Assembly (NCBI GenBank): GCA_020354625.1
Contig: CP070651.1
Span: 3,662,911-3,726,910, forward strand
Direction: 5' to 3'
DNA from: Trueperaceae bacterium
Lineage (GTDB): Bacteria > Deinococcota > Deinococci > Deinococcales > Trueperaceae
Length of the DNA stretch: 64,000 bases
The translations under genes and the position numbers were made by a program. Each line of letters opens with the position of its first letter. The first letter of the stretch is position 1. Below are positions 1 through 64,000 of this stretch, one piece after another. A model generated the notes under the pieces. That model made no database searches. It was not told the DNA's origin and saw nothing but the letters and a program-made list of their open reading frames with translations.

Positions 1-1
1 C

Positions 2-64
2 CTGCAGTTTCTCGAGATGATCCTCTCCGAAGATCGGTTGGACTACCAGGTGATGCAGCTCTAG
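2..64 (+). CDS. C-terminal end of an unidentified protein (5' truncated by window edge)
   Basis: An open frame enters from the left edge and stops at the TAG at 62-64, giving 20 residues that end in DYQVMQL. Only the tail is visible, so no family can be named. The stop is followed at once by a strong hairpin (73-109), as expected at the end of a gene. The next gene, ftsE, converges on it from the other strand. Confidence 0.5.
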   Translation: MQFLEMILSEDRLDYQVMQL

Positions 65-72
65 GCTTTCTG

Positions 73-109
73 CTGTTGTTTGGTCTGGCTGCGCCAGACC
101 AAACAACAG
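73..109. terminator. 17-bp perfect hairpin between convergent genes
   Basis: Positions 73-89 and 93-109 are exact reverse complements with a 3-nt loop. The hairpin lies between the upstream plus-strand gene and ftsE, so it can end transcription in both directions. No clear T-run follows on either strand. Confidence 0.65.
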
Positions 110-159
110 AAGTCATATCATATTGGGGACAAAACATCTGGAACTCAAACGAGGGACCA

Positions 160-840
160 CTATAACGAATAGCCCCCTGTCGTATCGTCCCTGACAAGCT
201 CTCCGTTTCGCAACACGATGGTACGGCGCCGCAGCCTATCCACCAGATCTCGTGAGTGGGTGGCTACGATAACGGTGGTGCCGCGGATGTTGATGTCGTT
301 CAAAAGCTCGAGGATTTCCCAAGAGGTATCGGGGTCTAGGTTGCCGGTCGGCTCGTCGCACAAGAGCAGCGGTGGGGTGGTGACGATGGCCCTGGCGATG
401 GCGACGCGCTGCTGTTCTCCCAAGGAGAGCTCGATCGGAGGGGCCTTCCGTTTGTGAGCGAGCGCGACCTGGCGGAGTGCGAGCAGGGCGCGCTGTTCGA
501 GATTGCCGCGTTCCCCGGTGGCGCGCAAAGCGAAGACGAGGTTGTCGAGGGCGCTCAGGTTGGGGAGTAACCGGTGATCTTGGAAGACCATGCCGATTTT
601 CCGCCTGAGGAAGGGTAGCCGCCTTTCGCGCACTTTGGTGATGTCTTGCCCGGCGATGAGGACGGTGCCTTCGGTGGGGAGGATGCGTCTTAGGATGAGC
701 GATAAGAGGGTCGATTTTCCGGCGCCCGAGTGACCGGTGATATAGACGAACTCACCCTTATCGATCCGGAAATCGACGTCCTTGAGGGCATGGGTGTGGG
801 TTCTGGGATAGGTTTTGGTGACTCGGCTGAAGTGAACCAT
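160..840 (-). CDS. ftsE: Cell division ATP-binding protein FtsE
   Basis: ABC ATPase of 226 aa, the normal FtsE length. The Walker A motif GHSGAGKST is at residues 36-44, the Q-loop at Q87, the signature LSLGEQQR at 138-145, Walker B LLLCDEP at 158-164 and the switch His at 195. FtsE couples ATP hydrolysis, through membrane partner FtsX, to septal peptidoglycan hydrolysis at the inner face of the membrane. The signature has Leu where the first Gly of LSGGEQQR usually sits. FtsX normally follows in the same operon; here the next gene downstream is convergent, so ftsE has no adjacent ftsX. The start is the ATG at 838-840 with a GGAAG-like ribosome site just upstream. It lies 56 bp after the nucleoside hydrolase gene and may be read from it. 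LolD or another small ABC ATPase is the main alternative, but the sequence best fits FtsE. Confidence 0.83.
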   Translation of the reverse strand: MVHFSRVTKTYPRTHTHALKDVDFRIDKGEFVYITGHSGAGKSTLLSLILRRILPTEGTVLIAGQDITKVRERRLPFLRRKIGMVFQDHRLLPNLSALDNLVFALRATGERGNLEQRALLALRQVALAHKRKAPPIELSLGEQQRVAIARAIVTTPPLLLCDEPTGNLDPDTSWEILELLNDINIRGTTVIVATHSRDLVDRLRRRTIVLRNGELVRDDTTGGYSL

Positions 841-896
841 CTTCTTCCAACTTTACTCCACCTCTCGCTCTCGCGTCTCAGCTGCCGGGTGAATGT

Positions 897-1847
897 TCAG
901 CCGTAGCTGGCGATCGTCTCGAGGAGGAGTTCAAACGCGGCGTCGGAGTCGATCTTGGTAAGCACATCGGTATTGGGCGCTTCTCCCCGGTGCCCCCCCC
1001 GGGTATCGACCACCGTCATACCGCGGGTGACGTTTCCACCGGTCTCGATCGCCACATGGTGGGGCGCGATCTCAAACAGGTGGGGGTGACTGAGGATGAG
1101 GACCGCGCAGGGGTCGTGCAAGGGGCCCTCGACCCGGCCTGAGTACGCTTGGGCGTAGGCCTGGCCGTAAAAAGTGAGGAGGTCGGCTGCGAAGGTGGCT
1201 ACGGGGCTCGCGAGGGCACGAATGCGGTCGATCGCATCCTCATCGATCATGAACTGATGGGTCAGATCGAGATCTGCCATGAGGAGCCGTGCCCCGCTTT
1301 CAAACACGATCTCGGCAGCCTCTGGATCGCAGTAGATGTTGAACTCCGCTGCAGGCGTGACGTTACCGAAGCTGGTGCCCCCGCCCATGATGGAGATGCC
1401 CTTTAGCCTCCCCACGATATCCGGGGCGGTTCTGATGGCGAGCGCGACGTTGGTGAGCGGCCCGGTCGCCACCAGCCAGACATCGTCTCGTGAGCGCACG
1501 GTATCGATCAGAAAGCGCACCGCTTCGTGGCTGGCCGGCGACCGCTCGAGCGGAGGGAGCTGCGGTCCGTCGAGTCCACTCGCACCGTGGATGAACTCTG
1601 CGTGTCTGGCCGGTACGACGAGCGGCCGGTCGGCGCCGCGGTGAACAGGTGTGTCGAGCCCGAGTAGCTGCGTGGTGATGAGGGCGTTACGGGTGGTCTG
1701 CTCGAGGTCTATATTCCCACTGACGGTGGTGATGCCCAGCAGCTCACAGTGTCTGGCGGCACAGAGTATGGCGAGGGCATCGTCGTGTCCTGGATCGCAG
1801 TCGAGGATGATCGCAGGCTTGTTCTTGGTGGTATCGAGAGTCTCCAC
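897..1847 (-). CDS. Inosine/uridine-preferring nucleoside hydrolase
   Basis: A 316-aa protein with the calcium-binding family signature DCDPGHDDA at residues 16-24, which identifies the IU-nucleoside hydrolase fold. A second family motif, an AEFN...D segment in the middle, and a downstream DPC segment (third metal Asp) are also present. The enzyme cleaves the N-glycosidic bond of ribonucleosides to give base plus ribose in purine and pyrimidine salvage. Substrate preference (RihA, RihB or RihC type) cannot be read from sequence alone. The start is a GTG only 14 bp after the gyrA stop, without a clear ribosome site, so it is probably cotranscribed with gyrA. ftsE follows 56 bp later. Confidence 0.88.
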   Translation of the reverse strand: METLDTTKNKPAIILDCDPGHDDALAILCAARHCELLGITTVSGNIDLEQTTRNALITTQLLGLDTPVHRGADRPLVVPARHAEFIHGASGLDGPQLPPLERSPASHEAVRFLIDTVRSRDDVWLVATGPLTNVALAIRTAPDIVGRLKGISIMGGGTSFGNVTPAAEFNIYCDPEAAEIVFESGARLLMADLDLTHQFMIDEDAIDRIRALASPVATFAADLLTFYGQAYAQAYSGRVEGPLHDPCAVLILSHPHLFEIAPHHVAIETGGNVTRGMTVVDTRGGHRGEAPNTDVLTKIDSDAAFELLLETIASYG

Positions 1848-1861
1848 GTCGGCGGGTCGGA

Positions 1862-4318
1862 TTATTCCGTGTTGACGACGACGTCATCGAGTTGGTCTTC
1901 GGCGAGCATGACCATGGCCGAAACGACGCGGTCACCGTCTCCGAGGCGCATGATGGTCACCCCTTGCGAGGCGCGTCCATAGCGGCTGATCTGGTCGACG
2001 TGTGTGCGGATCAATACGCCCCCTTTGGAGAGAACCAGCAGCTCTTCTCCCCCACAGACCAGGCTCAGGCTGACGACCGCCCCTGTCTTATCGGTCACTT
2101 TGAGGTTGATGACGCCCTGCCCCCCCCGTCCTTGCAGCGGGTAGTCGTCGAGTTTGGTGCGCTTGCCGAAACCTCGTTCGGAGACCGCAAGGAGTTCGGC
2201 CTGTTCTTTGAGATCTCTACCGATGACGGCCAGATTCACGACAAAGTCGGCTCGTTTGAGGCGGATGCCGATAACGCCTTGGGTTGCCCGGCCGGTATCG
2301 CGTATCTGGGTCTCGTGGAAGCGGATGGCCTGACCCCCGTGGGTCGCAAGCACCACATCAGAATCGCCGTCTGCGATGCGGACCGCGACGAGCTCATCTT
2401 CATCGAGTAGGTTGATGGCGATGAGTCCAGCCGCGTTGATGTTGCCGTATTCGCGAATCGAGGTTCGCTTGATCAACCCTTGGCGCGTGGCGAACACGAA
2501 GTAGCCATCGACGTCGAAATCTCGCAAGGAGAGCACGGTTTCTACGTGCTCTTCGTCAACGAGGGGCAAGAGGTTTCGCAGATGGTTGCCGCGCGCCGCC
2601 CGGTCGGCTTCGGGCAGATCGTAGATCTTTTCGCGGTAGACGCGTCCACGGTTGGTGAAAAAGAGCAGGTAGTCGTGGGTCGAGCCGACCAAGAGCAGCG
2701 AGTTGATATCGTCTTCCTTCTGTTTTTGGGCGGTTGCACCTCGTCCCCCTCGGGCTTGTGCCCGGTAGCTCGATAGGGCGGTGCGCTTGATATAGCCGCC
2801 GCGGGTGAGGGTGACGACCATCGTCTCTTCAGCGATCAGGTCTTCTTTGGAGATATCGTCGCTCAGCAGGGCGATCTGGGTGCGGCGCTCGTCGCCGAAC
2901 TGCCTTCTTGTGTCGCGAAGCTCTTTTTTGATGACCTCTGAAAGACGCTCTTCATCTCCGAGAATCAGGGTGAGTTCCGAGATGGCCTCGAGCAGTTCGT
3001 GGTATTCCGATTCGAGCTTCTGCCTCTCAAGACCGGTCAGTCGCTGTAAGCGCATGTCGAGAACCGCTTGAGCTTGTGCGTCTGTGAGACCGAAGTTCTC
3101 CATGAGTCCCGTTTTGGCCGAGGGCCCATCGCTCGAGTTTCGGATCAGCGCGATCACCTCGTCGAGCCGGTCGAGGGCGACGAGGTACCCTTCGAGGATG
3201 TGCGCGCGTTCTTGAGCCTTGCGGAGTTCAAACTCCGTGCGGCGTCGCACCACTTTGATGCGGTGGGCCAAGAAGAGCTCGAGCGATTCTTTGAGCGAAA
3301 GCAGTCTCGGTGAGCGGTCGACGATCGCCACGTTGTTGACGCTGAAGGTACTCTGCAGTTGGGTGTATTTGTAGAGCTGGTTCAAGACGAGTTCCGGGTG
3401 CGTTCCACGCTTCAGTTCGAAAACGATGCGCATGCCCTGGCGGTCGCTTTCGTCACGGATGTTGGAGATGTCTTCGATGCGCTTGTTGCGCACCAGGCTG
3501 GCAGCCGTCTGGATGAGCGAGGTCTTGTTGACCTGATACGGGATCTCTGTCACCACGATGGAAAAGCGGTTGTTGCGCTCTTCGATGCGTACCCGGCCCC
3601 TCATGCGGATGCCGCCGCGTCCGGTTTCGAAAGATTCCCTGATTCCGTCGTGGCTGATCACACCCCCGGTTGGGAAATCCGGGCCTTTGATGTACTTCAT
3701 CATCCCGGCGGTATCGATCTCGGGATCGTTGATGAGTGCGATGAGCCCGTCTATTACTTCGCCGAGGTTGTGGGGTGCCAGGTTGGTCGCCATTCCGACC
3801 GCGATCCCCGACGCTCCGTTTACGAGCATGTTGGGCACGGCTGAGGGGAGGATCTCGGGCTCGACGGTGGTGCCGTCGAAATTGTCTTTGAAATCGACCG
3901 TCTCCTTGTCGATATCGGCCAAAAGCGCTTCCGAGACAGGGGTCATACGGGCCTCGGTATAGCGGTAGGCTGCTGCCGGATCTCCGTCGATCGAGCCGAA
4001 GTTGCCCTGGCCATCGACCAGGGGATAGCGCACGTTCCAATCTTGTGCCATGCGGACCATGGCGTCGTAGATGGCGCCGTCGCCGTGCGGGTGATACTTC
4101 TTGATGACCTCGCCGACTACCCCAGCACTCTTGGAGTGCTTTCGGTTGCTGGCCAAGCCCTCCCTCTGCATGGCGTATAGGATGCGCCGTTGCACGGGTT
4201 TCAGGCCATCGCGTACGTCGGGTAGCGCGCGATCGACGATGACCGACATGGCGTAGTTGATGAAGCTGGTTTTGATTTCATCGGTGATTGGAACCGGGAC
4301 GACTTGACCTTCGTTCAA
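1862..4318 (-). CDS. gyrA: DNA gyrase subunit A
   Basis: Breakage-reunion subunit of gyrase, which introduces negative supercoils together with GyrB. The N-terminal domain carries the catalytic Tyr in [10 protein letters not shown] (Y120 from the start used here). The C-terminal wrapping domain has a GyrA box of the form QARGGRG, which separates gyrase from topoisomerase IV. A longer reading begins at the ATG at 4342, but AGAGGAGG lies inside its first codons and sits 7 nt before the TTG at 4316-4318, so TTG is the likely start, giving 818 aa. In the quinolone-resistance region the sequence reads [10 protein letters not shown], with Gly where E. coli has Ser83 and Asp kept at position 87. The gene is first in a minus-strand run with the nucleoside hydrolase and perhaps ftsE. 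gyrB is not in the window. Confidence 0.97.
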
Positions 4319-4544
4319 GAGAAGACCTCCTCTGGTCCCCATGTGGTTTTCACATTCGACATGTGCATTTCACACAGGCGAGGCGTATAAACGCCTCGAT
4401 CAACGGTTGAGTCTACCATTTGGCCCTGGTGGGGCGCAACGGGAAATGAACCGAGTTTTTTACGTCAGGGAGGCTGTTTTTTGCATCGACTTTCCGGATT
4501 GCCGGCTCGGATGAGAGGGCGCTGTATGTTACACGGATCGACCT

Positions 4545-5471
4545 ATGCAGGTAAGCTTAGGCATGCTACTTTTAAGCGACGAGCAGGTTGAAGAGAGACT
4601 CGTTTGGACCGAGGTGTTGTCGGTACTCGAGCAGGCCTTTCAAGACACAGAATCGTTTGATAGTCCCGAGCGTACGGTCATCTCTGCCGATAAGGGGGTG
4701 TATCTGACGATGCCGTGTGCCGATCGCGAGGGGTGGTATGGGGTCAAGCAGGTGTCGTTTCTGCCCGATAACCCCGAGCAGGGGAGGCCCACGATACAGG
4801 CCTGGTATACGCTTTTCGATCCGGGTGGTACCCCCAGCTTGGCTTGTAGTGCCACGCTGCTGACGCGCTTTCGCACTTCGGCTGTGTCGGCGTTGGCTGC
4901 GCGCTATCTCGCGCTACAAGATGCCGCAACTCTGCTGGTCGTCGGCACGGGCTCGCTCGCCCCCTGGATGGCGGAGGCGCACGCGCAGGTACGGAGCTAC
5001 CGAGATGTGCTCGTGTGGGGAAGGGATCCGGCCAAAGCCGAAGCTACGGCCGAAGCCGTAAGGGCCCGGCTCGGCGTCCGCGTGCGATCGACCGATGATC
5101 TCGCCGCTGCCGCTGCAGCGGCAGACGTAATCACTGTGGCCACCTCCGCCACCAGTCCGATCGTGAGAGGCGCCTGGCTCACGCCCGAGAAACACCTCGA
5201 TCTGGTCGGCGCCTTCACACCGGAGATGGTCGAGGCCGACCCCGAAGCGGTCATGGAGAGCGATGTCTTCATCGACGATCTCGATGCAGCCCGTACCGAG
5301 GCGGGCGATCTGTTGCAAGCTGCGGCTGCCGGTTGGTCATTCGACGCGGTTTGTGGCGACCTGAGCGATCTGGTAGCGGGCAAGCTTGCGCGAGGCAACA
5401 ACGCCACGCTCTTCAAATCGGTCGGTTTGGCCTTCGAGGATCTGGTGGTCGCCCGCCTGCTCGTCACGTAA
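4545..5471 (+). CDS. Ornithine cyclodeaminase / mu-crystallin family protein
   Basis: A 308-aa protein with the fold of the OCD/Mu-crystallin family: an N-terminal dimerisation half with the conserved RTSAVSALAARYLA stretch, then a Rossmann half with a nucleotide-binding GTGSLAPW loop at about residue 130. Members include ornithine cyclodeaminase, alanine dehydrogenase, ketimine reductase and delta1-pyrroline-2-carboxylate reductase, all NAD(P)-linked. The exact substrate cannot be assigned. Two in-frame ATGs compete: 4545 and 4563. Neither has a strong ribosome site, and a TATGTT at 4525-4530 could be the -10. purB follows 24 bp downstream, so the two may be cotranscribed, which does not by itself suggest a shared pathway. 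Confidence 0.85.
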   Translation: MQVSLGMLLLSDEQVEERLVWTEVLSVLEQAFQDTESFDSPERTVISADKGVYLTMPCADREGWYGVKQVSFLPDNPEQGRPTIQAWYTLFDPGGTPSLACSATLLTRFRTSAVSALAARYLALQDAATLLVVGTGSLAPWMAEAHAQVRSYRDVLVWGRDPAKAEATAEAVRARLGVRVRSTDDLAAAAAAADVITVATSATSPIVRGAWLTPEKHLDLVGAFTPEMVEADPEAVMESDVFIDDLDAARTEAGDLLQAAAAGWSFDAVCGDLSDLVAGKLARGNNATLFKSVGLAFEDLVVARLLVT

Positions 5472-5495
5472 GGGTGCTCCAAAGGTGGGTTGGAT

Positions 5496-6800
5496 ATGAT
5501 CGATCGTTACACGACCCCTGAACTGAAAGCGATTTGGAGTGAGGTGGGCCGCTACCAGGTTTGGTTGGAGGTCGAGCTCGCTGCCACCGAGGCGTGGGAG
5601 GTGCTCGGTGAGGTTCCCACCGGGACGACTTCCAGACTCCGCCGGCGCTTCCAAGATGATCCGCTCGACGAGGCCTTTGCCGGGCGGGTGGCAGAACTCG
5701 AGCGCATCACCCGGCACGACGTGGTCGCTTTTACCCGGGCGCTGGTAGAACGCGTGGGCGAAGACGGGCGCTTTTTGCACCGTGGCCTCACCAGCACCGA
5801 CGTGGTCGACTCCGCCCAGAACCTCCTGCTGAGACGTGCGCTCGACATCGTTCTCGGCGACCTCGCCGCGTTGCAAGAAGCCGTGAAGGGAAAAGCCGTA
5901 CGCTACAAGCACACCGTCTGTGTCGGCCGCAGCCACGGCGTCCACGCCGAGCCGATGACCTTCGGGCTCAAGTTGTTGAACTTCTACGGTGCGTTGCAGC
6001 GGGATACCGTACGACTCGAGCGGGCACGGGAAGCGGTGGGGGTGATCATGCTTTCGGGGTCGGTCGGGACCTATGCACACGTGCCGCCGGAGGTCGAGCA
6101 GTTGGTCGCTTCCGGGCTCGGGCTACAGGCAGATCCTGTCACCAACCAGACGGTGGCGCGAGACCGCCATGCGGAACTCCTCAGCGCGCTGGCGATCCTC
6201 GGGACCACGCTCGAACGCATCGCCGTCGAGATCCGGCACCTGCAACGGAGCGAGGTGAGAGAGGTTCAAGAAGGTTTCGCGCCGGGTCAGACGGGCTCTT
6301 CCAGCATGCCCCACAAGAAGAACCCCATCGCCAGCGAAAACATCTCGGGCCTGGCCCGGCTGATGCGCGCCAACTTGCAGGCCGCCCTCGAAAACGTCGC
6401 CCTCTGGCACGAACGCGACATCAGTCATTCGTCGGTCGAGCGTGTCATCCTGCCCGATACCACCACGCTGGCCAGCTACGCCACGCGACGGCTCACGAGG
6501 GTGGTGGAGCATCTGGTGGTCGATCCCCGAGCGATGAAGCGTAACCTGGAGGCTCTCCACGGCCTCATCTACTCCCAGCGGGTGCTGCACCTGTTGATCG
6601 ATCGCGGGCTGAGCCGGGAAGAGGCCTATGAGATCGTGCAACGAAACAGTTTGGAGAGCTGGGAAACGGGGGTGAGCCTCCAAACGCTGCTCGAGCAAGA
6701 CCCCGAGAACCCGCTTCGGGGCGAGGCGTTGGCCGAAGCCTTCGATCCCGGCTGGTATCTGCGCTATGTCGATGTCATCTTCGATCGTTTCGGTTTGTGA
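5496..6800 (+). CDS. purB: Adenylosuccinate lyase
   Basis: A 434-aa fumarase/aspartase-superfamily lyase. The superfamily signature GSSSMPHKKNP, the mobile catalytic loop, is near residue 270. The TSTDVVDSA segment and the SHGVHAEPMT segment with the acid/base His are further PurB marks. It catalyses two fumarate-releasing steps: SAICAR to AICAR and adenylosuccinate to AMP. A TTG at 5490 could extend it by two codons, but AAAGGTGG at 5481-5488 is better spaced for the ATG at 5496. It follows the OCD-family gene closely. Confidence 0.96.
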   Translation: MIDRYTTPELKAIWSEVGRYQVWLEVELAATEAWEVLGEVPTGTTSRLRRRFQDDPLDEAFAGRVAELERITRHDVVAFTRALVERVGEDGRFLHRGLTSTDVVDSAQNLLLRRALDIVLGDLAALQEAVKGKAVRYKHTVCVGRSHGVHAEPMTFGLKLLNFYGALQRDTVRLERAREAVGVIMLSGSVGTYAHVPPEVEQLVASGLGLQADPVTNQTVARDRHAELLSALAILGTTLERIAVEIRHLQRSEVREVQEGFAPGQTGSSSMPHKKNPIASENISGLARLMRANLQAALENVALWHERDISHSSVERVILPDTTTLASYATRRLTRVVEHLVVDPRAMKRNLEALHGLIYSQRVLHLLIDRGLSREEAYEIVQRNSLESWETGVSLQTLLEQDPENPLRGEALAEAFDPGWYLRYVDVIFDRFGL

Positions 6801-6840
6801 GCATGTGACACACAGGTTTTTGCAGGGTAGGGGAACGGGC

Positions 6841-6846
6841 TACACT
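6841..6846 (+). promoter_or_regulatory. -10 element TACACT for the alpha/beta hydrolase gene
   Basis: TACACT lies 20 nt before the GTG start. Unlike most promoters in this window it leaves room for a short leader with GGAGG at 6858-6862, so this gene is probably leadered. Confidence 0.5.
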
Positions 6847-6866
6847 GAGCGTGACCTGGAGGTTTT

Positions 6867-7700
6867 GTGCAACACCGGTCGGGATCGCTGCAAACGAGTG
6901 ATGGACTGACGCTCTATACGCAAGCTTGGCTCCCTGGTGGGAGTACAAAAGCCAGCGTGGTGCTCGCCCACGGCTACGCCGAGCACTCGGGCCGCTACCT
7001 GCACGTGGCCGAACACTTGGCGCGTCACGGCTACGCCGTCTTCGCGATCGATCATCGTGGCCATGGGCGCAGCGGGGGACACCGCGCCAACGTCATGCGC
7101 TTCGGCGACTTCGTGACCGATCTCGCCGCCTTTATCGCTGTGGTGCAAGAGCAGCACCCAGGCGTCTATCTGTACGGGCACAGCGCCGGCGGGGCTTTGG
7201 CGGCCCTCTATGCGCTCGAGCACCAAAGGTCGCTCCGCGGTCTGATCCTCAGCAGCCCCTACCTCGTGAACGCCGTGCCGGTTTCTGGCTTCATGCTCTT
7301 TGCGGCCAACCTCCTCTCCAAGATCTCGCCCCACCTGCCGGTCCAGGACTACGACAAGCGTGGCCTGTCGCGAGATCCCGAGGTCGTTCGGGCCTTCGAA
7401 GCCGACGCGCTCTCCTATCAGGGTAAGGTCAAGACCCGGATCGGTGTCGAGATGCTTGAGGCGGGTCACCGTGTGCTCGAGCAGGCGGGTCGTATTACCC
7501 TGCCCACGCTGGTGTTCCACGGCACTGCCGATCCCATCGCCGATGTGAACGGGAGCCGGCAACTCTTCGCCCGGCTCGGCTCCGAAGACAAGCGTTTGAA
7601 GCTCTACCAGGGGTGTTACCACGAGCCCCACAACGACCTCGACAAACGAGAGGTCCTGGCCGACGTGGTCGATTGGCTCGAGGAGCGGGTGGGGTCTTGA
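6867..7700 (+). CDS. Alpha/beta hydrolase, monoacylglycerol lipase type
   Basis: A 277-aa serine hydrolase of the Hydrolase_4 / lysophospholipase group. Visible marks are the family's GYAEHSGRY segment, the oxyanion HGHGRSGG segment, the nucleophile elbow GHSAGG (Ser near residue 110), the acid in HGTADPI and the His in CYHEPHND. There is no signal peptide, so it should act in the cytoplasm or at the membrane on monoacylglycerols or lysophospholipids. The GTG start is set by GGAGG 4 nt upstream. The next gene is convergent. Confidence 0.87.
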   Translation: MQHRSGSLQTSDGLTLYTQAWLPGGSTKASVVLAHGYAEHSGRYLHVAEHLARHGYAVFAIDHRGHGRSGGHRANVMRFGDFVTDLAAFIAVVQEQHPGVYLYGHSAGGALAALYALEHQRSLRGLILSSPYLVNAVPVSGFMLFAANLLSKISPHLPVQDYDKRGLSRDPEVVRAFEADALSYQGKVKTRIGVEMLEAGHRVLEQAGRITLPTLVFHGTADPIADVNGSRQLFARLGSEDKRLKLYQGCYHEPHNDLDKREVLADVVDWLEERVGS

Positions 7701-7779
7701 AAGTGTCCGGGTGTTCGTGCCGGTGGTGTGGACGCCGTGACGGTTTCCGCCGGTAGCGGCTGTTGATCTCGGTGCTGCC

Positions 7780-8460
7780 CTAGCGGGCCAGGCCGGCGAG
7801 TTCCTTCGCTTTTTGCAGGACCGCGTCGAACATGGCCTCGGTCAGCCTGCCGGTATTGGTGTTCTGAAAGCTCACGTGGTACGAGTCGAGCAGCGGTGCA
7901 GCGTCGCCAACGCGGTGGAGCGCCGCGTGGCCGAAGGGGAAGCGGCTCTTCTTGAGGGCGACCCCACGGGCCTTCAAGAGCTCCAGGTAGCTGTCGTGGG
8001 CGATGCTGCCGAGCGCCAGCACCACGCGAACAGACGGGAGCTGCCCAACGTCGTGCTCCAACCAATCGCGGCAGGTCGCCACCTCCTGCCGGGTCGGTTT
8101 GTTCCCCGGCGGCACGCAACGCGCCGCGGCGGTGATCCAGAGCCCCTTTAAGCTCATGCCGTCTCCCCGGCCCGTGCTGCGAGCCTGGCTGGCCAGGCCC
8201 GCCCGGTGCAGTGCCGGGTAGAGGAAGTCGCCGCTGGCGTCGCCGGTGAACATGCGTCCCGTCCGGTTGCTGCCGTGCGCGCCGGGGGCGAGGCCCAAAA
8301 GCAAGATGGCGGCGTCGGGGTCGCCGAAACCCGGCACGGGCTTGCCCCAGTAGATGTCGTGGCGATACGCGCGCCGCTTGGTTATGGCAACGGCTTCTCG
8401 GTGCTCTGCCAAGCGCGGGCAGCGCCGGCAGCTTTCGAGCTCGCGCGGGTAGGCGTCCAT
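7780..8460 (-). CDS. Family 5 uracil-DNA glycosylase (UdgB)
   Basis: A 226-aa uracil-DNA glycosylase. Motif A reads GLAPGAHGSNRTGRMF, the family 5 form: it lacks the catalytic Asp/Glu of family 1 and 4 enzymes. Motif B ends HVSFQNTNTGRLT. Four Cys (C11, C14 and a later pair in AARC...ATC) are placed to hold the 4Fe-4S cluster. Family 5 enzymes remove uracil and some other deaminated bases from DNA to start base excision repair. The gene begins 5 bp after the stop of the PatB-like gene, so both are likely on one transcript. Ser replaces the usual Pro in motif B (HVS rather than HPS), which is worth noting. Confidence 0.9.
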   Translation of the reverse strand: MDAYPRELESCRRCPRLAEHREAVAITKRRAYRHDIYWGKPVPGFGDPDAAILLLGLAPGAHGSNRTGRMFTGDASGDFLYPALHRAGLASQARSTGRGDGMSLKGLWITAAARCVPPGNKPTRQEVATCRDWLEHDVGQLPSVRVVLALGSIAHDSYLELLKARGVALKKSRFPFGHAALHRVGDAAPLLDSYHVSFQNTNTGRLTEAMFDAVLQKAKELAGLAR

Positions 8461-8465
8461 GTCTT

Positions 8466-9614
8466 TTAGAGTGCGTTACGGATGCGCTCGAGGGCTTGGA
8501 GCAAGATGGCGCGGGAGGTGGCGAAGTTCAACCTGGCCCAACCTGCACCCTCGGGGCCGAAGTTTGGGCCGGGCTCGAGTGCGACCCCGGCGTGTTCTAA
8601 CAGGAACGCCTGCGGGTCTTCTGCTGCACGAGTCTTTCGGAAGTCGAGCAGGGTCAGGTAGGTTCCTTCGGGGGGGCTGTAGCCGATTTCGGGGAGGTGG
8701 CGAGCGAGAAAGCCGCTTAGGCAGTCGCGGTTGGCTTTGAGGTAACTCAGTGCCTGCTCGAGCCACTCACCGGCCTCCCGGTAGGCAGCGAGGGTCGCCA
8801 CTTGCGCGAGCACGTTCGGCTTGGAGCCGAGGCCGTCGGCTACTTGGGCGAGGCGTTCCAAGATGGCCGGGTTGTGCGAGAGGGCGAAGCTGATGTTGAG
8901 CCCCGCGATGTTGAAGGCCTTGGTGGGCCCGTAGAGGGTCAGGGTGCGCGCTGCGATCTCCTCGCCGAGCGAAGCGAAGGGGATGTGGCGGCCTTCATGG
9001 ATCAGGTCGGCGTGGAGCTCGTCGGCGATGACCCAGAGCCGGTGTTCGAGGGCGATTTCCGCGAACCGCTCCAGCTCGTGGAGCGTAAAGACCCGCCCGC
9101 TCGGGTTGTGGGGGTTGCAGAGCATCAGCAGCCGCGTGGCCGGGGTGATGCACGCTTTGAGCGCGTCGAAGTCGACCTGCCAGCCGCGATCGTTATGGAT
9201 CAGGCTGTTGCGAGTGAGCACGCGCCCTTGCCCCTCGATGCCCTGTAGGAAGCGCGGGTAGATGGGCGTTTGCACCACGACTTCATCGTGCACACTGCTC
9301 AGGCTGCGCACTCCCAGGAAGAGCCCCGAGACGGTGCCGCTGAGAAGGGAGATATTTTCTCCTGTCACTCTCAGGCCGTAGCGCTGCCCGAGTCGCTCGG
9401 CCACGGCCTCTTTGAGCCCGGGAATCCCATTATTTGGCGCGTAGCCGAGGAAGCCCTCTTGGGCGTGGCGGGTGACCGCAGCGCGGATGGCTTCGGCAGG
9501 GGGGAAGTCCATGTCGGCCACCCACAGGGGCAGGACTTCGCCGGGGTAGGCGAGCCATTTGCTGCTGGTACTGTTGCGAAGGTCGTCGGCGCGGAGCGCG
9601 TCGAAAGGATTCAT
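8466..9614 (-). CDS. PatB/MalY-type cystathionine beta-lyase (PLP enzyme)
   Basis: A fold-type I PLP aminotransferase-like protein. The N-terminal LPLWVADMDFP is diagnostic of the MalY/PatB branch, whose members cleave C-S bonds in cystathionine, cysteine or cysteine conjugates. The CNPHNPSGRVF motif and the Schiff-base Lys in YGPTKAFNIAG are present. The reading frame extends to 9659, but homologues normally begin near MNPFD, which is the ATG at 9612-9614, giving 382 aa. There is no good ribosome site at either start. The family 5 glycosylase follows 5 bp after its stop. A role in methionine biosynthesis or sulfide release is inferred. Confidence 0.88.
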   Translation of the reverse strand: MNPFDALRADDLRNSTSSKWLAYPGEVLPLWVADMDFPPAEAIRAAVTRHAQEGFLGYAPNNGIPGLKEAVAERLGQRYGLRVTGENISLLSGTVSGLFLGVRSLSSVHDEVVVQTPIYPRFLQGIEGQGRVLTRNSLIHNDRGWQVDFDALKACITPATRLLMLCNPHNPSGRVFTLHELERFAEIALEHRLWVIADELHADLIHEGRHIPFASLGEEIAARTLTLYGPTKAFNIAGLNISFALSHNPAILERLAQVADGLGSKPNVLAQVATLAAYREAGEWLEQALSYLKANRDCLSGFLARHLPEIGYSPPEGTYLTLLDFRKTRAAEDPQAFLLEHAGVALEPGPNFGPEGAGWARLNFATSRAILLQALERIRNAL

Positions 9615-9677
9615 CACAGCGGAGTCTACCACCTCCAAAACAGGTGCTCCACCAGACATCCGGTTCGCTGGGACGGG

Positions 9678-9683
9678 TACACT
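9678..9683 (+). promoter_or_regulatory. Leaderless -10 element TACACT
   Basis: TACACT ends 8 nt before the ATG at 9692, so transcription would begin at or next to the start codon. No ribosome site fits between them. Confidence 0.6.
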
Positions 9684-9691
9684 CCAGAGTT

Positions 9692-10669
9692 ATGAAGGCC
9701 GACATCCGCGTGCCCGCTTGGGCCGTATCTCTGATCAGCGACCACACCGACATGATCCGCAACCCCCACCCGCTCGACGCCGCTAAGGTCGGCCGTTTTG
9801 CGCTCGAGCTGCCGGACGATGCCTACTTCGAATATGCCTTTCTGGACGCGTCTGGCAGCGTCCGGGCGGATCCCGAGAATCCCGTGCGAGGGGAGAACCC
9901 CTGGTATCCCGAGGTGAGCGCGTTCGTCGGTCCCAGCTACCAACCTGACGCCTACGCTGCACTCGACAAGGCGTTCGACCGGGGGACGACGACCCGCCAC
10001 CGGCTGCAAAGTAGAGCCCTCGGCGCGCTGCGCCGATTCACCGTCTACACCCTGGCGGGGTTCGAAGCAGCGTCGCTCCCGGTCGTGTTGGTACAAGATG
10101 GCGTCGCCTACCAGCGGGTGGCCGGTCTGCAGCGTGTCCTCGAGGCGTTGTTGGACCGCGGTGAGGTGCGGCCCGCCCACCTGGTCTTTATCGAGCCGGC
10201 CGATCGGACCGTAGAGTACGGCTTCAACCCCGACTACCGCGCCTTTATCACCGACGAACTGCTCCCCTTTGTCGCCGCGCACCACCCCTGCAGCGAGGAG
10301 TGCCTCCTCCTGGGGGCCAGCCTCGGTGGGTTGGTGAGCGCGACCTTGGCGCTCGAGCACCCGGAGCTGTTCGGGACCGTCCTCTGCCAGTCCGGGGCAT
10401 TCTTGGGTACGCCCGAAGAACGGGAGTTCTACCGGACCCGCGAGTCTTGGCTGCTCGAAACGCTCGAGGGGCATGTTCGCTTGCCGCTCCGCTGGTACCT
10501 CGAGGTGGGTGCTTTCGAATGGCTCTTGGACGTCAACCGGGAGATCCACCGGGTGCTCCTCGACAAAGGCTATGACCATGCCTACGTCGAGCGGCCGGCG
10601 GGGCACAACTGGGTGAACTGGCGCAACGGCCTGGCGAGTGCCTTGCGTTTTGGGCTAGCTGCTTCGTGA
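9692..10669 (+). CDS. Enterochelin esterase-like alpha/beta hydrolase
   Basis: A 325-aa esterase D / Fes-like hydrolase. An N-terminal beta-rich region (FEYAFLDASG, RVHSR-like carbohydrate-binding-like fold) is followed by a hydrolase domain. This has the LVQDGVAY strand, the nucleophile LGASLGG at about residue 226 and the C-terminal His in PAGHNWVNWR. Such proteins hydrolyse ferric enterobactin or other carboxyl esters; there are no siderophore genes nearby, so the substrate is open. Frames upstream of 9692 add residues that do not resemble the family, and a TACACT -10 sits 8 nt before this ATG, which sets the start. It is divergent from the PatB-like gene. Confidence 0.85.
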   Translation: MKADIRVPAWAVSLISDHTDMIRNPHPLDAAKVGRFALELPDDAYFEYAFLDASGSVRADPENPVRGENPWYPEVSAFVGPSYQPDAYAALDKAFDRGTTTRHRLQSRALGALRRFTVYTLAGFEAASLPVVLVQDGVAYQRVAGLQRVLEALLDRGEVRPAHLVFIEPADRTVEYGFNPDYRAFITDELLPFVAAHHPCSEECLLLGASLGGLVSATLALEHPELFGTVLCQSGAFLGTPEEREFYRTRESWLLETLEGHVRLPLRWYLEVGAFEWLLDVNREIHRVLLDKGYDHAYVERPAGHNWVNWRNGLASALRFGLAAS

Positions 10670-10713
10670 CTATCGATTTAGAGCCACGTAGAGACATCAT
10701 CTCAACACCGCTT

Positions 10714-10860
10714 TGGTGATGGGTGATGGGTAATGGGTGCTGCGAAGGTTACGGCTGAGCCTGTCATCATCGACCTGGCCATCTCTAAATAAACGAACCC
10801 CGGTCTCGCTCTCCACTCGCTGTGGCCCCACGCATTACTCATTACCCATTCCCCATTACC
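10714..10860 (-). repeat. Intergenic repeat, copy 1 (inverted orientation)
   Basis: Left end has GGTGATGGGTGATGGG units and the right end CATTACCCATTCCCC units, forming long imperfect inverted ends. Read on the minus strand it matches the other copies: GGTAATGGGGAATGGG, then ATGCGTGGGGCCAC, an unlike interior with CTCAGCC, then TTCGCAGCACCCATTACC. It fills most of the gap between the esterase and fumC. Nothing else is seen in 10670-11050 apart from the fumC ribosome site. Confidence 0.85.
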
Positions 10861-11050
10861 ATGCTGGTTTTGGCAACAAGTTCTCTGAAACTCACTTTAG
10901 GGGCCCATCGGCGCCGTGGTGCCGTCGAGGCTTTATTAGAAAGGCGATCAGTTCATCTCGGTCTGCTGAGTACGGCTTGCGGTACCATGAAGACATCTCT
11001 GGCTGGATCGATTCATCGTTAGCTTAGGCGATAACATTTTTGGAGGAAAT

Positions 11051-12454
11051 ATGGCTTACCGAATCGAACGTGACTCGATGGGAGAGTTCAAGGTTCCCCA
11101 AGACGCCCTTTATGGGGCGCAGACCGCGCGGGCGGTGGCGAACTTCCCGGTTTCGGGGGAGGGTGTGGGGCGCGAGCTGATCCGCGCCCTGGGGCAGATC
11201 AAGTACGCCGCCGCCAAGGTCAACGTGGATTTTGGGCACCTCGACCCTGAGCTTGCCGGCGCCATCATGCAGGCGGCGCAAGAGGTCATCGACGGGGCTC
11301 ACGACGCCCATTTTCAGGTCGATGTCTTTCAGACCGGCTCCGGTACCTCGAGCAACATGAATGCCAACGAGGTCATCGCCAACCGGGCCATCCAACTGCT
11401 CGGTGGGGTGATCGGCTCTAAAGATCCGGTCCACCCCAACGACCACGTGAACTACGGCCAGTCTTCCAACGACGTGTTCCCCACGGCCATCCACGTAGCC
11501 GCCGTCACCTCGATCGAGCACAAGCTGCTGCCGGCTATGGATCAGCTCCACGCCGGGCTCCTAAGCAAGGCCGAAGCGTTCGACGCCATCGTCAAGATCG
11601 GCCGGACCCACCTGCAAGACGCCACCCCGATCCGGCTTGGACAGGAGTTCTCCGGCTACGCGTCGCAGGTGGAGCACGGGATTCGTCACATCAAGCGGGC
11701 CATGTGGCACCTGCGGGAGTTGGCGCAGGGGGGTACCGCGGTGGGTACAGGCATCAACACCCACCCCGAGTTCGGGGAGCGCATCGCCAAGGCGCTGTCC
11801 GAGCTGACCGGCTCCGACTTCTATGAGGCGCCCAATCACTTCGAAGCGCAGGCCGCGCAAGATGCCGCGGTCGCTATGAGCGGCGCGCTCAAGACCTTGG
11901 CTTCGAGCCTCCTAAAGATCGCCAACGACATCCGCTTTTTGGGCTCAGGACCGCGTCTGGGCCTGGGTGAGCTCGAGATCCCGGCGGTCCAGCCGGGCTC
12001 GTCGATCATGCCGGGCAAGGTCAACCCGGTCATCGCCGAGTCGCTTATCATGGTCTGCGCCCAGGTGATCGGCAACGACACGACCATCACCTTGGGTGGG
12101 CTCTATGGCAACTTCGAGTTGAACGTGATGTTGCCGGTGATGGCGAGGAGCCTCCTCGAACAGATCACCCTGCTGGCCAACGCGGCGGTGATGTTCGACG
12201 AGAAGCTGTTACGAGATCTCAAGGCCAACGAAGCGCGGATCGAGAGCCTGAACGAGAACTCGTTGTCGCTGGCGACCTCGCTGGCGCCCCTGATCGGTTA
12301 CGACGCCGCGGCGCAGCTTGCCAAGGAGTCCTACGCCACCGGTAAGACGGTTCGGGAGCTCGCCTTCGAGAAACAGGTACTCCCCGAAGATCAGCTCGAG
12401 CTGGCGCTCGACCTCAGGCGTCAGACCGAACCCGGGGTGCCGGGAGAGGAGTGA
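11051..12454 (+). CDS. fumC: Fumarate hydratase class II
   Basis: A 467-aa class II (iron-free, heat-stable) fumarase. The superfamily signature GSSIMPGKVNP, with the catalytic Ser loop, is near residue 317. The TGSGTSSNMNANEV and GQSSNDVFPT segments, which form the active site from other subunits, are present. It interconverts fumarate and malate in the citric acid cycle and acts as a cytoplasmic homotetramer. The start is clear: GGAGG lies 5 nt before the ATG. An aspartase would share the signature, but the surrounding sequence matches FumC better. Confidence 0.97.
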   Translation: MAYRIERDSMGEFKVPQDALYGAQTARAVANFPVSGEGVGRELIRALGQIKYAAAKVNVDFGHLDPELAGAIMQAAQEVIDGAHDAHFQVDVFQTGSGTSSNMNANEVIANRAIQLLGGVIGSKDPVHPNDHVNYGQSSNDVFPTAIHVAAVTSIEHKLLPAMDQLHAGLLSKAEAFDAIVKIGRTHLQDATPIRLGQEFSGYASQVEHGIRHIKRAMWHLRELAQGGTAVGTGINTHPEFGERIAKALSELTGSDFYEAPNHFEAQAAQDAAVAMSGALKTLASSLLKIANDIRFLGSGPRLGLGELEIPAVQPGSSIMPGKVNPVIAESLIMVCAQVIGNDTTITLGGLYGNFELNVMLPVMARSLLEQITLLANAAVMFDEKLLRDLKANEARIESLNENSLSLATSLAPLIGYDAAAQLAKESYATGKTVRELAFEKQVLPEDQLELALDLRRQTEPGVPGEE

Positions 12455-12484
12455 GGTCCCCTTTTTGGGTGAGCTCGGGTCGCC

Positions 12485-13174
12485 TCAACGCTCGTCGATG
12501 ATCTCGGCGTCCTCGGGGATGTAGGTCAGATCGGCCAGCGCCAGGCCTTGGTCGAGGGCGTACTCCTCGAAGGCCAGTTCGGCGATTACGTTGCCGTCCG
12601 GCTGGTAGAAGGTGAGGCCGTAGGGCACCCAGCTGCCATCGAGGACCAAGGCCTCGACGTACTCGACATAGAATTCTGGTTGAGGGTTTTCGAAGCGCAG
12701 CGCGTAGGCGTTGCCGGCAGGGGTCTCTTGGTAGCCCTCGACGGTGACCCCCCATCCCTCGAAGATCTCTTCTAGGTTGAACGTGAAGTCGAAGCTTTCC
12801 CCCGTACTGTCCGCTGGCAAGAGGCTGCCGAGCGCGTCGGGATCGGTAGCGTCGAAGACCGTAACCTGGTTGGTCACAAATAGGTAGTTATAGACGGTAT
12901 TGCCATCGAGCACGATGAAGTTGTCTGCCAGTGCATCAGGCCGCAGGATATAGGCCCGGCCGGCCGGAACGCCGGGGATCAGTTCGATTTCGATCTCGAG
13001 CGGGATCTGGCTGCCGTCGGTGTCGATCAGCTGGCCGGTCAGCAGGAAGCTCGCATCTTGCAAACTTTCGGCCCGCGTTCTCATCTGGTCCAGGATCGCC
13101 TCGGTTTCGAGCGATTGTGCCGCTCCGATGCCGAGCAGTGTGGTGAAGAGTAGGATCAAGTGTCGTTTCAACAT
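12485..13174 (-). CDS. Exported LolA-like protein
   Basis: A 229-aa protein with a signal peptide (MLKRHLILLFTTLLGIGAAQ). The rest is a beta-rich domain. Features such as ILDQMRTRAESLQDASFLLTG, LDGNTVYNYL and VYNYLFVTNQVTVF resemble the LolA/DUF-type outer-membrane lipoprotein carrier fold. That fold would fit transport of a lipoprotein or lipid across the periplasm, but the match is by pattern only. GAGGG stands 6 nt before the ATG. It is convergent with fumC. A role in envelope lipid handling is inferred. Confidence 0.6.
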   Translation of the reverse strand: MLKRHLILLFTTLLGIGAAQSLETEAILDQMRTRAESLQDASFLLTGQLIDTDGSQIPLEIEIELIPGVPAGRAYILRPDALADNFIVLDGNTVYNYLFVTNQVTVFDATDPDALGSLLPADSTGESFDFTFNLEEIFEGWGVTVEGYQETPAGNAYALRFENPQPEFYVEYVEALVLDGSWVPYGLTFYQPDGNVIAELAFEEYALDQGLALADLTYIPEDAEIIDER

Positions 13175-13280
13175 GGATTCCCTCGCCTAAAGAGTATCGG
13201 CTCGCGGCCTGAAAGCTTTATGAGAAAAGCGTATTTGCGTGAACGGAAAGAGCACTCAAGGGCTCTATCAAGTAACGAAA

Positions 13281-13470
13281 GAGTTATGAGCGAGCAGTGA
13301 TGAGTGATGAGAAAGACAAAAAAATAGGATTTGATCGTGATGGGGAAGGGGTCATGCATGTGATAGCCGCGACATTTGAGGCTGAACAGGCATTGCTGTC
13401 TCCCAGTCATGCTTTTAGCTCAGCACGGTCGTTCGCAACACCCATTACTCATCACCCATCACCCATTACC
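13281..13470 (+). repeat. Intergenic repeat, copy 2 (diverged)
   Basis: The right end (TTCGCAACACCCATTACTC then ATCACCCATCACCC, 13432-13470) matches the family closely. The left end is weaker (TGATGAGTGATGAG at 13298-13312), and the interior is only loosely alike, with GGCTGAACAGG. The element lies between two divergent genes. The rest of 13175-13639 holds the promoters and ribosome sites of those two genes; no further gene is seen. Confidence 0.7.
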
Positions 13471-13639
13471 AAATGCTCGACACTCACCCGGCTACCGGAC
13501 CTCGCATACCGCTGTAGCAATTTTCCTTGCAAATCCGTTGATGAAGAACTCCTAAACGCCTCCGTGAAGAACTCTTAAAGATGTCCACACACGCTCAGAA
13601 ACGCACGTGATACCCTCCAAGGTAGAAAGGAGGCGGACC

Positions 13640-14662
13640 GTGAAAAAGCTTCTAGGTTTCATAATCCTACTTGTGTCCCTTGCCTTCGCTCAAGCGCAAC
13701 AGATCGTTATCAGTCCCCGTTCGATCGTCGTCAACCCGTTGCCGAGTTTCGAGGTCGACGTCTTTGTCGACAAGGATCCTTCCGGTGACGGAAGCCCGAG
13801 CTACCAGATCGGGGAACGGATCAGCATCGGCGTTCGGGTTTCGGAGTCGAGCTTCGTCTACCTCTATAGTGTCAAGTCCAATGGACAGGTGGTGCAGATT
13901 CTGCCCAACCGCTTCGATCAAGACAACTTCGTGCGGGCCGGTGAAACCCGCCGTTTTCCGCCTTCAGGTGCCCGCTACAGCTTTACCGTCGATGGCCCAC
14001 GGGGGGTTGATAAGGTCATCGCCGTGGCCAGTAGGTCGAGGCTCAACACCGACCGGCTGGCTCGCTTCGAGGCCAACGCCAGTTTCGCCACCAGCAACAT
14101 CGGTCAGGACGGCTTCGCCGGCGCCTTCTCGATCGTGGTCGAGCCGATCGGCCAACGCGATTGGGTGACCGATACCGCCCTGTTCGTGGTCGGACCACCG
14201 GTTCCGCCCCCGTTTGCCACCCTCTCTGTCGACTCGATTCCCAGCGGGGCCGAGGTCTTTGTAGATGGGCGCTTTGTGGGCTTTACCCCGTTGCGCTACG
14301 ACACCGATCCGGGACGCCACGATGTGACCGTGTCGCTAGACGGATACCGGACTTTCTCGCAAAGCATCAGTGTCGGCGCTGGGGAGACCTTCAGGATCAA
14401 TGCCGTTTTGGCCGAGATTCCCCGCTTCGGTACGCTCGTCATTCGCGCCAATGTCGGTGGGGCTCAGGTCTTTCTCGACGGCGAGTTCAGCGGCAACATA
14501 CCGAGTGGCAGTGGGGTACTGGTGCTTTCGGATCTGCGAAGTGGGACGCATGAGGTCACCATCGTCGCTCCGGGGTACCGGAGTGTGGTCGAGGAGTTTC
14601 GCATTCGTGGTGGTGAGACCGAGGAGCTCCGTGTAAGGCAGAGGCGAATCGAAGACAACTAA
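13640..14662 (+). CDS. Exported DUF4384 / PEGA-domain protein
   Basis: A 340-aa envelope protein. A signal peptide (MKKLLGFIILLVSLAFAQAQ) leads into a DUF4384-like domain (about 40-160) with the typical SFVYLYSVKSNGQVVQILPNRF stretch, interrupted here for length: SFVYLYS then QILPNRF. Two PEGA repeats follow (about 205-265 and 270-335), each with the sequence SIPSGAEVFVDG or NVGGAQVFLDG. PEGA domains are found in surface and S-layer-linked proteins. The start is the GTG at 13640 because AAAGGAGG lies 7 nt upstream and the signal peptide begins there; the frame also runs 33 nt further back. A good terminator follows. Confidence 0.82.
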   Translation: MKKLLGFIILLVSLAFAQAQQIVISPRSIVVNPLPSFEVDVFVDKDPSGDGSPSYQIGERISIGVRVSESSFVYLYSVKSNGQVVQILPNRFDQDNFVRAGETRRFPPSGARYSFTVDGPRGVDKVIAVASRSRLNTDRLARFEANASFATSNIGQDGFAGAFSIVVEPIGQRDWVTDTALFVVGPPVPPPFATLSVDSIPSGAEVFVDGRFVGFTPLRYDTDPGRHDVTVSLDGYRTFSQSISVGAGETFRINAVLAEIPRFGTLVIRANVGGAQVFLDGEFSGNIPSGSGVLVLSDLRSGTHEVTIVAPGYRSVVEEFRIRGGETEELRVRQRRIEDN

Positions 14663-14673
14663 CGGCTCGAGGG

Positions 14674-14717
14674 CCGTCTCAGCCGACTCTGCGGTTTGGT
14701 TGAGACGGTCTTTTTTT
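14674..14717 (+). terminator. Intrinsic terminator after the PEGA gene
   Basis: GGCCGTCTCAGCC pairs with GGTTGAGACGGTC and is followed by TTTTTTT. This is one of the few conventional U-tract terminators in the window. Confidence 0.9.
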
Positions 14718-14831
14718 CCTCCCTGCCTGCTGAGCTGTTGAGGCCAAGCTCGTGAGAAGAACTCTTCTGCAGGCAGGGTTGATTCTGTGATGACGCGATA
14801 CCAGCCGGGGTAGAATGGGGTCGAGAGTAGC

Positions 14832-15599
14832 ATGCCCGATCGAATGCGCACCGACACGACCGCGGTCGTCTTAGCAGGTGGTTCCCCTGCCGAGCCGCTG
14901 GCTGCTTGGGCAGGGGTTGCCACCAAAGCGCTCGTACCGTTTGAGGGTAGGCCGTTGGCTGCTTATGTGCTCGAGGCGCTCAGAGAGAGCCGGCGTGTTC
15001 ACCATATCGTGTACGTGGGCCCGACGACACCCTGCGTAGAGCAGCTATGCGACGACCAGGTACCCTCAGGAGAGCGTCTGGTCGACTCTCTCGCAATGGG
15101 TCTCGGTGCGGCGCTTGCGCTTGCGCGCCCTGGGATGGGTCGCCTCCTTATCCTCACGGCCGATCTACCTTGGTTGACTGCTGCGGGTATCGACCGCTTC
15201 GTCGACGACGCCCCAGCGGCGGATTTCGTGTTTCCGGTGGTCCCTAAAGCTGTATCCAAGCAGCACTTTCCAGAGCAGACCAGGACGTATGTACGGTTAG
15301 ATGCGACCCTCTATACCGGGGGAAACCTGTTGCTGTTACAAGCCGAGGCAGCCCCACGATTGCTGCCTTTCGTCGATCGGGCCTACAGGGCACGGAAGAA
15401 TCCTGTCGCATTGAGTACGATTGTCGGCGTGAGGATGTTGGTAAGGTTCCTTTTAGGGGTTGCGAGCTTGAGCGAAGTCGAAAGACGGGTGAGCGCTCTT
15501 CTCGATGCGGAGGTGCGGGTCTTGGTAACAGGTGACGCCTCGTTAGCTGCAGATGTCGACAGCCCGACACATCTGCACCCAGAAAGTGTGGTTACTTGA
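14832..15599 (+). CDS. MobA-like nucleotidyltransferase
   Basis: A 255-aa GT-A fold nucleotidyltransferase. The N-terminal VVLAGGSPAEPL glycine loop binds the NTP, followed by the KALVPFEGRPLAAYVLEAL segment. A TADLPWLT strand carries the metal-binding Asp, and TGGNLLLL is the product-site motif. It resembles MobA/IspD/GlmU-type NTP transferases, but the usual GxGxRxG loop is degenerate, so the substrate is not clear. The start could also be ATG 14844; neither has a strong ribosome site. A TAGAAT at 14811 may be the -10. The following membrane protein gene begins 3 bp after its stop, so the two form an operon and probably work together. Confidence 0.75.
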   Translation: MPDRMRTDTTAVVLAGGSPAEPLAAWAGVATKALVPFEGRPLAAYVLEALRESRRVHHIVYVGPTTPCVEQLCDDQVPSGERLVDSLAMGLGAALALARPGMGRLLILTADLPWLTAAGIDRFVDDAPAADFVFPVVPKAVSKQHFPEQTRTYVRLDATLYTGGNLLLLQAEAAPRLLPFVDRAYRARKNPVALSTIVGVRMLVRFLLGVASLSEVERRVSALLDAEVRVLVTGDASLAADVDSPTHLHPESVVT

Positions 15600-15602
15600 G
15601 GT

Positions 15603-16163
15603 ATGAGACATCCTGGTCAGTTGCGGCTTGCAGCTCTGTTGGGCTCGTTAGCTTCCCTTGCCTTTGCGGTGTTGATCGCCTTCGTCATACATCTGCTGTT
15701 GGGTCGTGTGGGTAGGGTCGGTTTCAACCACATCAACGCTGCCGGACTTCTGGAGACCGTGGTTTTCGTGCTCGCCTTTTCCAACGCTCTCAGTTATGCA
15801 CGTAGTGCCATCAGGCTGCCGAGCCAGACCCTGTTGTCCTTTGGGATGATCGCCCCTCCTGCGGCGCGCCGGGTAGCGCAGCATGTACCCCTTGTCGACG
15901 CAGGACAAGATCTTCAAATCTTGGCCAATAACCGCATCGTCATCGTTCAGGAGCGAGGGGTGCCGATCGGAGTCACCGGTCTGCGCAGGGGTGTGATCAC
16001 GCCGTGGGAAGATCTCGTCAAGGTCGACGGTCGTGTGGTGGTGACCGATCTACGGAGCGTCCTCTCCCATGAACCCCTGGTCATCGTGATCGACAGCGGT
16101 AGTGTCAAGGGGATCGTTACCCAAGAAATGTACTTGGGAGGGCTGTGGGGACCTCTGCAGTAG
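15603..16163 (+). CDS. Membrane protein with CBS-like C-terminal domain
   Basis: A 186-aa protein of no named family. Two membrane segments can be seen (about 10-34 and 46-66), followed by a soluble part of about 115 residues. That part has a CBS-like pattern: VPLVDAGQDLQ, then NRIVIVQERGVPIGVTG, then ITPWEDLVKVDGRVVV. CBS domains often bind adenine nucleotides. The gene is 3 bp downstream of the nucleotidyltransferase gene, so the two are probably translated together. The last 47 bp overlap the convergent degV gene. Confidence 0.65.
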   Translation: MRHPGQLRLAALLGSLASLAFAVLIAFVIHLLLGRVGRVGFNHINAAGLLETVVFVLAFSNALSYARSAIRLPSQTLLSFGMIAPPAARRVAQHVPLVDAGQDLQILANNRIVIVQERGVPIGVTGLRRGVITPWEDLVKVDGRVVVTDLRSVLSHEPLVIVIDSGSVKGIVTQEMYLGGLWGPLQ

Positions 16164-17058
16164 TTGAGGGGAATGGGGTGCGCACGGCGTTGCTGGTGGG
16201 TGGATCGAGCTGGACATCGGGGTGGGCACAGATGGCGAGGCTACCCGGTCCGAGATGCACACCGAGCGCGGGTCCGATCAACTGAAAGCGCAGGCTGGCG
16301 AGATTCAGGCCGGCAGATAGAAACCGGTCTTTCAATGCCGACTCTATGCTCGAATCGCTGCTAGCGAGAGCGATCACCACGCGTATGGGCCTCTGTCCGA
16401 ACCGTTCTTTCAGCTGCGCAATCATACCGCCGATTATGCCGTTTTGCTTACAGGTCATCGCGGTATCTACAGTTCCGTTGCGAAGGGTATAGATGGGTCT
16501 CAAGCGACGGAATTTCGCAAATAGTCCGAGCGTCTTACCGAGCCGACTTTCGCGGTTCACCCAGTGAAGCGAGGCTGGGCTGTACAGCAGATGGAGCTCG
16601 TCGCGAATGCGTTCTGCCGCCCAACAAACCTGTTCAGCATTGAGTCCACGTTGGGCGTGCAGAGCGGCGCCCGCCACCATTTCGGCTAAGGCAGCGGTCG
16701 TTGCGCCCGAGTCGATCAGATGAACTCGGTCCTCGGCACCGAGGCTGTGGACGGCTTCACGGGCACACTCGAGCGTCGAGGAGAGCTTCCCGGAGACGTG
16801 GATAGAGACGATCGTATCGGAATGTTTGAGAAGGTTCTTGTATACCTCGATGAAATCTTCGGTGTCCGGTGGTGAAACAGAGGGGAAGACGCCCTGATGG
16901 CTCATCCAGTCATACAGGGTAGGTGGATCGATCTCGCGTCCGTCTCGGTAGACTTCGTCTCCGATGATCACTCTGAAAGGTACGGCGGTCACACTGAGGC
17001 GTTGCAGCGTGGGCACGGGGAGGTCGCAGGTCGAATCTGTGACAATGCTCACACTCAT
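16117..17058 (-). CDS. DegV family fatty-acid-binding protein
   Basis: A 313-aa DegV protein. The N-terminal SIVTDSTCDLP and the central VSIHVSGKLSSTL segments line the fatty-acid site of this family. DegV (FakB-type) proteins hold a fatty acid for phosphorylation by FakA kinase; no FakA is visible here. The frame extends upstream to 17154, but homologues begin at the MSVSIVTDST start and a TACACT lies 8 nt before it. The C-terminus carries about 25 extra residues, rich in Pro, Ser and Thr, that overlap the convergent gene by 47 bp. This tail is probably a read-through extension, not a conserved part. Confidence 0.88.
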   Translation of the reverse strand: MSVSIVTDSTCDLPVPTLQRLSVTAVPFRVIIGDEVYRDGREIDPPTLYDWMSHQGVFPSVSPPDTEDFIEVYKNLLKHSDTIVSIHVSGKLSSTLECAREAVHSLGAEDRVHLIDSGATTAALAEMVAGAALHAQRGLNAEQVCWAAERIRDELHLLYSPASLHWVNRESRLGKTLGLFAKFRRLRPIYTLRNGTVDTAMTCKQNGIIGGMIAQLKERFGQRPIRVVIALASSDSSIESALKDRFLSAGLNLASLRFQLIGPALGVHLGPGSLAICAHPDVQLDPPTSNAVRTPFPSTTAEVPTALPSTFLG

Positions 17059-17066
17059 GGTTTGAG

Positions 17067-17072
17067 AGTGTA
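17067..17072 (-). promoter_or_regulatory. Leaderless -10 element TACACT for degV-like gene
   Basis: On the minus strand TACACT ends 8 nt before the ATG at 17058. The remaining gap up to 17398 (about 330 bp) shows no gene or clear RNA structure. Confidence 0.6.
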
Positions 17073-17398
17073 GCGTCGAAATTCTTACAAAAACCTTACA
17101 GCGAGAGAATTTCACTTGTATGACGGTATGTTGAGCGATGATATCCCGCTTCAATCGCGGCTTACTTTGACGAGGTGAGCTGACGTCTTCTCACGTTGCC
17201 GTGGGAAGCGAGCAAGGCTTCAACTCATACATCCGGCCACCACCCTACGTTCGATCGTAGTTTCGCGGAGCGTGATTGTGTGAATATCCCGGCGTCGCTC
17301 TACAGAGGGGCCGGCGGTAGCAGTATGGTAGCTACCGAGTTCGGTCTGTCTCGGCCTTTGGGCGAGCAGAAACTCCACCGCGTTATATTGCAGCCTAC

Positions 17399-18394
17399 TC
17401 AGGTTGTGCTCGAGGGTTCGCTCTCGGCGAGAGGTAGATAGGGTTCGGCGTCGATTTCCCAATCGGAAGCGGCTGGTAGGCGCCGCTCTGCTGCGAGGGC
17501 GATCATGGCGCCGTTATCGGTCGTGAGTTCAAACGGTGGGAAGTGTACCCGAAGGCCTACTTGGCTGAAGCGTCTCCTGAGGCGCGAATTGGCGGCCACC
17601 CCACCTGCGACGACCAGGTCTTGGTGCCCCGTCGCGTTTGCGGCTCGCAGCGCGACCTCGATCAGGCTCTCGGTGACAGTTCGTTCAAAACTTGCAGCCA
17701 CGTCGGCCTTTGAGGCTTGAGGTTCCTTTTGCAAGAGTACGGCAACGGCGGTTTTAAGCCCGCTAAACGAGAAGTCGTAGCCGGCCTGACCACGGAGCGG
17801 AAGTTTGAAAGGGTAGGCTTGCTCATTACCTCGTTTGGCGAGGTTGCTCAGAGGAGGGCCTCCTGGGAATCCTAGGCCGAGGAGCCTGGCGACCTTGTCG
17901 AACGCTTCACCTGCAGCGTCATCTCGCGTTTTGCCGAGCTCGAGGTAACGACCTGGGGCCTCGACTTCAAACAGGCTGGTATGACCGCCCGAGGCGATCA
18001 AGCTCAAAAAGGGTGGCTCGAGTTCTCCTGTCGCGAGACAGGATGCGATGTGTCCCTCGAGGTGATGGATCCCCACAAATGTGAGACCGCGCGACCATGC
18101 CAGCGCCTTGGCGTAGGTGAGGCCGACGAGTAAGGCGCCGACCAGACCGGGTCCGTACGTTGCCGCAACCACATCGATGTCATCGAGTGTGACGCCGCCG
18201 CGTGTAAGCGCTTCGGAAACGACGTGATCGATGACGCTGAGGTGTTCACGGCTGGCCTGTTCCGGTACCACACCACCGTACTTGGCGTGCAAGTCGGTTT
18301 GCGAGGAGACGACGTTGGCGAGCACGACACCGTCTCTGACGATGCCTACGCCGGTATCGTCGCAAGAGGTATCGATTCCAAGGATCACCGGCAC
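17399..18394 (-). CDS. tsaD: tRNA N6-adenosine threonylcarbamoyltransferase
   Basis: A 331-aa TsaD/Kae1 ASKHA-fold protein. It has the N-terminal ILGIDTSCDDT, the iron-binding HHLEGHI (two His), the SGGHTSL nucleotide loop and the C-terminal LVVAGGVAANSRLR. TsaD transfers the threonylcarbamoyl group to A37 of tRNAs that read ANN codons, in a complex with TsaB and TsaE, which are not in this window. The GTG start is preceded by TATGCT with a 7-nt gap and no ribosome site, so the message looks leaderless. Confidence 0.96.
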   Translation of the reverse strand: MPVILGIDTSCDDTGVGIVRDGVVLANVVSSQTDLHAKYGGVVPEQASREHLSVIDHVVSEALTRGGVTLDDIDVVAATYGPGLVGALLVGLTYAKALAWSRGLTFVGIHHLEGHIASCLATGELEPPFLSLIASGGHTSLFEVEAPGRYLELGKTRDDAAGEAFDKVARLLGLGFPGGPPLSNLAKRGNEQAYPFKLPLRGQAGYDFSFSGLKTAVAVLLQKEPQASKADVAASFERTVTESLIEVALRAANATGHQDLVVAGGVAANSRLRRRFSQVGLRVHFPPFELTTDNGAMIALAAERRLPAASDWEIDAEPYLPLAESEPSSTT

Positions 18395-18401
18395 GTTTCA
18401 A

Positions 18402-18407
18402 AGCATA
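18402..18407 (-). promoter_or_regulatory. Leaderless -10 element TATGCT for tsaD
   Basis: TATGCT on the minus strand ends 7 nt before the GTG of tsaD. Confidence 0.6.
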
Positions 18408-18443
18408 TGCTTCATAGCGAGTCAGGGCAAGCGAGGGGAATAA

Positions 18444-18638
18444 GGTGATGAGGAATGAGTTATGAGTGATGAGAGGGTCGACACCAGCAGGGTAATGGGG
18501 AATGGGTGATGGGTAATGCGTGGAGTAACCGCGAAATAGTACGGTGTTGGAGATCATTGGTTTCGAAGGTACTACCGTCATAGTAGACGGGCCCAGCCGC
18601 GAATTTTGCAGCACCCATTACTCATCACTCATCACCCT
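18444..18638 (+). repeat. Intergenic repeat, copy 3
   Basis: The core (18490-18638) begins GGTAATGGGGAATGGG and ends GCACCCATTACTCATC. It keeps GATGGGTAATGCGTGG and CCCAGCCGCGAA. A second left-end-like block (GGTGATGAGGAATGAG, 18444-18473) lies just outside. The right end stops 8 nt before the -10 of the methyltransferase gene, so the element forms the upstream boundary of that promoter. Confidence 0.85.
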
Positions 18639-18645
18639 CTCTTGC

Positions 18646-18651
18646 TACACT
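18646..18651 (+). promoter_or_regulatory. Leaderless -10 element TACACT
   Basis: TACACT ends 6 nt before the GTG at 18658. It abuts the repeat copy that ends at 18638. Confidence 0.65.
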
Positions 18652-18657
18652 GGCCGC

Positions 18658-19773
18658 GTGAACGCCCTGGACGACTACCACGCCTTGCACCCCACCAGCC
18701 CCTTTGGCCGGGGACCGTTTTTCGTCAAACAGGGCATGCTCGGTTATCGCGAAGGCGATAGGGCGGTGGAGCTTCTGCTTCGCAAGGCCGATCTCGGTGG
18801 GAGGTGTCTGCTCGATGCCACGGGTACGGCGGGTGCCGTCGCTTTTTTCTGCCGGGGGTCGTTTGAGCGTACAACCGTGTTAGAGACCTCCCAGGCCTCG
18901 CTACGCTGCGCCGCAAGGACCTTTGTAGGCGATCCGAAGGTCTCTATCAGAGCCGGGACACTCTGGGACTTGCCTGCGGGGCAGTCGGAGGTGGTCTGTG
19001 TTCTGCCTTCGACCGACAAGGGTTCTTTGCGGGTTCAAGTCGAGCTTGCTAGCGTCTGCCGGGCTCTTGCTAGAGGGGGAGAGGCCTTTTTGGTGATGCA
19101 CAAAGATCAGGGGGCGAAGCGTTACCAGAAGGCGGTAGAAGCGCTCTTCGATGATGTTGAGGTGCTGGCAAAAGAGGGTGGCTGGCGCTTGCTGCGTGCG
19201 AGAGCTTGCTCTTTTGATACCGGGATCGATCCCTGGCTCCCTTTTACGGTAGACGGGTTGCCGTTCCAGAGTCTTCCAGGGGTGTTCTCTGCCGGGAAAC
19301 TCGATCCGGGTAGTGCTCTCCTCTGGCAGGTTGCAAGGGGGATACCTACTCTCGGGACGCGTGTCCTCGATCTAGGTTGCGGGTATGGCTTTCTGGCCGT
19401 ACGGGTTGCACTGGAGGGTGCGCTTGTGACGGCGCTCGACGATGACCTCGCTGCGGTCTGCAGTACTCAGCGAAGCGCTAAGCTCAACCGGGTTCACCTG
19501 GAGGTAAGACATTCTGACGTGGATGCTGCCCTCGGCACCGAAGAACTCTTTGACGCGGTGGTGATGAATCCACCCTTTCACCTCGGAAAAAAGGTGAGGC
19601 TCGAGCTACCACAGGCGTTCATCGCAGCCGCCGAAAAGCATTTGAGACCGGGTGGTGAGCTCTTATTGGTAGCCAACAGAGCCCTGCCCTACGAAAGGAT
19701 CCTGGACAGCTGGAGTTCGATGGAGCTTGCAGCCGATACCCCGGCCTTTAAGGTTTTGCGGGCGGTGAAGTGA
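18658..19773 (+). CDS. RsmC/RlmG-like class I methyltransferase
   Basis: A 371-aa protein with two methyltransferase-like halves, as in RsmC. The C-terminal half carries the SAM motif LDLGCGYGFLAVRVA at about 239-253 and the catalytic VVMNPPFH, the N-PP-F form used by guanine-N2 rRNA methyltransferases. The N-terminal half is degenerate but keeps the fold. RsmC modifies G1207 of 16S rRNA; RlmG is a 23S relative, so the exact site is not fixed. The GTG start is set by TACACT 6 nt upstream; an upstream ATG in the same frame lies inside a repeat copy. The 3' end overlaps thrB by 26 bp tail to tail. Confidence 0.85.
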   Translation: MNALDDYHALHPTSPFGRGPFFVKQGMLGYREGDRAVELLLRKADLGGRCLLDATGTAGAVAFFCRGSFERTTVLETSQASLRCAARTFVGDPKVSIRAGTLWDLPAGQSEVVCVLPSTDKGSLRVQVELASVCRALARGGEAFLVMHKDQGAKRYQKAVEALFDDVEVLAKEGGWRLLRARACSFDTGIDPWLPFTVDGLPFQSLPGVFSAGKLDPGSALLWQVARGIPTLGTRVLDLGCGYGFLAVRVALEGALVTALDDDLAAVCSTQRSAKLNRVHLEVRHSDVDAALGTEELFDAVVMNPPFHLGKKVRLELPQAFIAAAEKHLRPGGELLLVANRALPYERILDSWSSMELAADTPAFKVLRAVK

Positions 19774-20650
19774 GCACTTCCGTTCGGTAGCCGCTCCCGG
19801 GCTCGAGCTCGATGACCTGTCCCGACGACCCGGCATACTGCCTGAGCCTCTCGATGCAACCGGCTTTGCTGCCGCTTGAACAGATCACGCCCAGGGTAGG
19901 TCCTGCGCCCGAGAGGAAGGTCGCATAGGCTCCGCGTTGGAGTAGTTCGGCTTGACACCCTTGCAATCCCGGGACCAGCTTCGCTCGGTAGGGCTCGTGA
20001 AGCGCGTCTTGTGAGGCTACCCGTAGCAGTTCTGGACGGTCGAGCACGACAGCTAGACCCCACAGCGCGGTTCTGCTGGTATTGAAGATCACGTCTTCCC
20101 GGCAATAGCTTTTGGGCAACACACTCCTCGCTTTCTCCGTCGGAAGTTCGAAGTCGGGGATGCCAAAAAGGAGAACCCAGTGCTGGGGGAGAGAGAATGA
20201 CTGACTTAGATAAGTGCCGGTCGATTCTTTAGCCGAGACCGTGAAACCGCCGTATACAGCAGGGCCCACATTGTCGGGATGCCCTTCCATTTCGGCGGTG
20301 AGCTGGAAAACGCCATCGGGGCCCAGCATTTCTTCCAGCAACATGTCGGCGACAGCCGCACCGGCTACCAATGCCGCTGATGAAGAGCCGAGACCCCTCG
20401 CCAAAGGGATGGGGTTTTCGACTTCGAAGGTTATGGTAGGCGCTTGTCTGCCGAACGCGGCAAAGGCCTGGCGGAAGCCTCGATGGATGAGGTTGTCGGG
20501 CGTATCGGGAATCCAGCCTTCACCGCGGTAGTGAAAGTGGTCTGTTGGAGAGAGCGACGCTTTCACCTCGAGGTAGAGTCCGACAGCAAGCCCGAGGCAA
20601 TCGAACCCCGGGCCTAGATTGGCACTCGTGGCTGGGACACGGACCCTCAC
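19748..20650 (-). CDS. thrB: Homoserine kinase
   Basis: A 300-aa GHMP-family kinase. The start MRVRVPATSANLGPGFDCLGLAVG is typical of ThrB when given in parts: VPATSANLG, then GFDCLG. The ATP loop PLARGLGSSSAA is near residue 85. It phosphorylates L-homoserine, the branch-point step to threonine. thrA and thrC are not in the window. The frame continues upstream inside the nnr gene, but the family N-terminus fixes the GTG at 20650. Its -10 (TAGGCT) straddles the nnr stop. The 3' end overlaps the convergent methyltransferase gene by 26 bp. Confidence 0.94.
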   Translation of the reverse strand: MRVRVPATSANLGPGFDCLGLAVGLYLEVKASLSPTDHFHYRGEGWIPDTPDNLIHRGFRQAFAAFGRQAPTITFEVENPIPLARGLGSSSAALVAGAAVADMLLEEMLGPDGVFQLTAEMEGHPDNVGPAVYGGFTVSAKESTGTYLSQSFSLPQHWVLLFGIPDFELPTEKARSVLPKSYCREDVIFNTSRTALWGLAVVLDRPELLRVASQDALHEPYRAKLVPGLQGCQAELLQRGAYATFLSGAGPTLGVICSSGSKAGCIERLRQYAGSSGQVIELEPGSGYRTEVLTSPPAKP

Positions 20651-20657
20651 CCTGTGC

Positions 20658-20663
20658 AGCCTA
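20658..20663 (-). promoter_or_regulatory. Leaderless -10 element TAGGCT for thrB
   Basis: TAGGCT ends 7 nt before the thrB GTG and overlaps the stop codon of the upstream nnr gene, so thrB may have its own promoter in spite of tight packing. Confidence 0.5.
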
Positions 20664-22154
20664 ACACGTGAGTGCCTGCCACGCTTTGGGCAGTTTGGCA
20701 ATGAGATCACCTGCCGTAAGACCGTAGCCGTTTTCAGCCCCCGCCAGCTCTCCGGCCAGACCGTGCACCGTGACCGCCGCGCAGGTTCGGCCATATAGGT
20801 GCTCGATTCCGGTGAGCCAAGCACCGAGTAGGCCCGCCAAGACGTCGCCCGAACCCCCGGTGGCCATCCCAGGATGCCCACGGGTGCTCACCGCCGATTC
20901 GTTTTCGGGGGAGGCGATGACAGTCGTCGCCCCTTTGAGTACGACGATCGCACCCCAGTCGGCCGCTAAGTGGGTAGCAGCTGTTAACGGGTCGGCGCGA
21001 ACATCGGAAGCTCGTGTCCCCAGCAGAAGGGCCGCCTCTCCCAGGTGGGGCGTGAGGACGCAGCGACCGTGGTTCTTCACGGCCTGCCTGAGGCCGGCGT
21101 TCGGCACGAGCGCGCTGGCATCCAAGACAGACGGCACCGTGCGGTCGGACAGGATGGAAGGGATGAACGCCTCTGCTTGTTTTGTGAGACCTGGTCCGAT
21201 CACCAAGCTCTGTGCCGCCTTTTCAGCGAGCGAGGCGAGAGTCTCCAAGGGCTTCTTTTGCCAGTTGAGGGGCCAGAACACGATCTCAGGCCAACTCCCC
21301 GCCATTCGAACTTCCGCAGCCAGGGTGACCAAGCCGGCTCCGGCTCGGTACGCTGCCCGGCAAGCGAGCTCTGCCGCCCCCAAGTACTCGGGGGATCCTG
21401 CCAGGACGGTGACGGTTCCGGCACTGTACTTGTGTACATCATCATCACGGATAGGGAGATGACGGGTTGCGTCGGTGTCGGTGAGGAGTCTGGTCTGACT
21501 TTGCGTTTCCAGGACGGTTTCTGGGATGCCGATCGTAGCCACCTCCCAGGTGCCGAAAGCGGATCTGGCAGGGTAGAAGGCGCTGGACAACTTCGGTCCG
21601 GCGAGCTGCAGGGTTCGGTCGGCTTCGATGTGTGGGCCGATAAGGAGTGGGTTGTCGGAGCTGACGCCACTCGGCACGTCTACGCTGAGAACGGGAACCG
21701 GAGCGTCGTTGGCCGTTTTGATGATGGCGGCAAGATTTCCGGCCAGGGGACGGCTGAGACCGCTTCCGAACAGGGCGTCGATGATCAGCTCGCTCTCTCT
21801 CACAGTCACCGACAAGGTTTGTGGGGTGAGGGTTTCGATCGAGGGTAGGTGCGCCAATAGTGAGGTTCTAGCCTGTCTCGCTTCCTCTGTGGTCGGCATT
21901 TCTCCTTCACGGGCCAGCTCGAGTACCTTTACGTTGTGGCCCGATTCGACCAGATGCCGGGCGGCGACGTAACCGTCTCCACCGTTGTTTCCCTTTCCAC
22001 AGAGCACGGTGATATGAGTCGCAGCCGGCCAGTGGCGAGTTGCTGTTTCGGCGACGCGACGCCCGGCATTTTCCATAAGAACCAGGGCTGGTATGCCCAT
22101 CTGTATGGCGGCTGCATCCGCTGATCGCATCTGATTGGCCGTAAAGAGTCTCAC
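20661..22154 (-). CDS. nnr: Bifunctional NAD(P)H-hydrate epimerase / ADP-dependent dehydratase
   Basis: A 497-aa two-domain repair enzyme. The N-terminal epimerase domain (YjeF_N, about 1-205) has GKGNNGGDGYVAARHL and VDVPSGV. The C-terminal dehydratase domain (about 215-495) has TPHLGE, VLKGATT and the catalytic GSGDVLAG segment. It restores NAD(P)H hydrates (damaged by heat or GAPDH) to NAD(P)H. The frame runs to a GTG at 22181, but the YjeF_N domain starts at VRLFTANQMR and a TAGACT lies 7 nt before the GTG at 22154. thrB follows, with its start 11 nt past this stop. Confidence 0.93.
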   Translation of the reverse strand: MRLFTANQMRSADAAAIQMGIPALVLMENAGRRVAETATRHWPAATHITVLCGKGNNGGDGYVAARHLVESGHNVKVLELAREGEMPTTEEARQARTSLLAHLPSIETLTPQTLSVTVRESELIIDALFGSGLSRPLAGNLAAIIKTANDAPVPVLSVDVPSGVSSDNPLLIGPHIEADRTLQLAGPKLSSAFYPARSAFGTWEVATIGIPETVLETQSQTRLLTDTDATRHLPIRDDDVHKYSAGTVTVLAGSPEYLGAAELACRAAYRAGAGLVTLAAEVRMAGSWPEIVFWPLNWQKKPLETLASLAEKAAQSLVIGPGLTKQAEAFIPSILSDRTVPSVLDASALVPNAGLRQAVKNHGRCVLTPHLGEAALLLGTRASDVRADPLTAATHLAADWGAIVVLKGATTVIASPENESAVSTRGHPGMATGGSGDVLAGLLGAWLTGIEHLYGRTCAAVTVHGLAGELAGAENGYGLTAGDLIAKLPKAWQALTC

Positions 22155-22161
22155 TCCTATC

Positions 22162-22167
22162 AGTCTA
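22162..22167 (-). promoter_or_regulatory. Leaderless -10 element TAGACT for nnr
   Basis: TAGACT on the minus strand ends 7 nt before the GTG at 22154. Confidence 0.55.
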
Positions 22168-22242
22168 CTGCTTGAACCCACAGTGAACCGCTTGTGTCAC
22201 GGTCTCGTCGCAAATCTCATAGCCCGGTCGGGATCGGATGCC

Positions 22243-22248
22243 TAGGCT
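22243..22248 (+). promoter_or_regulatory. -10 element TAGGCT for the lipoprotein gene
   Basis: TAGGCT ends 7 nt before the ATG at 22256. The gap also contains AGGAG, but it would lie at the very 5' end of the message. Confidence 0.5.
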
Positions 22249-22255
22249 AGGAGAC

Positions 22256-22696
22256 ATGAGAGGACTCTTTGCCATTTTCACTGTTTTTCTGCTCTTGACT
22301 TCCTGTGCTCCCACTGTCAAAAACGTCAGGCAACAAGTTTCAGGTGTCAAGAACGTCGCTTATCAGGCCGATGGTTGGGAGATCGTCCAGACGCTTGCCG
22401 AACTCGCCCCCCTGCTGCAACCGAGCGGAGCACACACTTTCTACGAGGCGCACGACGTGAGCGACAGGTCGGTGACCTTATCTGCAAGACCCATCGGCGG
22501 AGGCGCGATGTTTAGTGATATCAGGGCTTCTCGGGCCCAGGCGTTGTCGATCACCGTCTCCATAGCGGATCAGGGGGGATATGTCGTGGTGATCTTTGAG
22601 AACGATCCGCCCCGTGATCCGACTGCAAGATCGGCTCGAGATGATCTGATCGCTGAGATCGATGCCCGTTTCCGTCGCTTCGACGCCGAGAGTTAA
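22256..22696 (+). CDS. Small lipoprotein of unknown function
   Basis: A 146-aa protein with a lipoprotein signal peptide: MRGLFAIFTVFLLLTSC, with LTSC as lipobox and Cys17 as the acylated residue. The mature part of about 130 residues has no motif I recognise. It alternates strands and a final amphipathic helix (ARDDLIAEIDARFRRF). The start is the ATG at 22256; an upstream ATG at 22238 lies before the -10. The 300 bp after the gene (22697-22995) show no gene or structure. Confidence 0.7.
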   Translation: MRGLFAIFTVFLLLTSCAPTVKNVRQQVSGVKNVAYQADGWEIVQTLAELAPLLQPSGAHTFYEAHDVSDRSVTLSARPIGGGAMFSDIRASRAQALSITVSIADQGGYVVVIFENDPPRDPTARSARDDLIAEIDARFRRFDAES

Positions 22697-22995
22697 AGGA
22701 GTGCGCTTCCCACTTTGTAAGCAGGTCTGATCAGCTGGTTTCCCCTTCTTCGCACTTCTGGAGATAGGTGGACGCCCTGTTTCGTATCGACACGGGCTTT
22801 TGTCCCTAGCCGATGCGACCGTGTGGTACTAGGATGGGAGTAGGTTGCGCTGTGGGTTGGGTTGAGCGTTACTCGCCCTGCCGGTAGTTCGTTCAAGATA
22901 GAGTGGTACGCGTAGGGGGATCGTTCTGGTCGGTACCCCGGTGCACCGTCGACCAAGCCTCTGTCTAGAGTGGTTTGGAGGAGAGGAGCGCAACG

Positions 22996-23385
22996 GTGAA
23001 GCACGATGTCCGACTGAGCACGAACGATCTCGTGAGCGGTCTCAAACGATACCGAATCCTTGCGAGGCAGGACCTGCTGAGGGCGAAGTCTGTAGAGAAG
23101 CCGGAGGTGTGGCGCCGGCATGCCGAAGCGCGGCTCGATGTCTATTACGCCTTGACCAGGCTCGCCGAGAGGCGAACGCCTGAAGAGGTCGTGGCCAAGG
23201 CGGTCGAGCGGTATCGCGAGGTTCCGCTGGTGAGCGAAACGTTGCAAGAAAAGTACGTCCGCTTCGTGGCCGAAGAGCACGCGTTCGAGAACTTCTTTAA
23301 ACTCTGTGGTATCGAGCCCGAGGTTTCGAAGGAAGCGAGGCTACACCGCCCTAAAATCGTCGATGAGCCGCTGGCGGTATCGTAG
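22996..23385 (+). CDS. Hypothetical protein, 129 aa
   Basis: A helical, charged cytoplasmic protein I do not recognise. It has no signal peptide or membrane segment. GGAGAGGAG lies 7 nt before the GTG at 22996, a good ribosome site; a TTG at 22975 in the same frame is less likely. The coding character is supported by the strong ribosome site and by codon use like its neighbours. It sits alone between the lipoprotein gene and the convergent aldo/keto reductase gene. Confidence 0.6.
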   Translation: MKHDVRLSTNDLVSGLKRYRILARQDLLRAKSVEKPEVWRRHAEARLDVYYALTRLAERRTPEEVVAKAVERYREVPLVSETLQEKYVRFVAEEHAFENFFKLCGIEPEVSKEARLHRPKIVDEPLAVS

Positions 23386-23469
23386 TTTGCTGCTCGTGCA
23401 TCAGCTCGCTCTCATCAAAGCGTGGAGAAAATTCGTCTACCCGAATAGCATATTCGCTCGAGACTAGCC

Positions 23470-23493
23470 GCATGAACAAAGATCTGTTCATGC
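23470..23493. terminator. 9-bp hairpin between convergent genes
   Basis: GCATGAACA and TGTTCATGC are perfectly paired around a 6-nt loop, with no U-tract. It lies between the 129-aa gene and the aldo/keto reductase gene. The rest of 23386-23611 shows nothing else. Confidence 0.45.
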
Positions 23494-23611
23494 TCCTGTC
23501 GACCGGGCTCTTCTGAGGTATGGCACAGAGACCGTTTGTCGATATCGACCCTCTGGTGTTCTGATCTTGGCGGACCGAGTCGTAGCACCTGATGCCGATT
23601 GCAGGTCGAGC

Positions 23612-24559
23612 TTAGCTCGTCAAAATGGCTTCGATCTCCGCGGCCTTCTCGTCGAGTTCGACGTCGGCCGCCTTGAGGTTGTCACGTATCTGGTCTACTT
23701 TGGTCGCTCCTGTGATCACGCTCGAGACCCCCGGTTGCCGTAGTACCCAGGCGAGCGCCAGTTGGGCCCGGCTCACGCCTACATCATCGGCGACGGATTT
23801 GAGCGCCTCGACCTTGTGGCGATTCTCCTCGGTAAGAAATCGTTCGGCAGTCTGTTCCAGTTGGGCGAAGCGGCTCCCTTTGGGGATGCCGCCGTCGTAT
23901 TTACCGGTAAGCATTCCTTGCGCCAGGGGGCTCCACACTACCAGACCGATCCCTCTCGGCTCTGTGACCGGTAGGATTTCGTTCTCGACCCGTTCCCGGT
24001 AGAGCATCGAGTACTGCGGTTGCTCGGTAATGGGAGCGACCAATCCGTTGGCCTTGGCGTACGCGTGCGCTTCGGCGATCTGTAGGGCACTCCACTCGCT
24101 CGTGCCCCAGTACAGCGCTCGACCGCTACGAACCACATCGCTGAAAGCCTCTACGATCTCTTCCAGCGGCGTTTCGAGATCGAACCGGTGCGCGAAATAG
24201 AGATCCAGGTAGTCGGTCTGCATGCGCTCGAGCGATCTGTCGACCGACTCGAGCACGTGTTTGCGGCTCAGGCCACGGTCGTTGATGTTGTCCGACTGGG
24301 GCCAGTACACCTTGCTGGAGAGGACGAGGTGATGTCTGGGCACCCCGATGTCACCGAATACCTCACCCATCACCCTTTCCGCTCCACCTTGTGCGTAGGC
24401 GTCGGCGTTGTCGAAGAAGTTGATGCCTCCAGCGAGCGCCCTTTCGACGATCTTGGTGATCTTCTTTTTGTCCGTGACGCTGCCGCCGTACGTGATCCAG
24501 GCACCGAGGCTGATGACGCTGACTTTGAGACCGCTCGCCCCGAGGTTGCGGTATTTCAT
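23612..24559 (-). CDS. Aldo/keto reductase, potassium-channel beta-subunit type
   Basis: A 315-aa TIM-barrel oxidoreductase. The N-terminus (YRNLGASGLKVSVISLGAW) matches the AKR6/AKR14 group. The catalytic tetrad is visible: Asp in FFDNADAYAQG, the Tyr in the same segment, Lys in SSKVYW and the His in LYFAHRFD. The C-terminal GATKVDQIRDNLKA binds NADPH. Members reduce methylglyoxal and other aldehydes. The ATG at 24559 is chosen because GGAGGG lies 7 nt upstream; a longer frame to 24598 has none. Confidence 0.92.
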   Translation of the reverse strand: MKYRNLGASGLKVSVISLGAWITYGGSVTDKKKITKIVERALAGGINFFDNADAYAQGGAERVMGEVFGDIGVPRHHLVLSSKVYWPQSDNINDRGLSRKHVLESVDRSLERMQTDYLDLYFAHRFDLETPLEEIVEAFSDVVRSGRALYWGTSEWSALQIAEAHAYAKANGLVAPITEQPQYSMLYRERVENEILPVTEPRGIGLVVWSPLAQGMLTGKYDGGIPKGSRFAQLEQTAERFLTEENRHKVEALKSVADDVGVSRAQLALAWVLRQPGVSSVITGATKVDQIRDNLKAADVELDEKAAEIEAILTS

Positions 24560-24697
24560 GAGTAAACCCTCCTGCAAGTGACTGTACCCCCGAACCACTA
24601 GGGTAGTCGTTATCTTGGGTACGTTCGTTTCCTCGAGGTTTCAATATCAAGACCGCTGTTAGGTCAAGTAATCTTCCATGGCAATGCGTGAGAAAAG

Positions 24698-24851
24698 GGT
24701 AATGGGAAATGGGTGATGAGTAATGCGTGGGGCCACTGCAAAAGGTAAGCGCGGCTGAAGCACGGTTTCTTCGAAGATGCAACCGTCGGAGCAGACAGGT
24801 TCAGCCGGTTATTTCGCAACACCCATCACCCATCACGCATCACCCATTACC
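24698..24851 (+). repeat. Intergenic repeat, copy 4
   Basis: Begins GGTAATGGGAAATGGG and ends CATCACCCATTACC. Inside are ATGCGTGGGGCCACTGC, GGCTGAA, TTCGAAGATGCAACCGTCGG and TTCAGCC, so there is a second, inner dyad (GGCTGAA/TTCAGCC). It lies between the divergent aldo/keto reductase and methylmalonyl-CoA mutase genes. Confidence 0.88.
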
Positions 24852-24913
24852 GAGGTGCTCATAAAAACAAGAGTTCAGCACGACTGCTTTAGGGATTGGC
24901 CGTGGCCTAACGG

Positions 24914-24919
24914 TATAAT
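24914..24919 (+). promoter_or_regulatory. Leaderless -10 element TATAAT
   Basis: A consensus TATAAT ends 6 nt before the ATG at 24926. No ribosome site is possible in the gap. Confidence 0.75.
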
Positions 24920-24925
24920 TTCGCC

Positions 24926-26464
24926 ATGAAGGCACGATACGATGAACCTCCCGAGGATCTGCCACGGCGTCTCGGTCGACCTGGGGAGTACCCCTTCACG
25001 CGCGGTATCTACCCGTCGATGTACAGCGAGGGGCGGCACTGGACCATGCGCCAGTACGCCGGTTTCGGTTCGGCGAAGGCATCGAACGAGCGCTACCACT
25101 ACCTCTTGAATCAGGGCGTGAGTGGGCTCTCGGTGGCCTTCGACCTCCCTACCCAGTTGGGGCTCGATCCAGATCACCCCCACGCCGAGGGAGAAGTCGG
25201 CAAAGTGGGTGTTTCGATCGCCACCTTGGATGACATGCGGACGCTGTTCGAGGGTATCCCCTTGGATAAGGTCACCACTTCGATGACGATCAATGCGCCG
25301 GCCATGATGTTGCTCGCCCTCTATCTTCTGGTCGCTGAGGAGCAGGGTGTCGTCGGCCGTCAGATCAGGGGCACGGTTCAAAACGATATCTTGAAAGAAT
25401 ATGTGGCTCGGGGTACCTATATCTACCCGCCCCAACCGAGCATGCGCCTGATCACCGATCTGTTCGCTTTCTGTGCCGAGCACGTTCCCGCTTGGAACAC
25501 CATCTCCGTCTCTGGGTATCACATTCGTGAGGCAGGTGCCGTCGCCGCTCAAGAGATCGCATTCACGTTGGCCAACGCAAAAGAATATGTTCGAGCCGCA
25601 CTCCGTAGCGGCCTCGATATCGAGACGTTTGCGCCCAGATTGAGTTTCTTTTTCGCCTGTCACAACAACATCTTGGAGGAGGTTGCCAAGTTTCGAGTGG
25701 CGCGGCGTATGTGGGCCGGTATCATGCGAAACGAGTTCGGGGCCGAGAGCGAAAAGGCCATGATGCTCCGTTTCCATACCCAGACCGGCGGCTCGACCCT
25801 TACGGCTCAGCAGCCGGAGAACAACGTGGTGCGGACGGCGTACCAGGCTCTGGCTGCGGTGTTGGGGGGGACCCAGAGCCTTCACACCAATGCGAAAGAC
25901 GAAGCGTTGGGGCTGCCGACGCCCGAATCGGCTCGAACTGCGCTGCGAACACAGCAGATTCTCGCCCATGAATCCGGAATTACGGACGCCGTCGATCCCT
26001 TGGCAGGGAGTTACTACCTCGAGCATCTTTGTGATGAGCTCGAGCATGAAGCGCAAGCGATTTTAGGGCAGGTTGAAGCTCTCGGTGGTAGCGTCAGGGC
26101 GATCGAGGTGGGCTTTATTCAACAAGAGATTGAGGAAGCGGCGTACCGGTTCCAACGTGAAGTGGAGCAGGGAACGCGCGTGGTGGTGGGTGTCAATGCC
26201 TTTCAGGGTGGTGAGGAGACCGTGATCCCTGTGCAAGCGGTCGACCCTGGCGTGCAGCTCGAGCGGGAAAGAGAGGTACAGGCATACCGTCAGAAACGGA
26301 ATGGGGCGGCGAGTGCCGCAGCACTCTCCGCGTTGCGGGAGGCTGCCGGAACCGATACCAATCTCTTCCCTTTGGTGCTCGAGGCATTCCGGTCTGGGGC
26401 CACGCTCGGTGAGGTTTGTGGCGAGTTACGGCGGGAGTGGGGCGAGTATGCAGCATCTGGGTAG
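24926..26464 (+). CDS. Methylmalonyl-CoA mutase large subunit, catalytic domain only
   Basis: A 512-aa TIM-barrel domain of the methylmalonyl-CoA mutase family. Family marks include [12 protein letters not shown], the [11 protein letters not shown] segment and the [19 protein letters not shown] run (given here in part). The substrate-binding region and the Gln/Asn cluster are intact. The C-terminal B12-binding domain (DxHxxG) is absent, so a separate small subunit must supply cobalamin, as in the two-chain mutases of Deinococcota and archaea. That subunit is not adjacent. The enzyme interconverts (R)-methylmalonyl-CoA and succinyl-CoA in propionate and branched-chain amino-acid use. The start is given by the TATAAT 6 nt upstream. 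A relative such as isobutyryl-CoA or ethylmalonyl-CoA mutase cannot be fully excluded. Confidence 0.92.
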
Positions 26465-26472
26465 AGGGGTTC

Positions 26473-27495
26473 TTATCGACGTGTCTGCGATAGATCGCGA
26501 GCGGTTCCCCTTCCGGTACGATGTTTTCCAACCTCGTCTAGGGGCGGATTTGCCGACTTCTTATTGATAATGGCGACGATGGTGTCTACTGTCTGTTGTA
26601 GGTAGCTGCGGCCGTCGGCAAGCGTTTTTTTGCTGTCCAAATACCCTTCCTGCCCAGTGTGATCGACCGGTCCAAGCGTGATGGTGGTAATTTTGCCGTT
26701 CAGCTTGGCCTGGTTCCAGGGTGAATAGGCGAGCAGGGGCCAGCGCCCTGGGAAGAAGATGTATCCGACGCGCTGGATCCGGTCTCGCTCGCCTTTCAGA
26801 TGGTAGAAGTGGTCGATCTCAAGCAGCCCTGGATCGGCGCTCATGATCCCTCCGAAGGAGATGATGTCGACGGGTGAGCCGATCATCTGTTTGAGGTGGC
26901 TTGCTGCGCCCAACGCGATTTGGGAGCCACCGCTGTACCCGATCAGGGTGACGCGGGCACCGCTGCCGATCTGGTAGCCGTTTTGTAGAAGTTGCTCGAG
27001 GATGATCTGTGCTGAACCGTGATTGTAGATCGGTCCGTAGCGGCGATCTGCAGAGACGGCGACCTGCCAGGTGTTGCGTAGGTTGATGACCATGCCGGCG
27101 ATCTTTGCCATCAGTGTCTTTTGCAGTTTCATGCTGAGGGCCCAGCGCCAGAACCAAGCGAACACACGCTGGCCGGTAAGCGCCCGATTGGTGACCGAGT
27201 AGGGGAATACCTCGAGGATGGCAACGTCGGGTAGGCGTTTGCGTAGCTCCTTTAAGAGGTTGATCTCTCGACCTGCAAAGGTCGTACCAGAGACGGTGTG
27301 GATGCCGGTGAGAAAGATGACGAAGTGATTGGAAGTTGGTGGCTCGGCGTGTGGGAGGGGGGCAGGGGTCTTTTCCCTGTAGCGCCCATACCATCCTGCC
27401 CACCAGCCGAGCGTTTCGATGGGGGCGAGGGCTCCGGTGACGAGCAAGGCGATACCCGCGACCGTGATCAGGGTCCATACATCAACGGCCGGCAC
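26473..27495 (-). CDS. Membrane-anchored alpha/beta-hydrolase-like protein
   Basis: A 340-aa protein. An N-terminal membrane segment (about 8-33) is followed by a proline-rich linker, then an alpha/beta-hydrolase-like region. The nucleophile elbow reads GYSGGSQ near residue 190 and a possible oxyanion segment is LTGIHTVSG. The catalytic His is not certain. The protein belongs to no family I can name. The start codon overlaps the end of the Yip1-like gene by 14 bp, so the pair is probably translated together, and both are membrane-linked. It ends 8 bp from the convergent mutase gene. Confidence 0.65.
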   Translation of the reverse strand: MPAVDVWTLITVAGIALLVTGALAPIETLGWWAGWYGRYREKTPAPLPHAEPPTSNHFVIFLTGIHTVSGTTFAGREINLLKELRKRLPDVAILEVFPYSVTNRALTGQRVFAWFWRWALSMKLQKTLMAKIAGMVINLRNTWQVAVSADRRYGPIYNHGSAQIILEQLLQNGYQIGSGARVTLIGYSGGSQIALGAASHLKQMIGSPVDIISFGGIMSADPGLLEIDHFYHLKGERDRIQRVGYIFFPGRWPLLAYSPWNQAKLNGKITTITLGPVDHTGQEGYLDSKKTLADGRSYLQQTVDTIVAIINKKSANPPLDEVGKHRTGRGTARDLSQTRR

Positions 27496-28114
27496 GATTT
27501 TCTCCCTCTTCGGGCCGAAGGAGCTCTCGTACCGAGTGTACGGTCAGGGGCGTTCCGGCAACTTTGTTTCGGAACCAGTCGGACACCCGCAGCAGAGGGC
27601 GTCCTACGGTTCGCTGCACGACTTGTAACAGCAACCAACCGATCCCACTGCAGGCGGCAGCTTGTGGGAGCGTGAGGTCGAAGACGACTTGGCTGGCGAT
27701 GAGGATCGCCAGCAGGTTCCACACCGATAACAAGCCCGCGATGAACGAGCCGGCGTAGGGGGTAAGGATGAAAAACCCGAACAGTTGCGGGCTGTAGGCG
27801 AGGCCGACAGCCTGCAGCGTGAGGAGGAACTGTTGCTCGCGTTGAAAAAGGGTGCTGGCAACCAGCCAGATCGAGAGGCTCCAAAAGAGATAACCGACCA
27901 CATATAGCAGCGCTGAGATGATCAGGCTGGCCACAAACCGGTTCGGTTTGACCCGGTTGATAAAGAGGACGATGCTCTGGCCCAGCGCCGAAGAGAGACC
28001 TGCAAAAAAAACTACCCAGAGGGAAACCCGTAGTGCCTGCTGCGTTCCGATGAGGCTTTCAAAGGCCACGGGATCGAGTCGCAGTGCCTGACCAATGAGT
28101 TGCAACGCACCCAT
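27482..28114 (-). CDS. Yip1-like integral membrane protein
   Basis: A 210-aa protein with about five hydrophobic segments (from about residue 28 to 150), resembling the YIP1 family of small membrane proteins, whose function in bacteria is unknown. A GAGG stands 7 nt before the ATG. Its 3' end overlaps the start of the anchored hydrolase by 14 bp, so they form a two-gene unit. Confidence 0.6.
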   Translation of the reverse strand: MGALQLIGQALRLDPVAFESLIGTQQALRVSLWVVFFAGLSSALGQSIVLFINRVKPNRFVASLIISALLYVVGYLFWSLSIWLVASTLFQREQQFLLTLQAVGLAYSPQLFGFFILTPYAGSFIAGLLSVWNLLAILIASQVVFDLTLPQAAACSGIGWLLLQVVQRTVGRPLLRVSDWFRNKVAGTPLTVHSVRELLRPEEGENRAGR

Positions 28115-28173
28115 CTCCCGACCTCAGCTCTCCAAATCCATAGATCCGGTCCGTCCAACGAAAGGTTCCAACC

Positions 28174-28569
28174 CTATTTTACAGTGCGGTCGGTCTGGCA
28201 TGTGGGGCAGTGCCCGTATAGCGTCAGTTCGTGGTGATTCACCTTAAAGCCGCCCGGCAGCGTCACACCCTCTAAAATCGCTACCGGACATTTCGAACCG
28301 AGTTCAAAGACCTTCCCGCACGTGGAGCAACAGAAGTGGTGGTGGTGACCCCGCCCTGCTGGCTCATACCGAGTGGACTCATTGGGGAGGTGTACAGGAA
28401 CCACCACCCCCACTTTTTCAAGACTCCCAAGATTGCGGTAGACCGTTGCCAAACCCAGGCCTGCCTTTTCGTGACTGGCTTTCTCGAGCACCTCTTGTGC
28501 TGTGAGTGGCCCGGGTGCCGACTCGAGCGCATTCATGATCGCGCGGCGCTGAGATGTCTCGCGTTTCAT
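28174..28569 (-). CDS. Fur-family metalloregulator (candidate Zur)
   Basis: A 131-aa Fur-family repressor. An N-terminal winged helix with the recognition stretch GLATVYRNLGSLEKVGVV is followed by the metal-binding domain. This has HHHHFCCSTCGKVFEL, and a second Cys pair CPTC near the C-terminus; the two CxxC pairs hold the structural zinc of this family. The family includes Fur, Zur, Mur and PerR. The zinc-type ABC importer 2 kb away suggests Zur, but that is inference. A TACACT 7 nt before the ATG marks a leaderless start. Confidence 0.88.
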   Translation of the reverse strand: MKRETSQRRAIMNALESAPGPLTAQEVLEKASHEKAGLGLATVYRNLGSLEKVGVVVPVHLPNESTRYEPAGRGHHHHFCCSTCGKVFELGSKCPVAILEGVTLPGGFKVNHHELTLYGHCPTCQTDRTVK

Positions 28570-28576
28570 GATGAAG

Positions 28577-28582
28577 AGTGTA
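28577..28582 (-). promoter_or_regulatory. Leaderless -10 element TACACT for the Fur-family gene
   Basis: TACACT on the minus strand ends 7 nt before the ATG at 28569. Confidence 0.6.
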
Positions 28583-28599
28583 TCAGGCTCGTGATGGCT

Positions 28600-28953
28600 C
28601 TAGTCGTCTACACTCACCAACATCGGTCCGAGCGGTCGACCGCCGAAGAGGTGCATATGAAGGTGGTAGACCTCTTGATGAGCGTGCTCTTTGCAGTTCA
28701 CCATGAGTCTGTAACCTCTCTCCAAGCTGTGCTGTTCAGAGAGCTTCCGGGCTACCGTAAACATGCGTCCGAGCGCTGCTTCGTCTTCCGACTCCACGTC
28801 GGCTGCAGTAGGGATCGGTTTGTTGGTGACGATCAGGATGTGGGTGGGCGCCCGCGGGTTGATATCTCTGAATGCCGTCACCAGATCGTCTTGGTAGAGG
28901 ATATCGGCGGGGATCTCACGGCGGACGATTTTGGTGAAGATCGTGTCTGACAT
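28600..28953 (-). CDS. hinT: HIT family nucleotide hydrolase
   Basis: A 117-aa histidine-triad protein. The signature HLHMHLFGG near the C-terminus holds the nucleophilic middle His. Its length and [13 protein letters not shown] start match bacterial HinT, a purine-nucleoside phosphoramidase. A TAAAGT lies 6 nt before the ATG and the gap includes AGAGG, so a leaderless or very short leader is likely. Confidence 0.93.
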
Positions 28954-28959
28954 GCCTCT

Positions 28960-28965
28960 ACTTTA
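28960..28965 (-). promoter_or_regulatory. -10 element TAAAGT for hinT
   Basis: TAAAGT on the minus strand ends 6 nt before the hinT ATG. Confidence 0.45.
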
Positions 28966-28970
28966 CCGCT

Positions 28971-29690
28971 TCATTCTCGGCTCATCCTATCGAGTCGCGC
29001 CCGCTTGAGTCGTTTCGTTACCACCAGGGCGGAAAGGGCTGCTGCAACAGTGAGAACTGTGCTCAGAACGATGAGCGAAACCGAAACGGGTCCTTCAGAT
29101 GTCTCATTGAGCGCGTTGTAGTCTTGCCACCATGAGATTGCCAAGTCACGGATCATCTCTTCGTTGGTTTTCGGGAGTTCGTCGAAAAGGGCCTGTCGAT
29201 CTGTAACGTCGCGATAGACCTGTTCGAGGTATGCATCGAAGCGCAGCTGCGGTAGTACCTGATTCGGTCGAATGTTTCCTGGAGGTGGTGTCTGACCTAC
29301 TTGAGTAGAGCTGGCGAGGAGGTAGGACGCTTTCCCACTACTATCACTGCGGCCCTGGAGGTGAAAGAGAATCACAGTAAATGACTCGGTGTCTTGGCAA
29401 CGCGCACGCTCGCGGTAGGGAACTTTAAAGTTGGTCAGCGTGTCGGTCAACACCCGGTAGAGGTGCTCGGCGACCGTCTGAAAGTAGGCGTCATCGGGTA
29501 GTGCGTCGCCGCGTTTCGAGACTTGAACCGACCGCGGCTCTAGGCAGAGGGTTGCGCCTCTCAAGTCGCTGGATTTGATGCCGTGCGCCGATGCGTAGTT
29601 GGCCAGACTCGAGAATATGAGTATCGGGAGCCACGTTTTTAAAATGCCTCGAAAGAGGTTTTCAAAAGGTAGGGTGATCGTCTTATGCAT
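28971..29690 (-). CDS. Exported, membrane-tethered protein of unknown function
   Basis: A 239-aa protein I do not recognise. An N-terminal hydrophobic segment (about 15-35, ending ASAHG) looks like a signal or anchor. A domain of about 160 residues follows, with two Cys (in ATLCLEP and ARCQD) that could form a disulfide. A C-terminal membrane helix (about 205-228) ends in a basic tail, so the bulk should face outward. The start is the ATG at 29690; a TTG two codons earlier is less likely. It is 17 bp upstream of hinT. The gap at 29691-29932 holds one imperfect hairpin (29717-29745) and no gene. Confidence 0.55.
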   Translation of the reverse strand: MHKTITLPFENLFRGILKTWLPILIFSSLANYASAHGIKSSDLRGATLCLEPRSVQVSKRGDALPDDAYFQTVAEHLYRVLTDTLTNFKVPYRERARCQDTESFTVILFHLQGRSDSSGKASYLLASSTQVGQTPPPGNIRPNQVLPQLRFDAYLEQVYRDVTDRQALFDELPKTNEEMIRDLAISWWQDYNALNETSEGPVSVSLIVLSTVLTVAAALSALVVTKRLKRARLDRMSRE

Positions 29691-29932
29691 AGGCAAGGGT
29701 CGGAGCGGGTAACACTTAGGCAGCCACTGTCATCATGTGGTTGCCTGATGATGACAACGCTTCTTCAGACGAGGGTAGCAAAGCTGTGAGGGGAGACCTG
29801 TAATAAATCCAGGCTCCGCCGGTGGTTTGGTCCTGCGTTCGGTCGAGGCCCGCACCGTTTTTCCACTGCGAACGCCCGTGAGTTGTTCGGTAGGGGCAGG
29901 AAGCAATGCCTATCTGTGTGGCTACATACGGT

Positions 29933-30469
29933 TTACCGCAGGTTGCGTGCGGCAGCCTTGAGCTCTCCCATTGTAAATAGCGGTTTCAGGTCGATACCGG
30001 CCTCGGCCAGAGCTTCTCGGCCGCCGGCTTCCCGGTCGATGACACAGACGGCGTGATCGACTGTTGCCCCCAACGCGCGCAGCGCCTCGGCCGAGAGGAT
30101 GACCTGACCTCCCGAAGTGATGACGTCTTCGACCAAAAGCACGTTCTTGCCGCTGAAGCCACCCCCCTCTGCGAGCTTGCGCGTTCCGTACGCCTTGGCC
30201 TCTTTGCGGATAAACAGTGAGGGTAAGCCCGTCAGTTGCGACATCACGGTAGCGAGCGGTATTCCGCCTAGCTCCAATCCACCGAGCAACTCGGCCTCTA
30301 GTGGAACCATGGGTACCATCGATCGTGCGATCTCGAGCAGTAGGGCCGGATCGGTTTCGAAGAGATACTTGTCGAAATACTCTTTGCTGATTACACCGGA
30401 GCGGAGTAGGAATTCACCGGTGAGGTGGGCGACCTCAAAGATCTCTCTGGCAAGCTCTGTCGATGGCAT
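29933..30469 (-). CDS. pyrE: Orotate phosphoribosyltransferase
   Basis: A 178-aa type I phosphoribosyltransferase. The PRPP-binding loop is VLLVEDVITSGGQV at about 110-123, and FIRKEAKAYGTRK is the flexible catalytic loop. It makes OMP from orotate and PRPP in pyrimidine synthesis. No pyr neighbours are present. The frame runs 43 codons upstream, but TACAAT stands 6 nt before the ATG at 30469 and the family N-terminus starts there. It is divergent from the zinc importer operon. Confidence 0.94.
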   Translation of the reverse strand: MPSTELAREIFEVAHLTGEFLLRSGVISKEYFDKYLFETDPALLLEIARSMVPMVPLEAELLGGLELGGIPLATVMSQLTGLPSLFIRKEAKAYGTRKLAEGGGFSGKNVLLVEDVITSGGQVILSAEALRALGATVDHAVCVIDREAGGREALAEAGIDLKPLFTMGELKAAARNLR

Positions 30470-30475
30470 CGGCCT

Positions 30476-30481
30476 ATTGTA
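30476..30481 (-). promoter_or_regulatory. Leaderless -10 element TACAAT for pyrE
   Basis: TACAAT on the minus strand ends 6 nt before the ATG at 30469. Confidence 0.65.
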
Positions 30482-30536
30482 AACCAGCACGAACGAGGAG
30501 ACCTCTTCACCTTGACACCCGCTCGAGAGGTCAGCG

Positions 30537-30560
30537 TATAATTGAGAACGGATTGTCAAT
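30537..30560 (+). promoter_or_regulatory. Promoter and candidate metal-repressor operator of znuACB
   Basis: A consensus TATAAT at 30537-30542 is followed by a dyad, ATTGAGAACG/GATTGTCAAT (30541-30560). The half-sites agree as ATTGA-A...T-TCAAT. The dyad covers the expected transcription start, a good place for repression. Binding by the Fur-family protein encoded at 28174-28569 is inferred, not shown. Confidence 0.4.
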
Positions 30561-30576
30561 AACGAGTGAGAAACCG

Positions 30577-31470
30577 ATGCTGAGACTCCTGCTGCCAACG
30601 ATCTTTTTTCTCGTAAGTCTAACTGCTCTGGCGCAACCTAGGGTCGTTACTTCCATCTACCCTTATTTCGACCTCACCCGTCAGCTGGCGGGTTCCGTCG
30701 CCGAGGTCCACCTTCTTTTACCGCCTGGGGCATCACCCCATACCTTCGACCCTACACCGCGAGATATCGCTCTGCTGTTCGAAGCCGACTTGATGATCAT
30801 GAACGGGGGTGTAGACGAATGGTTACACACTCTTGTCGAGGCGAGCGGTTCCGCGGCGATGATGTTGGAAATTCTCCCCGAACTCGTGTTGCCTGCCCGA
30901 GATGATGGCATCGAACAGGAGCGAGCAAGCGAATCGGGTCCGGGGGATCATGAACATGAAGGGACCAACCCCCATGTGTGGCTCGATCCGCTTCTGATGG
31001 TGCAGGCGGTCGACCTCATTGCCGAGAGGCTTATGGAAATCGATCCCCAACACGCGGCCACCTTTGATAGAAGGCGTGCGGCGCTAACCCTTGAACTGAG
31101 AACGCTCGATCAGGAGCTGGATGAAATGCTCCGTCCCGTAAAAGGAGCTGCCTTCGTCCCCTTTCACGATGCCTGGCCCCATTTTGCCGCCCGATACGGG
31201 CTCGACCTGGTTGTCGAGATCGAGCCATTTCCCGGGCGGGAGCCTGGCCCTCGCTACGTTGCCCAAGCACTCGAGCTGATCCGCGACTCGGGCGCCAAGG
31301 CGGTCTTCAATGAAGCCCAACTCAACCCACGGCCGGCAGAAGTGGTTGCTGAGAATGCTGGTGTGGAGATCTACACCTTGGATCCTTTAGGAGGGAGTGC
31401 CGGAAAAGAGACCTACCAAGAGCTGCTACGCTACAATGCGGGAGTTCTTCTAGAGGCGTTGGCTGAGTAG
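30577..31470 (+). CDS. znuA: Zinc ABC transporter substrate-binding protein
   Basis: A 297-aa cluster A-I metal-binding protein with a signal peptide (MLRLLLPTIFFLVSLTALAQ). Likely ligands are His in ASPHTF, His in NPHVW, His in PFHDAW and a C-terminal Asp in LDPLGG. A third-position His (rather than the Glu of manganese-type proteins) favours zinc. A short acidic-His loop (GDHEHEG) lies before the second ligand, as in ZnuA. It captures metal outside the membrane for ZnuCB. The start is the ATG at 30577, which begins the signal peptide. Confidence 0.85.
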   Translation: MLRLLLPTIFFLVSLTALAQPRVVTSIYPYFDLTRQLAGSVAEVHLLLPPGASPHTFDPTPRDIALLFEADLMIMNGGVDEWLHTLVEASGSAAMMLEILPELVLPARDDGIEQERASESGPGDHEHEGTNPHVWLDPLLMVQAVDLIAERLMEIDPQHAATFDRRRAALTLELRTLDQELDEMLRPVKGAAFVPFHDAWPHFAARYGLDLVVEIEPFPGREPGPRYVAQALELIRDSGAKAVFNEAQLNPRPAEVVAENAGVEIYTLDPLGGSAGKETYQELLRYNAGVLLEALAE

Positions 31471-31510
31471 GTTCGAGTCGGCTTCGGAAAGGGATCGCTA
31501 CCTACCAGTC

Positions 31511-32251
31511 GTGAAGACACCACCTGCACTGCATGTTCATCAGGCCACCGTTCGATTCGGTGAAGTGGAGGTGTTGAGTGAGATCACCTTTAATCTGGAA
31601 CAGGGACAATTTTTGGCTGTGGTGGGTCCCAATGGGGCGGGGAAATCGACGCTGATCAAGGTCGCTCTCGGTCTCGTCAAACCGATGCGAGGCCATGCGG
31701 CGCTCTATGGTAAAGATGCCGGTTCGATGCCGGAACGGATCGGCTATGTACCCCAACTCAAAACATTCGACCGTTCCTTCCCGGCTAGTGCACTCGAGCT
31801 GGTTGTTACTGGTTTGAGGCGTAGCTGGCCGGCAAGGGTGCGTGCCCCGGAGCGGGAACGAGCTGCGGCTGCTCTTGAGCAGGTGGGAGCTGTAGGGTTG
31901 ATCGCACGACAGTTGTCGAGTCTCTCCGGAGGGGAGTTGCAGCGCGTCTACTTGGCCCGGGCTCTGGTACGGCGGCCCGATATCGTGTTGCTCGATGAAC
32001 CGGCTACCGGGGTCGATTTTCTTGCTGAGCACGATCTCTATGCGCTGCTCGAACGTTATCAGCTCGAGACCTCCGCCACCATCGTCATGATCACCCACGA
32101 TCTGGCGGTGGCGCGCTATCACGCCAGCCGGGTGCTCGTTTTGAACCGCCGCGTTCACGGTTACGGTCTCCCTGCCGACGTCTTGTCCGAACAGTGCCTC
32201 CAAGAAGCCTATGGGCATATCGGTCATGCTCACGCTCTGAGTTTCGGGTGA
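31511..32251 (+). CDS. znuC: Zinc/manganese ABC transporter ATPase
   Basis: A 246-aa ABC ATPase. Walker A is GPNGAGKST, the signature LSGGELQRV and Walker B IVLLDEPATGVD. It energises metal import with the permease and ZnuA encoded on either side. The start is a GTG at 31511, 40 bp after the znuA stop. The stop overlaps the permease GTG (GTGA), so translation is coupled. Confidence 0.92.
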   Translation: MKTPPALHVHQATVRFGEVEVLSEITFNLEQGQFLAVVGPNGAGKSTLIKVALGLVKPMRGHAALYGKDAGSMPERIGYVPQLKTFDRSFPASALELVVTGLRRSWPARVRAPERERAAAALEQVGAVGLIARQLSSLSGGELQRVYLARALVRRPDIVLLDEPATGVDFLAEHDLYALLERYQLETSATIVMITHDLAVARYHASRVLVLNRRVHGYGLPADVLSEQCLQEAYGHIGHAHALSFG

Positions 32252-33135
32252 ATCTGATGATCCTCGAATTGCTCGACATCGTGCAATATCCCTTTATGCG
32301 CCGAGCCTTGCTTGCAGGCATTCTGATCGCCGTGATGTGTGGTCTTCTGGGCGTATTTGTGGTGCAACGCCGGCTCTCGTTTTTAGGAGACGGTCTCGCC
32401 CACGCCGCCTTCGGTGGGATGGGGCTCGGAACCCTGCTCCTCTTGAGCGGGGGATGGCTCGGTGCAGAAGCTGCTCTCTTCCGTCAACCGCTCTTTGTAG
32501 CGCTCCCGTTTGTGTTCATTACCGCCCTCTCGATCGCCTGGGTGCGTGATAACACCAATTTGAGTAGCGATACCACGATCGGTGTCTTCTTTGCAGTGGC
32601 CGTGGCCCTGGGCGTCATGTTCTTTTCACTGATTCCACCTGACGCGTCTGTGAACTTCGATGTGATGGATCTCCTATTCGGCTCGATCTTGGGCGTTAGG
32701 CAGAGCGATCTTGTCATCATCAGCGCCACTTTGATGTTGTGCCTGATTGTGATCATACCGCTCTGGGGACGCCTTGGGTATGCGACGTTCGATGAGGAGC
32801 TCGCCCGTACCGATGGTGTGGCCACCCGTAGATTGGAGTACCTGCTCTTTGGAACAGCGGCCGTTGTAATCGCTGTCAGTTCCTTGGTGGTCGGCATCAT
32901 CTTGATGGCTGCCTACCTGGTTATTCCGGCTGCGTCTGCCCGTCTCCTTGCGAAATCACTCTTTCAGATGACCGCTTTCAGCGTGATGATCGGTGTGTCG
33001 AGCACTGTCGTCGGGTTGCTGGCAGCAGTCTTTCTCGATGTACCGAGCGGTAGCACCATCGTTTTGAGCCAAGCTGTGCTCTTCGCATGTACCACCTTGC
33101 TGGCACGGCGGAGAATTTTCGGTTCCCGAAGCTGA
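32248..33135 (+). CDS. znuB: Zinc/manganese ABC transporter permease
   Basis: A 295-aa ABC-3 family permease with about eight membrane helices. The early RRALLAGILIAVMCGLLGVFVVQRR run (cited in part) and the GDGLAHAAFGG motif are typical of ZnuB/MntB. It forms the channel of the importer. The GTG at 32248 overlaps the znuC stop; an ATG at 32257 is an alternative. Confidence 0.92.
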   Translation: MNLMILELLDIVQYPFMRRALLAGILIAVMCGLLGVFVVQRRLSFLGDGLAHAAFGGMGLGTLLLLSGGWLGAEAALFRQPLFVALPFVFITALSIAWVRDNTNLSSDTTIGVFFAVAVALGVMFFSLIPPDASVNFDVMDLLFGSILGVRQSDLVIISATLMLCLIVIIPLWGRLGYATFDEELARTDGVATRRLEYLLFGTAAVVIAVSSLVVGIILMAAYLVIPAASARLLAKSLFQMTAFSVMIGVSSTVVGLLAAVFLDVPSGSTIVLSQAVLFACTTLLARRRIFGSRS

Positions 33136-33147
33136 GAAGGGGTCTCT

Positions 33148-34998
33148 TCAAACCGAATCATCCTTCGATCTACGCCCCGCATCCTTGAGATCAGGGCCCA
33201 GTTTTGGCAACAGCTGATCGATCCGATCTTTGACTTCTCGGCTCATGCGGATTTTGGCCGGCCAAGGCCGATCGAACCCCTCTTCTGGGAGTTTGGGGGA
33301 TGCGTCCATGACAAAGCAGGGTCCGTCGCCACAAGATTTGTCGAGGACACAGGTATCGCGTTCGGGGTCGATGTTGTTAAGGAGCGTCCACATGCAGTCG
33401 TCGAAATCGCTGGGATCGGTTTCATGATCGAGTACTGCGATAAGACGTACTCCTTCGGCTTGAGGCTGTTTCGCTGCCCAGGTGCCCAGCTCACGTCCCT
33501 GACCGGGGCGTGACTTCTGTGTGGTGATAAACCAGAAGCCCCCGGCGATTTGGTGTTGACCTAGTGCGTCGGGATGGTGAGGGAGTTCTTGGCCGGAGCG
33601 TTCAGGATTGGCGGACCATACTTCAGGCTCACCTTCCTCTCGGTGTTTGACGGTACCGTCGATGATGAGCTTGCTTCCGTAGCTCCAGGCCCTGCTGGCG
33701 TGGTCGAGCACGTCGATGGGCCCTTTGGCAAACTGTTGATCCCGTCCGGGGAGTGCGTTTCTCAGCACGCATCGCCAGAACGCCAAGTTGTCTTGTGGCT
33801 CCACCCCCTCGTCGGTGACCAATATGACTTTGGCGAACATCATCTGTCCGAGACCCAAGAGGCCGTTGGCGACTTTATAAGCGTGTCCTGGGAACGATTT
33901 TTCGATGTTCACGTTCACAAGGTTGTGGGCGATACCCGCGGGCGGCATATGGTAATCGTTGATTTCAGGTTGGATGAGTTGTGCCGGCACGAGGAAGATG
34001 CGTTCGCTGGCCTCGATGAGAAACGCATCCTCCATCGGTGGCCGTCCCACGATGGTGGCTGGATAGACCGGATTCTTCCTCATGGTAATCGCTGTGAGGT
34101 GGAAGACCGGGTAGAGATCTTCAGCGGTGTAAAAGCCGGTGTGATCCCCAAAGGGACCTTCGAGCCGCCACGGCTCTTCAGGGTCGACATATCCTTCGAG
34201 GATGAACTCAGCGTGGGCCGGAACGTCGAGTTCGACGGTAACGCCTTTGGTGAGTTCGATCGACTTGCCGCGCAAGAAGCCGGTCAGGGAGTATTCGTTG
34301 ATGCCTGGGATCGGGGGCAGGGGGGCGGTGGCGGCGTAGGTGAGGGCAGGGTCTCCTCCGAGGGCGACGGCGACCGGAAGTTTGTGGCCGAGCTTCCTTG
34401 CGTTCTCCAGGTGCCTTGCTCCCGTCTTGTGGCGCTGCCAATGCATGCCAGTAGTCGCCTTGTCGTAGACCTGCATCCGGTACATGCCGATGTTCACGTC
34501 TCCCTCGAGCGGATCTTTGCTTATGACGAGGGGAAGGGTGACAAAAGGCCCACCATCGTCGGGCCAGCATTTGAGGATGGGGAGCCGGTCTAAGTCGATC
34601 TCGTCACCGCGCCAGACCACCTCTTGGACGGGCCCGGTGCGCACCCGCTTCGGTGGGAGTGAGCTGAACTCGCGCAGTTTGGGGAGGTTGGCTGCGAGGC
34701 TCAAGAGCCCTCCGCCCATTCTGACGTCGAGTAGATCTCTGATCCGGTTCGATATTTCGTCGAGGCTGTCGACTCCGAGCGCCCAAGCCATCCGCTGCCG
34801 GTTGCCGAATAGTCCGATGACGACAGGGAAGTCTTTACCCTTAACCGATTCGAACAAGAGTGCCGGCCCACCACGCTTTACGATTCGATCGGCCAGCTCG
34901 CTTATTTCGAGTTCGTGAGATACGGGCTCGGCGATGCGAACGAGCTGTCCGCGCTGTTCGAGCAGGCGAATGAAGCTCCCCAAATCGTGGTAGGCCAT
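33148..34998 (-). CDS. UbiD-family decarboxylase, menaquinone type
   Basis: A 616-aa prenylated-FMN-dependent decarboxylase. Family segments include MYRMQVYDKATTGMHW, the glutamate-bearing EGPFGDHTGFYT, the catalytic Arg/Glu region near PAHAEFILEGYVDPEE and the C-terminal CGDGPCFVMDASPK. Its length and close match to the long UbiD branch found in futalosine-pathway organisms suggest a role in menaquinone synthesis. The UbiX flavin prenyltransferase is not in the window. TAGCAT lies 5 nt before the ATG. The 3' end is 12 bp from the convergent znuB. Confidence 0.88.
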   Translation of the reverse strand: MAYHDLGSFIRLLEQRGQLVRIAEPVSHELEISELADRIVKRGGPALLFESVKGKDFPVVIGLFGNRQRMAWALGVDSLDEISNRIRDLLDVRMGGGLLSLAANLPKLREFSSLPPKRVRTGPVQEVVWRGDEIDLDRLPILKCWPDDGGPFVTLPLVISKDPLEGDVNIGMYRMQVYDKATTGMHWQRHKTGARHLENARKLGHKLPVAVALGGDPALTYAATAPLPPIPGINEYSLTGFLRGKSIELTKGVTVELDVPAHAEFILEGYVDPEEPWRLEGPFGDHTGFYTAEDLYPVFHLTAITMRKNPVYPATIVGRPPMEDAFLIEASERIFLVPAQLIQPEINDYHMPPAGIAHNLVNVNIEKSFPGHAYKVANGLLGLGQMMFAKVILVTDEGVEPQDNLAFWRCVLRNALPGRDQQFAKGPIDVLDHASRAWSYGSKLIIDGTVKHREEGEPEVWSANPERSGQELPHHPDALGQHQIAGGFWFITTQKSRPGQGRELGTWAAKQPQAEGVRLIAVLDHETDPSDFDDCMWTLLNNIDPERDTCVLDKSCGDGPCFVMDASPKLPEEGFDRPWPAKIRMSREVKDRIDQLLPKLGPDLKDAGRRSKDDSV

Positions 34999-35003
34999 AC
35001 CAC

Positions 35004-35009
35004 ATGCTA
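35004..35009 (-). promoter_or_regulatory. Leaderless -10 element TAGCAT for the UbiD-family gene
   Basis: TAGCAT on the minus strand ends 5 nt before the ATG at 34998. Confidence 0.45.
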
Positions 35010-35173
35010 CTGCTGTAGATAGCCGATGAACTGAGGCGACAGCACATTCAGCCGACTACAGGACGGGGAGCCGGCATAAAAGATCGACCGTGTAGACCTC
35101 GGCCGGAGGTAAGGACTTTCGGTCCAACTTCCCTCCGAGCGTGAGCCGAAGCGGTTTGGTGTGTAGTCTGGGC

Positions 35174-36904
35174 TTACGATCTCGATTCGAAGCCCGTTGT
35201 GGTACCGCTCATAAAGCCGTCAGCGAACTCGGGGAGTCGCTCTTTTCGCAGTTGGGCTGCAAGTTGACTCCTGAGCTCGTCGAGACCGATCTTTCTGGTA
35301 GCCGAAACCCCACAGGCCCCGTAGCGCTCCTCGAGCTGAATCATCACATCAGGGTCCGCTATATCAGCCTTGTTGATCACGATCAGCCTCGGAGGCTCGA
35401 GCCTGAGCTCGTCGAGGATACGGTTGACGGCATCGACCCGATCCGGTGCTCCAGGGCTTGCGCCGTCCACTACGTGCAGGAGCAAGTCGGCATCGTTCAA
35501 CTCTTCGAGGGTGGCACGGAAGGCGCTCACCAGTTCGCTGGGAAGGTCGCGAATAAAACCGACCGTATCGGTGTAGAGCACCTTGCTACCCCATTGCCCT
35601 AGGTTGGGGAGCCAGCCTTCGCGCGTGGTCGGTCGCAAGGTCGCGAAGAGCTGATTCCGGCTGAGCGCATTGGACTTGCTCAAGGCGTTGAAGAGTGTGC
35701 TCTTGCCGGCATTGGTATACCCGACCAGAGCGATGACGGGAACATCGGTGCGCTTTCGGCTCTTTCTCGTCTCTGACCGGCGCTTGCTGATGACGTCCAC
35801 CGCGTCTTCAAGCGCGTTGATCCGGTCGCGGATACGACGCCTGTCGACCTCGAGCTTCGTCTCCCCCGGGCCGCGCGTACCGATGCCACCTCCGAGCCGG
35901 CTCATGGCCTGGCCCCGGCCGGCCAAGCGTGTAAGTTGATAGTGGAGTTGTGCGAGTTCGACCTGCACCTGGGCTTCTCGTCCACGAGCGTTTTGTGCGA
36001 AGATATCGAGAATGACCTGGGTGCGATCGAGCACTTTGAGCTGCGTGACCTGGCCGATCTCCCGTGCCTGAGCGGGTGAGAGCTCCCGGTCGAAAATGAG
36101 TAGATCGGCGTCCTCGTGGTACGCTTTCGAGACGAGCTCTTGAAGCTTTCCGCCACCGATCAGGGTGCGCGGGTCGGGGGTCTTTCGATGCTGGAGGTTG
36201 GCAAACGCGACGGTGGCTCCGGCGCTCTGGGTCAGCTCCGAAAGCTCATCGAGTCGTGACTCGGCTTCCAGGGTACCTTCGCCCGTTTCGAGGCCGATGA
36301 TAACGGCCCGTTCGGCACTGCTGCGAGCAACTTCCCGGCTCGCTCGCGAGCGAGCCATCTCCTCTTCCAGGGCGCGGATACGGTTGAGGATATCGATCTC
36401 TTCGCCTTCACGCACCGAGTGAGGGGGCTCCACGATCCAGTCCTCTTCCTCGCTGGTCGGAGGGGCGACTTGAGCGAGATGCATCGGTCCCAATACGACC
36501 TCATCGCGTTTTCCCCGTTGCAATTCGACGGCGATCATAGCGTCCAAGCGGTGTAGAAAGAGCTTGGACAGGTCACTCTGGGAAAGCCCGCCCGGCTTGA
36601 GGTGGGTGTGGATGAGCCGGAGGCCACAAAGCCGCGTATCAGCCTCTCCGAATCGTGGCGGAATCGGCGTGTCGGCAGCATCTCCGACCGCGACCGTTAC
36701 CACGCGCCCCCGACGATCGAGCAACACGGAGACCGGTGTTTTGACCTCGAGGGAGAGCTCTCCCATCGCTCTTGTAAGCTCGAGGCTGGTCGGTGCTTGG
36801 GGGGGGACCTTGCGGCGGTATAGATTGCTAAGCCGCTTGATCTGACTCTTTTTTAGACCTGAGAGTTTACCATGGACTTTTTCTATCTCGGTGACTCCTC
36901 TCAC
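35174..36904 (-). CDS. hflX: GTPase HflX with N-terminal extension
   Basis: A 576-aa HflX GTPase. The core begins near residue 198 (RAVIIGLETG). The glycine-rich GGGIGTRGPGETKLE segment is at about 338-352, G1 GYTNAGKST at 395-403, then the G3 DTVGF and G4 NKAD. HflX binds the 50S subunit and rescues stalled ribosomes after heat or antibiotic stress. The typical length is about 430 aa; here about 190 residues precede the core. That part resembles a second, degenerate HflX N-terminal fold (VSVLLDRRGRVVTVAVGD). The GTG start at 36904 is tentative; no clear ribosome site precedes it. The 264 bp up to the next gene show no other gene. Confidence 0.92.
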   Translation of the reverse strand: MRGVTEIEKVHGKLSGLKKSQIKRLSNLYRRKVPPQAPTSLELTRAMGELSLEVKTPVSVLLDRRGRVVTVAVGDAADTPIPPRFGEADTRLCGLRLIHTHLKPGGLSQSDLSKLFLHRLDAMIAVELQRGKRDEVVLGPMHLAQVAPPTSEEEDWIVEPPHSVREGEEIDILNRIRALEEEMARSRASREVARSSAERAVIIGLETGEGTLEAESRLDELSELTQSAGATVAFANLQHRKTPDPRTLIGGGKLQELVSKAYHEDADLLIFDRELSPAQAREIGQVTQLKVLDRTQVILDIFAQNARGREAQVQVELAQLHYQLTRLAGRGQAMSRLGGGIGTRGPGETKLEVDRRRIRDRINALEDAVDVISKRRSETRKSRKRTDVPVIALVGYTNAGKSTLFNALSKSNALSRNQLFATLRPTTREGWLPNLGQWGSKVLYTDTVGFIRDLPSELVSAFRATLEELNDADLLLHVVDGASPGAPDRVDAVNRILDELRLEPPRLIVINKADIADPDVMIQLEERYGACGVSATRKIGLDELRSQLAAQLRKERLPEFADGFMSGTTTGFESRS

Positions 36905-37154
36905 TCGTTAGATCGGGTGCACAAAGGGCAACTCCCTTTTCGCCAGCCCGGAGAGTGTAGTACGGCCCTGATTGTCGACCAGGAGCACTAGAAAGCCCCT
37001 CACACGACCCGTATGCTAGATGCCCCTCGAAATGTAGCGGTAGACCGGAGTGGCTGAAGTACAGTAGACCATCGTTTGAACTAAGTGTACCTCAGCCCCT
37101 GCCTGCGCGGCGTCACTTTCCTAACGCTTCACGTTCTGAACTCAAAAACCGTGC

Positions 37155-37160
37155 TAGCCT
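37155..37160 (+). promoter_or_regulatory. Leaderless -10 element TAGCCT
   Basis: TAGCCT ends 8 nt before the ATG at 37169. Confidence 0.45.
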
Positions 37161-37168
37161 CTAACGGT

Positions 37169-38017
37169 ATGAGCTCTTGGCCCAAGCTTGTCGTGCTTAC
37201 CTGGTTTTACTGTCTGACCCTGTCGGCTGTTGCCCAGGATATCTCGGCACTCAAGCGCTTTGGTGCCACGTTCTTCTCTCTCACCGAACTGTCGAGGTAT
37301 CTCCGCTTCCAGGCTACTGAAAGCACTGGCAACTTGACGGTGAGAACCCCGCACGGCATCCTTATCGTTTTCGATGGGTCTCCTGACGTACTTTGGCAGC
37401 CGGCGGCTGGGTCTGGTCCTGAGGACCAGAGCTTCTCTGCACCGGTCATCGTAGAGGGGGGTGACTGGTATGCTCCTGAAGACCTGCTGCAGCTCTTTGG
37501 GATCGGCCTCGTCGATGACGCGCTCGTGCTTCCAGGTGGTGGACGCCTCGGCCTCTCTTTTCCACAGGTGCTCGCGGCGGTTTCAGGTGACAGCTACGAG
37601 CTGATCGACCTCGGAAACCGGGTGCCAGCCCTCCGCTACTATGCGCCGGGTTCAGCTGGTCCAGAGACCATCAGCCTGCTGCTGGTAGACCTCGGGTTGT
37701 TGGCTTTGGCCTATCCGGAACAGCAACAACAGCTCGACGCGTTTATGAGCGACATCGACCGGGATCGACCGCTCTATTTCATCGTCACTGGTATTCAGGA
37801 GGGTATGTGGGAGACCTCTTTTTTGTTTCAACAGGGAGGAGTAAGCCTCGAAGTACGCTATCCGTTCCGCGTCAGGTTGCTCGAGGGTGAAGCCGGTGTG
37901 GTCGGTCCCGACCGACCGGTCGCAGGTCTCATATTGCTCCCCGACGAGTTCAATCTGCGTGTGCCGATGCGGGTGACCTGGTCGGGGGTGTCTGCCGAGG
38001 TAACTTTTCGTCGGTAG
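37169..38017 (+). CDS. Exported protein of unknown function
   Basis: A 282-aa protein with a signal peptide (about 1-22, ending AVAQ). The early part has the look of a copper-amine-oxidase N-terminal-like repeat (FFSLTELSRYL, GGDWYAPEDLLQLFG), a fold often seen in exported wall-linked proteins. The rest is beta-rich and unassigned. The start is set by the signal peptide and a TAGCCT 8 nt upstream. A thiolase gene follows 55 bp later, with its own strong ribosome site. Confidence 0.6.
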   Translation: MSSWPKLVVLTWFYCLTLSAVAQDISALKRFGATFFSLTELSRYLRFQATESTGNLTVRTPHGILIVFDGSPDVLWQPAAGSGPEDQSFSAPVIVEGGDWYAPEDLLQLFGIGLVDDALVLPGGGRLGLSFPQVLAAVSGDSYELIDLGNRVPALRYYAPGSAGPETISLLLVDLGLLALAYPEQQQQLDAFMSDIDRDRPLYFIVTGIQEGMWETSFLFQQGGVSLEVRYPFRVRLLEGEAGVVGPDRPVAGLILLPDEFNLRVPMRVTWSGVSAEVTFRR

Positions 38018-38072
38018 CGTTGCGGTAAAGGTGGCGCCGATCTTTGAGAATCGGTGTTGAAGAGGAGGGAGT

Positions 38073-39248
38073 ATGACCGTTGTCGTTTCATCAGCTGTGC
38101 GGACGCCCATCGGCGCTTTCCAAGGATCTCTTGCTCGACTCAAGGCCTCTGAACTAGGAGCCGCTTCGGTGGCAGAAGCGGTGAAACGTGCGGGACTCGA
38201 CCCGGGGCAGATCTCTTCTGTGTTGATGGGTAACGTACTCTCTGCCGGTATGGGACAGGCTCCGGCACGTCAGGCGGCTCTCTACGCCGGGCTCGGCCAT
38301 CAGACACCTGCGGTCACCTTGAACAAGATGTGTGGCAGCGGCATGGAAGCGATCGTTCAGGCTGCCCGCGCTGTCGCTCTCGGTGAGGCCGAGGTGGTGG
38401 TGGCCGGGGGGATGGAGTCTATGTCGCGAGCTCCCTACCTCGTTCCCGGTGCACGCGAAGGTTTGCGACTGGGCAACCGGCAGCTGATCGATTCGATGGT
38501 TTACGACGGCTTATGGGATGTCTATAGTGATCGGCATATGGGCTCTTGCGCCGAGATGTGTGCCGCCAAATATAACTTTTCACGCGAGCAGCAAGACGCC
38601 TTTGCAGTCAGCTCCTATGAGAGGGCCCAGAGGGCGGCGCAAGACGGTAGCTTCGCCTCGGAGATCGTGCCGGTGGAGGTTGGGGATCCGAAGGGGGACG
38701 CTAGGTTCGTCCGCGAGGACGAAGGACCTTTCAAAGTCGATTTCGACCGGCTGCCCAGCTTGCGTCCTGCTTTTGAAGAGGGGGGGACGGTCACGGCGGC
38801 AAACGCGTCGACTATCAACGACGGAGCAGCTGCGCTCATCCTTACCAGCGAGGCGTTCGCCCTCGATCGAGGGCTCCCCGTGATCGCCAGAATTCGCGGT
38901 TATGCCGGCCATGCTTCGGCCCCGGAATGGTTCACGACCGCGCCGGTCGCCGCCTTGAGAAAACTCTTCGAGCGGTTGTCTTGGCGGGGGGATACGGTTG
39001 AACTTTTCGAGATCAACGAGGCGTTCAGCGTGGTTCCGATGGCCGCTGCACAGGAGTTGGATCTACCGCTCGAGAAAGTCAACGTTCACGGAGGTGCGGT
39101 CGCGCTCGGTCACCCGATCGGTGCCTCCGGCGCCCGCATCGTTGTAACGCTCCTCAACGCCCTACGACGGAGAGGACAGTCCAGAGGGGTGGCCGCTATT
39201 TGTATCGGTGGTGGGGAGGCGCTTGCATTGGGAGTTGAAATCCCATAG
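38073..39248 (+). CDS. Acetyl-CoA acetyltransferase (thiolase)
   Basis: A 391-aa thiolase. The acyl-accepting Cys is in NKMCGSGMEA near residue 90. The GGMESMSRAPY segment, the catalytic His in HPIGASGARI and the second Cys in CIGGGEALAL are all present. It condenses or cleaves acetyl-CoA and acyl-CoA. Enoyl-CoA hydratase is encoded 2 kb away, in line with fatty-acid or polyhydroxyalkanoate metabolism. GAGGAGGGAG just before the ATG is a strong ribosome site. Confidence 0.95.
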   Translation: MTVVVSSAVRTPIGAFQGSLARLKASELGAASVAEAVKRAGLDPGQISSVLMGNVLSAGMGQAPARQAALYAGLGHQTPAVTLNKMCGSGMEAIVQAARAVALGEAEVVVAGGMESMSRAPYLVPGAREGLRLGNRQLIDSMVYDGLWDVYSDRHMGSCAEMCAAKYNFSREQQDAFAVSSYERAQRAAQDGSFASEIVPVEVGDPKGDARFVREDEGPFKVDFDRLPSLRPAFEEGGTVTAANASTINDGAAALILTSEAFALDRGLPVIARIRGYAGHASAPEWFTTAPVAALRKLFERLSWRGDTVELFEINEAFSVVPMAAAQELDLPLEKVNVHGGAVALGHPIGASGARIVVTLLNALRRRGQSRGVAAICIGGGEALALGVEIP

Positions 39249-39262
39249 GTCGGTGGGTTCGG

Positions 39263-39982
39263 TCACTCGACCTCTTCGGGCATCCGTCCCTGCTGCACGG
39301 CGTCGGCCACCAAGGAAGGCAGACCCCATGCGATGATATCGAACGCTACTGCGGCGAAGTCGTACTCGACTTTATCCATGGTGATGTCGACTCTGTCCTC
39401 GCTGAACTTGAGGAGGGCGTAATCGGCACCCGGTTCGCCGTTGAGGGCGAGACCGACCGAGCCCGGGTTGAGAACCCAACCGGCGTTGAGTTTGCGAACG
39501 TAGGGCACGTGGGTTGCACCACATGCGAGGATCTTGCAGCGGTTTCGCTCCAAGAGTCGCGTCAAGGTGATCGGATCCTTTTGTAGATCGAGTTTTACCG
39601 AGGGTGTCTCGGGGCTGCCGTGGAAGAAGCGGAAACGTCCCGCCGGCGTGCTCAGCTTCTGTTGGACGGGGAGTTTGCGGAGGTACTCGATATGATTGGG
39701 CTCGAGCACGCTCTTGGTCCACTCGAGAATGTCATCGGCAACTCCCGCGCGCCGCTCCTGGTCGCGAGTAAAATCGAATGCGATTCGCTCGTCGGCCGCA
39801 CCCAAGGTACACATAACCCCCTCGTTACGAATGAGGGTTACGGTCTCGTTCGGAGAAGGCCCATACCCAACCAAGTCCCCCAAGCAAATAATAGTGGTGG
39901 CACCCTTGTACTTGAGTTCCTCCAATACGGCTTCAAGTGCGAGGATATTGGCATGTATGTCGCTGATGAGCCCGATGATCAC
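39263..39982 (-). CDS. Calcineurin-like metallophosphoesterase
   Basis: A 239-aa phosphodiesterase of the YfcE/MJ0936 type. Motif I is SDIHAN, motif II CLGDLVGYGP, and the later motif GATHVPYVRK and NPGSVG are present. The usual GNHD motif reads GAADER here, so one metal-binding Asn/His pair is altered, which may change activity. The GTG start at 39982 has a TAGACT 6 nt before it. It converges on the thiolase gene with a 14-bp gap. Confidence 0.85.
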   Translation of the reverse strand: MIIGLISDIHANILALEAVLEELKYKGATTIICLGDLVGYGPSPNETVTLIRNEGVMCTLGAADERIAFDFTRDQERRAGVADDILEWTKSVLEPNHIEYLRKLPVQQKLSTPAGRFRFFHGSPETPSVKLDLQKDPITLTRLLERNRCKILACGATHVPYVRKLNAGWVLNPGSVGLALNGEPGADYALLKFSEDRVDITMDKVEYDFAAVAFDIIAWGLPSLVADAVQQGRMPEEVE

Positions 39983-39988
39983 AAGGCA

Positions 39989-39994
39989 AGTCTA
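39989..39994 (-). promoter_or_regulatory. Leaderless -10 element TAGACT
   Basis: TAGACT on the minus strand ends 6 nt before the GTG at 39982. Confidence 0.55.
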
Positions 39995-40040
39995 GCACCA
40001 GACGCCACGTATCGTGGCAAAATGTCGCGAAGTTCTCATT

Positions 40041-41030
40041 TCAAAAGAGCCCACTCTCTTCGAACAGCCAGCTCTGTACCACCTCCAAAAAAGGATCGGG
40101 ACACTCTTCTTGAGCGACGTGTCCACACCCTTCGAAGATGGCGACTGTGGCATTGGGCAGATCTCGTCCGAGACGCTCGCTCAGTTCTGGGGGAACGATC
40201 CTGTCTTCGGCCCCTGCGATGACGAGCACGGGTTGGGTGATTTCGCTGAGGTACTTTGTGAGTCTCGGTTCCCTACTCGCCTTGCTGAGTTCCCACAGCG
40301 CCCGGTCCCAATTGTCGATTCGAAACGCCTTACGGTAAGCGTCGAGTGTCTCTCGGTCCAGGAGCTCGGGTTTGCTCCAGGCTGCCCGTAGCAGGTTTTC
40401 GCCCGATGGGCCGGCATACTGTCTCATAATCAGAGGTCCGAGGCGGTTGACTTGTGGGGTCGACAGCAAGAGGCGTGTCCAGGCTGGAGTACTGCCGGTT
40501 CGATAGGCGGTGGCGCCCACCAGGATAAGCCCTGCTACCCGCTCGGGATGCTCGAGGGCGGCCTTCAGCGCGATAGCGCCACCTGTGGAATGACCTACCA
40601 ATATCGCTTCGACGATACCTAGCTGATCCATCAGCTCGATCGTCAGGGTGACTTGTGCTTCAGGACCGTAGGGATTGGTGCCCTGCCATTCGCCCGGCAA
40701 GGGACGCTCGGTCAGGCCGAAGCCGGGGCGGTCGAAGGCGACCGCCTTGGTGATCGTTCCCAGTGGTTCGAGTACCTGGTGCCACGTGTAGATGCCGGTA
40801 CCGGAACCGTGCAAGAGGACGAAGGCAGAGGTGCCCTCGAGTGGAAGGCTCGAGCTTTTGACGTGAACGTTGAGGTCGCCGATATCGATAAACTGGCTGT
40901 CGTCATCTGCTAACTCCTGCTCATCGACCGTATCGGTAAGTGGTGGGATCGGTATGAGAAAAGGACCCAATGCTACCAGCACGGCCATAGCCAGCAGGAT
41001 CGCGAGCGAGACCTTGATACGGAACGGCAT
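40041..41030 (-). CDS. Membrane-anchored alpha/beta hydrolase
   Basis: A 329-aa hydrolase. An N-terminal membrane segment (about 5-26) anchors it. The catalytic domain has the HGSGTG oxyanion strand, the nucleophile elbow GHSTGG, the acid in AGAEDRIVPP and the final His in GCGHVAQEE. The substrate is not known; epoxide hydrolase, haloalkane dehalogenase and lipase relatives share this fold. The frame continues to a TTG right after the enoyl-CoA hydratase stop (41102), but the ATG at 41030 begins just before the membrane helix. It is 72 bp downstream of that gene and may share its transcript. Confidence 0.82.
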   Translation of the reverse strand: MPFRIKVSLAILLAMAVLVALGPFLIPIPPLTDTVDEQELADDDSQFIDIGDLNVHVKSSSLPLEGTSAFVLLHGSGTGIYTWHQVLEPLGTITKAVAFDRPGFGLTERPLPGEWQGTNPYGPEAQVTLTIELMDQLGIVEAILVGHSTGGAIALKAALEHPERVAGLILVGATAYRTGSTPAWTRLLLSTPQVNRLGPLIMRQYAGPSGENLLRAAWSKPELLDRETLDAYRKAFRIDNWDRALWELSKASREPRLTKYLSEITQPVLVIAGAEDRIVPPELSERLGRDLPNATVAIFEGCGHVAQEECPDPFLEVVQSWLFEESGLF

Positions 41031-41102
41031 GACATGATTTAACCACAGGCCAGAGCTTGGATCTGGTTTTTCGCGACTGGCTTCAGAGCAGAACAGACAC
41101 AA

Positions 41103-41909
41103 CTACTGACCTTTGAATACCGCAGCGCGCTTCTCCAAAAAGGCCCTGGTTCCCTCTTTCATATCTGAGGTCGTGGCGACGAGCCCGAATAGATCTGCTT
41201 CGATCTCGAGACCTTGATTGATGGTGACGTCCAAGCCGCGGACAACCGCCTCCTTGGCCAAGCCGAGGGCGATCGGTGCATTTTTGCTCATCTGGGCCGC
41301 CAGATCTTTCGCCTCTGATAGTGCGTTGTCTGCGACACGGTTGACCAAGCCGAGTTGCAGTGCCTCCTCGGCGCTGACGTGGCGACCTGTGAGAATTAGA
41401 TCGAGAGCTCGTCCCTGGCCGATAAGCCTGGGTAGCCGCTGTGTCCCACCGTAACCGGGTAACAGACCGAGGCCGACCTCGGGCAGGCCGAGCTTTGCTT
41501 CGCGACTTGCTACACGGAGGTCGGCAGCCAAGGCCAGCTCGAGACCTCCACCAAACGCAAAGCCGTTGATCGCTGCGATGGTGGGGAAGGGGAGTGCTGA
41601 GAGGGTGTTCATCACGTCCTGTCCTGCCAGTGCTGCCTCGCGACCGCTGAAGACATCCGATAAGTTCTGCAAGTTACCGATGTCGGCTCCGGCAGCGAAA
41701 GCTCGCCCCGTACCAGTAATGATCAAGCACCGGACGTTCAGGTCGGCTTCTGCGAGTTCGAAAGCCAAGCTGAGCTCCAAGAGCAGCTCCGCATTCAGGG
41801 CGTTCAACGTCTCACTCCGGTCGAGCGTGATGATCGCCACGTTTGCAGATATGTCGTACCGAAGCAGCTGAAAGTCGGGGGCCTCTGCGTATGATCCCTG
41901 CTCGTTCAT
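41103..41909 (-). CDS. Enoyl-CoA hydratase
   Basis: A 268-aa crotonase-fold protein. The oxyanion-hole segments GRAFAAGADI and GFAFGGGLELALA, and both catalytic Glu (in ELALAADL and LPEVGLGLLPG), are present. It hydrates 2-enoyl-CoA in beta-oxidation. The ATG at 41909 has GAGGAG 8 nt upstream; an ATG nine codons earlier is less favoured. The 270 bp up to the Roadblock gene have no other gene. Confidence 0.93.
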   Translation of the reverse strand: MNEQGSYAEAPDFQLLRYDISANVAIITLDRSETLNALNAELLLELSLAFELAEADLNVRCLIITGTGRAFAAGADIGNLQNLSDVFSGREAALAGQDVMNTLSALPFPTIAAINGFAFGGGLELALAADLRVASREAKLGLPEVGLGLLPGYGGTQRLPRLIGQGRALDLILTGRHVSAEEALQLGLVNRVADNALSEAKDLAAQMSKNAPIALGLAKEAVVRGLDVTINQGLEIEADLFGLVATTSDMKEGTRAFLEKRAAVFKGQ

Positions 41910-42146
41910 CTTCTTCGCTCCTCGATGAGGGTTCAACCGTCACGGTCGTCTTCTTGCAACTACACGCCACACGCTAAGGTAGACCGGATGCGGAAGCGGG
42001 CCTTCGGGCTTGCGCGCAAGTGAAACGTGCATCGTCCTTTGTAGCCGCCGCAAGCGTCGATGATCTTCACCTCGGCATTAAATTACGATACCAGATGTCA
42101 ACCTAACTTGTGAGCCGAGGCCAGACCCCAGGTGCGAAAACTTAAA

Positions 42147-42175
42147 CTTGATGCGGTGCTGGGGCGTGCTACACT
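42147..42175 (+). promoter_or_regulatory. Promoter of the Roadblock operon, leaderless
   Basis: TTGATG at 42147-42152 and TACACT at 42170-42175 are separated by about 17 nt. TACACT ends 7 nt before the ATG at 42183, so this is a good -35/-10 pair for a leaderless message. Confidence 0.7.
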
Positions 42176-42182
42176 TTTCGCG

Positions 42183-42545
42183 ATGACGGAACTCGACGAG
42201 ATACTCGCACATTTGGTGGACAACGTGGACGGTACGATGATGGCTGCGGTGGGAGGAATGGACGGTTTGTTGGTCGAGCAGTATCCTCACAATAACACCG
42301 ACCTCTCTGCAACCACAGCCGAGCTGACCAATGTACTCAATAACAGTAGGACAGCGTTTATGCAAGGTCTTGAAGGGGGCGATCTCAGAGAAGTTATCGT
42401 AACCTCGGAAAATCTAGTCGGTTATACACGTCTACTCAACGAAGATTTCTTCTGCCTGCTCGTTTTGGACGCCCTCGGCAATATCGGTAAGGCGCGTCTC
42501 TATAGCGATCAAGCGGTCAGGCACATTCTCGAGGTTTTTGCGTGA
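42183..42545 (+). CDS. Roadblock/LC7 domain protein 1
   Basis: A 120-aa Roadblock/LC7 fold protein. It shows the family pattern: an N-terminal helix, a first strand AAVGGMDGLLVEQY, a long helix, then FCLLVLDALGNIGKARLY. Bacterial members such as MglB act on small GTPases or serve as scaffolds. No MglA-type GTPase is found in the window. A frame upstream to 42132 precedes the -10, which fixes the ATG at 42183. The second Roadblock gene follows 22 bp later. Confidence 0.83.
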   Translation: MTELDEILAHLVDNVDGTMMAAVGGMDGLLVEQYPHNNTDLSATTAELTNVLNNSRTAFMQGLEGGDLREVIVTSENLVGYTRLLNEDFFCLLVLDALGNIGKARLYSDQAVRHILEVFA

Positions 42546-42567
42546 GCGTTGCGCAGGGAGGGTAGAT

Positions 42568-42930
42568 GTGAATCTCGTCGACCTATTACAGCAGGCCCTT
42601 TCAATCAGAGGGATCACCAGCATCTCGGTGGTGAGTGGAGACGGCGAAATCGTCGAAGGTGTCTCGAATGACAATATCGAACTCGGTTTTGTCGGAGGTC
42701 TCATCGCCAGCAGTTTGGCGTCGAGCCAAGTGTTGGCAGGTCTACTCGGTGAGGGTGAAGTGACCCAGACCATGATCGAGTACGAGAACGGACCTGTGTT
42801 GCTCACGCCCCTCAACCCTGAACAAGGCTATGTAGCGGTCGTCACGCTCGAATCGACCCAGATCCTGGGCCGGGCTCGCTTTCAGCTGCGCAAGATTCTC
42901 CCCGACATCGCCCAAGCGGTAACTGCGTGA
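42568..42930 (+). CDS. Roadblock/LC7 domain protein 2
   Basis: A 120-aa protein with the same fold and length as the preceding one: ISVVSGDGEIVEGVS for the first strand pair and GYVAVVTLESTQILGRARF for the last. Two different Roadblock proteins in tandem could form a heterodimer. GGGAGGG lies 5 nt before the GTG start. Its stop overlaps the GTG of the DUF3467 gene (GTGA), so the two are translationally coupled. Confidence 0.8.
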   Translation: MNLVDLLQQALSIRGITSISVVSGDGEIVEGVSNDNIELGFVGGLIASSLASSQVLAGLLGEGEVTQTMIEYENGPVLLTPLNPEQGYVAVVTLESTQILGRARFQLRKILPDIAQAVTA

Positions 42931-43199
42931 AGGAGTTCAAGCTCGAACTCGATAAAGAGACAGCCCAAGGACGCTACGCGAATGTCGCCGTGATTGTGCA
43001 TACGCGTGACGAGTTCATTGTCGACTTTGCTCTCGCTTACCCGCAGCAGGCACCCCTTGTGAGCAGTCGTGTCATCACCAGTCCCCGGCATGCCAAAGCT
43101 TTGTTGCGCAGTCTTGAGGACAACATTCGGCGCTACGAAGCGAGGTACGGCAAGATTCCAGAACGTTCTACCAAAAAAGATCCCACAATCCAGAACTAA
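42927..43199 (+). CDS. DUF3467 family protein
   Basis: A 90-aa protein that fits DUF3467: FIVDFALAYPQQAPLVSSRVI (given in part as DEFIVDFALAYP), then ITSPRHAKALLRSLEDNIRRYE. DUF3467 proteins are small, widespread and of unknown function. The start overlaps the end of Roadblock 2 by 4 bp. Its place as third gene in the Roadblock operon suggests a shared job, which is inference. Confidence 0.75.
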   Translation: MKEFKLELDKETAQGRYANVAVIVHTRDEFIVDFALAYPQQAPLVSSRVITSPRHAKALLRSLEDNIRRYEARYGKIPERSTKKDPTIQN

Positions 43200-43278
43200 A
43201 AGTTGAACGATCCCGACAGACCCCGAACGGGATCATGAGGCTGTTACCCGGATTACCAGTCGGAGGGGCGGGGCAAGA

Positions 43279-43284
43279 TGTAAT
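43279..43284 (+). promoter_or_regulatory. Possible -10 element TGTAAT
   Basis: TGTAAT ends 6 nt before the ATG at 43291. It differs from TANNNT at the second base, so the call is weak. Confidence 0.3.
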
Positions 43285-43290
43285 AAGCCT

Positions 43291-43908
43291 ATGCCCGAAC
43301 TTGTCAGGGTCTACTTCGATTATGTGTGTCCGTTTGCGTGGCGTGGTGCTGAAGTGGCCGAACTCGTAGCAGAAGAACTCGATCTGTCTTTCGATTGGCG
43401 ACACTTCAGCCTCTACCAGAGCAACCATCGGGGAAGAGATCACTGGCAGCTTTGGAACGATAGGATCGATTTTCAAGACGATAACGGTTGCAAAGGGCTT
43501 TTCCCCTTTCTGGCTTCGTGTGCTGCACGTCGTCAAGGGGAGCAAAAGTATGATGCCTTTCGCTTGCAGCTTCTAAGGGCGCGCCATCGTAATCATTGCC
43601 CCTTGAACCGGACAACCATTTTTGAGGCGGCAGGGGCTGCTGGTCTGCACCTGCCGCAGTTCGAAGACGATCTCGCCGATCCGGAGTGCCGTACAGTGCT
43701 CGCACAAGAGCACCACCGTGCAGCTGCGCTCGACGTATTTGGAACGCCCACCTTCCATTTTTCAAGCGGTCACCTCGCCTACTTTCGGATTCGTGAACTC
43801 CCCAGGAGTCGTGTTGAGGCTCTCGATCTCTTTTCCTCCTATAAGAGGTTGCTTGAAGCCTATCCGTATCTGGAGACGATCAAAAGGCCGAGACGGAAAG
43901 GAAATTGA
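43291..43908 (+). CDS. DsbA-family thioredoxin-fold protein with one active-site Cys
   Basis: A 205-aa DsbA/FrnE/HCCA-isomerase-like protein. The active site is DYVCPFAW near residue 14: only the first Cys of a CPxC is left. The cis-Pro loop DVFGTPTFHF and the domain order are as in the family. Single-Cys members act as glutathione- or thiol-dependent isomerases or disulfide reductants. Other Cys occur in GCKGLF and SCAARRQ. It has no signal peptide, so it is cytoplasmic. It lies between the Roadblock operon and the phosphatase/kinase pair. Confidence 0.75.
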   Translation: MPELVRVYFDYVCPFAWRGAEVAELVAEELDLSFDWRHFSLYQSNHRGRDHWQLWNDRIDFQDDNGCKGLFPFLASCAARRQGEQKYDAFRLQLLRARHRNHCPLNRTTIFEAAGAAGLHLPQFEDDLADPECRTVLAQEHHRAAALDVFGTPTFHFSSGHLAYFRIRELPRSRVEALDLFSSYKRLLEAYPYLETIKRPRRKGN

Positions 43909-43955
43909 TGTCCCTCAGTGTGGAAATTCCTCATCGGTTTTCTAGGTAAAGGCGC

Positions 43956-43961
43956 TACACT
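43956..43961 (+). promoter_or_regulatory. Leaderless -10 element TACACT for the PP2C gene
   Basis: TACACT ends 5 nt before the GTG at 43967. Confidence 0.6.
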
Positions 43962-43966
43962 TAGGC

Positions 43967-44731
43967 GTGCGTCTTGGTCAGAATGTCGGCCACGGTTCAG
44001 ATGTTGGGCGTGTCCGACCTCTCAATGAGGACTATCACCGCGTCTGGCAATTCCCGGTTCCTGGTAGCAACCTCACCCTATTGGCTGTAGCTGATGGTAT
44101 GGGGGGAGCGGCGGCCGGTGAGGTGGCAAGCAAGCTTGCCATGGAGGTGTTGGACGAATCCTTCAGTCGCTATGTGGAAGAGCTCGAGAACGGCAACCCC
44201 GTGATCGGAATCGAAAAGTTGACGGAAAAGGCGATTCGCCTTGCGAACCGTCGCGTCTACGCTGCGGCGATCGGCAATCAAGGTCGGCGTGGTATGGGTA
44301 CGACCCTTACCGTTGTGGCGGTGAACGGAAGCAAGGCTTTTTTGGGTCATGTCGGTGATTCACGAGCCTATTTGGTTCGCGGCAGTAAAATCTACCAGCT
44401 GACCAAGGACCACTCCTGGGTCGAGGAGCAGTTGGAACGTGGTCTGATCACCGAGGATGAGGCGGAAAGGCACGAGTGGCGTAACTTGATTACCCGTGCG
44501 CTGGGTACTCGGCCTCAGGTAGCCCCGGATATGGTGGAGATCGACGTTCAGCAGGGGGATGTGTTTGTGATTTCGACCGACGGGCTACACGGGTTGGTCA
44601 AACCAGAGGAGATTCTTTCTGAAGTGCGTCGTACAAATAATCGTCAGTCGAGTGTAGAGTTCCTGATTTCACTAGCCAATGATCGGGGTGGTCCGGATAA
44701 TATCACCCTGGTAATTGCCGAGGTGGCCTAA
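43967..44731 (+). CDS. PP2C-type Ser/Thr protein phosphatase
   Basis: A 254-aa PPM/PP2C phosphatase. Metal-binding motifs are RPLNEDYHR, ADGMGGAAAGE, GHVGDSRAYLV, STDGLHGLV and DRGGPDNITLV. It removes phosphate from Ser/Thr residues, most likely those set by the kinase encoded next. The kinase ATG follows its TAA directly (no gap), so the two are translated as a pair. The start GTG has a TACACT 5 nt upstream. Confidence 0.95.
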   Translation: MRLGQNVGHGSDVGRVRPLNEDYHRVWQFPVPGSNLTLLAVADGMGGAAAGEVASKLAMEVLDESFSRYVEELENGNPVIGIEKLTEKAIRLANRRVYAAAIGNQGRRGMGTTLTVVAVNGSKAFLGHVGDSRAYLVRGSKIYQLTKDHSWVEEQLERGLITEDEAERHEWRNLITRALGTRPQVAPDMVEIDVQQGDVFVISTDGLHGLVKPEEILSEVRRTNNRQSSVEFLISLANDRGGPDNITLVIAEVA

Positions 44732-46792
44732 ATGTTGTGGCTCTTCTTGATTCTCATAGCAATCCTCGCCGCCGTGTTGATTCGCTTCCCCGTGTGGTTG
44801 GATTATGGCCTTCTGGGTGTGGCGTTGATCGTCAGTCTGGGACTGGTGTCGGTAGCGGGGCTAGAACGGTCCGTGGCCACTGTGGTGCTCTATTCTTTCT
44901 CGCTCGGTCTGCTGGTGCCTGCCGGTGGATACGTTATGCGCAATTCACGGGTGGCGCCACCGCGTAGAGATCGCACCAAAAGCACGCCGTCTTCGAGTCA
45001 GGGTAAAGCTCGTAAGAGCAGCGATTTGATGGGCTTTGAATCGATCGATATCCCCGGCTACGAGATCCTTGAGAAGGTCGGCTCGGGTGGGATGGCGAGC
45101 GTTTACCGGGGACGGCGCGAGTCGGATGATCAGACCGTGGCCTTGAAGATTCCCATGGAACAGTACGTCGCCGACGCAAAGTTCATCAGGCGGTTCCACC
45201 GTGAGGCCGAAGTGGCACAGCGGTTGAACCACGTCAACATCGTACGCACCTACGAGCACGGTAGCATCGGCATCAAGCACTACATGATCATGGAGTACGT
45301 CGACGGCAGGAGCCTCGAGGGATTTATCGAGGCGAAAGAGCTGGTCATCGGCACCAGCATCGAGATCATGAAACTGGTGGTGAAGGCCCTACAGCACATT
45401 CACTCAGCCGGCATTATCCACCGAGATATCAAGCCTGCCAACATCATGATTCTTCGGGGGGGAATCAGCTCCGATGTCGATGGTACGTCCACGTTGGCAT
45501 CTGACGCCGTCAAACTCATGGACTTCGGTATTGCCGGTGGCAAGGTACTCTCCCGTCTCACCATGACGGGGGCAAGGGTCGGTACGCCTGTGTACATGTC
45601 TCCCGAGCAGGCACGTGGGCATAAGATCGACCACCGAAGCGATATCTACAGTCTCGGCCTCGTCTTTTACGAGATGCTGACTGGGGAGACGCCCTTCAAG
45701 GGTGGCTACGAAGCGATCGTCCACCAACAGATCTTCCAGACTCCTCCTCCCCCGAGGCAGCGCAACCTAGAGGTTTCCAAGGCACTCGATAACCTGGTGA
45801 TGCGCATGATCGCCAAAGATCCGGATGAGCGTCCCAACCTCGAGGAGGTCTTCGAGACGCTCGAGCAGGGCAATCACGACGATTCGGAAGACATGAACCT
45901 CCCCAGCCAGATCATCCTCACGGTGAGTGCCCGTCAGGGTGTGCTCAGGGTGCTCGATCCCGACGGCATCTTACACACCACCTTGGGGGATATCGGTGTG
46001 GGGCCGGGGTCGTTCTCAGCGGCGCCCTTATCGGTTTCGCTCGATAGTGAAGGCAACTTTTACGCTGCTGTGTTTGAGTACCGCGTCGGTCAGGACGACC
46101 ACCGCATGATCCACAAACTCGCTCCAGACGGTTCTCCACTCATGTCCTTTGGGGGATACGGGATGAAACCGGGTGAGTTCCTCTACCCGATCTCGCTCTC
46201 GGTGGCTCCTGACGACACCGTTTACGTGCTCGATTCGGAGACTCATCTGGTGCAGCATTTCGACTCAGATGGAAAGCTGCTCAACAAGTTCGGGGGTCGT
46301 GGTGCCGGGAAGGGGCTCTTCAACGATCCGCGCTCGATCGTCGTATCTGGGATCGGGGCAGTTTACGTTCTCGACCACGGGAACCGCCAGATCCAGCGGT
46401 TCGATGCCAGCGGTCGCTACGAAACCCGTTGGGCCTTCAAGCTCGGTGGGGATCAGGAGGGCATGCGCACGCTCGATGGGATGGCGGTCGATGAGGAGGG
46501 GAACCTCTATATCAGCGACGCGACCGGCGGCAAGGTTCGCAAGGTCACGCCCGAAGGCAAGGTCAGCAAGTCGTTTACCTTGGATCCCTTGCAAGGTGAA
46601 TCGACCGACACCATGCTCGATCTCGGGGTCGATGACGGTGGCTATCTATATGCTGCGAGGCGCGGTGGACATATGATTCGCAAGTATGATCCTGCGGGCC
46701 AACTGATGGAAACCATGGAAACCTATGCGCCGGTGGTGCAGATGGTGGTCAACGTGAGGCGTTCGACCGTGGCCGCCAAAGAACTCGCCTAA
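44732..46792 (+). CDS. Membrane Ser/Thr protein kinase with NHL beta-propeller
   Basis: A 686-aa protein. Three membrane segments (about 1-19, 21-43, 48-69) come first, then a basic linker (70-100) and a Hanks-type kinase (about 110-378). Its key residues are the glycine loop GSGGMA (117-122), K139, E158, HRDIKPAN (230-237) and DFG (264-266). A 12-residue insert stands just before DFG. NHL repeats fill about 395-680 (KLAPDGSPLMSFGGYG, FDSDGKLLNKFGG and others). No membrane helix separates kinase and propeller, and the basic linker favours a cytoplasmic C-terminus. The propeller should therefore be inside the cell, unlike PknD of M. tuberculosis. It is directly after its PP2C partner. Confidence 0.93.
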   Translation: MLWLFLILIAILAAVLIRFPVWLDYGLLGVALIVSLGLVSVAGLERSVATVVLYSFSLGLLVPAGGYVMRNSRVAPPRRDRTKSTPSSSQGKARKSSDLMGFESIDIPGYEILEKVGSGGMASVYRGRRESDDQTVALKIPMEQYVADAKFIRRFHREAEVAQRLNHVNIVRTYEHGSIGIKHYMIMEYVDGRSLEGFIEAKELVIGTSIEIMKLVVKALQHIHSAGIIHRDIKPANIMILRGGISSDVDGTSTLASDAVKLMDFGIAGGKVLSRLTMTGARVGTPVYMSPEQARGHKIDHRSDIYSLGLVFYEMLTGETPFKGGYEAIVHQQIFQTPPPPRQRNLEVSKALDNLVMRMIAKDPDERPNLEEVFETLEQGNHDDSEDMNLPSQIILTVSARQGVLRVLDPDGILHTTLGDIGVGPGSFSAAPLSVSLDSEGNFYAAVFEYRVGQDDHRMIHKLAPDGSPLMSFGGYGMKPGEFLYPISLSVAPDDTVYVLDSETHLVQHFDSDGKLLNKFGGRGAGKGLFNDPRSIVVSGIGAVYVLDHGNRQIQRFDASGRYETRWAFKLGGDQEGMRTLDGMAVDEEGNLYISDATGGKVRKVTPEGKVSKSFTLDPLQGESTDTMLDLGVDDGGYLYAARRGGHMIRKYDPAGQLMETMETYAPVVQMVVNVRRSTVAAKELA

Positions 46793-46809
46793 AAGAGTCT
46801 AAACGAGTG

Positions 46810-46840
46810 AACGAGCAGCGGCCGACGGCCGCTGCTCGTT
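46810..46840. terminator. 14-bp perfect hairpin between convergent genes
   Basis: Positions 46810-46823 pair fully with 46827-46840 around GAC. It lies between the kinase gene and the convergent permease gene and can serve both. There is no U-tract. Confidence 0.7.
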
Positions 46841-46847
46841 CCTACAA

Positions 46848-48050
46848 TCACTGCCGGCTCCGCGGGTCGAAAGCGTCCCGCAATCCGTCGCCCAGCAAGT
46901 TCCAAGTCAATACCGAGGTGAAGATAAAGATACCTGGGGTGTAGATCCACCAGCGCTCGGTCAGCCCGGTGACCCCGGCGAAGGCCTGTGCGGTGCTGAG
47001 CATCAGCCCCCAACTGGTCGCCGGCGGTTGGATGCCGAGCCCGAAGAAACTCAACACCGATTCCACCAGGATAAAGCTCGGTACGATCAGGCTGAGGACC
47101 ACGATCACGTAGCTCAGGGTGTTGGGGAGCAGGTGGCGCACGATGATGCGCCCATTGCTCGAGCCGATCGCCTTGGCCGCTGCAGTGAAGTCGCGTTCTT
47201 TTAAGGACAATACTTGCCCCCGCACCGTCCTGGCGATGCCGCCCCAGCCGACGGTGGAGAGGACGATCACGATCAGGGTGAAGAGTGCTGAAGAGGGGAG
47301 GTTGAGGGGGTAGAAGGTGGCTGAGAGCGCGATCAGCAGAAAGAGGTCGGGGATGGCGGCCAAGACCTCGACGAAGCGCATGATCAACTCGTCGATCCAG
47401 CCGCCGAAATAGCCGGCGATCCCGCCCATGATCATGCCGATGGCGATGGAGACGAGCGCGGCCACGATGCCGATCGTGAGGCTGACGCGGGCGCCGAAAA
47501 GGATCTTGCTAAAGACATCGCTACCGACGTCATCGGAACCCCAGAGGTAGAGTTTCGTCCGGTCCGAGGGGTCGTCGACCCCGAAGAGGTGCAGCGTCGC
47601 CCAGGGCTTGATGCCGAGCTTGTGACGCAGGCCGATGGGGATCAGGTTGACCGGAAACGGCACGTAGCGCTCTCTCACCCCCTCGCGGCGCACGAAGAAC
47701 TTGATGGGGTAACGCCTGCTCTCATCGACGGTCCAGATCTCTTCGAAGGTCTGCATGTCGATCGATTTGGTCATCTGGTAGATGTAGGGACCGACCCAGC
47801 GGTTGTCTTGGTCGCGGTAGCGGATCTTGTTGGGTGGCTGGAAGGTCGCGTAGGCGTTGAGGAAGTTCTCGGGGTAGGGTGCGAAGAAGTCGGCGAAGGC
47901 CGCCAGCAGATACAAAAAGCCCAAGATAAAGAGCGAAGCGCGGGCCAGTGGGTGTTTTAAAAACTGCTTCCAGGCGATGGAAAAAAGGCTCTTGCCTGTT
48001 TCCTGTCGGGTGGGAGCTCCCTCGGTGACGTCAGGGTTCGTTCGAGTCAT
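46848..48050 (-). CDS. Peptide-type ABC transporter permease (DppC/OppC family)
   Basis: A 400-aa permease with about six membrane helices. A first helix (about 35-55) is followed by a large external loop of about 130 residues before the BPD_transp_1 core. The EAA loop reads DFTAAAKAIGSSNGRIIVRHLLPN (in part). It is longer than E. coli DppC (300 aa) because of that loop. It pairs with the DppB-type protein encoded 1 bp upstream to form the channel. The two ATPases are not in the window. Confidence 0.92.
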   Translation of the reverse strand: MTRTNPDVTEGAPTRQETGKSLFSIAWKQFLKHPLARASLFILGFLYLLAAFADFFAPYPENFLNAYATFQPPNKIRYRDQDNRWVGPYIYQMTKSIDMQTFEEIWTVDESRRYPIKFFVRREGVRERYVPFPVNLIPIGLRHKLGIKPWATLHLFGVDDPSDRTKLYLWGSDDVGSDVFSKILFGARVSLTIGIVAALVSIAIGMIMGGIAGYFGGWIDELIMRFVEVLAAIPDLFLLIALSATFYPLNLPSSALFTLIVIVLSTVGWGGIARTVRGQVLSLKERDFTAAAKAIGSSNGRIIVRHLLPNTLSYVIVVLSLIVPSFILVESVLSFFGLGIQPPATSWGLMLSTAQAFAGVTGLTERWWIYTPGIFIFTSVLTWNLLGDGLRDAFDPRSRQ

Positions 48051-48051
48051 G

Positions 48052-49032
48052 TCAGTAGCGGATCCTGGGGTCGATGAGGGCCAGGGCGAGGTCCGAGATG
48101 AGGTTGCCGATCATCAGAAGCAGCGTGAGGATGGTGAGCAGCGCCATGATCACGTAGACGTCCTGGGCGAAGATGGAGCGGATGAAAAGCGGGGTGATCC
48201 CCGGCCAACCGGTCACGAACTCGACCGTGCCCGCCCCGGAGATGAGCCCCGGCAGGATGCCGCCGATGGTCGAAATGATCACGATAATAGCGTTTCTAAG
48301 GGCGTGTTTGTAGTTCACTACCCGTTCCGATAAGCCCTTGGCCCGGGCCGTGCGGATGTAGTCTTGCCCTAGGATCTCGAGCATCTCGCCGCGCATGATC
48401 CGGGTGGTGAAGGCGAGGCTCGAGGTGACCACCACGATGAGCGGCACGATCATGTGCCAAGCGACGTCGGTGAGCTGGCGAAAGCTGGTCAGGTCGCTGT
48501 AGTCGGTGCTGGTCATGCCGCCGGTGGGGACCAAAAACCACCCGTTGGCCTGGAACCACTGCACGCTCAGGGCCAGGAAGATCAAGGCCAAAAAGAAGTT
48601 GGGCACTGCCAGGCCGATGAGGCTGAACACGGTCAGCACCCGGTCGCCGAGCGAGTATTTCCGCAGCGCCGAGTAGACTCCGATGGGGATGGCGATCAGG
48701 TAAGTCAGGATGGTGGCCGGCAAAAGCAGCACCAAGCTATTGGTCATTCTGGGGACGATCAGAGCGGTCACGCTCCCCTTGCTGGTCAAGCTGGTGCCCA
48801 GATCTCCCTCGACGACCAGGTTGCGGAGCCAGAAGAGGTAGCGCACATACCAGGGCCGGTCGAGGCCGAGCACGCTGCGGATGCGCTCCGCTTTGTTGGG
48901 GTCGACCTGGTCGAAGGCGAACTGGGTGGCGAAGTCGCCCGGGGCGATCTCGATGACGATCCAGGCCACCAAGGTGGCCAGCACGAAGGTGGGGATCAGG
49001 TTGACGATCCTGCGGACGATGAACGCAAACAC
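48052..49032 (-). CDS. Peptide-type ABC transporter permease (DppB/OppB family)
   Basis: A 326-aa permease with the classic short N-terminal FIVRRIVNLIPTF segment, a TM1-loop with VLGLDRPWYVRY and a core of five more helices. The EAA loop is DYIRTARAKGLSERVVNYKHALRN (in part). The DppC-type gene follows after 1 bp. The substrate-binding protein gene lies 108 bp upstream, with a strong hairpin in between. Confidence 0.93.
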   Translation of the reverse strand: MFAFIVRRIVNLIPTFVLATLVAWIVIEIAPGDFATQFAFDQVDPNKAERIRSVLGLDRPWYVRYLFWLRNLVVEGDLGTSLTSKGSVTALIVPRMTNSLVLLLPATILTYLIAIPIGVYSALRKYSLGDRVLTVFSLIGLAVPNFFLALIFLALSVQWFQANGWFLVPTGGMTSTDYSDLTSFRQLTDVAWHMIVPLIVVVTSSLAFTTRIMRGEMLEILGQDYIRTARAKGLSERVVNYKHALRNAIIVIISTIGGILPGLISGAGTVEFVTGWPGITPLFIRSIFAQDVYVIMALLTILTLLLMIGNLISDLALALIDPRIRY

Positions 49033-49093
49033 CCTTTTTGTCTCCTGCGTACTTCCAAGCGCGAGCTGAGAGGTTTTTGACTATACCAAAACG

Positions 49094-49122
49094 GAGCATG
49101 TGGGGTTTGTCCCCACATGCTC
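49094..49122 (-). terminator. 12-bp hairpin inside the ABC operon
   Basis: Positions 49094-49105 and 49111-49122 are perfect complements around a 5-nt loop. It lies after the binding-protein gene and before the permease genes. Such hairpins commonly reduce read-through or protect the upstream mRNA so that binding protein exceeds permease. Confidence 0.6.
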
Positions 49123-49140
49123 GATGGTTGTCTGGTCGGC

Positions 49141-50955
49141 TTACGGGCTGGCCAGGTGTTCTCTAAAGCCACCGGGTCGATACGGGGACTCGATGCTGTT
49201 GGCGTCGAGCGCTTCTAAGGGCCAGAGCCCGCTCAAGTCGGTATAGATGTGGAAAGCCGGGCTGATCAAGGGGGTCATCGGCAAGTACTCGCGCATCAGG
49301 GCAGCGCGTTCGTTGTAGACCGCGACGCGCTCTTGCAAATCGAGTGTATCTGCCATCTTCACGGTCAGGCGGTCCATGAGGATTTCCCAGGCCTCGACGT
49401 CGCTCTTGCTCTTGTTCCACGAGTTCAAGTTGGAGTTGATGCGGAGGCCGTTGTCGAAGTTGGGGTTGTCGACGTCGCCGCCGGCGAGCCCCCAGATCTG
49501 CGCGTCGTAGTCGACGGTCCGGGCCCCGGTCTCATCGAAGTCGAGGTCGCCGACGATCGAGTTCACCCAGATTTCGAAGGAGACCTCGCGCGGGTTGATC
49601 TTGACGCCATAGGGCGCCAAGGTCTGCGAGGTGACCAGCGCTTCCTGGCCGCGGCGCTCGTTGCCCGAGTTGAACTGCAGGTCGAACTCGACCCGGCAGC
49701 CGGTCTCGGGGTTCATGAGCACGCCGTCGGCATCGAGCTCGGTGAAGCCTAAGCTCCTGATCATGGCCACGCCCTGCTCGGGGTCGAAGTCAAACGGGTC
49801 GAGGTTGGGTGCGTCGAAGGGTGCTGCTGAAGCGTTGTTCCAGTCCTTGGCTGGGAAGCCGAGCCCACCGAGGGCCGCCTGAACCAAGGCGTTGCGGTCG
49901 ATCATGATCGAGATGGCCGATTTGAAGGTGGGGCTGCGGAACATCGCTTGCTTGCAGGGGTCGGTGTTGTTGAAGTTGTAGGTGATGAAGTCGACCAGCG
50001 TGTCCGGGCCGATGTTGGCATTCAGCGTTCCCGAGATGGTGCCGCCGTCGACCGCTTCGCGCAAGGCACGCACCTGGTCGAGGGTAGTGGGCCAGTAGAA
50101 GCTCGCCTGTCCCGTCACCACCCGGCTCAACTCCTGGTTCTGATCTTCGGTGACGGTTACCACCCAGCGGTCGGGGCCGGGGATGGGGGAGCCGTCGGCG
50201 GCCTGGACGAACTCGCCATAGCTGGGGTTGGCCTCGAGCACCAGGCGCTCGCCCGGCCGGAACTCGGTGATCATGTAGGGTCCGCCCGAGATGATCTCGC
50301 TGGGGTCGGCATCGACCCCCCACATGGTCTTGATGCCCTCAGCGCCTTGGGCCTCGTAGACCGGCATGAAGATGTGGGCGGGCATCAAGCCGTTGGTGGT
50401 CACGCACTCGTTTTGGGAAATCGCATTGACCTGCGGCTTGGCCAACCTCACCCGATACTGGTATTTGCCCAGGATCTCGACCTCGACCGGCTCCTCATCG
50501 ACCACCGAGCAGGAGAAGTCGTTCGATTCGACCTCGGGGTCACCCACGATGGTGTAGGTGGCCAGCACGTCGTCGGTGGTCATCTCGACCCCATCGGACC
50601 ACTTCCAGCCTTCGCGCACGGTGATGATGAACTCCTGTTCGGGGACGACCTCTTCGATCTCCTTGCCCCAGTAGAGGTTAAAGGAGCCGTCGGCCTTTTT
50701 GAAACTGCGGGTCCCCGCCCAGTCTCTGAGCACGATGCTGGGTCCTGCTACGCCATTGAAGATGGCCGTTTCATTGGCACTGCTGGTCAGGTACGGATTC
50801 AGGGTACCGATGTCGCCAAAGGTCGTCTCCTGAATGGTCCCGCCCTGCTTCAGGGTCGGGGCGTACTCTGCCGGCCACTGATAGGACTGGGCCAGGGCCG
50901 AGACAGCGAGGGTCAAGCTCGCCAAGACAAACAAGTGGACTACGATTCTATGCAT
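49141..50955 (-). CDS. Peptide-type ABC transporter substrate-binding protein
   Basis: A 604-aa SBP_bac_5 protein with a signal peptide (about 1-23, ending SALAQ). Family segments include LKQGGTIQETTFGDIGTLNPYLT (in part), VREGWKWSDG, TTDDVLATY and the C-terminal NERAALMREYLPMTPLISP. It is longer than DppA/OppA (about 540 aa). It delivers peptides, nickel or oligosaccharides to the permeases; the ligand is not known. No lipobox Cys is present, so it may be free or held in another way. AAGGAGG lies 6 nt before the ATG at 50955 (an ATG one codon before is the alternative). Confidence 0.92.
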   Translation of the reverse strand: MHRIVVHLFVLASLTLAVSALAQSYQWPAEYAPTLKQGGTIQETTFGDIGTLNPYLTSSANETAIFNGVAGPSIVLRDWAGTRSFKKADGSFNLYWGKEIEEVVPEQEFIITVREGWKWSDGVEMTTDDVLATYTIVGDPEVESNDFSCSVVDEEPVEVEILGKYQYRVRLAKPQVNAISQNECVTTNGLMPAHIFMPVYEAQGAEGIKTMWGVDADPSEIISGGPYMITEFRPGERLVLEANPSYGEFVQAADGSPIPGPDRWVVTVTEDQNQELSRVVTGQASFYWPTTLDQVRALREAVDGGTISGTLNANIGPDTLVDFITYNFNNTDPCKQAMFRSPTFKSAISIMIDRNALVQAALGGLGFPAKDWNNASAAPFDAPNLDPFDFDPEQGVAMIRSLGFTELDADGVLMNPETGCRVEFDLQFNSGNERRGQEALVTSQTLAPYGVKINPREVSFEIWVNSIVGDLDFDETGARTVDYDAQIWGLAGGDVDNPNFDNGLRINSNLNSWNKSKSDVEAWEILMDRLTVKMADTLDLQERVAVYNERAALMREYLPMTPLISPAFHIYTDLSGLWPLEALDANSIESPYRPGGFREHLASP

Positions 50956-51064
50956 CATTGCCTCCTTCATAAAACCCAAAGACATTTCCAACCGACCGCA
51001 CGATCTCTACAAACCAACACGATCGTCCTAGCGTACCACCTACATAAATTAGAGTCGTCGCTCA

Positions 51065-51694
51065 TTACAATCCGAGAGCACGGAGCAGACCGAAGAGCAG
51101 GCCCCTGAAAAAGAGCATGATCGCACTCGTCACACCGATCGCGCTCAACACAAAAAAAACCAGGACAAATCCGAGAATACCGAACTTCGCGATCTCGCCG
51201 ATAACACGCCGCACCTCGGGATTGCCCCAGGCGAGCGCAGCACGGGCACCATCGAGTGGAAAGACGGGGAAGAGATTGATCACGGCGTGGAGGATCGCCA
51301 CGTCACCCGTGACCAAAAAAGCTGTCGCCACGTCGCGCTCCCCCGTATTGGAAACGAGTGCCGCTATCAGGTAGGTCACGAAGGCAACGACCAGGTAGGC
51401 GAGCGGGCCGCTATACCACACCAGCGCCTCTTGCCGACCTCTGCCGCGGTAGTTGCGGCTGTTGACGGTGATCGTCTTGGGCCAACCGAATCCTAGCAGA
51501 AAGAGGAAGAGCACCCCGAACGGCTCGAGGTGCTGCTGGGGATCGAAGTTCATGAAGCCGTTGAGCTTGGGGCTGTGGTCGCCGTAACGCGACGCTACCC
51601 AGGCCTGGACGATGTTATGAAAGATCAGCGCCATGATCATGACGATGGCGCTGATGATTAGGACGGTCGGATTGTCGAAGAACCTTAGAATCAT
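51065..51694 (-). CDS. Site-2-protease-family membrane protein without HExxH
   Basis: A 209-aa polytopic protein that matches the M50 (FtsP/Rv2625-like small S2P) family over its length. The second motif NLFPVFPLDGARA, which holds the third zinc ligand Asp, is near residue 145. The first motif, normally HExxH, reads FHNIVQAW near residue 26: the catalytic Glu is Asn and the second His is Gln. Zinc binding and peptide cleavage are therefore unlikely in the usual form. The rest of the fold, including the helix around GDHSPKLNG, is well kept. The start follows the tRNA nucleotidyltransferase stop closely, with GAGGAG 9 nt upstream. Confidence 0.82.
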   Translation of the reverse strand: MILRFFDNPTVLIISAIVMIMALIFHNIVQAWVASRYGDHSPKLNGFMNFDPQQHLEPFGVLFLFLLGFGWPKTITVNSRNYRGRGRQEALVWYSGPLAYLVVAFVTYLIAALVSNTGERDVATAFLVTGDVAILHAVINLFPVFPLDGARAALAWGNPEVRRVIGEIAKFGILGFVLVFFVLSAIGVTSAIMLFFRGLLFGLLRALGL

Positions 51695-51700
51695 CGAGTT

Positions 51701-54205
51701 TTACTCCTCGGAGTGGAGGAGCGCCGGCAGCTCCGCAATCAGGTTTCGCGCTAACTCGAGTTCCTCTTCGAAAGTGTGAACCCGCTGGGCTGCACGCGCC
51801 CTGGCGACCTCCTCGAGGACTTTGCCGACCTCGGGACCAGACGCCAGCCCCAAGTCTAACACGTCCTGACCGCGCAGTTTCCGTCGCCTCGGCACCTTCT
51901 CGAAAGCGGTGACGCGCGCTCTGAGCTCCGGGCCGAAGGCCTTCACCACCGCCCGCCCGGCCTCTCCGAGGCGCTCGAGATCTTCGTCCCTGACCAGCTC
52001 GCGCCGTTCGATGTCGAGCAGCCGGCCGCGGGCCTGGAGGTAGCGCTTGGGCCAACGAAATGCTTCGAAGTGCGCTCCCACTCGATCGTCCTCGAGCCGC
52101 AGCAGGAGTGCCAAGAGACAGCTCTCGCCCGGCAACGCGATCTGTTGAGCCAGTTCATCGAGGGTGAGCAGCAGTTGCCGGTCGACGCTGAGGTTAAACA
52201 TCGCTCCGAGCGCCCCGATCTCTTCGAGATAGAAGAGCGCGGGCCCGGGACGGGGTTCTTGGCAACAGAGCTCGAGCTCGCTCCGCAAACGCTCCCGGCT
52301 CACCTTGTCGAGTACCTCGGGGATCAGGGCAGCTTTGGCCCGCTGTAACGTGATGTCGTCAAAATGGAAACCGAGGCGCCCAGCCAGGCGTGCCCCGCGC
52401 AGGATGCGCGTGGGATCCTCGATGAACGACAGGGGGTGGAGTAGCTTGAGCTCCTTCGCCTCCATGTCGGCGAGGCCACCGTAGGGGTCGAGCAGGGTCG
52501 CCGGTTTGGGATGAAAGCGCAAGGCGAGTGCGTTGACCGTAAAATCTCTCCGGGAGAGGTCCTTTCGGAGCGTGCTCGGGGTGACGGTGGGTAGGGCGCC
52601 GGGGTGCCGGTAGTATTCCTCACGGGCTGTGGCGAGATCGATCACCAGGCCGCTCGGCAACACCAGTGTGCAGGTGCCGAACCCTTGATGACAGTTCAGT
52701 CGCCCCCCAAACGACGACTTTAGGATGCGTCCTAATCGTTGGGCGTTTCCAGCTTCCAGTACCAGATCGAGGTCTTGAAGGCCTGTGCCGAGCAAGGCGT
52801 CGCGGACCGTGCCGCCTACCAGGTAGATCGCCGTGTCGGGAGCTGCCTCGGCTGCTTTGGCCAGGACATCGAGAACCATGGTGGGGAGGCGCGACAACAC
52901 TCGATCGGAAGGGATCTGCGTCGCTTTTGTCTCGTGGCGGGCGGCGATGAGGTCGGTGCGTGTCACGATGCCAACCAGCTCATTACCCCGCATGATCGGG
53001 AGGCGACCCACGTTGTTTGTCATGACCAGTTCTTCTAATTCGGCGAGGGTAGAGCCCTCGTCGGCGGTGATTATGTCACGCGACATGAAGCCCACTACCG
53101 AGGAGCGTCCGAGGCCGTGACGGAGCGCTCGTTCGAGGTCGCGGCGCGAGAGGATGCCGACCAGCTGCTCCTCTTTGTCGATGACCGGGACTCCGTTGTG
53201 ACCGTAGTGAATCAATAGGCGCTGGGCTTCGGTAACGGTGGCGTCGTCGCGGATCGTTTTCACCGGATGACTCATCAACGTGGCGGCGGTCAATACCGGT
53301 ACCGCGTACCGCTCCATGGTTTCGAGCGCTGTCTCGAGCGCCGTATCCGGATCGACATCGGCCTTTGCGAACGCAGCGCCCGGGTGTCCACCGCCCCCGA
53401 ACGCTTCGGCAAAGGCGGCTGCCACGTCGAAGTTCTGATGGGCCCGGCCGAAAAGGAGCGTCTTTTCTCCCATGCGTACGACCAACAGCGCGGCATCGGC
53501 TGAGAACAGCGTGAGGAGTTGACTGCAGAGGCTGGACACCCCTGGTAGGTACTGCGGGTAGTGAAAGCTCGAGACCACCAGATGGTGACCGGCCAGCGTG
53601 ATCTCGCGGGCGTGTTCCAACATCGTCTCTTGAAAGGTGCGGTGTTCTGTGCGGTAGACCTCGCGGGTGAATTTTTGAACCAACTCCAGACTCGCTCCGC
53701 AACGCAGCAGATAGGCGGCTGCTTCGTAATCGTCGGGCTTGGTGAGCTCATAACTCAGATTCCCGGTGTCTTCGTGGATGCCCAAGAGCGCCAGACTTGC
53801 AAGTGAAGGGGAGACTTCGATCCCTCTCGTCCTGAGTTGGCGCGTGAGCAGGGTGGCGGTGGCACCGACCTGTTCTACCAGACCGCGTGCTGCCGGGATG
53901 GCGTTACCCGGCCTCGGGTGGTGGTCGTAAAGCGTGATCGGGACCTTACCGATCAGCTCGTCGAAGGGTTTGATCCGGGTACGGTCGGCGGTGTCGACCA
54001 CCACCAACTCGCTTATCTCGGCCAAGTCGATCTGATCGACCTCCAATAGCTCGAGCTGGTCTCGGTAGAGGTGGATGAACGTGCGCACCCCGTCGCCAAG
54101 ACCTCCTTGAACCGTGGCGAACGAACCTGGGAAGACGAGCTTGGCGAGCGCAAGGCTCGCCAGCGCATCGAAGTCGGGCTGTTCGTGGGTGATAATGAGC
54201 CGCAT
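51701..54205 (-). CDS. tRNA nucleotidyltransferase fused to DHH and CBS domains
   Basis: An 834-aa four-part protein. A DHH phosphoesterase domain (about 1-150) has HEQPDFDAL, DTADR and DHHPRPG; a DHHA1 domain (to about 310) has the GGGGHPGAA. Two CBS repeats span about 315-425. The C-terminal class II tRNA nucleotidyltransferase (about 455-830) has GGTVRDALLG, the DLDLV metal Asp pair and RDFTVNALA. In Aquifex and Deinococcus relatives, such enzymes share CCA synthesis between a CC-adding and an A-adding protein, so this could be either one. The DHH part suggests an added nuclease or nucleotide phosphodiesterase role. TACACT is 8 nt before the ATG. Confidence 0.93.
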   Translation of the reverse strand: MRLIITHEQPDFDALASLALAKLVFPGSFATVQGGLGDGVRTFIHLYRDQLELLEVDQIDLAEISELVVVDTADRTRIKPFDELIGKVPITLYDHHPRPGNAIPAARGLVEQVGATATLLTRQLRTRGIEVSPSLASLALLGIHEDTGNLSYELTKPDDYEAAAYLLRCGASLELVQKFTREVYRTEHRTFQETMLEHAREITLAGHHLVVSSFHYPQYLPGVSSLCSQLLTLFSADAALLVVRMGEKTLLFGRAHQNFDVAAAFAEAFGGGGHPGAAFAKADVDPDTALETALETMERYAVPVLTAATLMSHPVKTIRDDATVTEAQRLLIHYGHNGVPVIDKEEQLVGILSRRDLERALRHGLGRSSVVGFMSRDIITADEGSTLAELEELVMTNNVGRLPIMRGNELVGIVTRTDLIAARHETKATQIPSDRVLSRLPTMVLDVLAKAAEAAPDTAIYLVGGTVRDALLGTGLQDLDLVLEAGNAQRLGRILKSSFGGRLNCHQGFGTCTLVLPSGLVIDLATAREEYYRHPGALPTVTPSTLRKDLSRRDFTVNALALRFHPKPATLLDPYGGLADMEAKELKLLHPLSFIEDPTRILRGARLAGRLGFHFDDITLQRAKAALIPEVLDKVSRERLRSELELCCQEPRPGPALFYLEEIGALGAMFNLSVDRQLLLTLDELAQQIALPGESCLLALLLRLEDDRVGAHFEAFRWPKRYLQARGRLLDIERRELVRDEDLERLGEAGRAVVKAFGPELRARVTAFEKVPRRRKLRGQDVLDLGLASGPEVGKVLEEVARARAAQRVHTFEEELELARNLIAELPALLHSEE

Positions 54206-54213
54206 CCAACGGT

Positions 54214-54219
54214 AGTGTA
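54214..54219 (-). promoter_or_regulatory. Leaderless -10 element TACACT
   Basis: TACACT on the minus strand ends 8 nt before the ATG at 54205. The divergent trmL promoter lies 25 nt away. Confidence 0.6.
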
Positions 54220-54243
54220 GCGACTTTTGGGCAGAGAGGGTGT

Positions 54244-54249
54244 CACACT
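54244..54249 (+). promoter_or_regulatory. Leaderless -10-like element CACACT for trmL
   Basis: CACACT ends 6 nt before the GTG at 54256. It differs from TANNNT at the first base. Confidence 0.4.
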
Positions 54250-54255
54250 GGATGG

Positions 54256-54723
54256 GTGATTCATGTCGCGCTGTTCGAACCCGAGATCGCTGGAAACACC
54301 GGTAATATCGCTCGTACCTGTATGGCTGCCGGTGCTCGCTTGCACCTCATTCGACCGCTCGGTTTCCGGCTCGACGAGCCTGCGCTCCGCCGCGCAGGCA
54401 TGGATTATTGGCGGGAGCTCGATCTTTCCGTTCACCCGAGCTATGCATCGTTTGTAGAAACCTTCCGCATCGCATACCGGCACGGCCGGGTCTTTGCCTT
54501 TACCACCAAAGCAGACTGCCACTATTCCCAGGTGACGTATCGTGAGGGAGACGTGTTGCTATTCGGACCCGAGTCGAGAGGGCTTCCGGGCGAGGTTCGG
54601 TGCGACGCCTGTTCGGTGCGGCTGCCGATGGTGGCCGAGGCGAGATCGCTGAACCTGGCGGCGAGCGTGGCGGTCGGTCTGTACGAGGCCTGGCGTCAGA
54701 CCGGATTTGCTGGGGGAGAGTAG
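54256..54723 (+). CDS. trmL: tRNA (cytidine(34)-2'-O)-methyltransferase
   Basis: A 155-aa SPOUT methyltransferase. The N-terminal EPEIAGNTGNIARTC, the middle LLFGPESRGLP and the final MVAEARSLNLAASVAVGLYE form the knotted SAM site. It methylates the ribose at wobble position 34 of tRNA-Leu. The GTG start matches the family N-terminus (MIHVALFEPEI). It is divergent from the tRNA nucleotidyltransferase gene, itself a tRNA enzyme. Confidence 0.94.
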   Translation: MIHVALFEPEIAGNTGNIARTCMAAGARLHLIRPLGFRLDEPALRRAGMDYWRELDLSVHPSYASFVETFRIAYRHGRVFAFTTKADCHYSQVTYREGDVLLFGPESRGLPGEVRCDACSVRLPMVAEARSLNLAASVAVGLYEAWRQTGFAGGE

Positions 54724-54770
54724 TGAAAAGCGACCAGGACCGGCCTTGAGGAATCGTGCCTTATTTTACG

Positions 54771-55823
54771 TTACGGCTGTCGGAGCTCCGTGTTTTGATC
54801 GAGGCGGCCGATGAAGGCGACAAGCAAGGCGATGACATGTTCGAGATCTTCCGGATCGATCAGTTCGTTGGGAGAATGCATGTAGCGGTTCGGGATCGAG
54901 ACCACGGCCGTGGGAACGCCGGATCTGCTCTTGGCGATGTCGTCTGCATCGGTGCTGGTGTAGCGTGGTGCGAGCCCGATCGTGTACCCGATCCCCTGTT
55001 GCTCGGCCGTCTCTCGTAGAAGCGCGAGCACGCCCCGGTGGATGTAAGACCCAACCGAGAGTTCGGGTCCGGACCCGAACGGTGTCTCTCCTTGCTGGCG
55101 CTTGTCGATTCCGGGGATGTCGGTGGCGTGGGTGACGTCCACGGCGATCGCCACGTCGGGTGCAAGGGCGTGAGTAGCGATGGCGGCACCGACACCATGG
55201 ATCTCCTCTTGGACGGTCGCTACCGCGATGACTTCAGCGGTTTGTCCTTGGGCGCGACGAGCGGCTTCGAGGACGATGTAGGCACCGATCCTGTTATCGA
55301 TCGCTTTGGAGGCGAAGCGCCCGTTCAAAAGCTCGACAAAGGGTTGCTCGATGACTGCGAAGTCGCCGGGACGGACGTGTGAACGGGCTTCGTCGCCATC
55401 TTTGGCCCCTACATCGATCCACATATCGTCGATACGACTGATCTTTTTACGGTCGTCAGGTGTCATGAGGTGGATCGGTTTTTTTCCGATGACGCCCGGA
55501 AGCTCACCCGCGTACCCCACTACGCGTACCCGTTGCCCAACCAGTTGTTCAGGATCCCAGCCGCCGATTCCTTTGAAGTAGATCAGTCCTTCGTTGTCGA
55601 CGTAGGTGATCAGCAAGCCGATCTCATCGATGTGCCCTGCCAACATGACCCGGGGCCGCCCTCCTCGGTTGAAGTGGGCGAGGACGTTGCCGTAGCTGTC
55701 GGTGCTGACATCGGCGCCGTAGCCTATCGCCTGCTCACGCCATACCGTGGCCGGCTTCGACTCGAAGGAACTCGGCCCTGGGGCTTCAAGCAGATTCTTG
55801 AGAAATTCGCTTTCAATCGCCAT
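54771..55823 (-). CDS. M42 family aminopeptidase
   Basis: A 350-aa M42 metallopeptidase. Metal ligands appear in AGHIDEIG, KAIDNRIGAY, VQEEIHGVGA (catalytic Glu pair), DVTHATD and the late SPNELID. M42 enzymes are cytoplasmic, dodecameric aminopeptidases that clear short peptides. The frame runs to 55919, but TATGCT lies 7 nt before the ATG at 55823 and the family N-terminus (ESEFLKNLLEAPGPSSFE) starts there. It converges on trmL. Confidence 0.93.
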   Translation of the reverse strand: MAIESEFLKNLLEAPGPSSFESKPATVWREQAIGYGADVSTDSYGNVLAHFNRGGRPRVMLAGHIDEIGLLITYVDNEGLIYFKGIGGWDPEQLVGQRVRVVGYAGELPGVIGKKPIHLMTPDDRKKISRIDDMWIDVGAKDGDEARSHVRPGDFAVIEQPFVELLNGRFASKAIDNRIGAYIVLEAARRAQGQTAEVIAVATVQEEIHGVGAAIATHALAPDVAIAVDVTHATDIPGIDKRQQGETPFGSGPELSVGSYIHRGVLALLRETAEQQGIGYTIGLAPRYTSTDADDIAKSRSGVPTAVVSIPNRYMHSPNELIDPEDLEHVIALLVAFIGRLDQNTELRQP

Positions 55824-55830
55824 ATTTCGG

Positions 55831-55836
55831 AGCATA
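55831..55836 (-). promoter_or_regulatory. Leaderless -10 element TATGCT for the M42 peptidase gene
   Basis: TATGCT on the minus strand ends 7 nt before the ATG at 55823. Confidence 0.6.
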
Positions 55837-55933
55837 CCTCGCCACCTGCGCAATGAAATGCCCCGAGGGCCACACATGCTAACCGGACTCCGGTATTCGG
55901 CCATGAGCCGGGTACCCATTTACGAGCCTATCT

Positions 55934-56938
55934 TTAGGTAGGCGCTCCCACTTCGACCGGTTTCGACTGCAGCTTGCGAACGATAGCAGAAATAGCTTTT
56001 TGTACGTGGTCCAGACCGTTTTCAATAAAGATATCGCTGGTCTTGGTACCGGAACCTGCCGAGCCGATCACGTAGAGCCCGTCAACGTCAGTCTCGAAGG
56101 TATCTGGATTCAACACCGCCGCCTGGGTCTTGGGCTCGAGTTTTACGCCCGCGCCCTTCAAAAGTTCGGGCGAAGCGAAATAGCCGGTTAGTAAGAACGT
56201 CTGCTCGGTGGGGATCTCGAACACCGCGCCCTCTTTCTCAACGATGACGGCACCTCGAGTGATTTCGCGCGCCACCGTGTTGAAGTGGGCCTTGATCGAT
56301 CCCTCCTTGACACGGTTTTCCAAGTTGGGCCGGATCCAATACTTCAAACTGTGCCGAAAGCCTTCTCCGCGGTGTACGATCGTGACTTCGGCACCCCCGC
56401 GGTAGAGATCGAGGGCGGCGTCGGCGGCGCTGCTCCCTGCACCTATGATGGTGACTTTGCGTCCGTAGAAAGCGTGGGCCTCGGTGTAGTAATGGCTTAC
56501 GTGTGCTTGCTCTTCTCCTGGAATGCCGAGCTGCTTGGGGTTGTCGAAATACCCAGTCGCCATCGCCACCATCTTGCTGTTCAAAGCCCGATGCTCGCCA
56601 CTTCGGTCGCGTGTTTCGAGACGAAAGCCGTCAGCCTGCTTGGCGATGCCGGTGACTTGCGTGTAGAGCTTGATGTCGAGCGCTTCATTGTGCACGACTT
56701 TTCGATAGTACTCGAGCGCCTCTTTACGCGTCGGCTTGTCGGTTGCGGTTACAAACGGGTGACCACCGATCTCGAGCCTTTCGGAGGTCGTGAAAAACGT
56801 CATGTAGGTCGGATAGTGGTAGATTGCGTTCGCGATACAACCCTTTTCCAAGACGACATAACGCAACGATGCCCGCTTGGCTTGGATGGCGGCTTCGAGG
56901 CCGATGGGACCTGCCCCGATGATTGCTAGATCGACCAT
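55934..56938 (-). CDS. ypdA: YpdA-type FAD-dependent bacillithiol disulfide reductase
   Basis: A 334-aa pyridine-nucleotide disulfide reductase-like protein. It has an N-terminal FAD loop IIGAGPIGLEAA and a central NADPH loop IIGAGSSAADAA. A single Cys (EKGCIANAI) sits in the position used by YpdA (Cys14-type), with no CxxC redox pair, which separates it from thioredoxin reductase. YpdA reduces bacillithiol disulfide; bacillithiol is the main low-mass thiol in Bacillota and Deinococcota. bsh genes are not in this window. TAGGCT lies 7 nt before the ATG at 56938. Confidence 0.9.
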   Translation of the reverse strand: MVDLAIIGAGPIGLEAAIQAKRASLRYVVLEKGCIANAIYHYPTYMTFFTTSERLEIGGHPFVTATDKPTRKEALEYYRKVVHNEALDIKLYTQVTGIAKQADGFRLETRDRSGEHRALNSKMVAMATGYFDNPKQLGIPGEEQAHVSHYYTEAHAFYGRKVTIIGAGSSAADAALDLYRGGAEVTIVHRGEGFRHSLKYWIRPNLENRVKEGSIKAHFNTVAREITRGAVIVEKEGAVFEIPTEQTFLLTGYFASPELLKGAGVKLEPKTQAAVLNPDTFETDVDGLYVIGSAGSGTKTSDIFIENGLDHVQKAISAIVRKLQSKPVEVGAPT

Positions 56939-56945
56939 ATCTTCA

Positions 56946-56951
56946 AGCCTA
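56946..56951 (-). promoter_or_regulatory. Leaderless -10 element TAGGCT for ypdA
   Basis: TAGGCT on the minus strand ends 7 nt before the ATG at 56938. Confidence 0.6.
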
Positions 56952-57025
56952 GCAGAGAGCATCGGTGATTTTTGTGTTGGGGACACCCTCCAGGTGGGTT
57001 TGGGAAGGCATTGCATCAAAACCTG

Positions 57026-57130
57026 GTGGTGATGAGTCATGAGAGATGAGCGATGGGAGTCGCGAAGGCCTTGGTTGAGCCAAACCGTTCGGCTATCTAC
57101 TACTCATCACTCATTCCTGTTCACTCACGA
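57026..57130 (+). repeat. Intergenic repeat, copy 5 (short, diverged)
   Basis: Left units GGTGATGAGTCATGAG and right units TACTCATCACTCATTCC, with TTGAGCC and TTCGGCT inside. It is about 105 bp, shorter than the others. It lies between the ypdA and nth genes. Confidence 0.6.
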
Positions 57131-57184
57131 CCCTTGGGGTTAGGGTTGTCGTGCCCAACACCTGCCCAACACGATGTCTTCTCC

Positions 57185-57832
57185 TTACGCCAGGCTGTTC
57201 GGACAGAGAGTGCTTAGCCGACACGTGCTGCACTGTGGTGTTCGGGCGTTACACACCCTTCTGCCGTGGAGGATCAGCGCGTGATGCACAAAGATCCACC
57301 TGTCGCGGGGGAAAAGCTGTTCGAGATCTCGTTCGATCTTATCGGGGTTTGTTTCCCGGCTGAAGCCGAGCCTTCCCGCGAGGCGCGCCACGTGGGTATC
57401 GACGGCGATGGCGGGCCGGCCAAATGCATTGGCCAAGACCACGTTGGCCGTCTTCCGGCCTACCCCAGGCAGTTTGAGCAGTTCCTCGAATTCGGTTGGG
57501 ACGATCCCGTTGTGCTTTTCAGCGAGGACCGCTGCAGCAGCGACGATGTTCTTCGCCTTGGTCCTGAAAAGCCCGATTTTTTGAATGGTGGGCATGACCT
57601 CTTCCGGGGTTGCTCGCCCCAACGTAGCGGCGTCCGGGAAGGCTTCGAAGAGGGCGGGAGTCGCCCGGTTGACGCTCACGTCGGTGGCTTGGGCGGATAA
57701 GATGGTGGCGATAAGCAGTTGGAACGGGTTGTTATGTCTGAGTTCAGTTGCGGCGTCGGGGTAGAGTTCGTGCAAGATCTCGAGAACCGACCCTGCCCGT
57801 TCGGTTTTGCGCAGCTTCGACTCCCGAGGCAT
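57185..57832 (-). CDS. nth: Endonuclease III
   Basis: A 215-aa HhH-GPD DNA glycosylase/AP lyase. The helix-hairpin-helix LPGVGRKTANVV includes the catalytic Lys, and the Asp is in AVDTHVARL. The C-terminal Cys pattern C-x6-C-x2-C-x5-C holds the 4Fe-4S cluster. It removes oxidised pyrimidines from DNA. Here it complements the family 5 uracil-DNA glycosylase encoded near the left end. The frame extends to 57976, but TACAAT is 5 nt before the ATG at 57832, which matches the family start. Confidence 0.95.
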   Translation of the reverse strand: MPRESKLRKTERAGSVLEILHELYPDAATELRHNNPFQLLIATILSAQATDVSVNRATPALFEAFPDAATLGRATPEEVMPTIQKIGLFRTKAKNIVAAAAVLAEKHNGIVPTEFEELLKLPGVGRKTANVVLANAFGRPAIAVDTHVARLAGRLGFSRETNPDKIERDLEQLFPRDRWIFVHHALILHGRRVCNARTPQCSTCRLSTLCPNSLA

Positions 57833-57837
57833 AGCGT

Positions 57838-57843
57838 ATTGTA
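57838..57843 (-). promoter_or_regulatory. Leaderless -10 element TACAAT for nth
   Basis: TACAAT on the minus strand ends 5 nt before the ATG at 57832. Confidence 0.55.
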
Positions 57844-57905
57844 AAACAGCTTGGTTGTGTGCCGCTGTAGCTGTCTGTATTGAGTACACTTTCGGCGGAG
57901 GCAGG

Positions 57906-57911
57906 TAAACT
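57906..57911 (+). promoter_or_regulatory. Leaderless -10 element TAAACT
   Basis: TAAACT ends 6 nt before the GTG at 57918. Confidence 0.55.
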
Positions 57912-57917
57912 GGCGCT

Positions 57918-58532
57918 GTGAACCCGGAGAGACCGACGAGTGGAGAGTTGAGAGAACGTGTATGGGCGTCTCTCATGAAGGCTCACGCTGCCTCCTATCC
58001 CCTCCCGGTACACGGCCACCACCCGAACTTTCGTGGTGCGTCGCAGGCTGCCAACCTCTTGATCGATGCCCTCCTTCAGAACGGCTCTGTAAGGGTCGGC
58101 GACACGATTCTCAGTTACCCCGACTACGTGCTAAAACCACTTCGTAAGCGGCTTTTAGAAGAAGGAGTCGACGTGATCGTTCCTGCGAAGTACGGTCGTG
58201 GGTACCGGTTGTTGGAGAGCGCCGTGGTTGCTCCCGCAAAGGGCTCGAGCATCGCCGGTGCCGAACGCCACGGCACCATGATTCACAAGCTGCCGACACT
58301 CCGTATGACTTTCATCGCCTGTGTTGTTCTTTCCAAGAATGGACACTGGCTCTCAAAGGGGTATGGCTACCGCTTGCCTGAGGAGTTGAAGGGACTTCCG
58401 AGCGCTACGATCGTGCATCCGCTGCAGTTCGTCTCAGACCCGTTCAATCCCGATGGGATCGTGTTTTCTTATGCCACGACCAGTGAAGTGAGTAATCCAT
58501 CACCGGCGTTACAGAAATGCGCGCTACACTGA
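57918..58532 (+). CDS. 5-formyltetrahydrofolate cyclo-ligase-like protein
   Basis: A 204-aa protein resembling the MTHFS-domain branch (MTHFSD-like) rather than classic YgfA. Marks are HGHHPNFRGASQAANLL near the N-terminus, VIVPAKYGRGYRL, and the substrate/ATP segment LSKGYGYRLPEE near residue 150 in place of GxGxGYYD. The classic enzyme converts 5-formyl-THF to 5,10-methenyl-THF with ATP. Whether this branch does so is not settled. It is divergent from nth. Confidence 0.75.
   Translation: MNPERPTSGELRERVWASLMKAHAASYPLPVHGHHPNFRGASQAANLLIDALLQNGSVRVGDTILSYPDYVLKPLRKRLLEEGVDVIVPAKYGRGYRLLESAVVAPAKGSSIAGAERHGTMIHKLPTLRMTFIACVVLSKNGHWLSKGYGYRLPEELKGLPSATIVHPLQFVSDPFNPDGIVFSYATTSEVSNPSPALQKCALH
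58523..58528 (+). promoter_or_regulatory. Candidate -10 element TACACT for pilC
   Basis: TACACT lies 48 nt before the pilC ATG, overlapping the end of the preceding gene. A leader with its own ribosome site would follow. Confidence 0.4.
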
Positions 58533-58576
58533 TTTAGATAGATTGTTTTGGACCAGCTTACCTGTAAGGAGTTAGA

Positions 58577-59806
58577 ATGCCTGTTTTTGAGTACAAGGCC
58601 CGAGACAGGGGTGGTAAGATCATCACTGCGACGATGGAGGCTGCTTCGCAAAGAGATGTAGCAGCTTCTCTGCGCGAAAAGGGCTACTACGTCGCCGAGA
58701 TCAAGACTCCTAAGTCCGGGTTGCAGGCTGATATCAAGTTACCGAAGTGGTTAGCGGGTGGCGGGGGGCCCACGGTTCGTGACGTCACCGTGTTTAGCCG
58801 GCAGTTTGCCACCGTAATCAATGCCGGTCTGCCCGTCGTCCAGTCGCTCTCCATCCTCCAAAAGCAGTCGGCCAAGCAAGGCATGAAAGACATCCTCAAG
58901 AAAGTCAGAGAGGATGTCGAGACCGGTTTGCCATTGTCCGATTCCATTGCCAAGTTTCCCCGCACGTTTAGTAACCTCTTCATCCACCTCGTCCGTGCCG
59001 GTGAGGTCTCTGGTAACCTCGACGGCATTCTCAACCGGGTGGCCGCCTATCTCGAGAAGCAGGCAGAACTCCGCGGTAAGATCAAAACCGCCCTTACCTA
59101 CCCCACGGTCGTGTTGGTGATTGCGCTCGGGGTGACCTATTTCCTGCTGACCGGGATCGTTCCTCAGTTTGCCGGCATCCTCGGACAGCTCGGGGCCGAC
59201 TTGCCAGTACTTACAAAGGTCCTCATCGCCATCAGCGACTTTCTCCGCTTTCAGTGGTACATCATACTTATAACCATCGTTGCGGGGGTTATTGGCTTAC
59301 GGTTCTATTACAAGACCGATAACGGTCGTCACGTCATCGATCGGTTGCTCCTCAAGCTGCCCATTTTGGGAACGCTGGTGCAGAAGACGGCGATCGCCAG
59401 CTTCTCCAACACCTTCGGACTGCTGCTTCGTAGCGGTGTCAACATCATCGAGTCGATCGATATCACCAAAGGTACCTCTGGCAATGTCATTGTCGAGGAT
59501 GTACTTGAGGAAACGAAGGAAGCGGTCCAACGGGGTGAGCCGATCAGCGCCACGCTGTTGAAGCATCCAGGGGTCTTTCCACCCTTGGTTAGTTCGATGG
59601 TTGCGATCGGTGAAGAGACCGGTGCGGTCGATAGCATGTTGGAAAAGATCGCCAGCTTCTACGAGCGCGAAGTGGATGAGGCCGTCGATGGTCTTACCGC
59701 TGCCCTCGAGCCCGCATTGATCGTATTCCTCGGCGTCATTGTGGGTTTTATCGTCGCCGGGATGTTCCTGCCGATGTTCGCTATCATCGGTCAGCTCAGC
59801 ACCTAG
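58577..59806 (+). CDS. pilC: Type IV pilus / type II secretion inner-membrane platform protein
   Basis: A 409-aa GspF/PilC protein. It has an N-terminal PVFEYKARDRGGK segment and two repeated T2SSF domains (about 75-195 and 275-400). Three membrane helices lie near 170-190, 225-245 and 375-400. Typical pieces are FSRQFATVINAGLPV and FSNTFGLLLRSGVNI at the start of the two repeats. It anchors the pilus assembly ATPases to the inner membrane; Deinococcota use this machine for DNA uptake and twitching. pilB, pilT and pilins are not adjacent. AAGGAG lies 6 nt before the ATG. Confidence 0.93.
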   Translation: MPVFEYKARDRGGKIITATMEAASQRDVAASLREKGYYVAEIKTPKSGLQADIKLPKWLAGGGGPTVRDVTVFSRQFATVINAGLPVVQSLSILQKQSAKQGMKDILKKVREDVETGLPLSDSIAKFPRTFSNLFIHLVRAGEVSGNLDGILNRVAAYLEKQAELRGKIKTALTYPTVVLVIALGVTYFLLTGIVPQFAGILGQLGADLPVLTKVLIAISDFLRFQWYIILITIVAGVIGLRFYYKTDNGRHVIDRLLLKLPILGTLVQKTAIASFSNTFGLLLRSGVNIIESIDITKGTSGNVIVEDVLEETKEAVQRGEPISATLLKHPGVFPPLVSSMVAIGEETGAVDSMLEKIASFYEREVDEAVDGLTAALEPALIVFLGVIVGFIVAGMFLPMFAIIGQLST

Positions 59807-59833
59807 ATTCCTGCCGTATAAAAGGCGTTTCGT

Positions 59834-59861
59834 ACAGCGTTGCGGGTACCCGCAACGCTGT
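59834..59861. terminator. 28-bp perfect palindrome after pilC
   Basis: Positions 59834-59861 read the same on both strands (14-bp arms centred on GGGTACCC). It lies between pilC and rpsT. There is no U-tract, so it may be a Rho-dependent pause or a cis RNA element ahead of rpsT. Confidence 0.6.
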
Positions 59862-59929
59862 GCTACCATTCATAGGCTACCCCTCGAGGGTGATTCAGGC
59901 CGGAATGGGTCTGTGCGATAAGGAGAATA

Positions 59930-60199
59930 ATGGCCAGGAACCGATCAGCCATGAAATATAAGCGCCAGTCTGATAAGAAGCGGCTTGCCAACCGCTCTCA
60001 AAAGAGCATGATCCGCACCTTCTCGAAAAAAGCGGTGCAAGCGGCCAGCCAAGGTGATGTTGAAGAGGCCGGCAAGTTTCAGAAGGTTTCGCAAAGCCTG
60101 ATCGACCAGGCGGCGCGGGGTTCGACGCTTCACAAAAACACGGCGGCCCGCAAGAAGTCGCGCCTTGCCAAGCGCCTCAACGCTCTGGCGCAAGAGTAA
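59930..60199 (+). CDS. rpsT: 30S ribosomal protein S20
   Basis: An 89-aa, very basic helical protein with the bS20 pattern: [18 protein letters not shown] (in part), then [11 protein letters not shown] and [18 protein letters not shown]. It binds 16S rRNA in the body of the 30S subunit. AAGGAG lies 6 nt before the ATG. A perfect palindrome lies about 70 bp upstream. Confidence 0.97.
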
Positions 60200-60234
60200 C
60201 TGCAGCGCACGTCAGCTCGAGTCCGTCACCAGAA

Positions 60235-60389
60235 CCGTAATGGGACATGCGTAATGAGTGATGCGTGGGCTCACTACGAAACGTAGTTGAGCCTGGAACT
60301 CGTTTCCTCCAAAGACGCAACGGTCGGTGTGGATGGGTTCGGCTTCAAATTTTGAAGCACCCATTACCCACCACCCATTACCCATCACC
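60235..60389 (+). repeat. Intergenic repeat, copy 6 (first of a tandem pair)
   Basis: Begins CGTAATGGGACATGCG and ends CATTACCCATCACC. Inside are TGATGCGTGGGC, TCGTTTCCTCCAAAGACGCAACGG and GGATGGGTTCGGCTTC (the longer one is quoted in part). It is followed 5 nt later by copy 7 in the same orientation, with a 159-bp period. Confidence 0.92.
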
Positions 60390-60393
60390 AAAC

Positions 60394-60541
60394 CCGTAAT
60401 GGGACATGCGTAATGAGTGATGCGTGGGCCTACTGCGAAATGAAAATGAATCTGAAACTCGTTTCCTCCAAAGACGCAACGGTCAGAGCGGATGGGTTCG
60501 GCTTCAAATGTTGAAGCACCCATCACCCATCACCCATCACC
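60394..60541 (+). repeat. Intergenic repeat, copy 7 (second of a tandem pair)
   Basis: Nearly identical to copy 6, including ACATGCGTAATGAGTGATG, CCTCCAAAGACGCAACGG and CGGATGGGTTCGGCTTC. Together the two fill 60235-60541 between rpsT and the convergent molybdoenzyme gene. No other feature is seen in 60200-60598. Confidence 0.92.
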
Positions 60542-60598
60542 AGAATCGCCCACGTGAATAAGATTCCGGAACTGAGCTGACGAGCTCGCCAATCAGCA

Positions 60599-61183
60599 CT
60601 ACCCGTACCGCTCCTCCTTAAACGGATCACCCCGGCGATGATAGCCGTTTCGCTCCCAAAATCCGAACCTATCCTCATCCATGAACTCGATGCCGCTTAA
60701 CCACTTGGCGCTCTTCCAGGCGTAGAGATGTGGGATGATTGCCCGCAGCGGGCCACCGTGCTCTACTGGGATGTCTTTCCCCTCGAGCTGGTGAGCTAAC
60801 AGGCACCCGTCGGCGCAAAAGTCTTCCAAGCTCAGATTGGTCGTATAGCCACCGTTACAGTGGAGCATGACGTGGCTCGCGTCCTTCGAGGGCTTCAGGG
60901 TTGCCATCAGGTCGCTGGTGAGGATTCCCCGCCAAGTAACCCCCAACTTCGACCAGTGAGTCACGCAGTGAAAGTCCTCGACCACTTCGGTTTGCGGTAA
61001 CGCCATCAACGCCTGCCATGAGAACGTCATTTCCTCGGCCAAGCCAAAGATCTTCAGTTCCACCTTTTCCTTTTCGATTCGTGGAGTCGGTCCGTAGGTC
61101 AAGACGGGGAAGCCCAGAGCGACATTCTGTCCCGGGGGTACTCTGGGGTTGTCAGGCTCTTTCTTGAAGAACTTATAGCGCAT
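60599..61183 (-). CDS. Sulfite-oxidase-fold molybdoenzyme, YuiH type
   Basis: A 194-aa oxidoreductase molybdopterin-binding domain. The Mo-ligand Cys is in EDFHCVTHWS near residue 73; GGPLRAIIPHLYAWKSAKW binds the cofactor (quoted in part: PHLYAWKSAKW). It has no twin-arginine signal and no haem domain, so it is a cytoplasmic, single-domain protein like B. subtilis YuiH rather than periplasmic MsrP (YedY). The reaction is not known. TAGCTT lies 6 nt before the ATG. Confidence 0.87.
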   Translation of the reverse strand: MRYKFFKKEPDNPRVPPGQNVALGFPVLTYGPTPRIEKEKVELKIFGLAEEMTFSWQALMALPQTEVVEDFHCVTHWSKLGVTWRGILTSDLMATLKPSKDASHVMLHCNGGYTTNLSLEDFCADGCLLAHQLEGKDIPVEHGGPLRAIIPHLYAWKSAKWLSGIEFMDEDRFGFWERNGYHRRGDPFKEERYG

Positions 61184-61189
61184 AGCGCC

Positions 61190-61195
61190 AAGCTA
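61190..61195 (-). promoter_or_regulatory. Leaderless -10 element TAGCTT
   Basis: TAGCTT on the minus strand ends 6 nt before the ATG at 61183. Confidence 0.45.
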
Positions 61196-61226
61196 GCATA
61201 TCGGTGAAGTGGTAACGGGAGCCGAC

Positions 61227-61254
61227 TTGACGCCGTTCACATGATCGGTATGCT
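61227..61254 (+). promoter_or_regulatory. Sigma-70-type leaderless promoter of trmJ
   Basis: TTGACG (61227-61232) and TATGCT (61249-61254) are 16 nt apart. TATGCT ends 5 nt before the GTG at 61260. Confidence 0.75.
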
Positions 61255-61259
61255 GGGCT

Positions 61260-61991
61260 GTGTCTTTGAGGATCATTCTCGTGCGCACCAAAGACGACGC
61301 CAACATCGGCTCGGTGGCTCGCGTGATGAAGAACTTCGGCCTTTCGGAGCTCTTTCTCGTCGCCCCGACCTGCACCCTCACCCGCCGCGCCTATGCCCTG
61401 GCGTCTCATGCGGGGGATGTGCTCGAGCGCGCCTTGATCCACACCACTCTACAGGATGCAATCGCCGGCTGTACCACCGTTCTCGGCACCACTGCTCGTA
61501 GCCGGAGCTCGCAAGGGTTCCAAGTGCTTGTACCTCGCGATCTGTCGGCTTTGTTGCCGCGCCAGGGTGGGGCTGTGGTGTTCGGTCCGGAAGATAAGGG
61601 GCTCAGCAACGAGGAGCTCGATCTCTGCCAAGGGTACGTTCGGATTCCGACAGCGGCCTATGCGTCTTTGAACCTCGCTCAGGCCGTGAATCTCATCGCC
61701 TATGAGTGGTTTCTCGGGAGACAGGCTTCTCCGGCGGAAGCCGAACCTGCCGATATCGCCCCCCGAGAGGAACTCGAAGCGATGTATGCGCAGCTGCTCG
61801 AGCTCTTCCACACCATCGGTTACACCGATGCGCAGCGCCAAGCGAGCATCATCCGCCTCTACCGCCGGCTCATCGACCGGGCCGAGCCCAGCAGCCGAGA
61901 AGTAGCCGCCTTGAGGGGGCTCTGGAGCCAAGCCAAATGGGCGGCCGACCAACCCCCCGCTGCGCTGCCGGGACGTCGCGAGGAGCGTTGA
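61260..61991 (+). CDS. trmJ: TrmJ-type tRNA ribose methyltransferase
   Basis: A 243-aa SPOUT methyltransferase of the TrmH group 1 (TrmJ). The DDANIGSVARVMKNFG start, the VVFGPEDKGLSNEELDLC loop (in part) and the knotted IPTAAYASLNLAQAVNLIAYE (in part) mark the SAM site. A C-terminal helical extension follows as in TrmJ. It 2'-O-methylates residue 32 of several tRNAs. The three tRNA genes follow directly, and the -35 of their promoter overlaps the trmJ stop. Confidence 0.9.
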   Translation: MSLRIILVRTKDDANIGSVARVMKNFGLSELFLVAPTCTLTRRAYALASHAGDVLERALIHTTLQDAIAGCTTVLGTTARSRSSQGFQVLVPRDLSALLPRQGGAVVFGPEDKGLSNEELDLCQGYVRIPTAAYASLNLAQAVNLIAYEWFLGRQASPAEAEPADIAPREELEAMYAQLLELFHTIGYTDAQRQASIIRLYRRLIDRAEPSSREVAALRGLWSQAKWAADQPPAALPGRREER

Positions 61992-62017
61992 CAGCGGCGC
62001 TCCCGGCTATGTATACT
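61988..62017 (+). promoter_or_regulatory. Promoter of the tRNA cluster
   Basis: A consensus TTGACA (61988-61993), 18-nt spacer and TATACT (62012-62017). The -35 overlaps the TGA of trmJ. Transcription should begin near 62024, about 27 nt before the first tRNA. It is the strongest promoter in the window, as expected for stable RNA. Confidence 0.85.
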
Positions 62018-62050
62018 CTCTGACGCCGACCCAACGGTTGGCAGCTGACC

Positions 62051-62140
62051 GGAGGGTTGGCTGAGTGGTTGAAGGCGGCGGTCTTGAAAACCGTTGTGGG
62101 GGCAACTCCACCGGGGGTTCGAATCCCTCACCCTCCGCCA
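62051..62140 (+). tRNA. tRNA-Ser(TGA)
   Basis: A 90-nt cloverleaf with a long variable arm. The acceptor stem GGAGGGT pairs with ACCCTCC, G is the discriminator and CCA is encoded. The anticodon TGA is at 62085-62087. The T-loop is GGTTCGAATCC. Confidence 0.96.
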
Positions 62141-62163
62141 CACGTTGGGTTCTGGCAGCGTCC

Positions 62164-62256
62164 GGAGAGGTGGCCGAGCGGCTGAAGGCGCTCCCCTGCT
62201 AAGGGAGTATAGGGGCAAAACCTCTATCGAGGGTTCGAATCCCTCCCTCTCCGCCA
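62164..62256 (+). tRNA. tRNA-Ser(GCT)
   Basis: A 93-nt class II tRNA. GGAGAGG pairs with CCTCTCC, G is the discriminator and CCA is encoded. The anticodon GCT is at 62198-62200, in the loop CTGCTAA. The long variable arm confirms serine. Confidence 0.96.
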
Positions 62257-62291
62257 CACCTCATCGATATGGGGTGGAGACAACCGAGCAT

Positions 62292-62369
62292 GCGCCCGTA
62301 GCTCAGCTGGATCAGAGCGTCTGACTACGGATCAGAAGGTCTGGGGTTCGAATCCTCACGGGCGCGCCA
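62292..62369 (+). tRNA. tRNA-Arg(ACG)
   Basis: A 78-nt tRNA. GCGCCCG pairs with CGGGCGC, G is the discriminator and CCA is encoded. The anticodon ACG is at 62327-62329; A34 should be converted to inosine by TadA to read CGU, CGC and CGA. Confidence 0.96.
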
Positions 62370-62397
62370 GAGAAAGTCCGTCACGGACGGAAAAACG

Positions 62398-62424
62398 AAA
62401 CCCCGCTTTTGGCGGGGTTTCTCC
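62398..62424 (+). terminator. Terminator of the tRNA operon
   Basis: AAACCCCGC (62398-62406) pairs with GCGGGGTTT (62412-62420) around TTTTG, followed by a mixed T-rich stretch. A smaller hairpin (GTCCG/CGGAC, 62377-62389) precedes it. Confidence 0.85.
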
Positions 62425-62510
62425 TTTGGTAGACGATAAAGAGACAGGGGGACTGCGCGAAACAGTCCCCCGGGTCGGCCGTTCACACCTTACGGCATGA
62501 AGGTGGCGAA

Positions 62511-63596
62511 TTGAAAGAGCTGGCAGCTTTTCGGACCAGCCACCCCATCAGCCTTGGCGGTATCCGGAAACGCCGCAGGCAGACTTTCATCGGTACACCC
62601 ACCGCGATACGTCAGGGTCAATTCCTCCATCATGCCCTCAAGCACCGGACCATGATCGTTAATCACGAAATGAACCTCGGGCAGGTTCTTACACAGTTGG
62701 GGGACTATTTGGCTGCCACAGAGTGCTTTGAAGAGGCCCTTACCCTCTACCGAGAGCTTGCCGATAAGAGTGGAGTGGAATGGAATCTCTTTCATCTCGC
62801 GCATCTCTCGTTTCGGGTCGGCGACTATTTGAGGGCTATGGAGCTCTACCAGGAGAACCTCGCCATCATGAATGAGCTTGGCAACCGTTGGGCTAGCGCG
62901 CACACGCTCAACAAACTCGGCAACCTCTACTTGGCCAAAGGGGATCTCGAAGCTGCCCACAGGGTGTACGCCGAATGCCTGGCCGTTCGACGGGTGGTCG
63001 CTAAGGATCCAGAGGTCGCCGGAGCGCTGACCAAACTCGGTACCGTAGCTCGCCACCGCGGGCAACTCGCCGTGTCCTGGGTTTTCTTCGAGGAGGCGCA
63101 GATCAAGGTGCGAGGAGGCGCAACCAAAGCCGATGTGTTTGAAGGATTGGGGAGCTTGGTATTGGAGGAGGGCGACATCGAGCAGGCACGGGTCCACTTC
63201 GAAACGTCGCTGGCGCTGACGAACGAAGCCGGAGACCGTCGCCGAGCAGCTTCGGCCCTCTACGGCTTGGGGCGTACCGCCTTGGAACTAAGAGAACTCG
63301 ACCTTGCGAAGGAGCAACTCCGAGAGAGCCTACCTCTACGCGTCGAGTTGGAGGAACGTCATGCGATTGCCGAATCACTGGAAGCGTACGCGCAGCTCGC
63401 TGCGTCGTCTGGCGAGCTCGTAGAGAGCGGCGTGTTCTGGAGGGCTGCTACGGATCTACGACAGGCGATCGGTGCCGCAAGACTGCTGGCCGATGGCGAG
63501 CGCTATCGACGGCTCACAGCTAGCTCCGAACCAGGAAACGAATCAAAGGTAACCCTCGAGGAGGCGGTCGCGCTCGCCTTGGGCGAAAACCGGTAA
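62511..63596 (+). pseudogene. TPR-repeat protein, probable C-terminal remnant of an AfsR/MalT-type regulator
   Basis: The frame gives 361 residues from a TTG. From about residue 50 it has five or six TPR-like repeats (LGDYLAATECFEEAL, VGDYLRAMELYQENL, KGDLEAAHRVYAECL, EGDIEQARVHFETSL). It ends VTLEEAVALALGENR, the usual last residues of large ATPase/TPR transcription factors. The ATPase and DNA-binding parts are missing, and residues 1-45 do not look like any domain. There is no ribosome site at the TTG; an ATG at 62652 is a better start if a short protein is made. It is either a decayed gene or a small TPR protein derived from one. The upstream 62425-62510 has no promoter I can name. Confidence 0.6.
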
Positions 63597-63619
63597 ATTC
63601 AATTCAGGTGAGACGACGG

Positions 63620-64000
63620 TTACCACAGCCGCGTGACGGCGAACGGATCGAGCTGCGGATCTTTGCTGATGAGTGGCATGCCTTCGAGCAGCGCCTGGGC
63701 TGCGAGCAACCGATCGAACGGGTCCTTGTGTGCAACAGAAAAACTTCCTGCTAGACGGGTGTGGGGGATGCGAACCACGAGCTCTTGGAGGCCGAGTCGC
63801 TGACAGAAATAGCTGAAACGCTCCTCGTCCAGAAAGGGGCCAACCTCGGGCCAGCGTCCGCTATGATGCTTGATGCTCATCTCCCAGATACTGACGGGGC
63901 TCACGAGCAGTTCGTTGTCGGTGTCCTCTAAAAGCTGCCGTGCGTTCGATCCGAGGAGGCTAGGATCGCCTACCGCCCAGGCGAGCGTATGGGTGTCGAG
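63620..64000 (-). CDS. VapC-like PIN-domain toxin (5' end beyond the window)
   Basis: The frame is open to the window edge, giving 126 residues without the start codon. PIN-domain acids are visible: the first Asp in LDTHTLAWA at the N-terminal end, the Glu in VSIWEMSIKH and the Asp pair in HKDPFDRLLAAQA, then LISKDPQ. VapC toxins are Mg-dependent RNases that cut tRNA or rRNA, held in check by a VapB antitoxin usually encoded just upstream. That position lies outside the window. The length fits a complete domain minus about two residues. Confidence 0.87.
   Translation of the reverse strand, partial: LDTHTLAWAVGDPSLLGSNARQLLEDTDNELLVSPVSIWEMSIKHHSGRWPEVGPFLDEERFSYFCQRLGLQELVVRIPHTRLAGSFSVAHKDPFDRLLAAQALLEGMPLISKDPQLDPFAVTRLW

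Follow-up and report, generated by a model that had tools for sequence, protein, structure and literature searches.

A Roadblock operon of Trueperaceae with an MglC-like and an MglB-like member, candidate accessories of the MglA/MglB polarity switch

RobA and RobB, two Roadblock proteins encoded side by side in a Trueperaceae bacterium (Deinococcota), may assist the MglA/MglB polarity switch in trans, with the phosphatase and perhaps the kinase of a separate unit as phosphorylation input, a reading to which we assign a probability of about one half. RobA is akin to MglC of Myxococcus, and across the phylum RobB is present in nearly all genomes with the GTPase MglA and missing or decayed where MglA is missing. 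The window analysed is a 64,000-nt stretch of the genome (CP070651.1:3662911-3726910), in which the gene cluster occupies positions 42147-46792.

Results

Genes and putative promoters of the locus

Profile searches found all six genes that the initial annotation had listed, in the same order (Table 1). The genes of RobA, RobB and the DUF3467 protein are, judged by their spacing, packed as one putative operon: a 22-nt gap with a Shine-Dalgarno sequence separates RobA from RobB, whose GTG start was picked for the Shine-Dalgarno GGAGGG, and the DUF3467 start overlaps the RobB stop. The earlier proposal of one promoter for these three genes fits both this packing and the promoter-like sequence 5' of RobA.

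Table 1. Genes and putative regulatory elements of the cluster (window positions).
Feature	Position	Strand	Basis
Putative Roadblock operon promoter, TTGATG-N16-TACACT, 7 nt 5' of RobA ATG, leaderless type	42148..42175	+	sequence; box in relatives
RobA, MglC-like Roadblock, 120 aa	42183..42545	+	Pfam Robl_LC7 21.8 bits, PDB 7ct3, tree, model
RobB, short MglB-like Roadblock, ~120 aa	42568..42930	+	Pfam Roadblock 39.3 bits (cut-off 23); family profile; tree
DUF3467 protein	42927..43199	+	PF11950 76.1 bits (gathering score 25)
Upstream pattern of DsbA-like gene, GCTGT...TACC...TAAT, putative own promoter/operator	43240..43286	+	ungapped conservation, 15 loci
Monothiol DsbA-like protein	43291..43908	+	Pfam DSBA 56 bits; single Cys in CPFAW
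Putative -10 box TACACT, 5 nt 5' of PP2C GTG	43956..43961	+	box in relatives
PP2C phosphatase, Stp1/IreP type	43967..44731	+	NCBIfam NF033484 240.3 (cut-off 230)
Ser/Thr kinase with C-terminal NHL repeats and N-terminal membrane segments	44732..46792	+	Pkinase 183.7 bits, NHL 48 bits

TANACT-like boxes, which are consensus matches and hence putative promoters, end 5-9 nt 5' of the PP2C start in 9 of 10 relatives (background 0.4%) and 5-9 nt 5' of the RobA start in all 5 relatives scored (background 0.8%). Such a box also stands ahead of DUF3467 in 5 of 14 loci, and none was found 5' of the RobB, DsbA-like and kinase genes among the relatives scored. A scan for E. coli-type promoters gave no excess and missed both leaderless-type sites, those of RobA and PP2C. 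Upstream of the monothiol DsbA-like gene, GCTGT-N8-TACC-N23-TAAT occurs in 15 Trueperaceae loci and is possibly the site of a specific regulator or sigma factor. The PP2C-kinase pair is thus predicted to have its own conserved promoter of the leaderless type, and the DsbA-like gene likewise appears to have its own. A single promoter for all six genes was considered and rejected on the evidence of the putative PP2C -10 box and the DsbA-like upstream pattern, both of which are conserved.

The Roadblock operon adjoins genes for a thiolase, a metallophosphatase, an alpha/beta hydrolase and an enoyl-CoA hydratase (window 38073-41936), which are kept in Trueperaceae and remain with RobB in two genomes where the locus splits (G096 and G108). 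An 834-aa ORF at 51701-54205, which by eye looks like a fusion of DHH, CBS and tRNA nucleotidyltransferase parts, has a homologue close to the cluster at several loci of Trueperaceae.

RobA is MglC-like

RobA belongs to the Roadblock/LC7 family despite a Pfam score just below the cut-off of 23: the assignment is clear by profile, and the model of the protein (pLDDT 95.6) shows a confident Roadblock fold. When a profile of 19 RobA orthologues was compared with the PDB, Myxococcus MglC came out on top with 79.4 bits, against 42 for another Roadblock (7f8m) and 28 for MglB; RobA alone matched MglC (7ct3) with 45.7 bits. A maximum-likelihood tree, built on few columns and with MglC on a long branch, joins RobA and MglC in one clade with a support of 96/92. 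RobA shares with MglC of Myxococcus xanthus (PDB 7ct3/7cy1) a length of ~120 aa, 30% identity over 117 columns and the D-G of the beta1-beta2 turn, whereas its operon, unlike that of MglC, holds other Roadblocks and DUF3467. Foldseek placed MglC best by E-value, yet in shape the RobA model has a TM of 0.65 to MglC and 0.89 to the Roadblock 3kye; the predicted shape is nearer to ordinary Roadblocks, which speaks indirectly against the shifted alpha2 helix of the MglC crystal structure (PMC7949163).

The surfaces through which MglC contacts its partners are retained unevenly. At the MglB contact, F25-D26-I28 (PMC10329633), the Asp is invariant in the 19 RobA sequences, I28 is replaced by Leu in all and F25, mostly Met, is kept in 1. 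The RomR contact, K104-R106-R110 (PMC10329633), is not kept as a site, with R106 found in 18/19 sequences, K104 in 6/19 and R110 in 1/19. On this sequence evidence we describe RobA as MglC-like, short of a proven MglC.

RobB and RobC are distinct from canonical MglB

The RobB family profile finds MglB first in the PDB (44 bits), and that of RobC, a third Roadblock of related loci, matches generic Roadblocks. Since iterated Roadblock profiles fused into one superfamily and left the paralogues unsorted, they were sorted by position and tree, where RobB, RobC and the mglA-linked MglB form one clade each. RobB was rejected as a true MglB: it scores 15.1 against the 200 of the NCBIfam MglB equivalog, does not stand beside mglA and falls in a separate clade. 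The MglB of the mglB-mglA pair in the same genome passes this equivalog with 210.5. A RobC overlooked elsewhere in the genome of the window was searched for and not found.

DsbA-like and DUF3467 proteins

The claim of the initial annotation that the DsbA-like protein has a single Cys was correct. CP[FY][AS]W is present in 15/15 aligned orthologues, which makes the protein an invariant monothiol, and the CXXC active site of DsbA oxidoreductases is absent from all 15. The DUF3467 model (pLDDT 85.7) consists of three strands and a long helix. Sequence and fold searches of the PDB gave no significant match for DUF3467, the best fold matches being PURA and MoSub1, nucleic-acid binders of the PUR/PC4 type (non-significant, best E 0.15, TM ~0.4), and a literature search returned one paper only, on chlorhexidine. 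In a Bacteroidales genome (L134:2-6273), DUF3467 comes after rpoB and a large, partly masked ORF that is probably rpoC; in a Caldithrix genome (L131:5505-6291), it comes after a gene for an RsbW-type HATPase. The DsbA-like and DUF3467 proteins are tied less firmly to the MglA/MglB pathway than are RobA/RobB and the PP2C.

Phosphatase and kinase

The PP2C carries the metal-site motifs ADGMGG, GDSR and RGGPDN, and the kinase the motifs HRDIKPAN, DFG and SPE. Membrane segments of the kinase occur only in residues 1-70, with none after residue 380, and no hydrophobic segment lies between the kinase domain and the NHL part. The N-terminal membrane segments would therefore leave kinase domain and NHL repeats together on one side of the membrane, an arrangement unusual among NHL kinases. 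In PknD-type kinases, a membrane segment stands between the kinase and the NHL propeller, a layout that the present kinase lacks. The pair resembles the Stp1/PknB phosphatase-kinase pairs in that its PP2C exceeds the Stp1/IreP cut-off and the PP2C stop abuts the kinase start. It differs in its kinase, which reaches a whole-protein score of 282 against 450 for Stk1/PknB PASTA kinases and has, instead of PASTA, NHL repeats on the kinase-domain side of the membrane.

Gene order across Deinococcota

Families and genomes are cited by our own labels where needed (f1, Trueperaceae; f5, Thermus, Meiothermus and Calidithermus). The order RobA-RobC-RobB-DUF3467 was found in Thermus, most f4 genomes, one f3 genome and several Trueperaceae; Meiothermus and Calidithermus have RobC-RobB-DUF3467, and the genome of the window has RobA-RobB-DUF3467 without RobC. 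The ancestral Deinococcota unit is accordingly reconstructed as a probable RobA-RobC-RobB, usually followed by DUF3467, with RobC lost in the genome of the window. In Thermaceae the Roadblock set comes after ybaB-recR. The f2 genomes, some f3 and some f1 genomes either have DUF3467 apart from the Roadblocks or lack it. DUF3467 itself is present in 98 of 111 genomes, as a single copy in most Deinococcota searched.

The NHL kinase gene lies at most 12 kb from DUF3467 in 64 of the 94 genomes that have both. In Trueperaceae it is found 1.5-3.5 kb 3' of DUF3467 on the same strand (29 of 33 genomes having both), and in 35 genomes of two other families it lies within the same 12 kb on the opposite strand. 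In many Thermaceae the PP2C and NHL-kinase genes are divergent and 5-9 kb from the Roadblock set, so that the pair is a long-standing neighbour of the Roadblocks. Between this pair and the ybaB-recR-Roadblock set, Thermaceae have a gene of ~540 aa that matches no Pfam family clearly (L068:2008-4128). Conservation of gene order, the check proposed with the initial annotation, was thus borne out, phylum-wide for RobA/RobB-DUF3467 and by proximity for the kinase, and within Trueperaceae the order of the cluster is conserved beyond chance.

MglA is encoded elsewhere and is accompanied by RobB

The initial statement that no MglA-like gene is present holds for the locus and fails for the genome, in which an mglB-mglA pair is encoded at ~C1:1728452-1729612, ~2 Mb from RobA/RobB, and PilB/PilT-type ATPases are also present. 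A Roadblock pair in a genome without GTPase is thereby ruled out. At none of the loci read does mglA adjoin RobA or RobB. In the set of 86 genomes with a completeness of 90% or more, MglA and RobB are found together in 79, MglA only in 2, RobB only in 1 and neither in 4 (p 3.5e-5). DUF3467 and the kinase show no such association with MglA (p 0.35 and 0.26, respectively); all these p values ignore phylogeny. That the locus has Roadblocks and no GTPase is no longer puzzling, because the MglA/MglB pair lies elsewhere in the genome and the presence of RobB tracks MglA.

A PP2C gene stands beside the kinase gene in 15/16 loci of MglA-bearing genomes, G108 being the sole exception, and in 0/4 loci of genomes without MglA (p 0.001; 0.006 with one per genus). 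Within one genus (g15), G103 keeps MglA, RobB and PP2C, whereas its sisters G104 and G106 are without MglA and, at the locus, without RobB and PP2C, and retain DUF3467, the DsbA-like gene and the kinase. In G110, MglA, RobA, RobB and DUF3467 have been lost along with the pilus ATPases. G100, which has likewise lost MglA and these ATPases, still carries a RobB, decayed and on a long branch. In genomes without MglA, then, RobB is lost or decayed, PP2C is missing beside the kinase and the kinase is usually kept; these losses fall in about three lineages, phylogenetically clumped and partly in fragmented genomes.

Discussion

With the canonical MglA/MglB switch the present system shares a genome that also encodes mglB-mglA, and the co-occurrence of RobB with MglA across the phylum; it differs in the distant location of RobA/RobB and in RobB being a protein of ~120 aa with a clade of its own. 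Myxococcus MglB and MglC form a 4:2 complex (PMC7949163), and by analogy RobA and RobB may form a heteromer. In T. thermophilus, mutants in mglA and mglB are reported to show an effect on pilus localisation (PMC12024867), and RobA/RobB would modulate MglA/MglB in trans for pilus polarity. The PP2C-kinase pair would set the phosphorylation state of some component of the pathway, the kinase having other roles as well. Sequence relationship, gene order and joint absence are observations, while the contacts, the action on MglA and the phosphorylation input are inferred from them. A link between the Roadblocks and the phosphatase is supported because the absence of PP2C goes with the absence of MglA and RobB. 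Several observations speak against RobA/RobB as accessories of MglA: RobA is absent from Meiothermus-type genomes that retain MglA, the RomR-contact residues are not kept, the RobA model lacks the shape particular to MglC, the losses are few and clumped, and neither gene stands beside mglA at any locus read.

The initial annotation had suggested a module that joins a Roadblock scaffold with Ser/Thr phosphorylation. Conserved order and the joint absence of PP2C, RobB and MglA favour part of this suggestion, while the cluster is probably not one co-transcribed module and the kinase outlives the Roadblocks. In its self-contained form, where the Roadblock pair and DUF3467 would serve the neighbouring kinase and phosphatase as scaffold or substrate, independently of any GTPase, we consider it unlikely: the adjacency in Trueperaceae, the proximity in another orientation in two other families and the disappearance of PP2C together with RobB agree with it, but the promoters are putatively separate, the kinase is kept in genomes without Roadblocks, RobB follows MglA, and in f2, f3 and G096 the Roadblock genes are separated from PP2C-kinase. 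A neighbourhood without functional meaning, in which the Roadblock operon, the DsbA-like gene and the PP2C-kinase pair stay together through slow rearrangement in the family, is a reading to be taken seriously, if a doubtful one. It would explain why the neighbouring enoyl-CoA hydratase, hydrolase and thiolase genes are equally conserved and agrees with three putatively separate transcription units; against it, PP2C-kinase lies near the Roadblocks in two different arrangements, and PP2C and RobB are missing together with MglA.

Two further readings involve transcription. The genomic settings of DUF3467 in Bacteroidales (after rpoB and the presumed rpoC) and Caldithrix (after an RsbW-type ATPase), together with its resemblance to PURA and MoSub1, would suit a DUF3467 that binds nucleic acid or RNA polymerase and is regulated by the Roadblocks. 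With those fold matches as weak as they are, and DUF3467 absent or apart where Roadblocks are kept (f2, G083 and G096), this is very unlikely. It is quite improbable, too, that two or three Roadblocks form a Ragulator-like heteromeric platform joining MglA, the propeller Ser/Thr kinase and PP2C, and through DUF3467 transcription.

The preferred reading, RobA/RobB as accessories of MglA/MglB, also bears on other bacterial Roadblocks. The Streptomyces conservons, which combine a Roadblock with a GTPase and a histidine kinase (PMC4316618), likewise place a Roadblock gene in a conserved signalling neighbourhood, whereas the locus described here is without GTPase and histidine kinase and has instead a Ser/Thr kinase and PP2C, predicted to be transcribed separately. 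As of 2014, none of the 'orphan' Roadblock proteins had been characterised (PMC4316618); the cluster gives a setting for such proteins and a context clue for DUF3467. Our search found MglC papers on Myxococcus and no report of MglC in Thermus. How type IV pili come to be biased to one pole in Thermus thermophilus has been called unclear (PMC12393216), and the MglC-like gene of Thermus and its relatives, in an operon with two more Roadblocks, is a concrete candidate for the mechanism behind this bias in a genetically tractable genus.

Follow-up and report, generated by a model that had tools for sequence, protein, structure and literature searches.

A site-2 protease homologue without HExxH, conserved across sampled Deinococcota families, is best read as a pseudoprotease

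Introduction

The rhomboid family is well known to include dead intramembrane proteases. Among site-2 proteases (S2Ps), a 2022 paper describes EGY3, a protein restricted to plants, as the only known pseudoenzyme of the family (PMC9355673), and a review of bacterial S2Ps from 2023 places the HExxH motif in all S2Ps (PMC10202637). The window analysed here, a stretch of 64,000 nucleotides from a Trueperaceae bacterium, contains a gene for a small protein, denoted psi-S2P, in which the position of HExxH is occupied by HNIVQ. Is this a damaged gene, an enzyme with an unusual motif, or a pseudoprotease kept for another task? The initial annotation favoured a pseudoprotease with a role in binding or regulation, and this is the reading best supported by the comparisons described below.

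No paper on a bacterial pseudo-S2P was found in the open-access literature, a scope that leaves most subscription journals outside, and the open-access work on S2Ps of Thermus and Deinococcus and on the SpoIVFB/BofA Asn residues holds nothing on psi-S2P. The novelty would lie in a bacterial S2P pseudoprotease, the concept of a pseudoprotease itself being familiar. With a dead S2P present across sampled Deinococcota families, and its active sibling encoded next to it in Thermus, which can be cultured and is amenable to genetics, the regulation or replacement of intramembrane proteases by a pseudoprotease would become directly testable. The lineage that carries the dead copy alone is a natural experiment.

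Genomes and comparisons

The phylum sample consisted of 111 Deinococcota genomes, of which 104 gave a match and from nearly all of which the region was retrieved. Family names of the sampled genomes were assigned by match to named records. A query with a single protein gave no match on the genome contigs; a query with an alignment gave matches. Presence of an active partner was scored at the adjacent position, and genome-wide in Trueperaceae only. Selection was measured in the closest pairs of sequences, those with synonymous differences below about 0.3, and distant pairs were left unused owing to saturation and composition. The tree was computed from 96 rows with IQ-TREE under LG+C20.

The psi-S2P gene and its former active site

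The features of the locus are:
51065 to 51694, reverse strand: psi-S2P, an M50/S2P-fold protein of 209 residues with HNxxQ replacing HExxH (sequence, profile, tree and fold)
51605 to 51619, reverse strand: HNIVQ at the HExxH position, residues 26-30 (sequence; H26, N27 and Q30 invariant in 102/102 genomes)
51248 to 51262, reverse strand: FPLDG, residues 145-149, with Asp148 at the third zinc-ligand position of S2Ps (sequence)
51695 to 51700, reverse strand: the 6 nt, read directly, between the TAA of the tRNA nucleotidyltransferase gene and the psi-S2P ATG (51694)
51701 to 54205, reverse strand: DHH-CBS-CBS-PolyA_pol protein, an A-adding-type tRNA nucleotidyltransferase by its domain matches, directly upstream

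The reading frame of psi-S2P runs from its ATG to a stop codon with exactly the boundaries first annotated, and includes the stretches ...MALIFHNIVQAWVASRYGD... and ...INLFPVFPLDGAR... of the protein. The family helix reads ALIFHNIVQAW and the second motif reads FPVFPLDG. Sequence and codons (His26 = CAT, Asn27 = AAC, Gln30 = CAG) agree with the earlier reading of HExxHA as FHNIVQAW: His26, at a zinc-ligand position, is retained, the Glu is replaced by Asn27, and the second His is replaced by Gln30. Asp148 is present, so that the second motif was also correctly described as keeping its Asp ligand, and the Gly of LDG is Met in some Trueperaceae genera. Three base changes separate HNIVQ from HExxH (two for Glu to Asn, one for His to Gln), which excludes a single read error as its source.

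Homology to the M50 family is clear from several comparisons, although the Pfam Peptidase_M50 model matches psi-S2P only weakly (20.9 bits, under the 27.2 cut-off). Active paralogues match it with E values down to 2e-21. A mixed family profile, with active members included, matches the S2P of Methanocaldococcus jannaschii (mjS2P) at 1.8e-11, its first aligned stretch spanning HELGH and its second spanning the PMDG motif, and the tree described below places psi-S2P within the family.

The initial annotation also held that all membrane segments are kept, and a confident AlphaFold2 model built from a 64-sequence alignment (mean pLDDT 94.6, pTM 0.89) bears this out. The best PDB match of the model is 3b4r, the structure of mjS2P (probability 1.00, E 1.3e-3, TM 0.48, rmsd 6.9). 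As a control, the active sibling from Thermus was modelled in the same way (pLDDT 95.1), and its best PDB match is likewise 3b4r (TM 0.44-0.47). The TM-scores for the S2P membrane fold are modest at 0.44-0.48, and their equality in the two models indicates that the fold is about equally well preserved in the dead and the live copy. In position, psi-S2P agrees with mjS2P at the first zinc-ligand His and at the Asp, whereas the Glu and the second His of mjS2P are replaced.

Conservation across Deinococcota

The carriers of psi-S2P are Trueperaceae, Thermaceae, and three other family-level groups. The 111 phylum genomes apparently include no Deinococcaceae genome, and no Deinococcaceae locus was among the best 80 loci of the collection scan. 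In the alignment of Deinococcota orthologues that had been proposed as a check, HNxxQ is present in every genome that encodes the protein (102/102) and in all 77 distinct sequences. Asn is encoded by AAC in 71 of these and by AAT in 6, and Gln by CAG in 57 and by CAA in 20. Since both codons vary synonymously, conservation acts on the residues and not on the DNA. Asp148 is found in 76 of the 77 distinct sequences, the exception being an orthologue from family-level group f3 with Ser. Only H26, N27, Q30, A34, G46, and G68 are fully invariant columns of the 102-row alignment. The constancy of HNxxQ is, at the level of sequence, far beyond chance.

These counts had used motif patterns, and a check by profile only was therefore made in which the motif was not required. 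It returned 116 reading frames that fit the psi profile, three of them without HN..Q: a fragment truncated at its N terminus and, from each of two genes split between frames, the second half. In one single-contig, Thermus-like genome (G052, L071:4083-4687), a frameshift close to a G run splits psi-S2P, with the active copy intact; the gene was either misread in sequencing or lost very recently.

The closest psi-S2P pairs have dN/dS of 0.04-0.22, which points to purifying selection on a protein whose catalytic residues are gone. Two outcomes had been named that would speak against a pseudoprotease: near relatives with intact HExxH together with relaxed selection, and a sequencing error at the two codons. 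Neither was found, as no orthologue inside the psi clade has HExxH (0/102) under the low dN/dS just given, and HNxxQ lies three base changes from HExxH and is invariant in 102 genomes. Invariance, synonymous codon variation, and low dN/dS together rule out pseudogene decay, relaxed selection, and sequencing error. A good Trueperaceae genome (G100, 96% complete) is without psi-S2P, so the protein is not indispensable.

The active tandem paralogue

The intact HExxH of relatives does exist, as a separate tandem paralogue that had been overlooked, and never within the psi clade itself. An HExxH S2P lies directly downstream of psi-S2P on the same strand in 64/66 non-Trueperaceae genomes and in 3/36 Trueperaceae. 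This sibling has, typically, FNLLPxPPLDG as its second motif, and all 59 active-type reading frames in the Deinococcota loci (some loci overlapping) have HE..H. In 62/67 pairs the active gene starts -4 to +16 nt from the psi stop, the commonest spacings being a 4-nt overlap (24 pairs) and direct abutment (16 pairs), an arrangement that suggests translational coupling. Beyond the catalytic motif, N51, N100, N141, and N148 (active-copy numbering) are invariant in the active copies and not invariant in psi-S2P. The Asn ahead of the second motif (INLFPV) is retained in most Trueperaceae genera and is Tyr, Phe, or His in other families.

The genome-wide search in Trueperaceae found the active type in only three genomes (G074, G108, and G109) and no active orthologue in the others. 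Two further genomes, G005 and G006, have no adjacent active copy. The window's genome (4.29 Mb, single contig) is without an adjacent HExxH paralogue, and its only other clear M50 proteins are an RseP-like protein (HELAH) and a CBS-domain S2P (HEFGH), neither of which is orthologous to the active sibling.

Origin and history

All 43 HNxxQ proteins in the tree form one clade with support of 100/100, which points to a single origin, and the 26 active Deinococcota copies form a separate clade (97/94). Trueperaceae stand apart from the other families within both clades, as fits a duplication older than the sampled families. The stem of the psi clade is long (2.0 changes per site) and is followed by strong constraint, which is, in sequence terms, the pattern of a change of function. 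Among the best 80 loci of the collection scan, all 56 relatives from outside Deinococcota have HExxH; these are mostly from Pseudomonadota, with some from Thermodesulfobacteriota, Myxococcota, and Bacillota. Plasmid records gave only distant "site-2 protease" matches.

Four changes on the psi tree explain the presence and absence of the active partner. Because the three active copies from Trueperaceae nest within the clade of active proteins, the simplest account is one of loss: most Trueperaceae, with the window's genome among them, would have given up the active partner and retained the dead copy.

The neighbouring tRNA nucleotidyltransferase gene

The initial annotation described psi-S2P as coupled to the tRNA nucleotidyltransferase gene, and this stands for the window's genome, where 6 nt separate the two; it does not extend to every lineage. 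The closest NCBIfam model of the upstream protein is "A-adding tRNA nucleotidyltransferase", with a score under the model's own cut-off. Such a gene lies directly upstream of psi-S2P in most genomes of Trueperaceae, Thermus, and the family-level groups f4 and f2. It is missing from this place in Meiothermus, Calidithermus, f3, and the Trueperaceae genera g3, g10, and g17, in which psi-S2P persists. As the coupling is not universal, it is weak evidence on the function of psi-S2P. Fusion of the two proteins was considered and rejected: frames of up to 1245 aa cover both genes, with the upstream part out of frame.

Several observations concern the neighbourhood at large. In Trueperaceae (window 51701-57040; L045, L033, L038, and L031) it is conserved around psi-S2P, with genes named by eye as an M42 aminopeptidase-like protein, an opposite-strand RNA methyltransferase-like protein, the tRNA nucleotidyltransferase, and psi-S2P; some Trueperaceae genera keep this neighbourhood with the tRNA nucleotidyltransferase alone missing. 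Sampled genomes of the unlinked lineages, and G100, have only a shorter enzyme type of ~440 aa, located elsewhere (L210-L215), and genome G110 gave no tRNA nucleotidyltransferase match. Outside Deinococcota, in Desulfacinum hydrothermale (L136:1314-3452), a gene upstream of an active S2P likewise encodes an A-adding-type tRNA nucleotidyltransferase. From gene order, the neighbourhood may be older than Deinococcota or may have arisen recurrently.

Proposed role

The loss of the general-base Glu and of one zinc-ligand His predicts that proteolysis is abolished and that the substrate groove is what is left. For SpoIVFB, the single change E44Q in HExxH is enough to abolish activity (PMC11486902). 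The strict conservation of the replaced site argues for a specific remaining task. We infer from sequence that psi-S2P lacks proteolysis, has a binding role, interacts with the active copy, and has a task of its own in Trueperaceae; it probably holds or regulates other membrane proteins. We consider it fairly probable that psi-S2P has been re-purposed as a membrane subunit that does not cleave and that works with its active paralogue where one is present.

The steps leading to such a subunit may be outlined as follows. A compact S2P would have duplicated in tandem before the sampled Deinococcota families diverged, giving rise to psi-S2P. One copy would have lost catalysis early, with Glu to Asn removing the general base and His to Gln removing a zinc ligand, and the former active site would then have been fixed as a new invariant polar site of H26, N27, and Q30, with D148. 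Transmembrane segments would most likely bind in the old substrate groove of this non-cleaving subunit. Where the active paralogue is present, the two proteins are probably produced jointly and cooperate, with the dead copy holding substrates for the active one or restraining it. In Trueperaceae, which are mostly without the active copy, psi-S2P would work alone or with another membrane protease and have its own task, for example to hold membrane proteins or to present them to a different protease or enzyme. Two points count against a role as partner: it leaves the dead copy kept alone in most Trueperaceae without explanation, and adjacency may reflect the duplication itself, the pairing persisting by operon inertia.

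Known systems offer partial likenesses. Compact bacterial S2Ps ("site-2 protease family protein", Peptidase_M50), among them the tandem Deinococcota copy, share homology, length, predicted fold, and the LDG motif with psi-S2P, which differs in that HExxH is gone, the conserved Asn positions are not invariant, and a new invariant HNxxQ has appeared. The iRhoms, to which psi-S2P was initially compared, and the Derlins are alike in concept, as dead intramembrane proteases kept as binders or regulators. The comparison holds only as an analogy; rhomboids are an unrelated, eukaryotic protease family in these cases, and EGY3 is the closer precedent. Like psi-S2P, EGY3 is an S2P homologue without HExxH that is highly conserved in its clade, and it is thought to stabilise other proteins (PMC9355673, PMC10978774). 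It is unlike psi-S2P in being a plant thylakoid protein with no tandem active partner described, and the likeness is one of description. SpoIVFB with BofA and SpoIVFA is a case in which a membrane partner keeps an S2P inactive, although BofA and SpoIVFA are described as inhibitory proteins and not as S2P homologues (PMC11486902).

The strongest alternative, though still an unlikely one, is that psi-S2P is an adaptor or chaperone that acts independently of the neighbouring S2P, mainly binding membrane proteins and either passing them to a processive, FtsH-like protease or protecting them. It would account for psi-S2P standing alone in 33/36 Trueperaceae and in G005 and G006, and it has precedents in the rhomboid protease YqgP, reported as an adaptor of FtsH (PMC7231995), and in EGY3, which stabilises chloroplast proteins without protease activity (PMC10978774). 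However, it leaves the tight tandem pairing with an active S2P in 64/66 other genomes unexplained.

Conservation of the replaced residues could also be taken to mean that H-N-x-x-Q ... D is a new functional centre derived from a protease active site, metal-free or differently metallated, for ligand binding or a different chemistry, a proposal that on sequence grounds is improbable. A related reading, a re-engineered enzyme in which H26, N27, Q30, and D148 make up a new active or metal site with other chemistry or another metal, we regard as distinctly improbable. The residues now at the four positions once catalytic vary little or not at all, as expected for a site that still performs chemistry or binds a particular ligand, but the neighbouring Asn residues that are invariant in active copies are not so in psi-S2P, and one f3 orthologue has Ser for Asp148. 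To our knowledge, the M50 family offers no precedent for a re-engineered active site, which also weighs against it.

It is very improbable that psi-S2P is an accessory of the tRNA nucleotidyltransferase, anchoring a soluble CCA- or A-adding enzyme at the membrane. The 6-nt spacing here, the same gene order in most Trueperaceae, Thermus, and other groups, and the Desulfacinum S2P downstream of such a gene would all suit this role, but psi-S2P is kept in Meiothermus, Calidithermus, f3, and several Trueperaceae genera in which the link is missing, and the genes are not fused, the long frames over both being out of frame with the enzyme. An ordinary active protease with an alternative motif, a decaying pseudogene, or a sequencing error has only general M50 resemblance in its favour and is barely credible against invariance in 102 genomes, low dN/dS, and the absence of the Glu as well as of a zinc-ligand His.

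A further M50-like protein in Trueperaceae

Three Trueperaceae genomes encode a second, more degraded M50-like protein, in which HExxH is replaced by HG..V/L or QG..A and LDG by LTG (or TTG):
L176:3882-4496 (G100): degraded M50-like protein
L177:4021-4626 (G083): degraded M50-like protein
L178:3854-4477 (G082): degraded M50-like protein

This type is absent from the window's genome. Its sequences, on long branches, may derive by decay from the active copy that was lost. They are nearer to the active-type profile than to psi-S2P, and their genes are unlinked to that of the tRNA nucleotidyltransferase.
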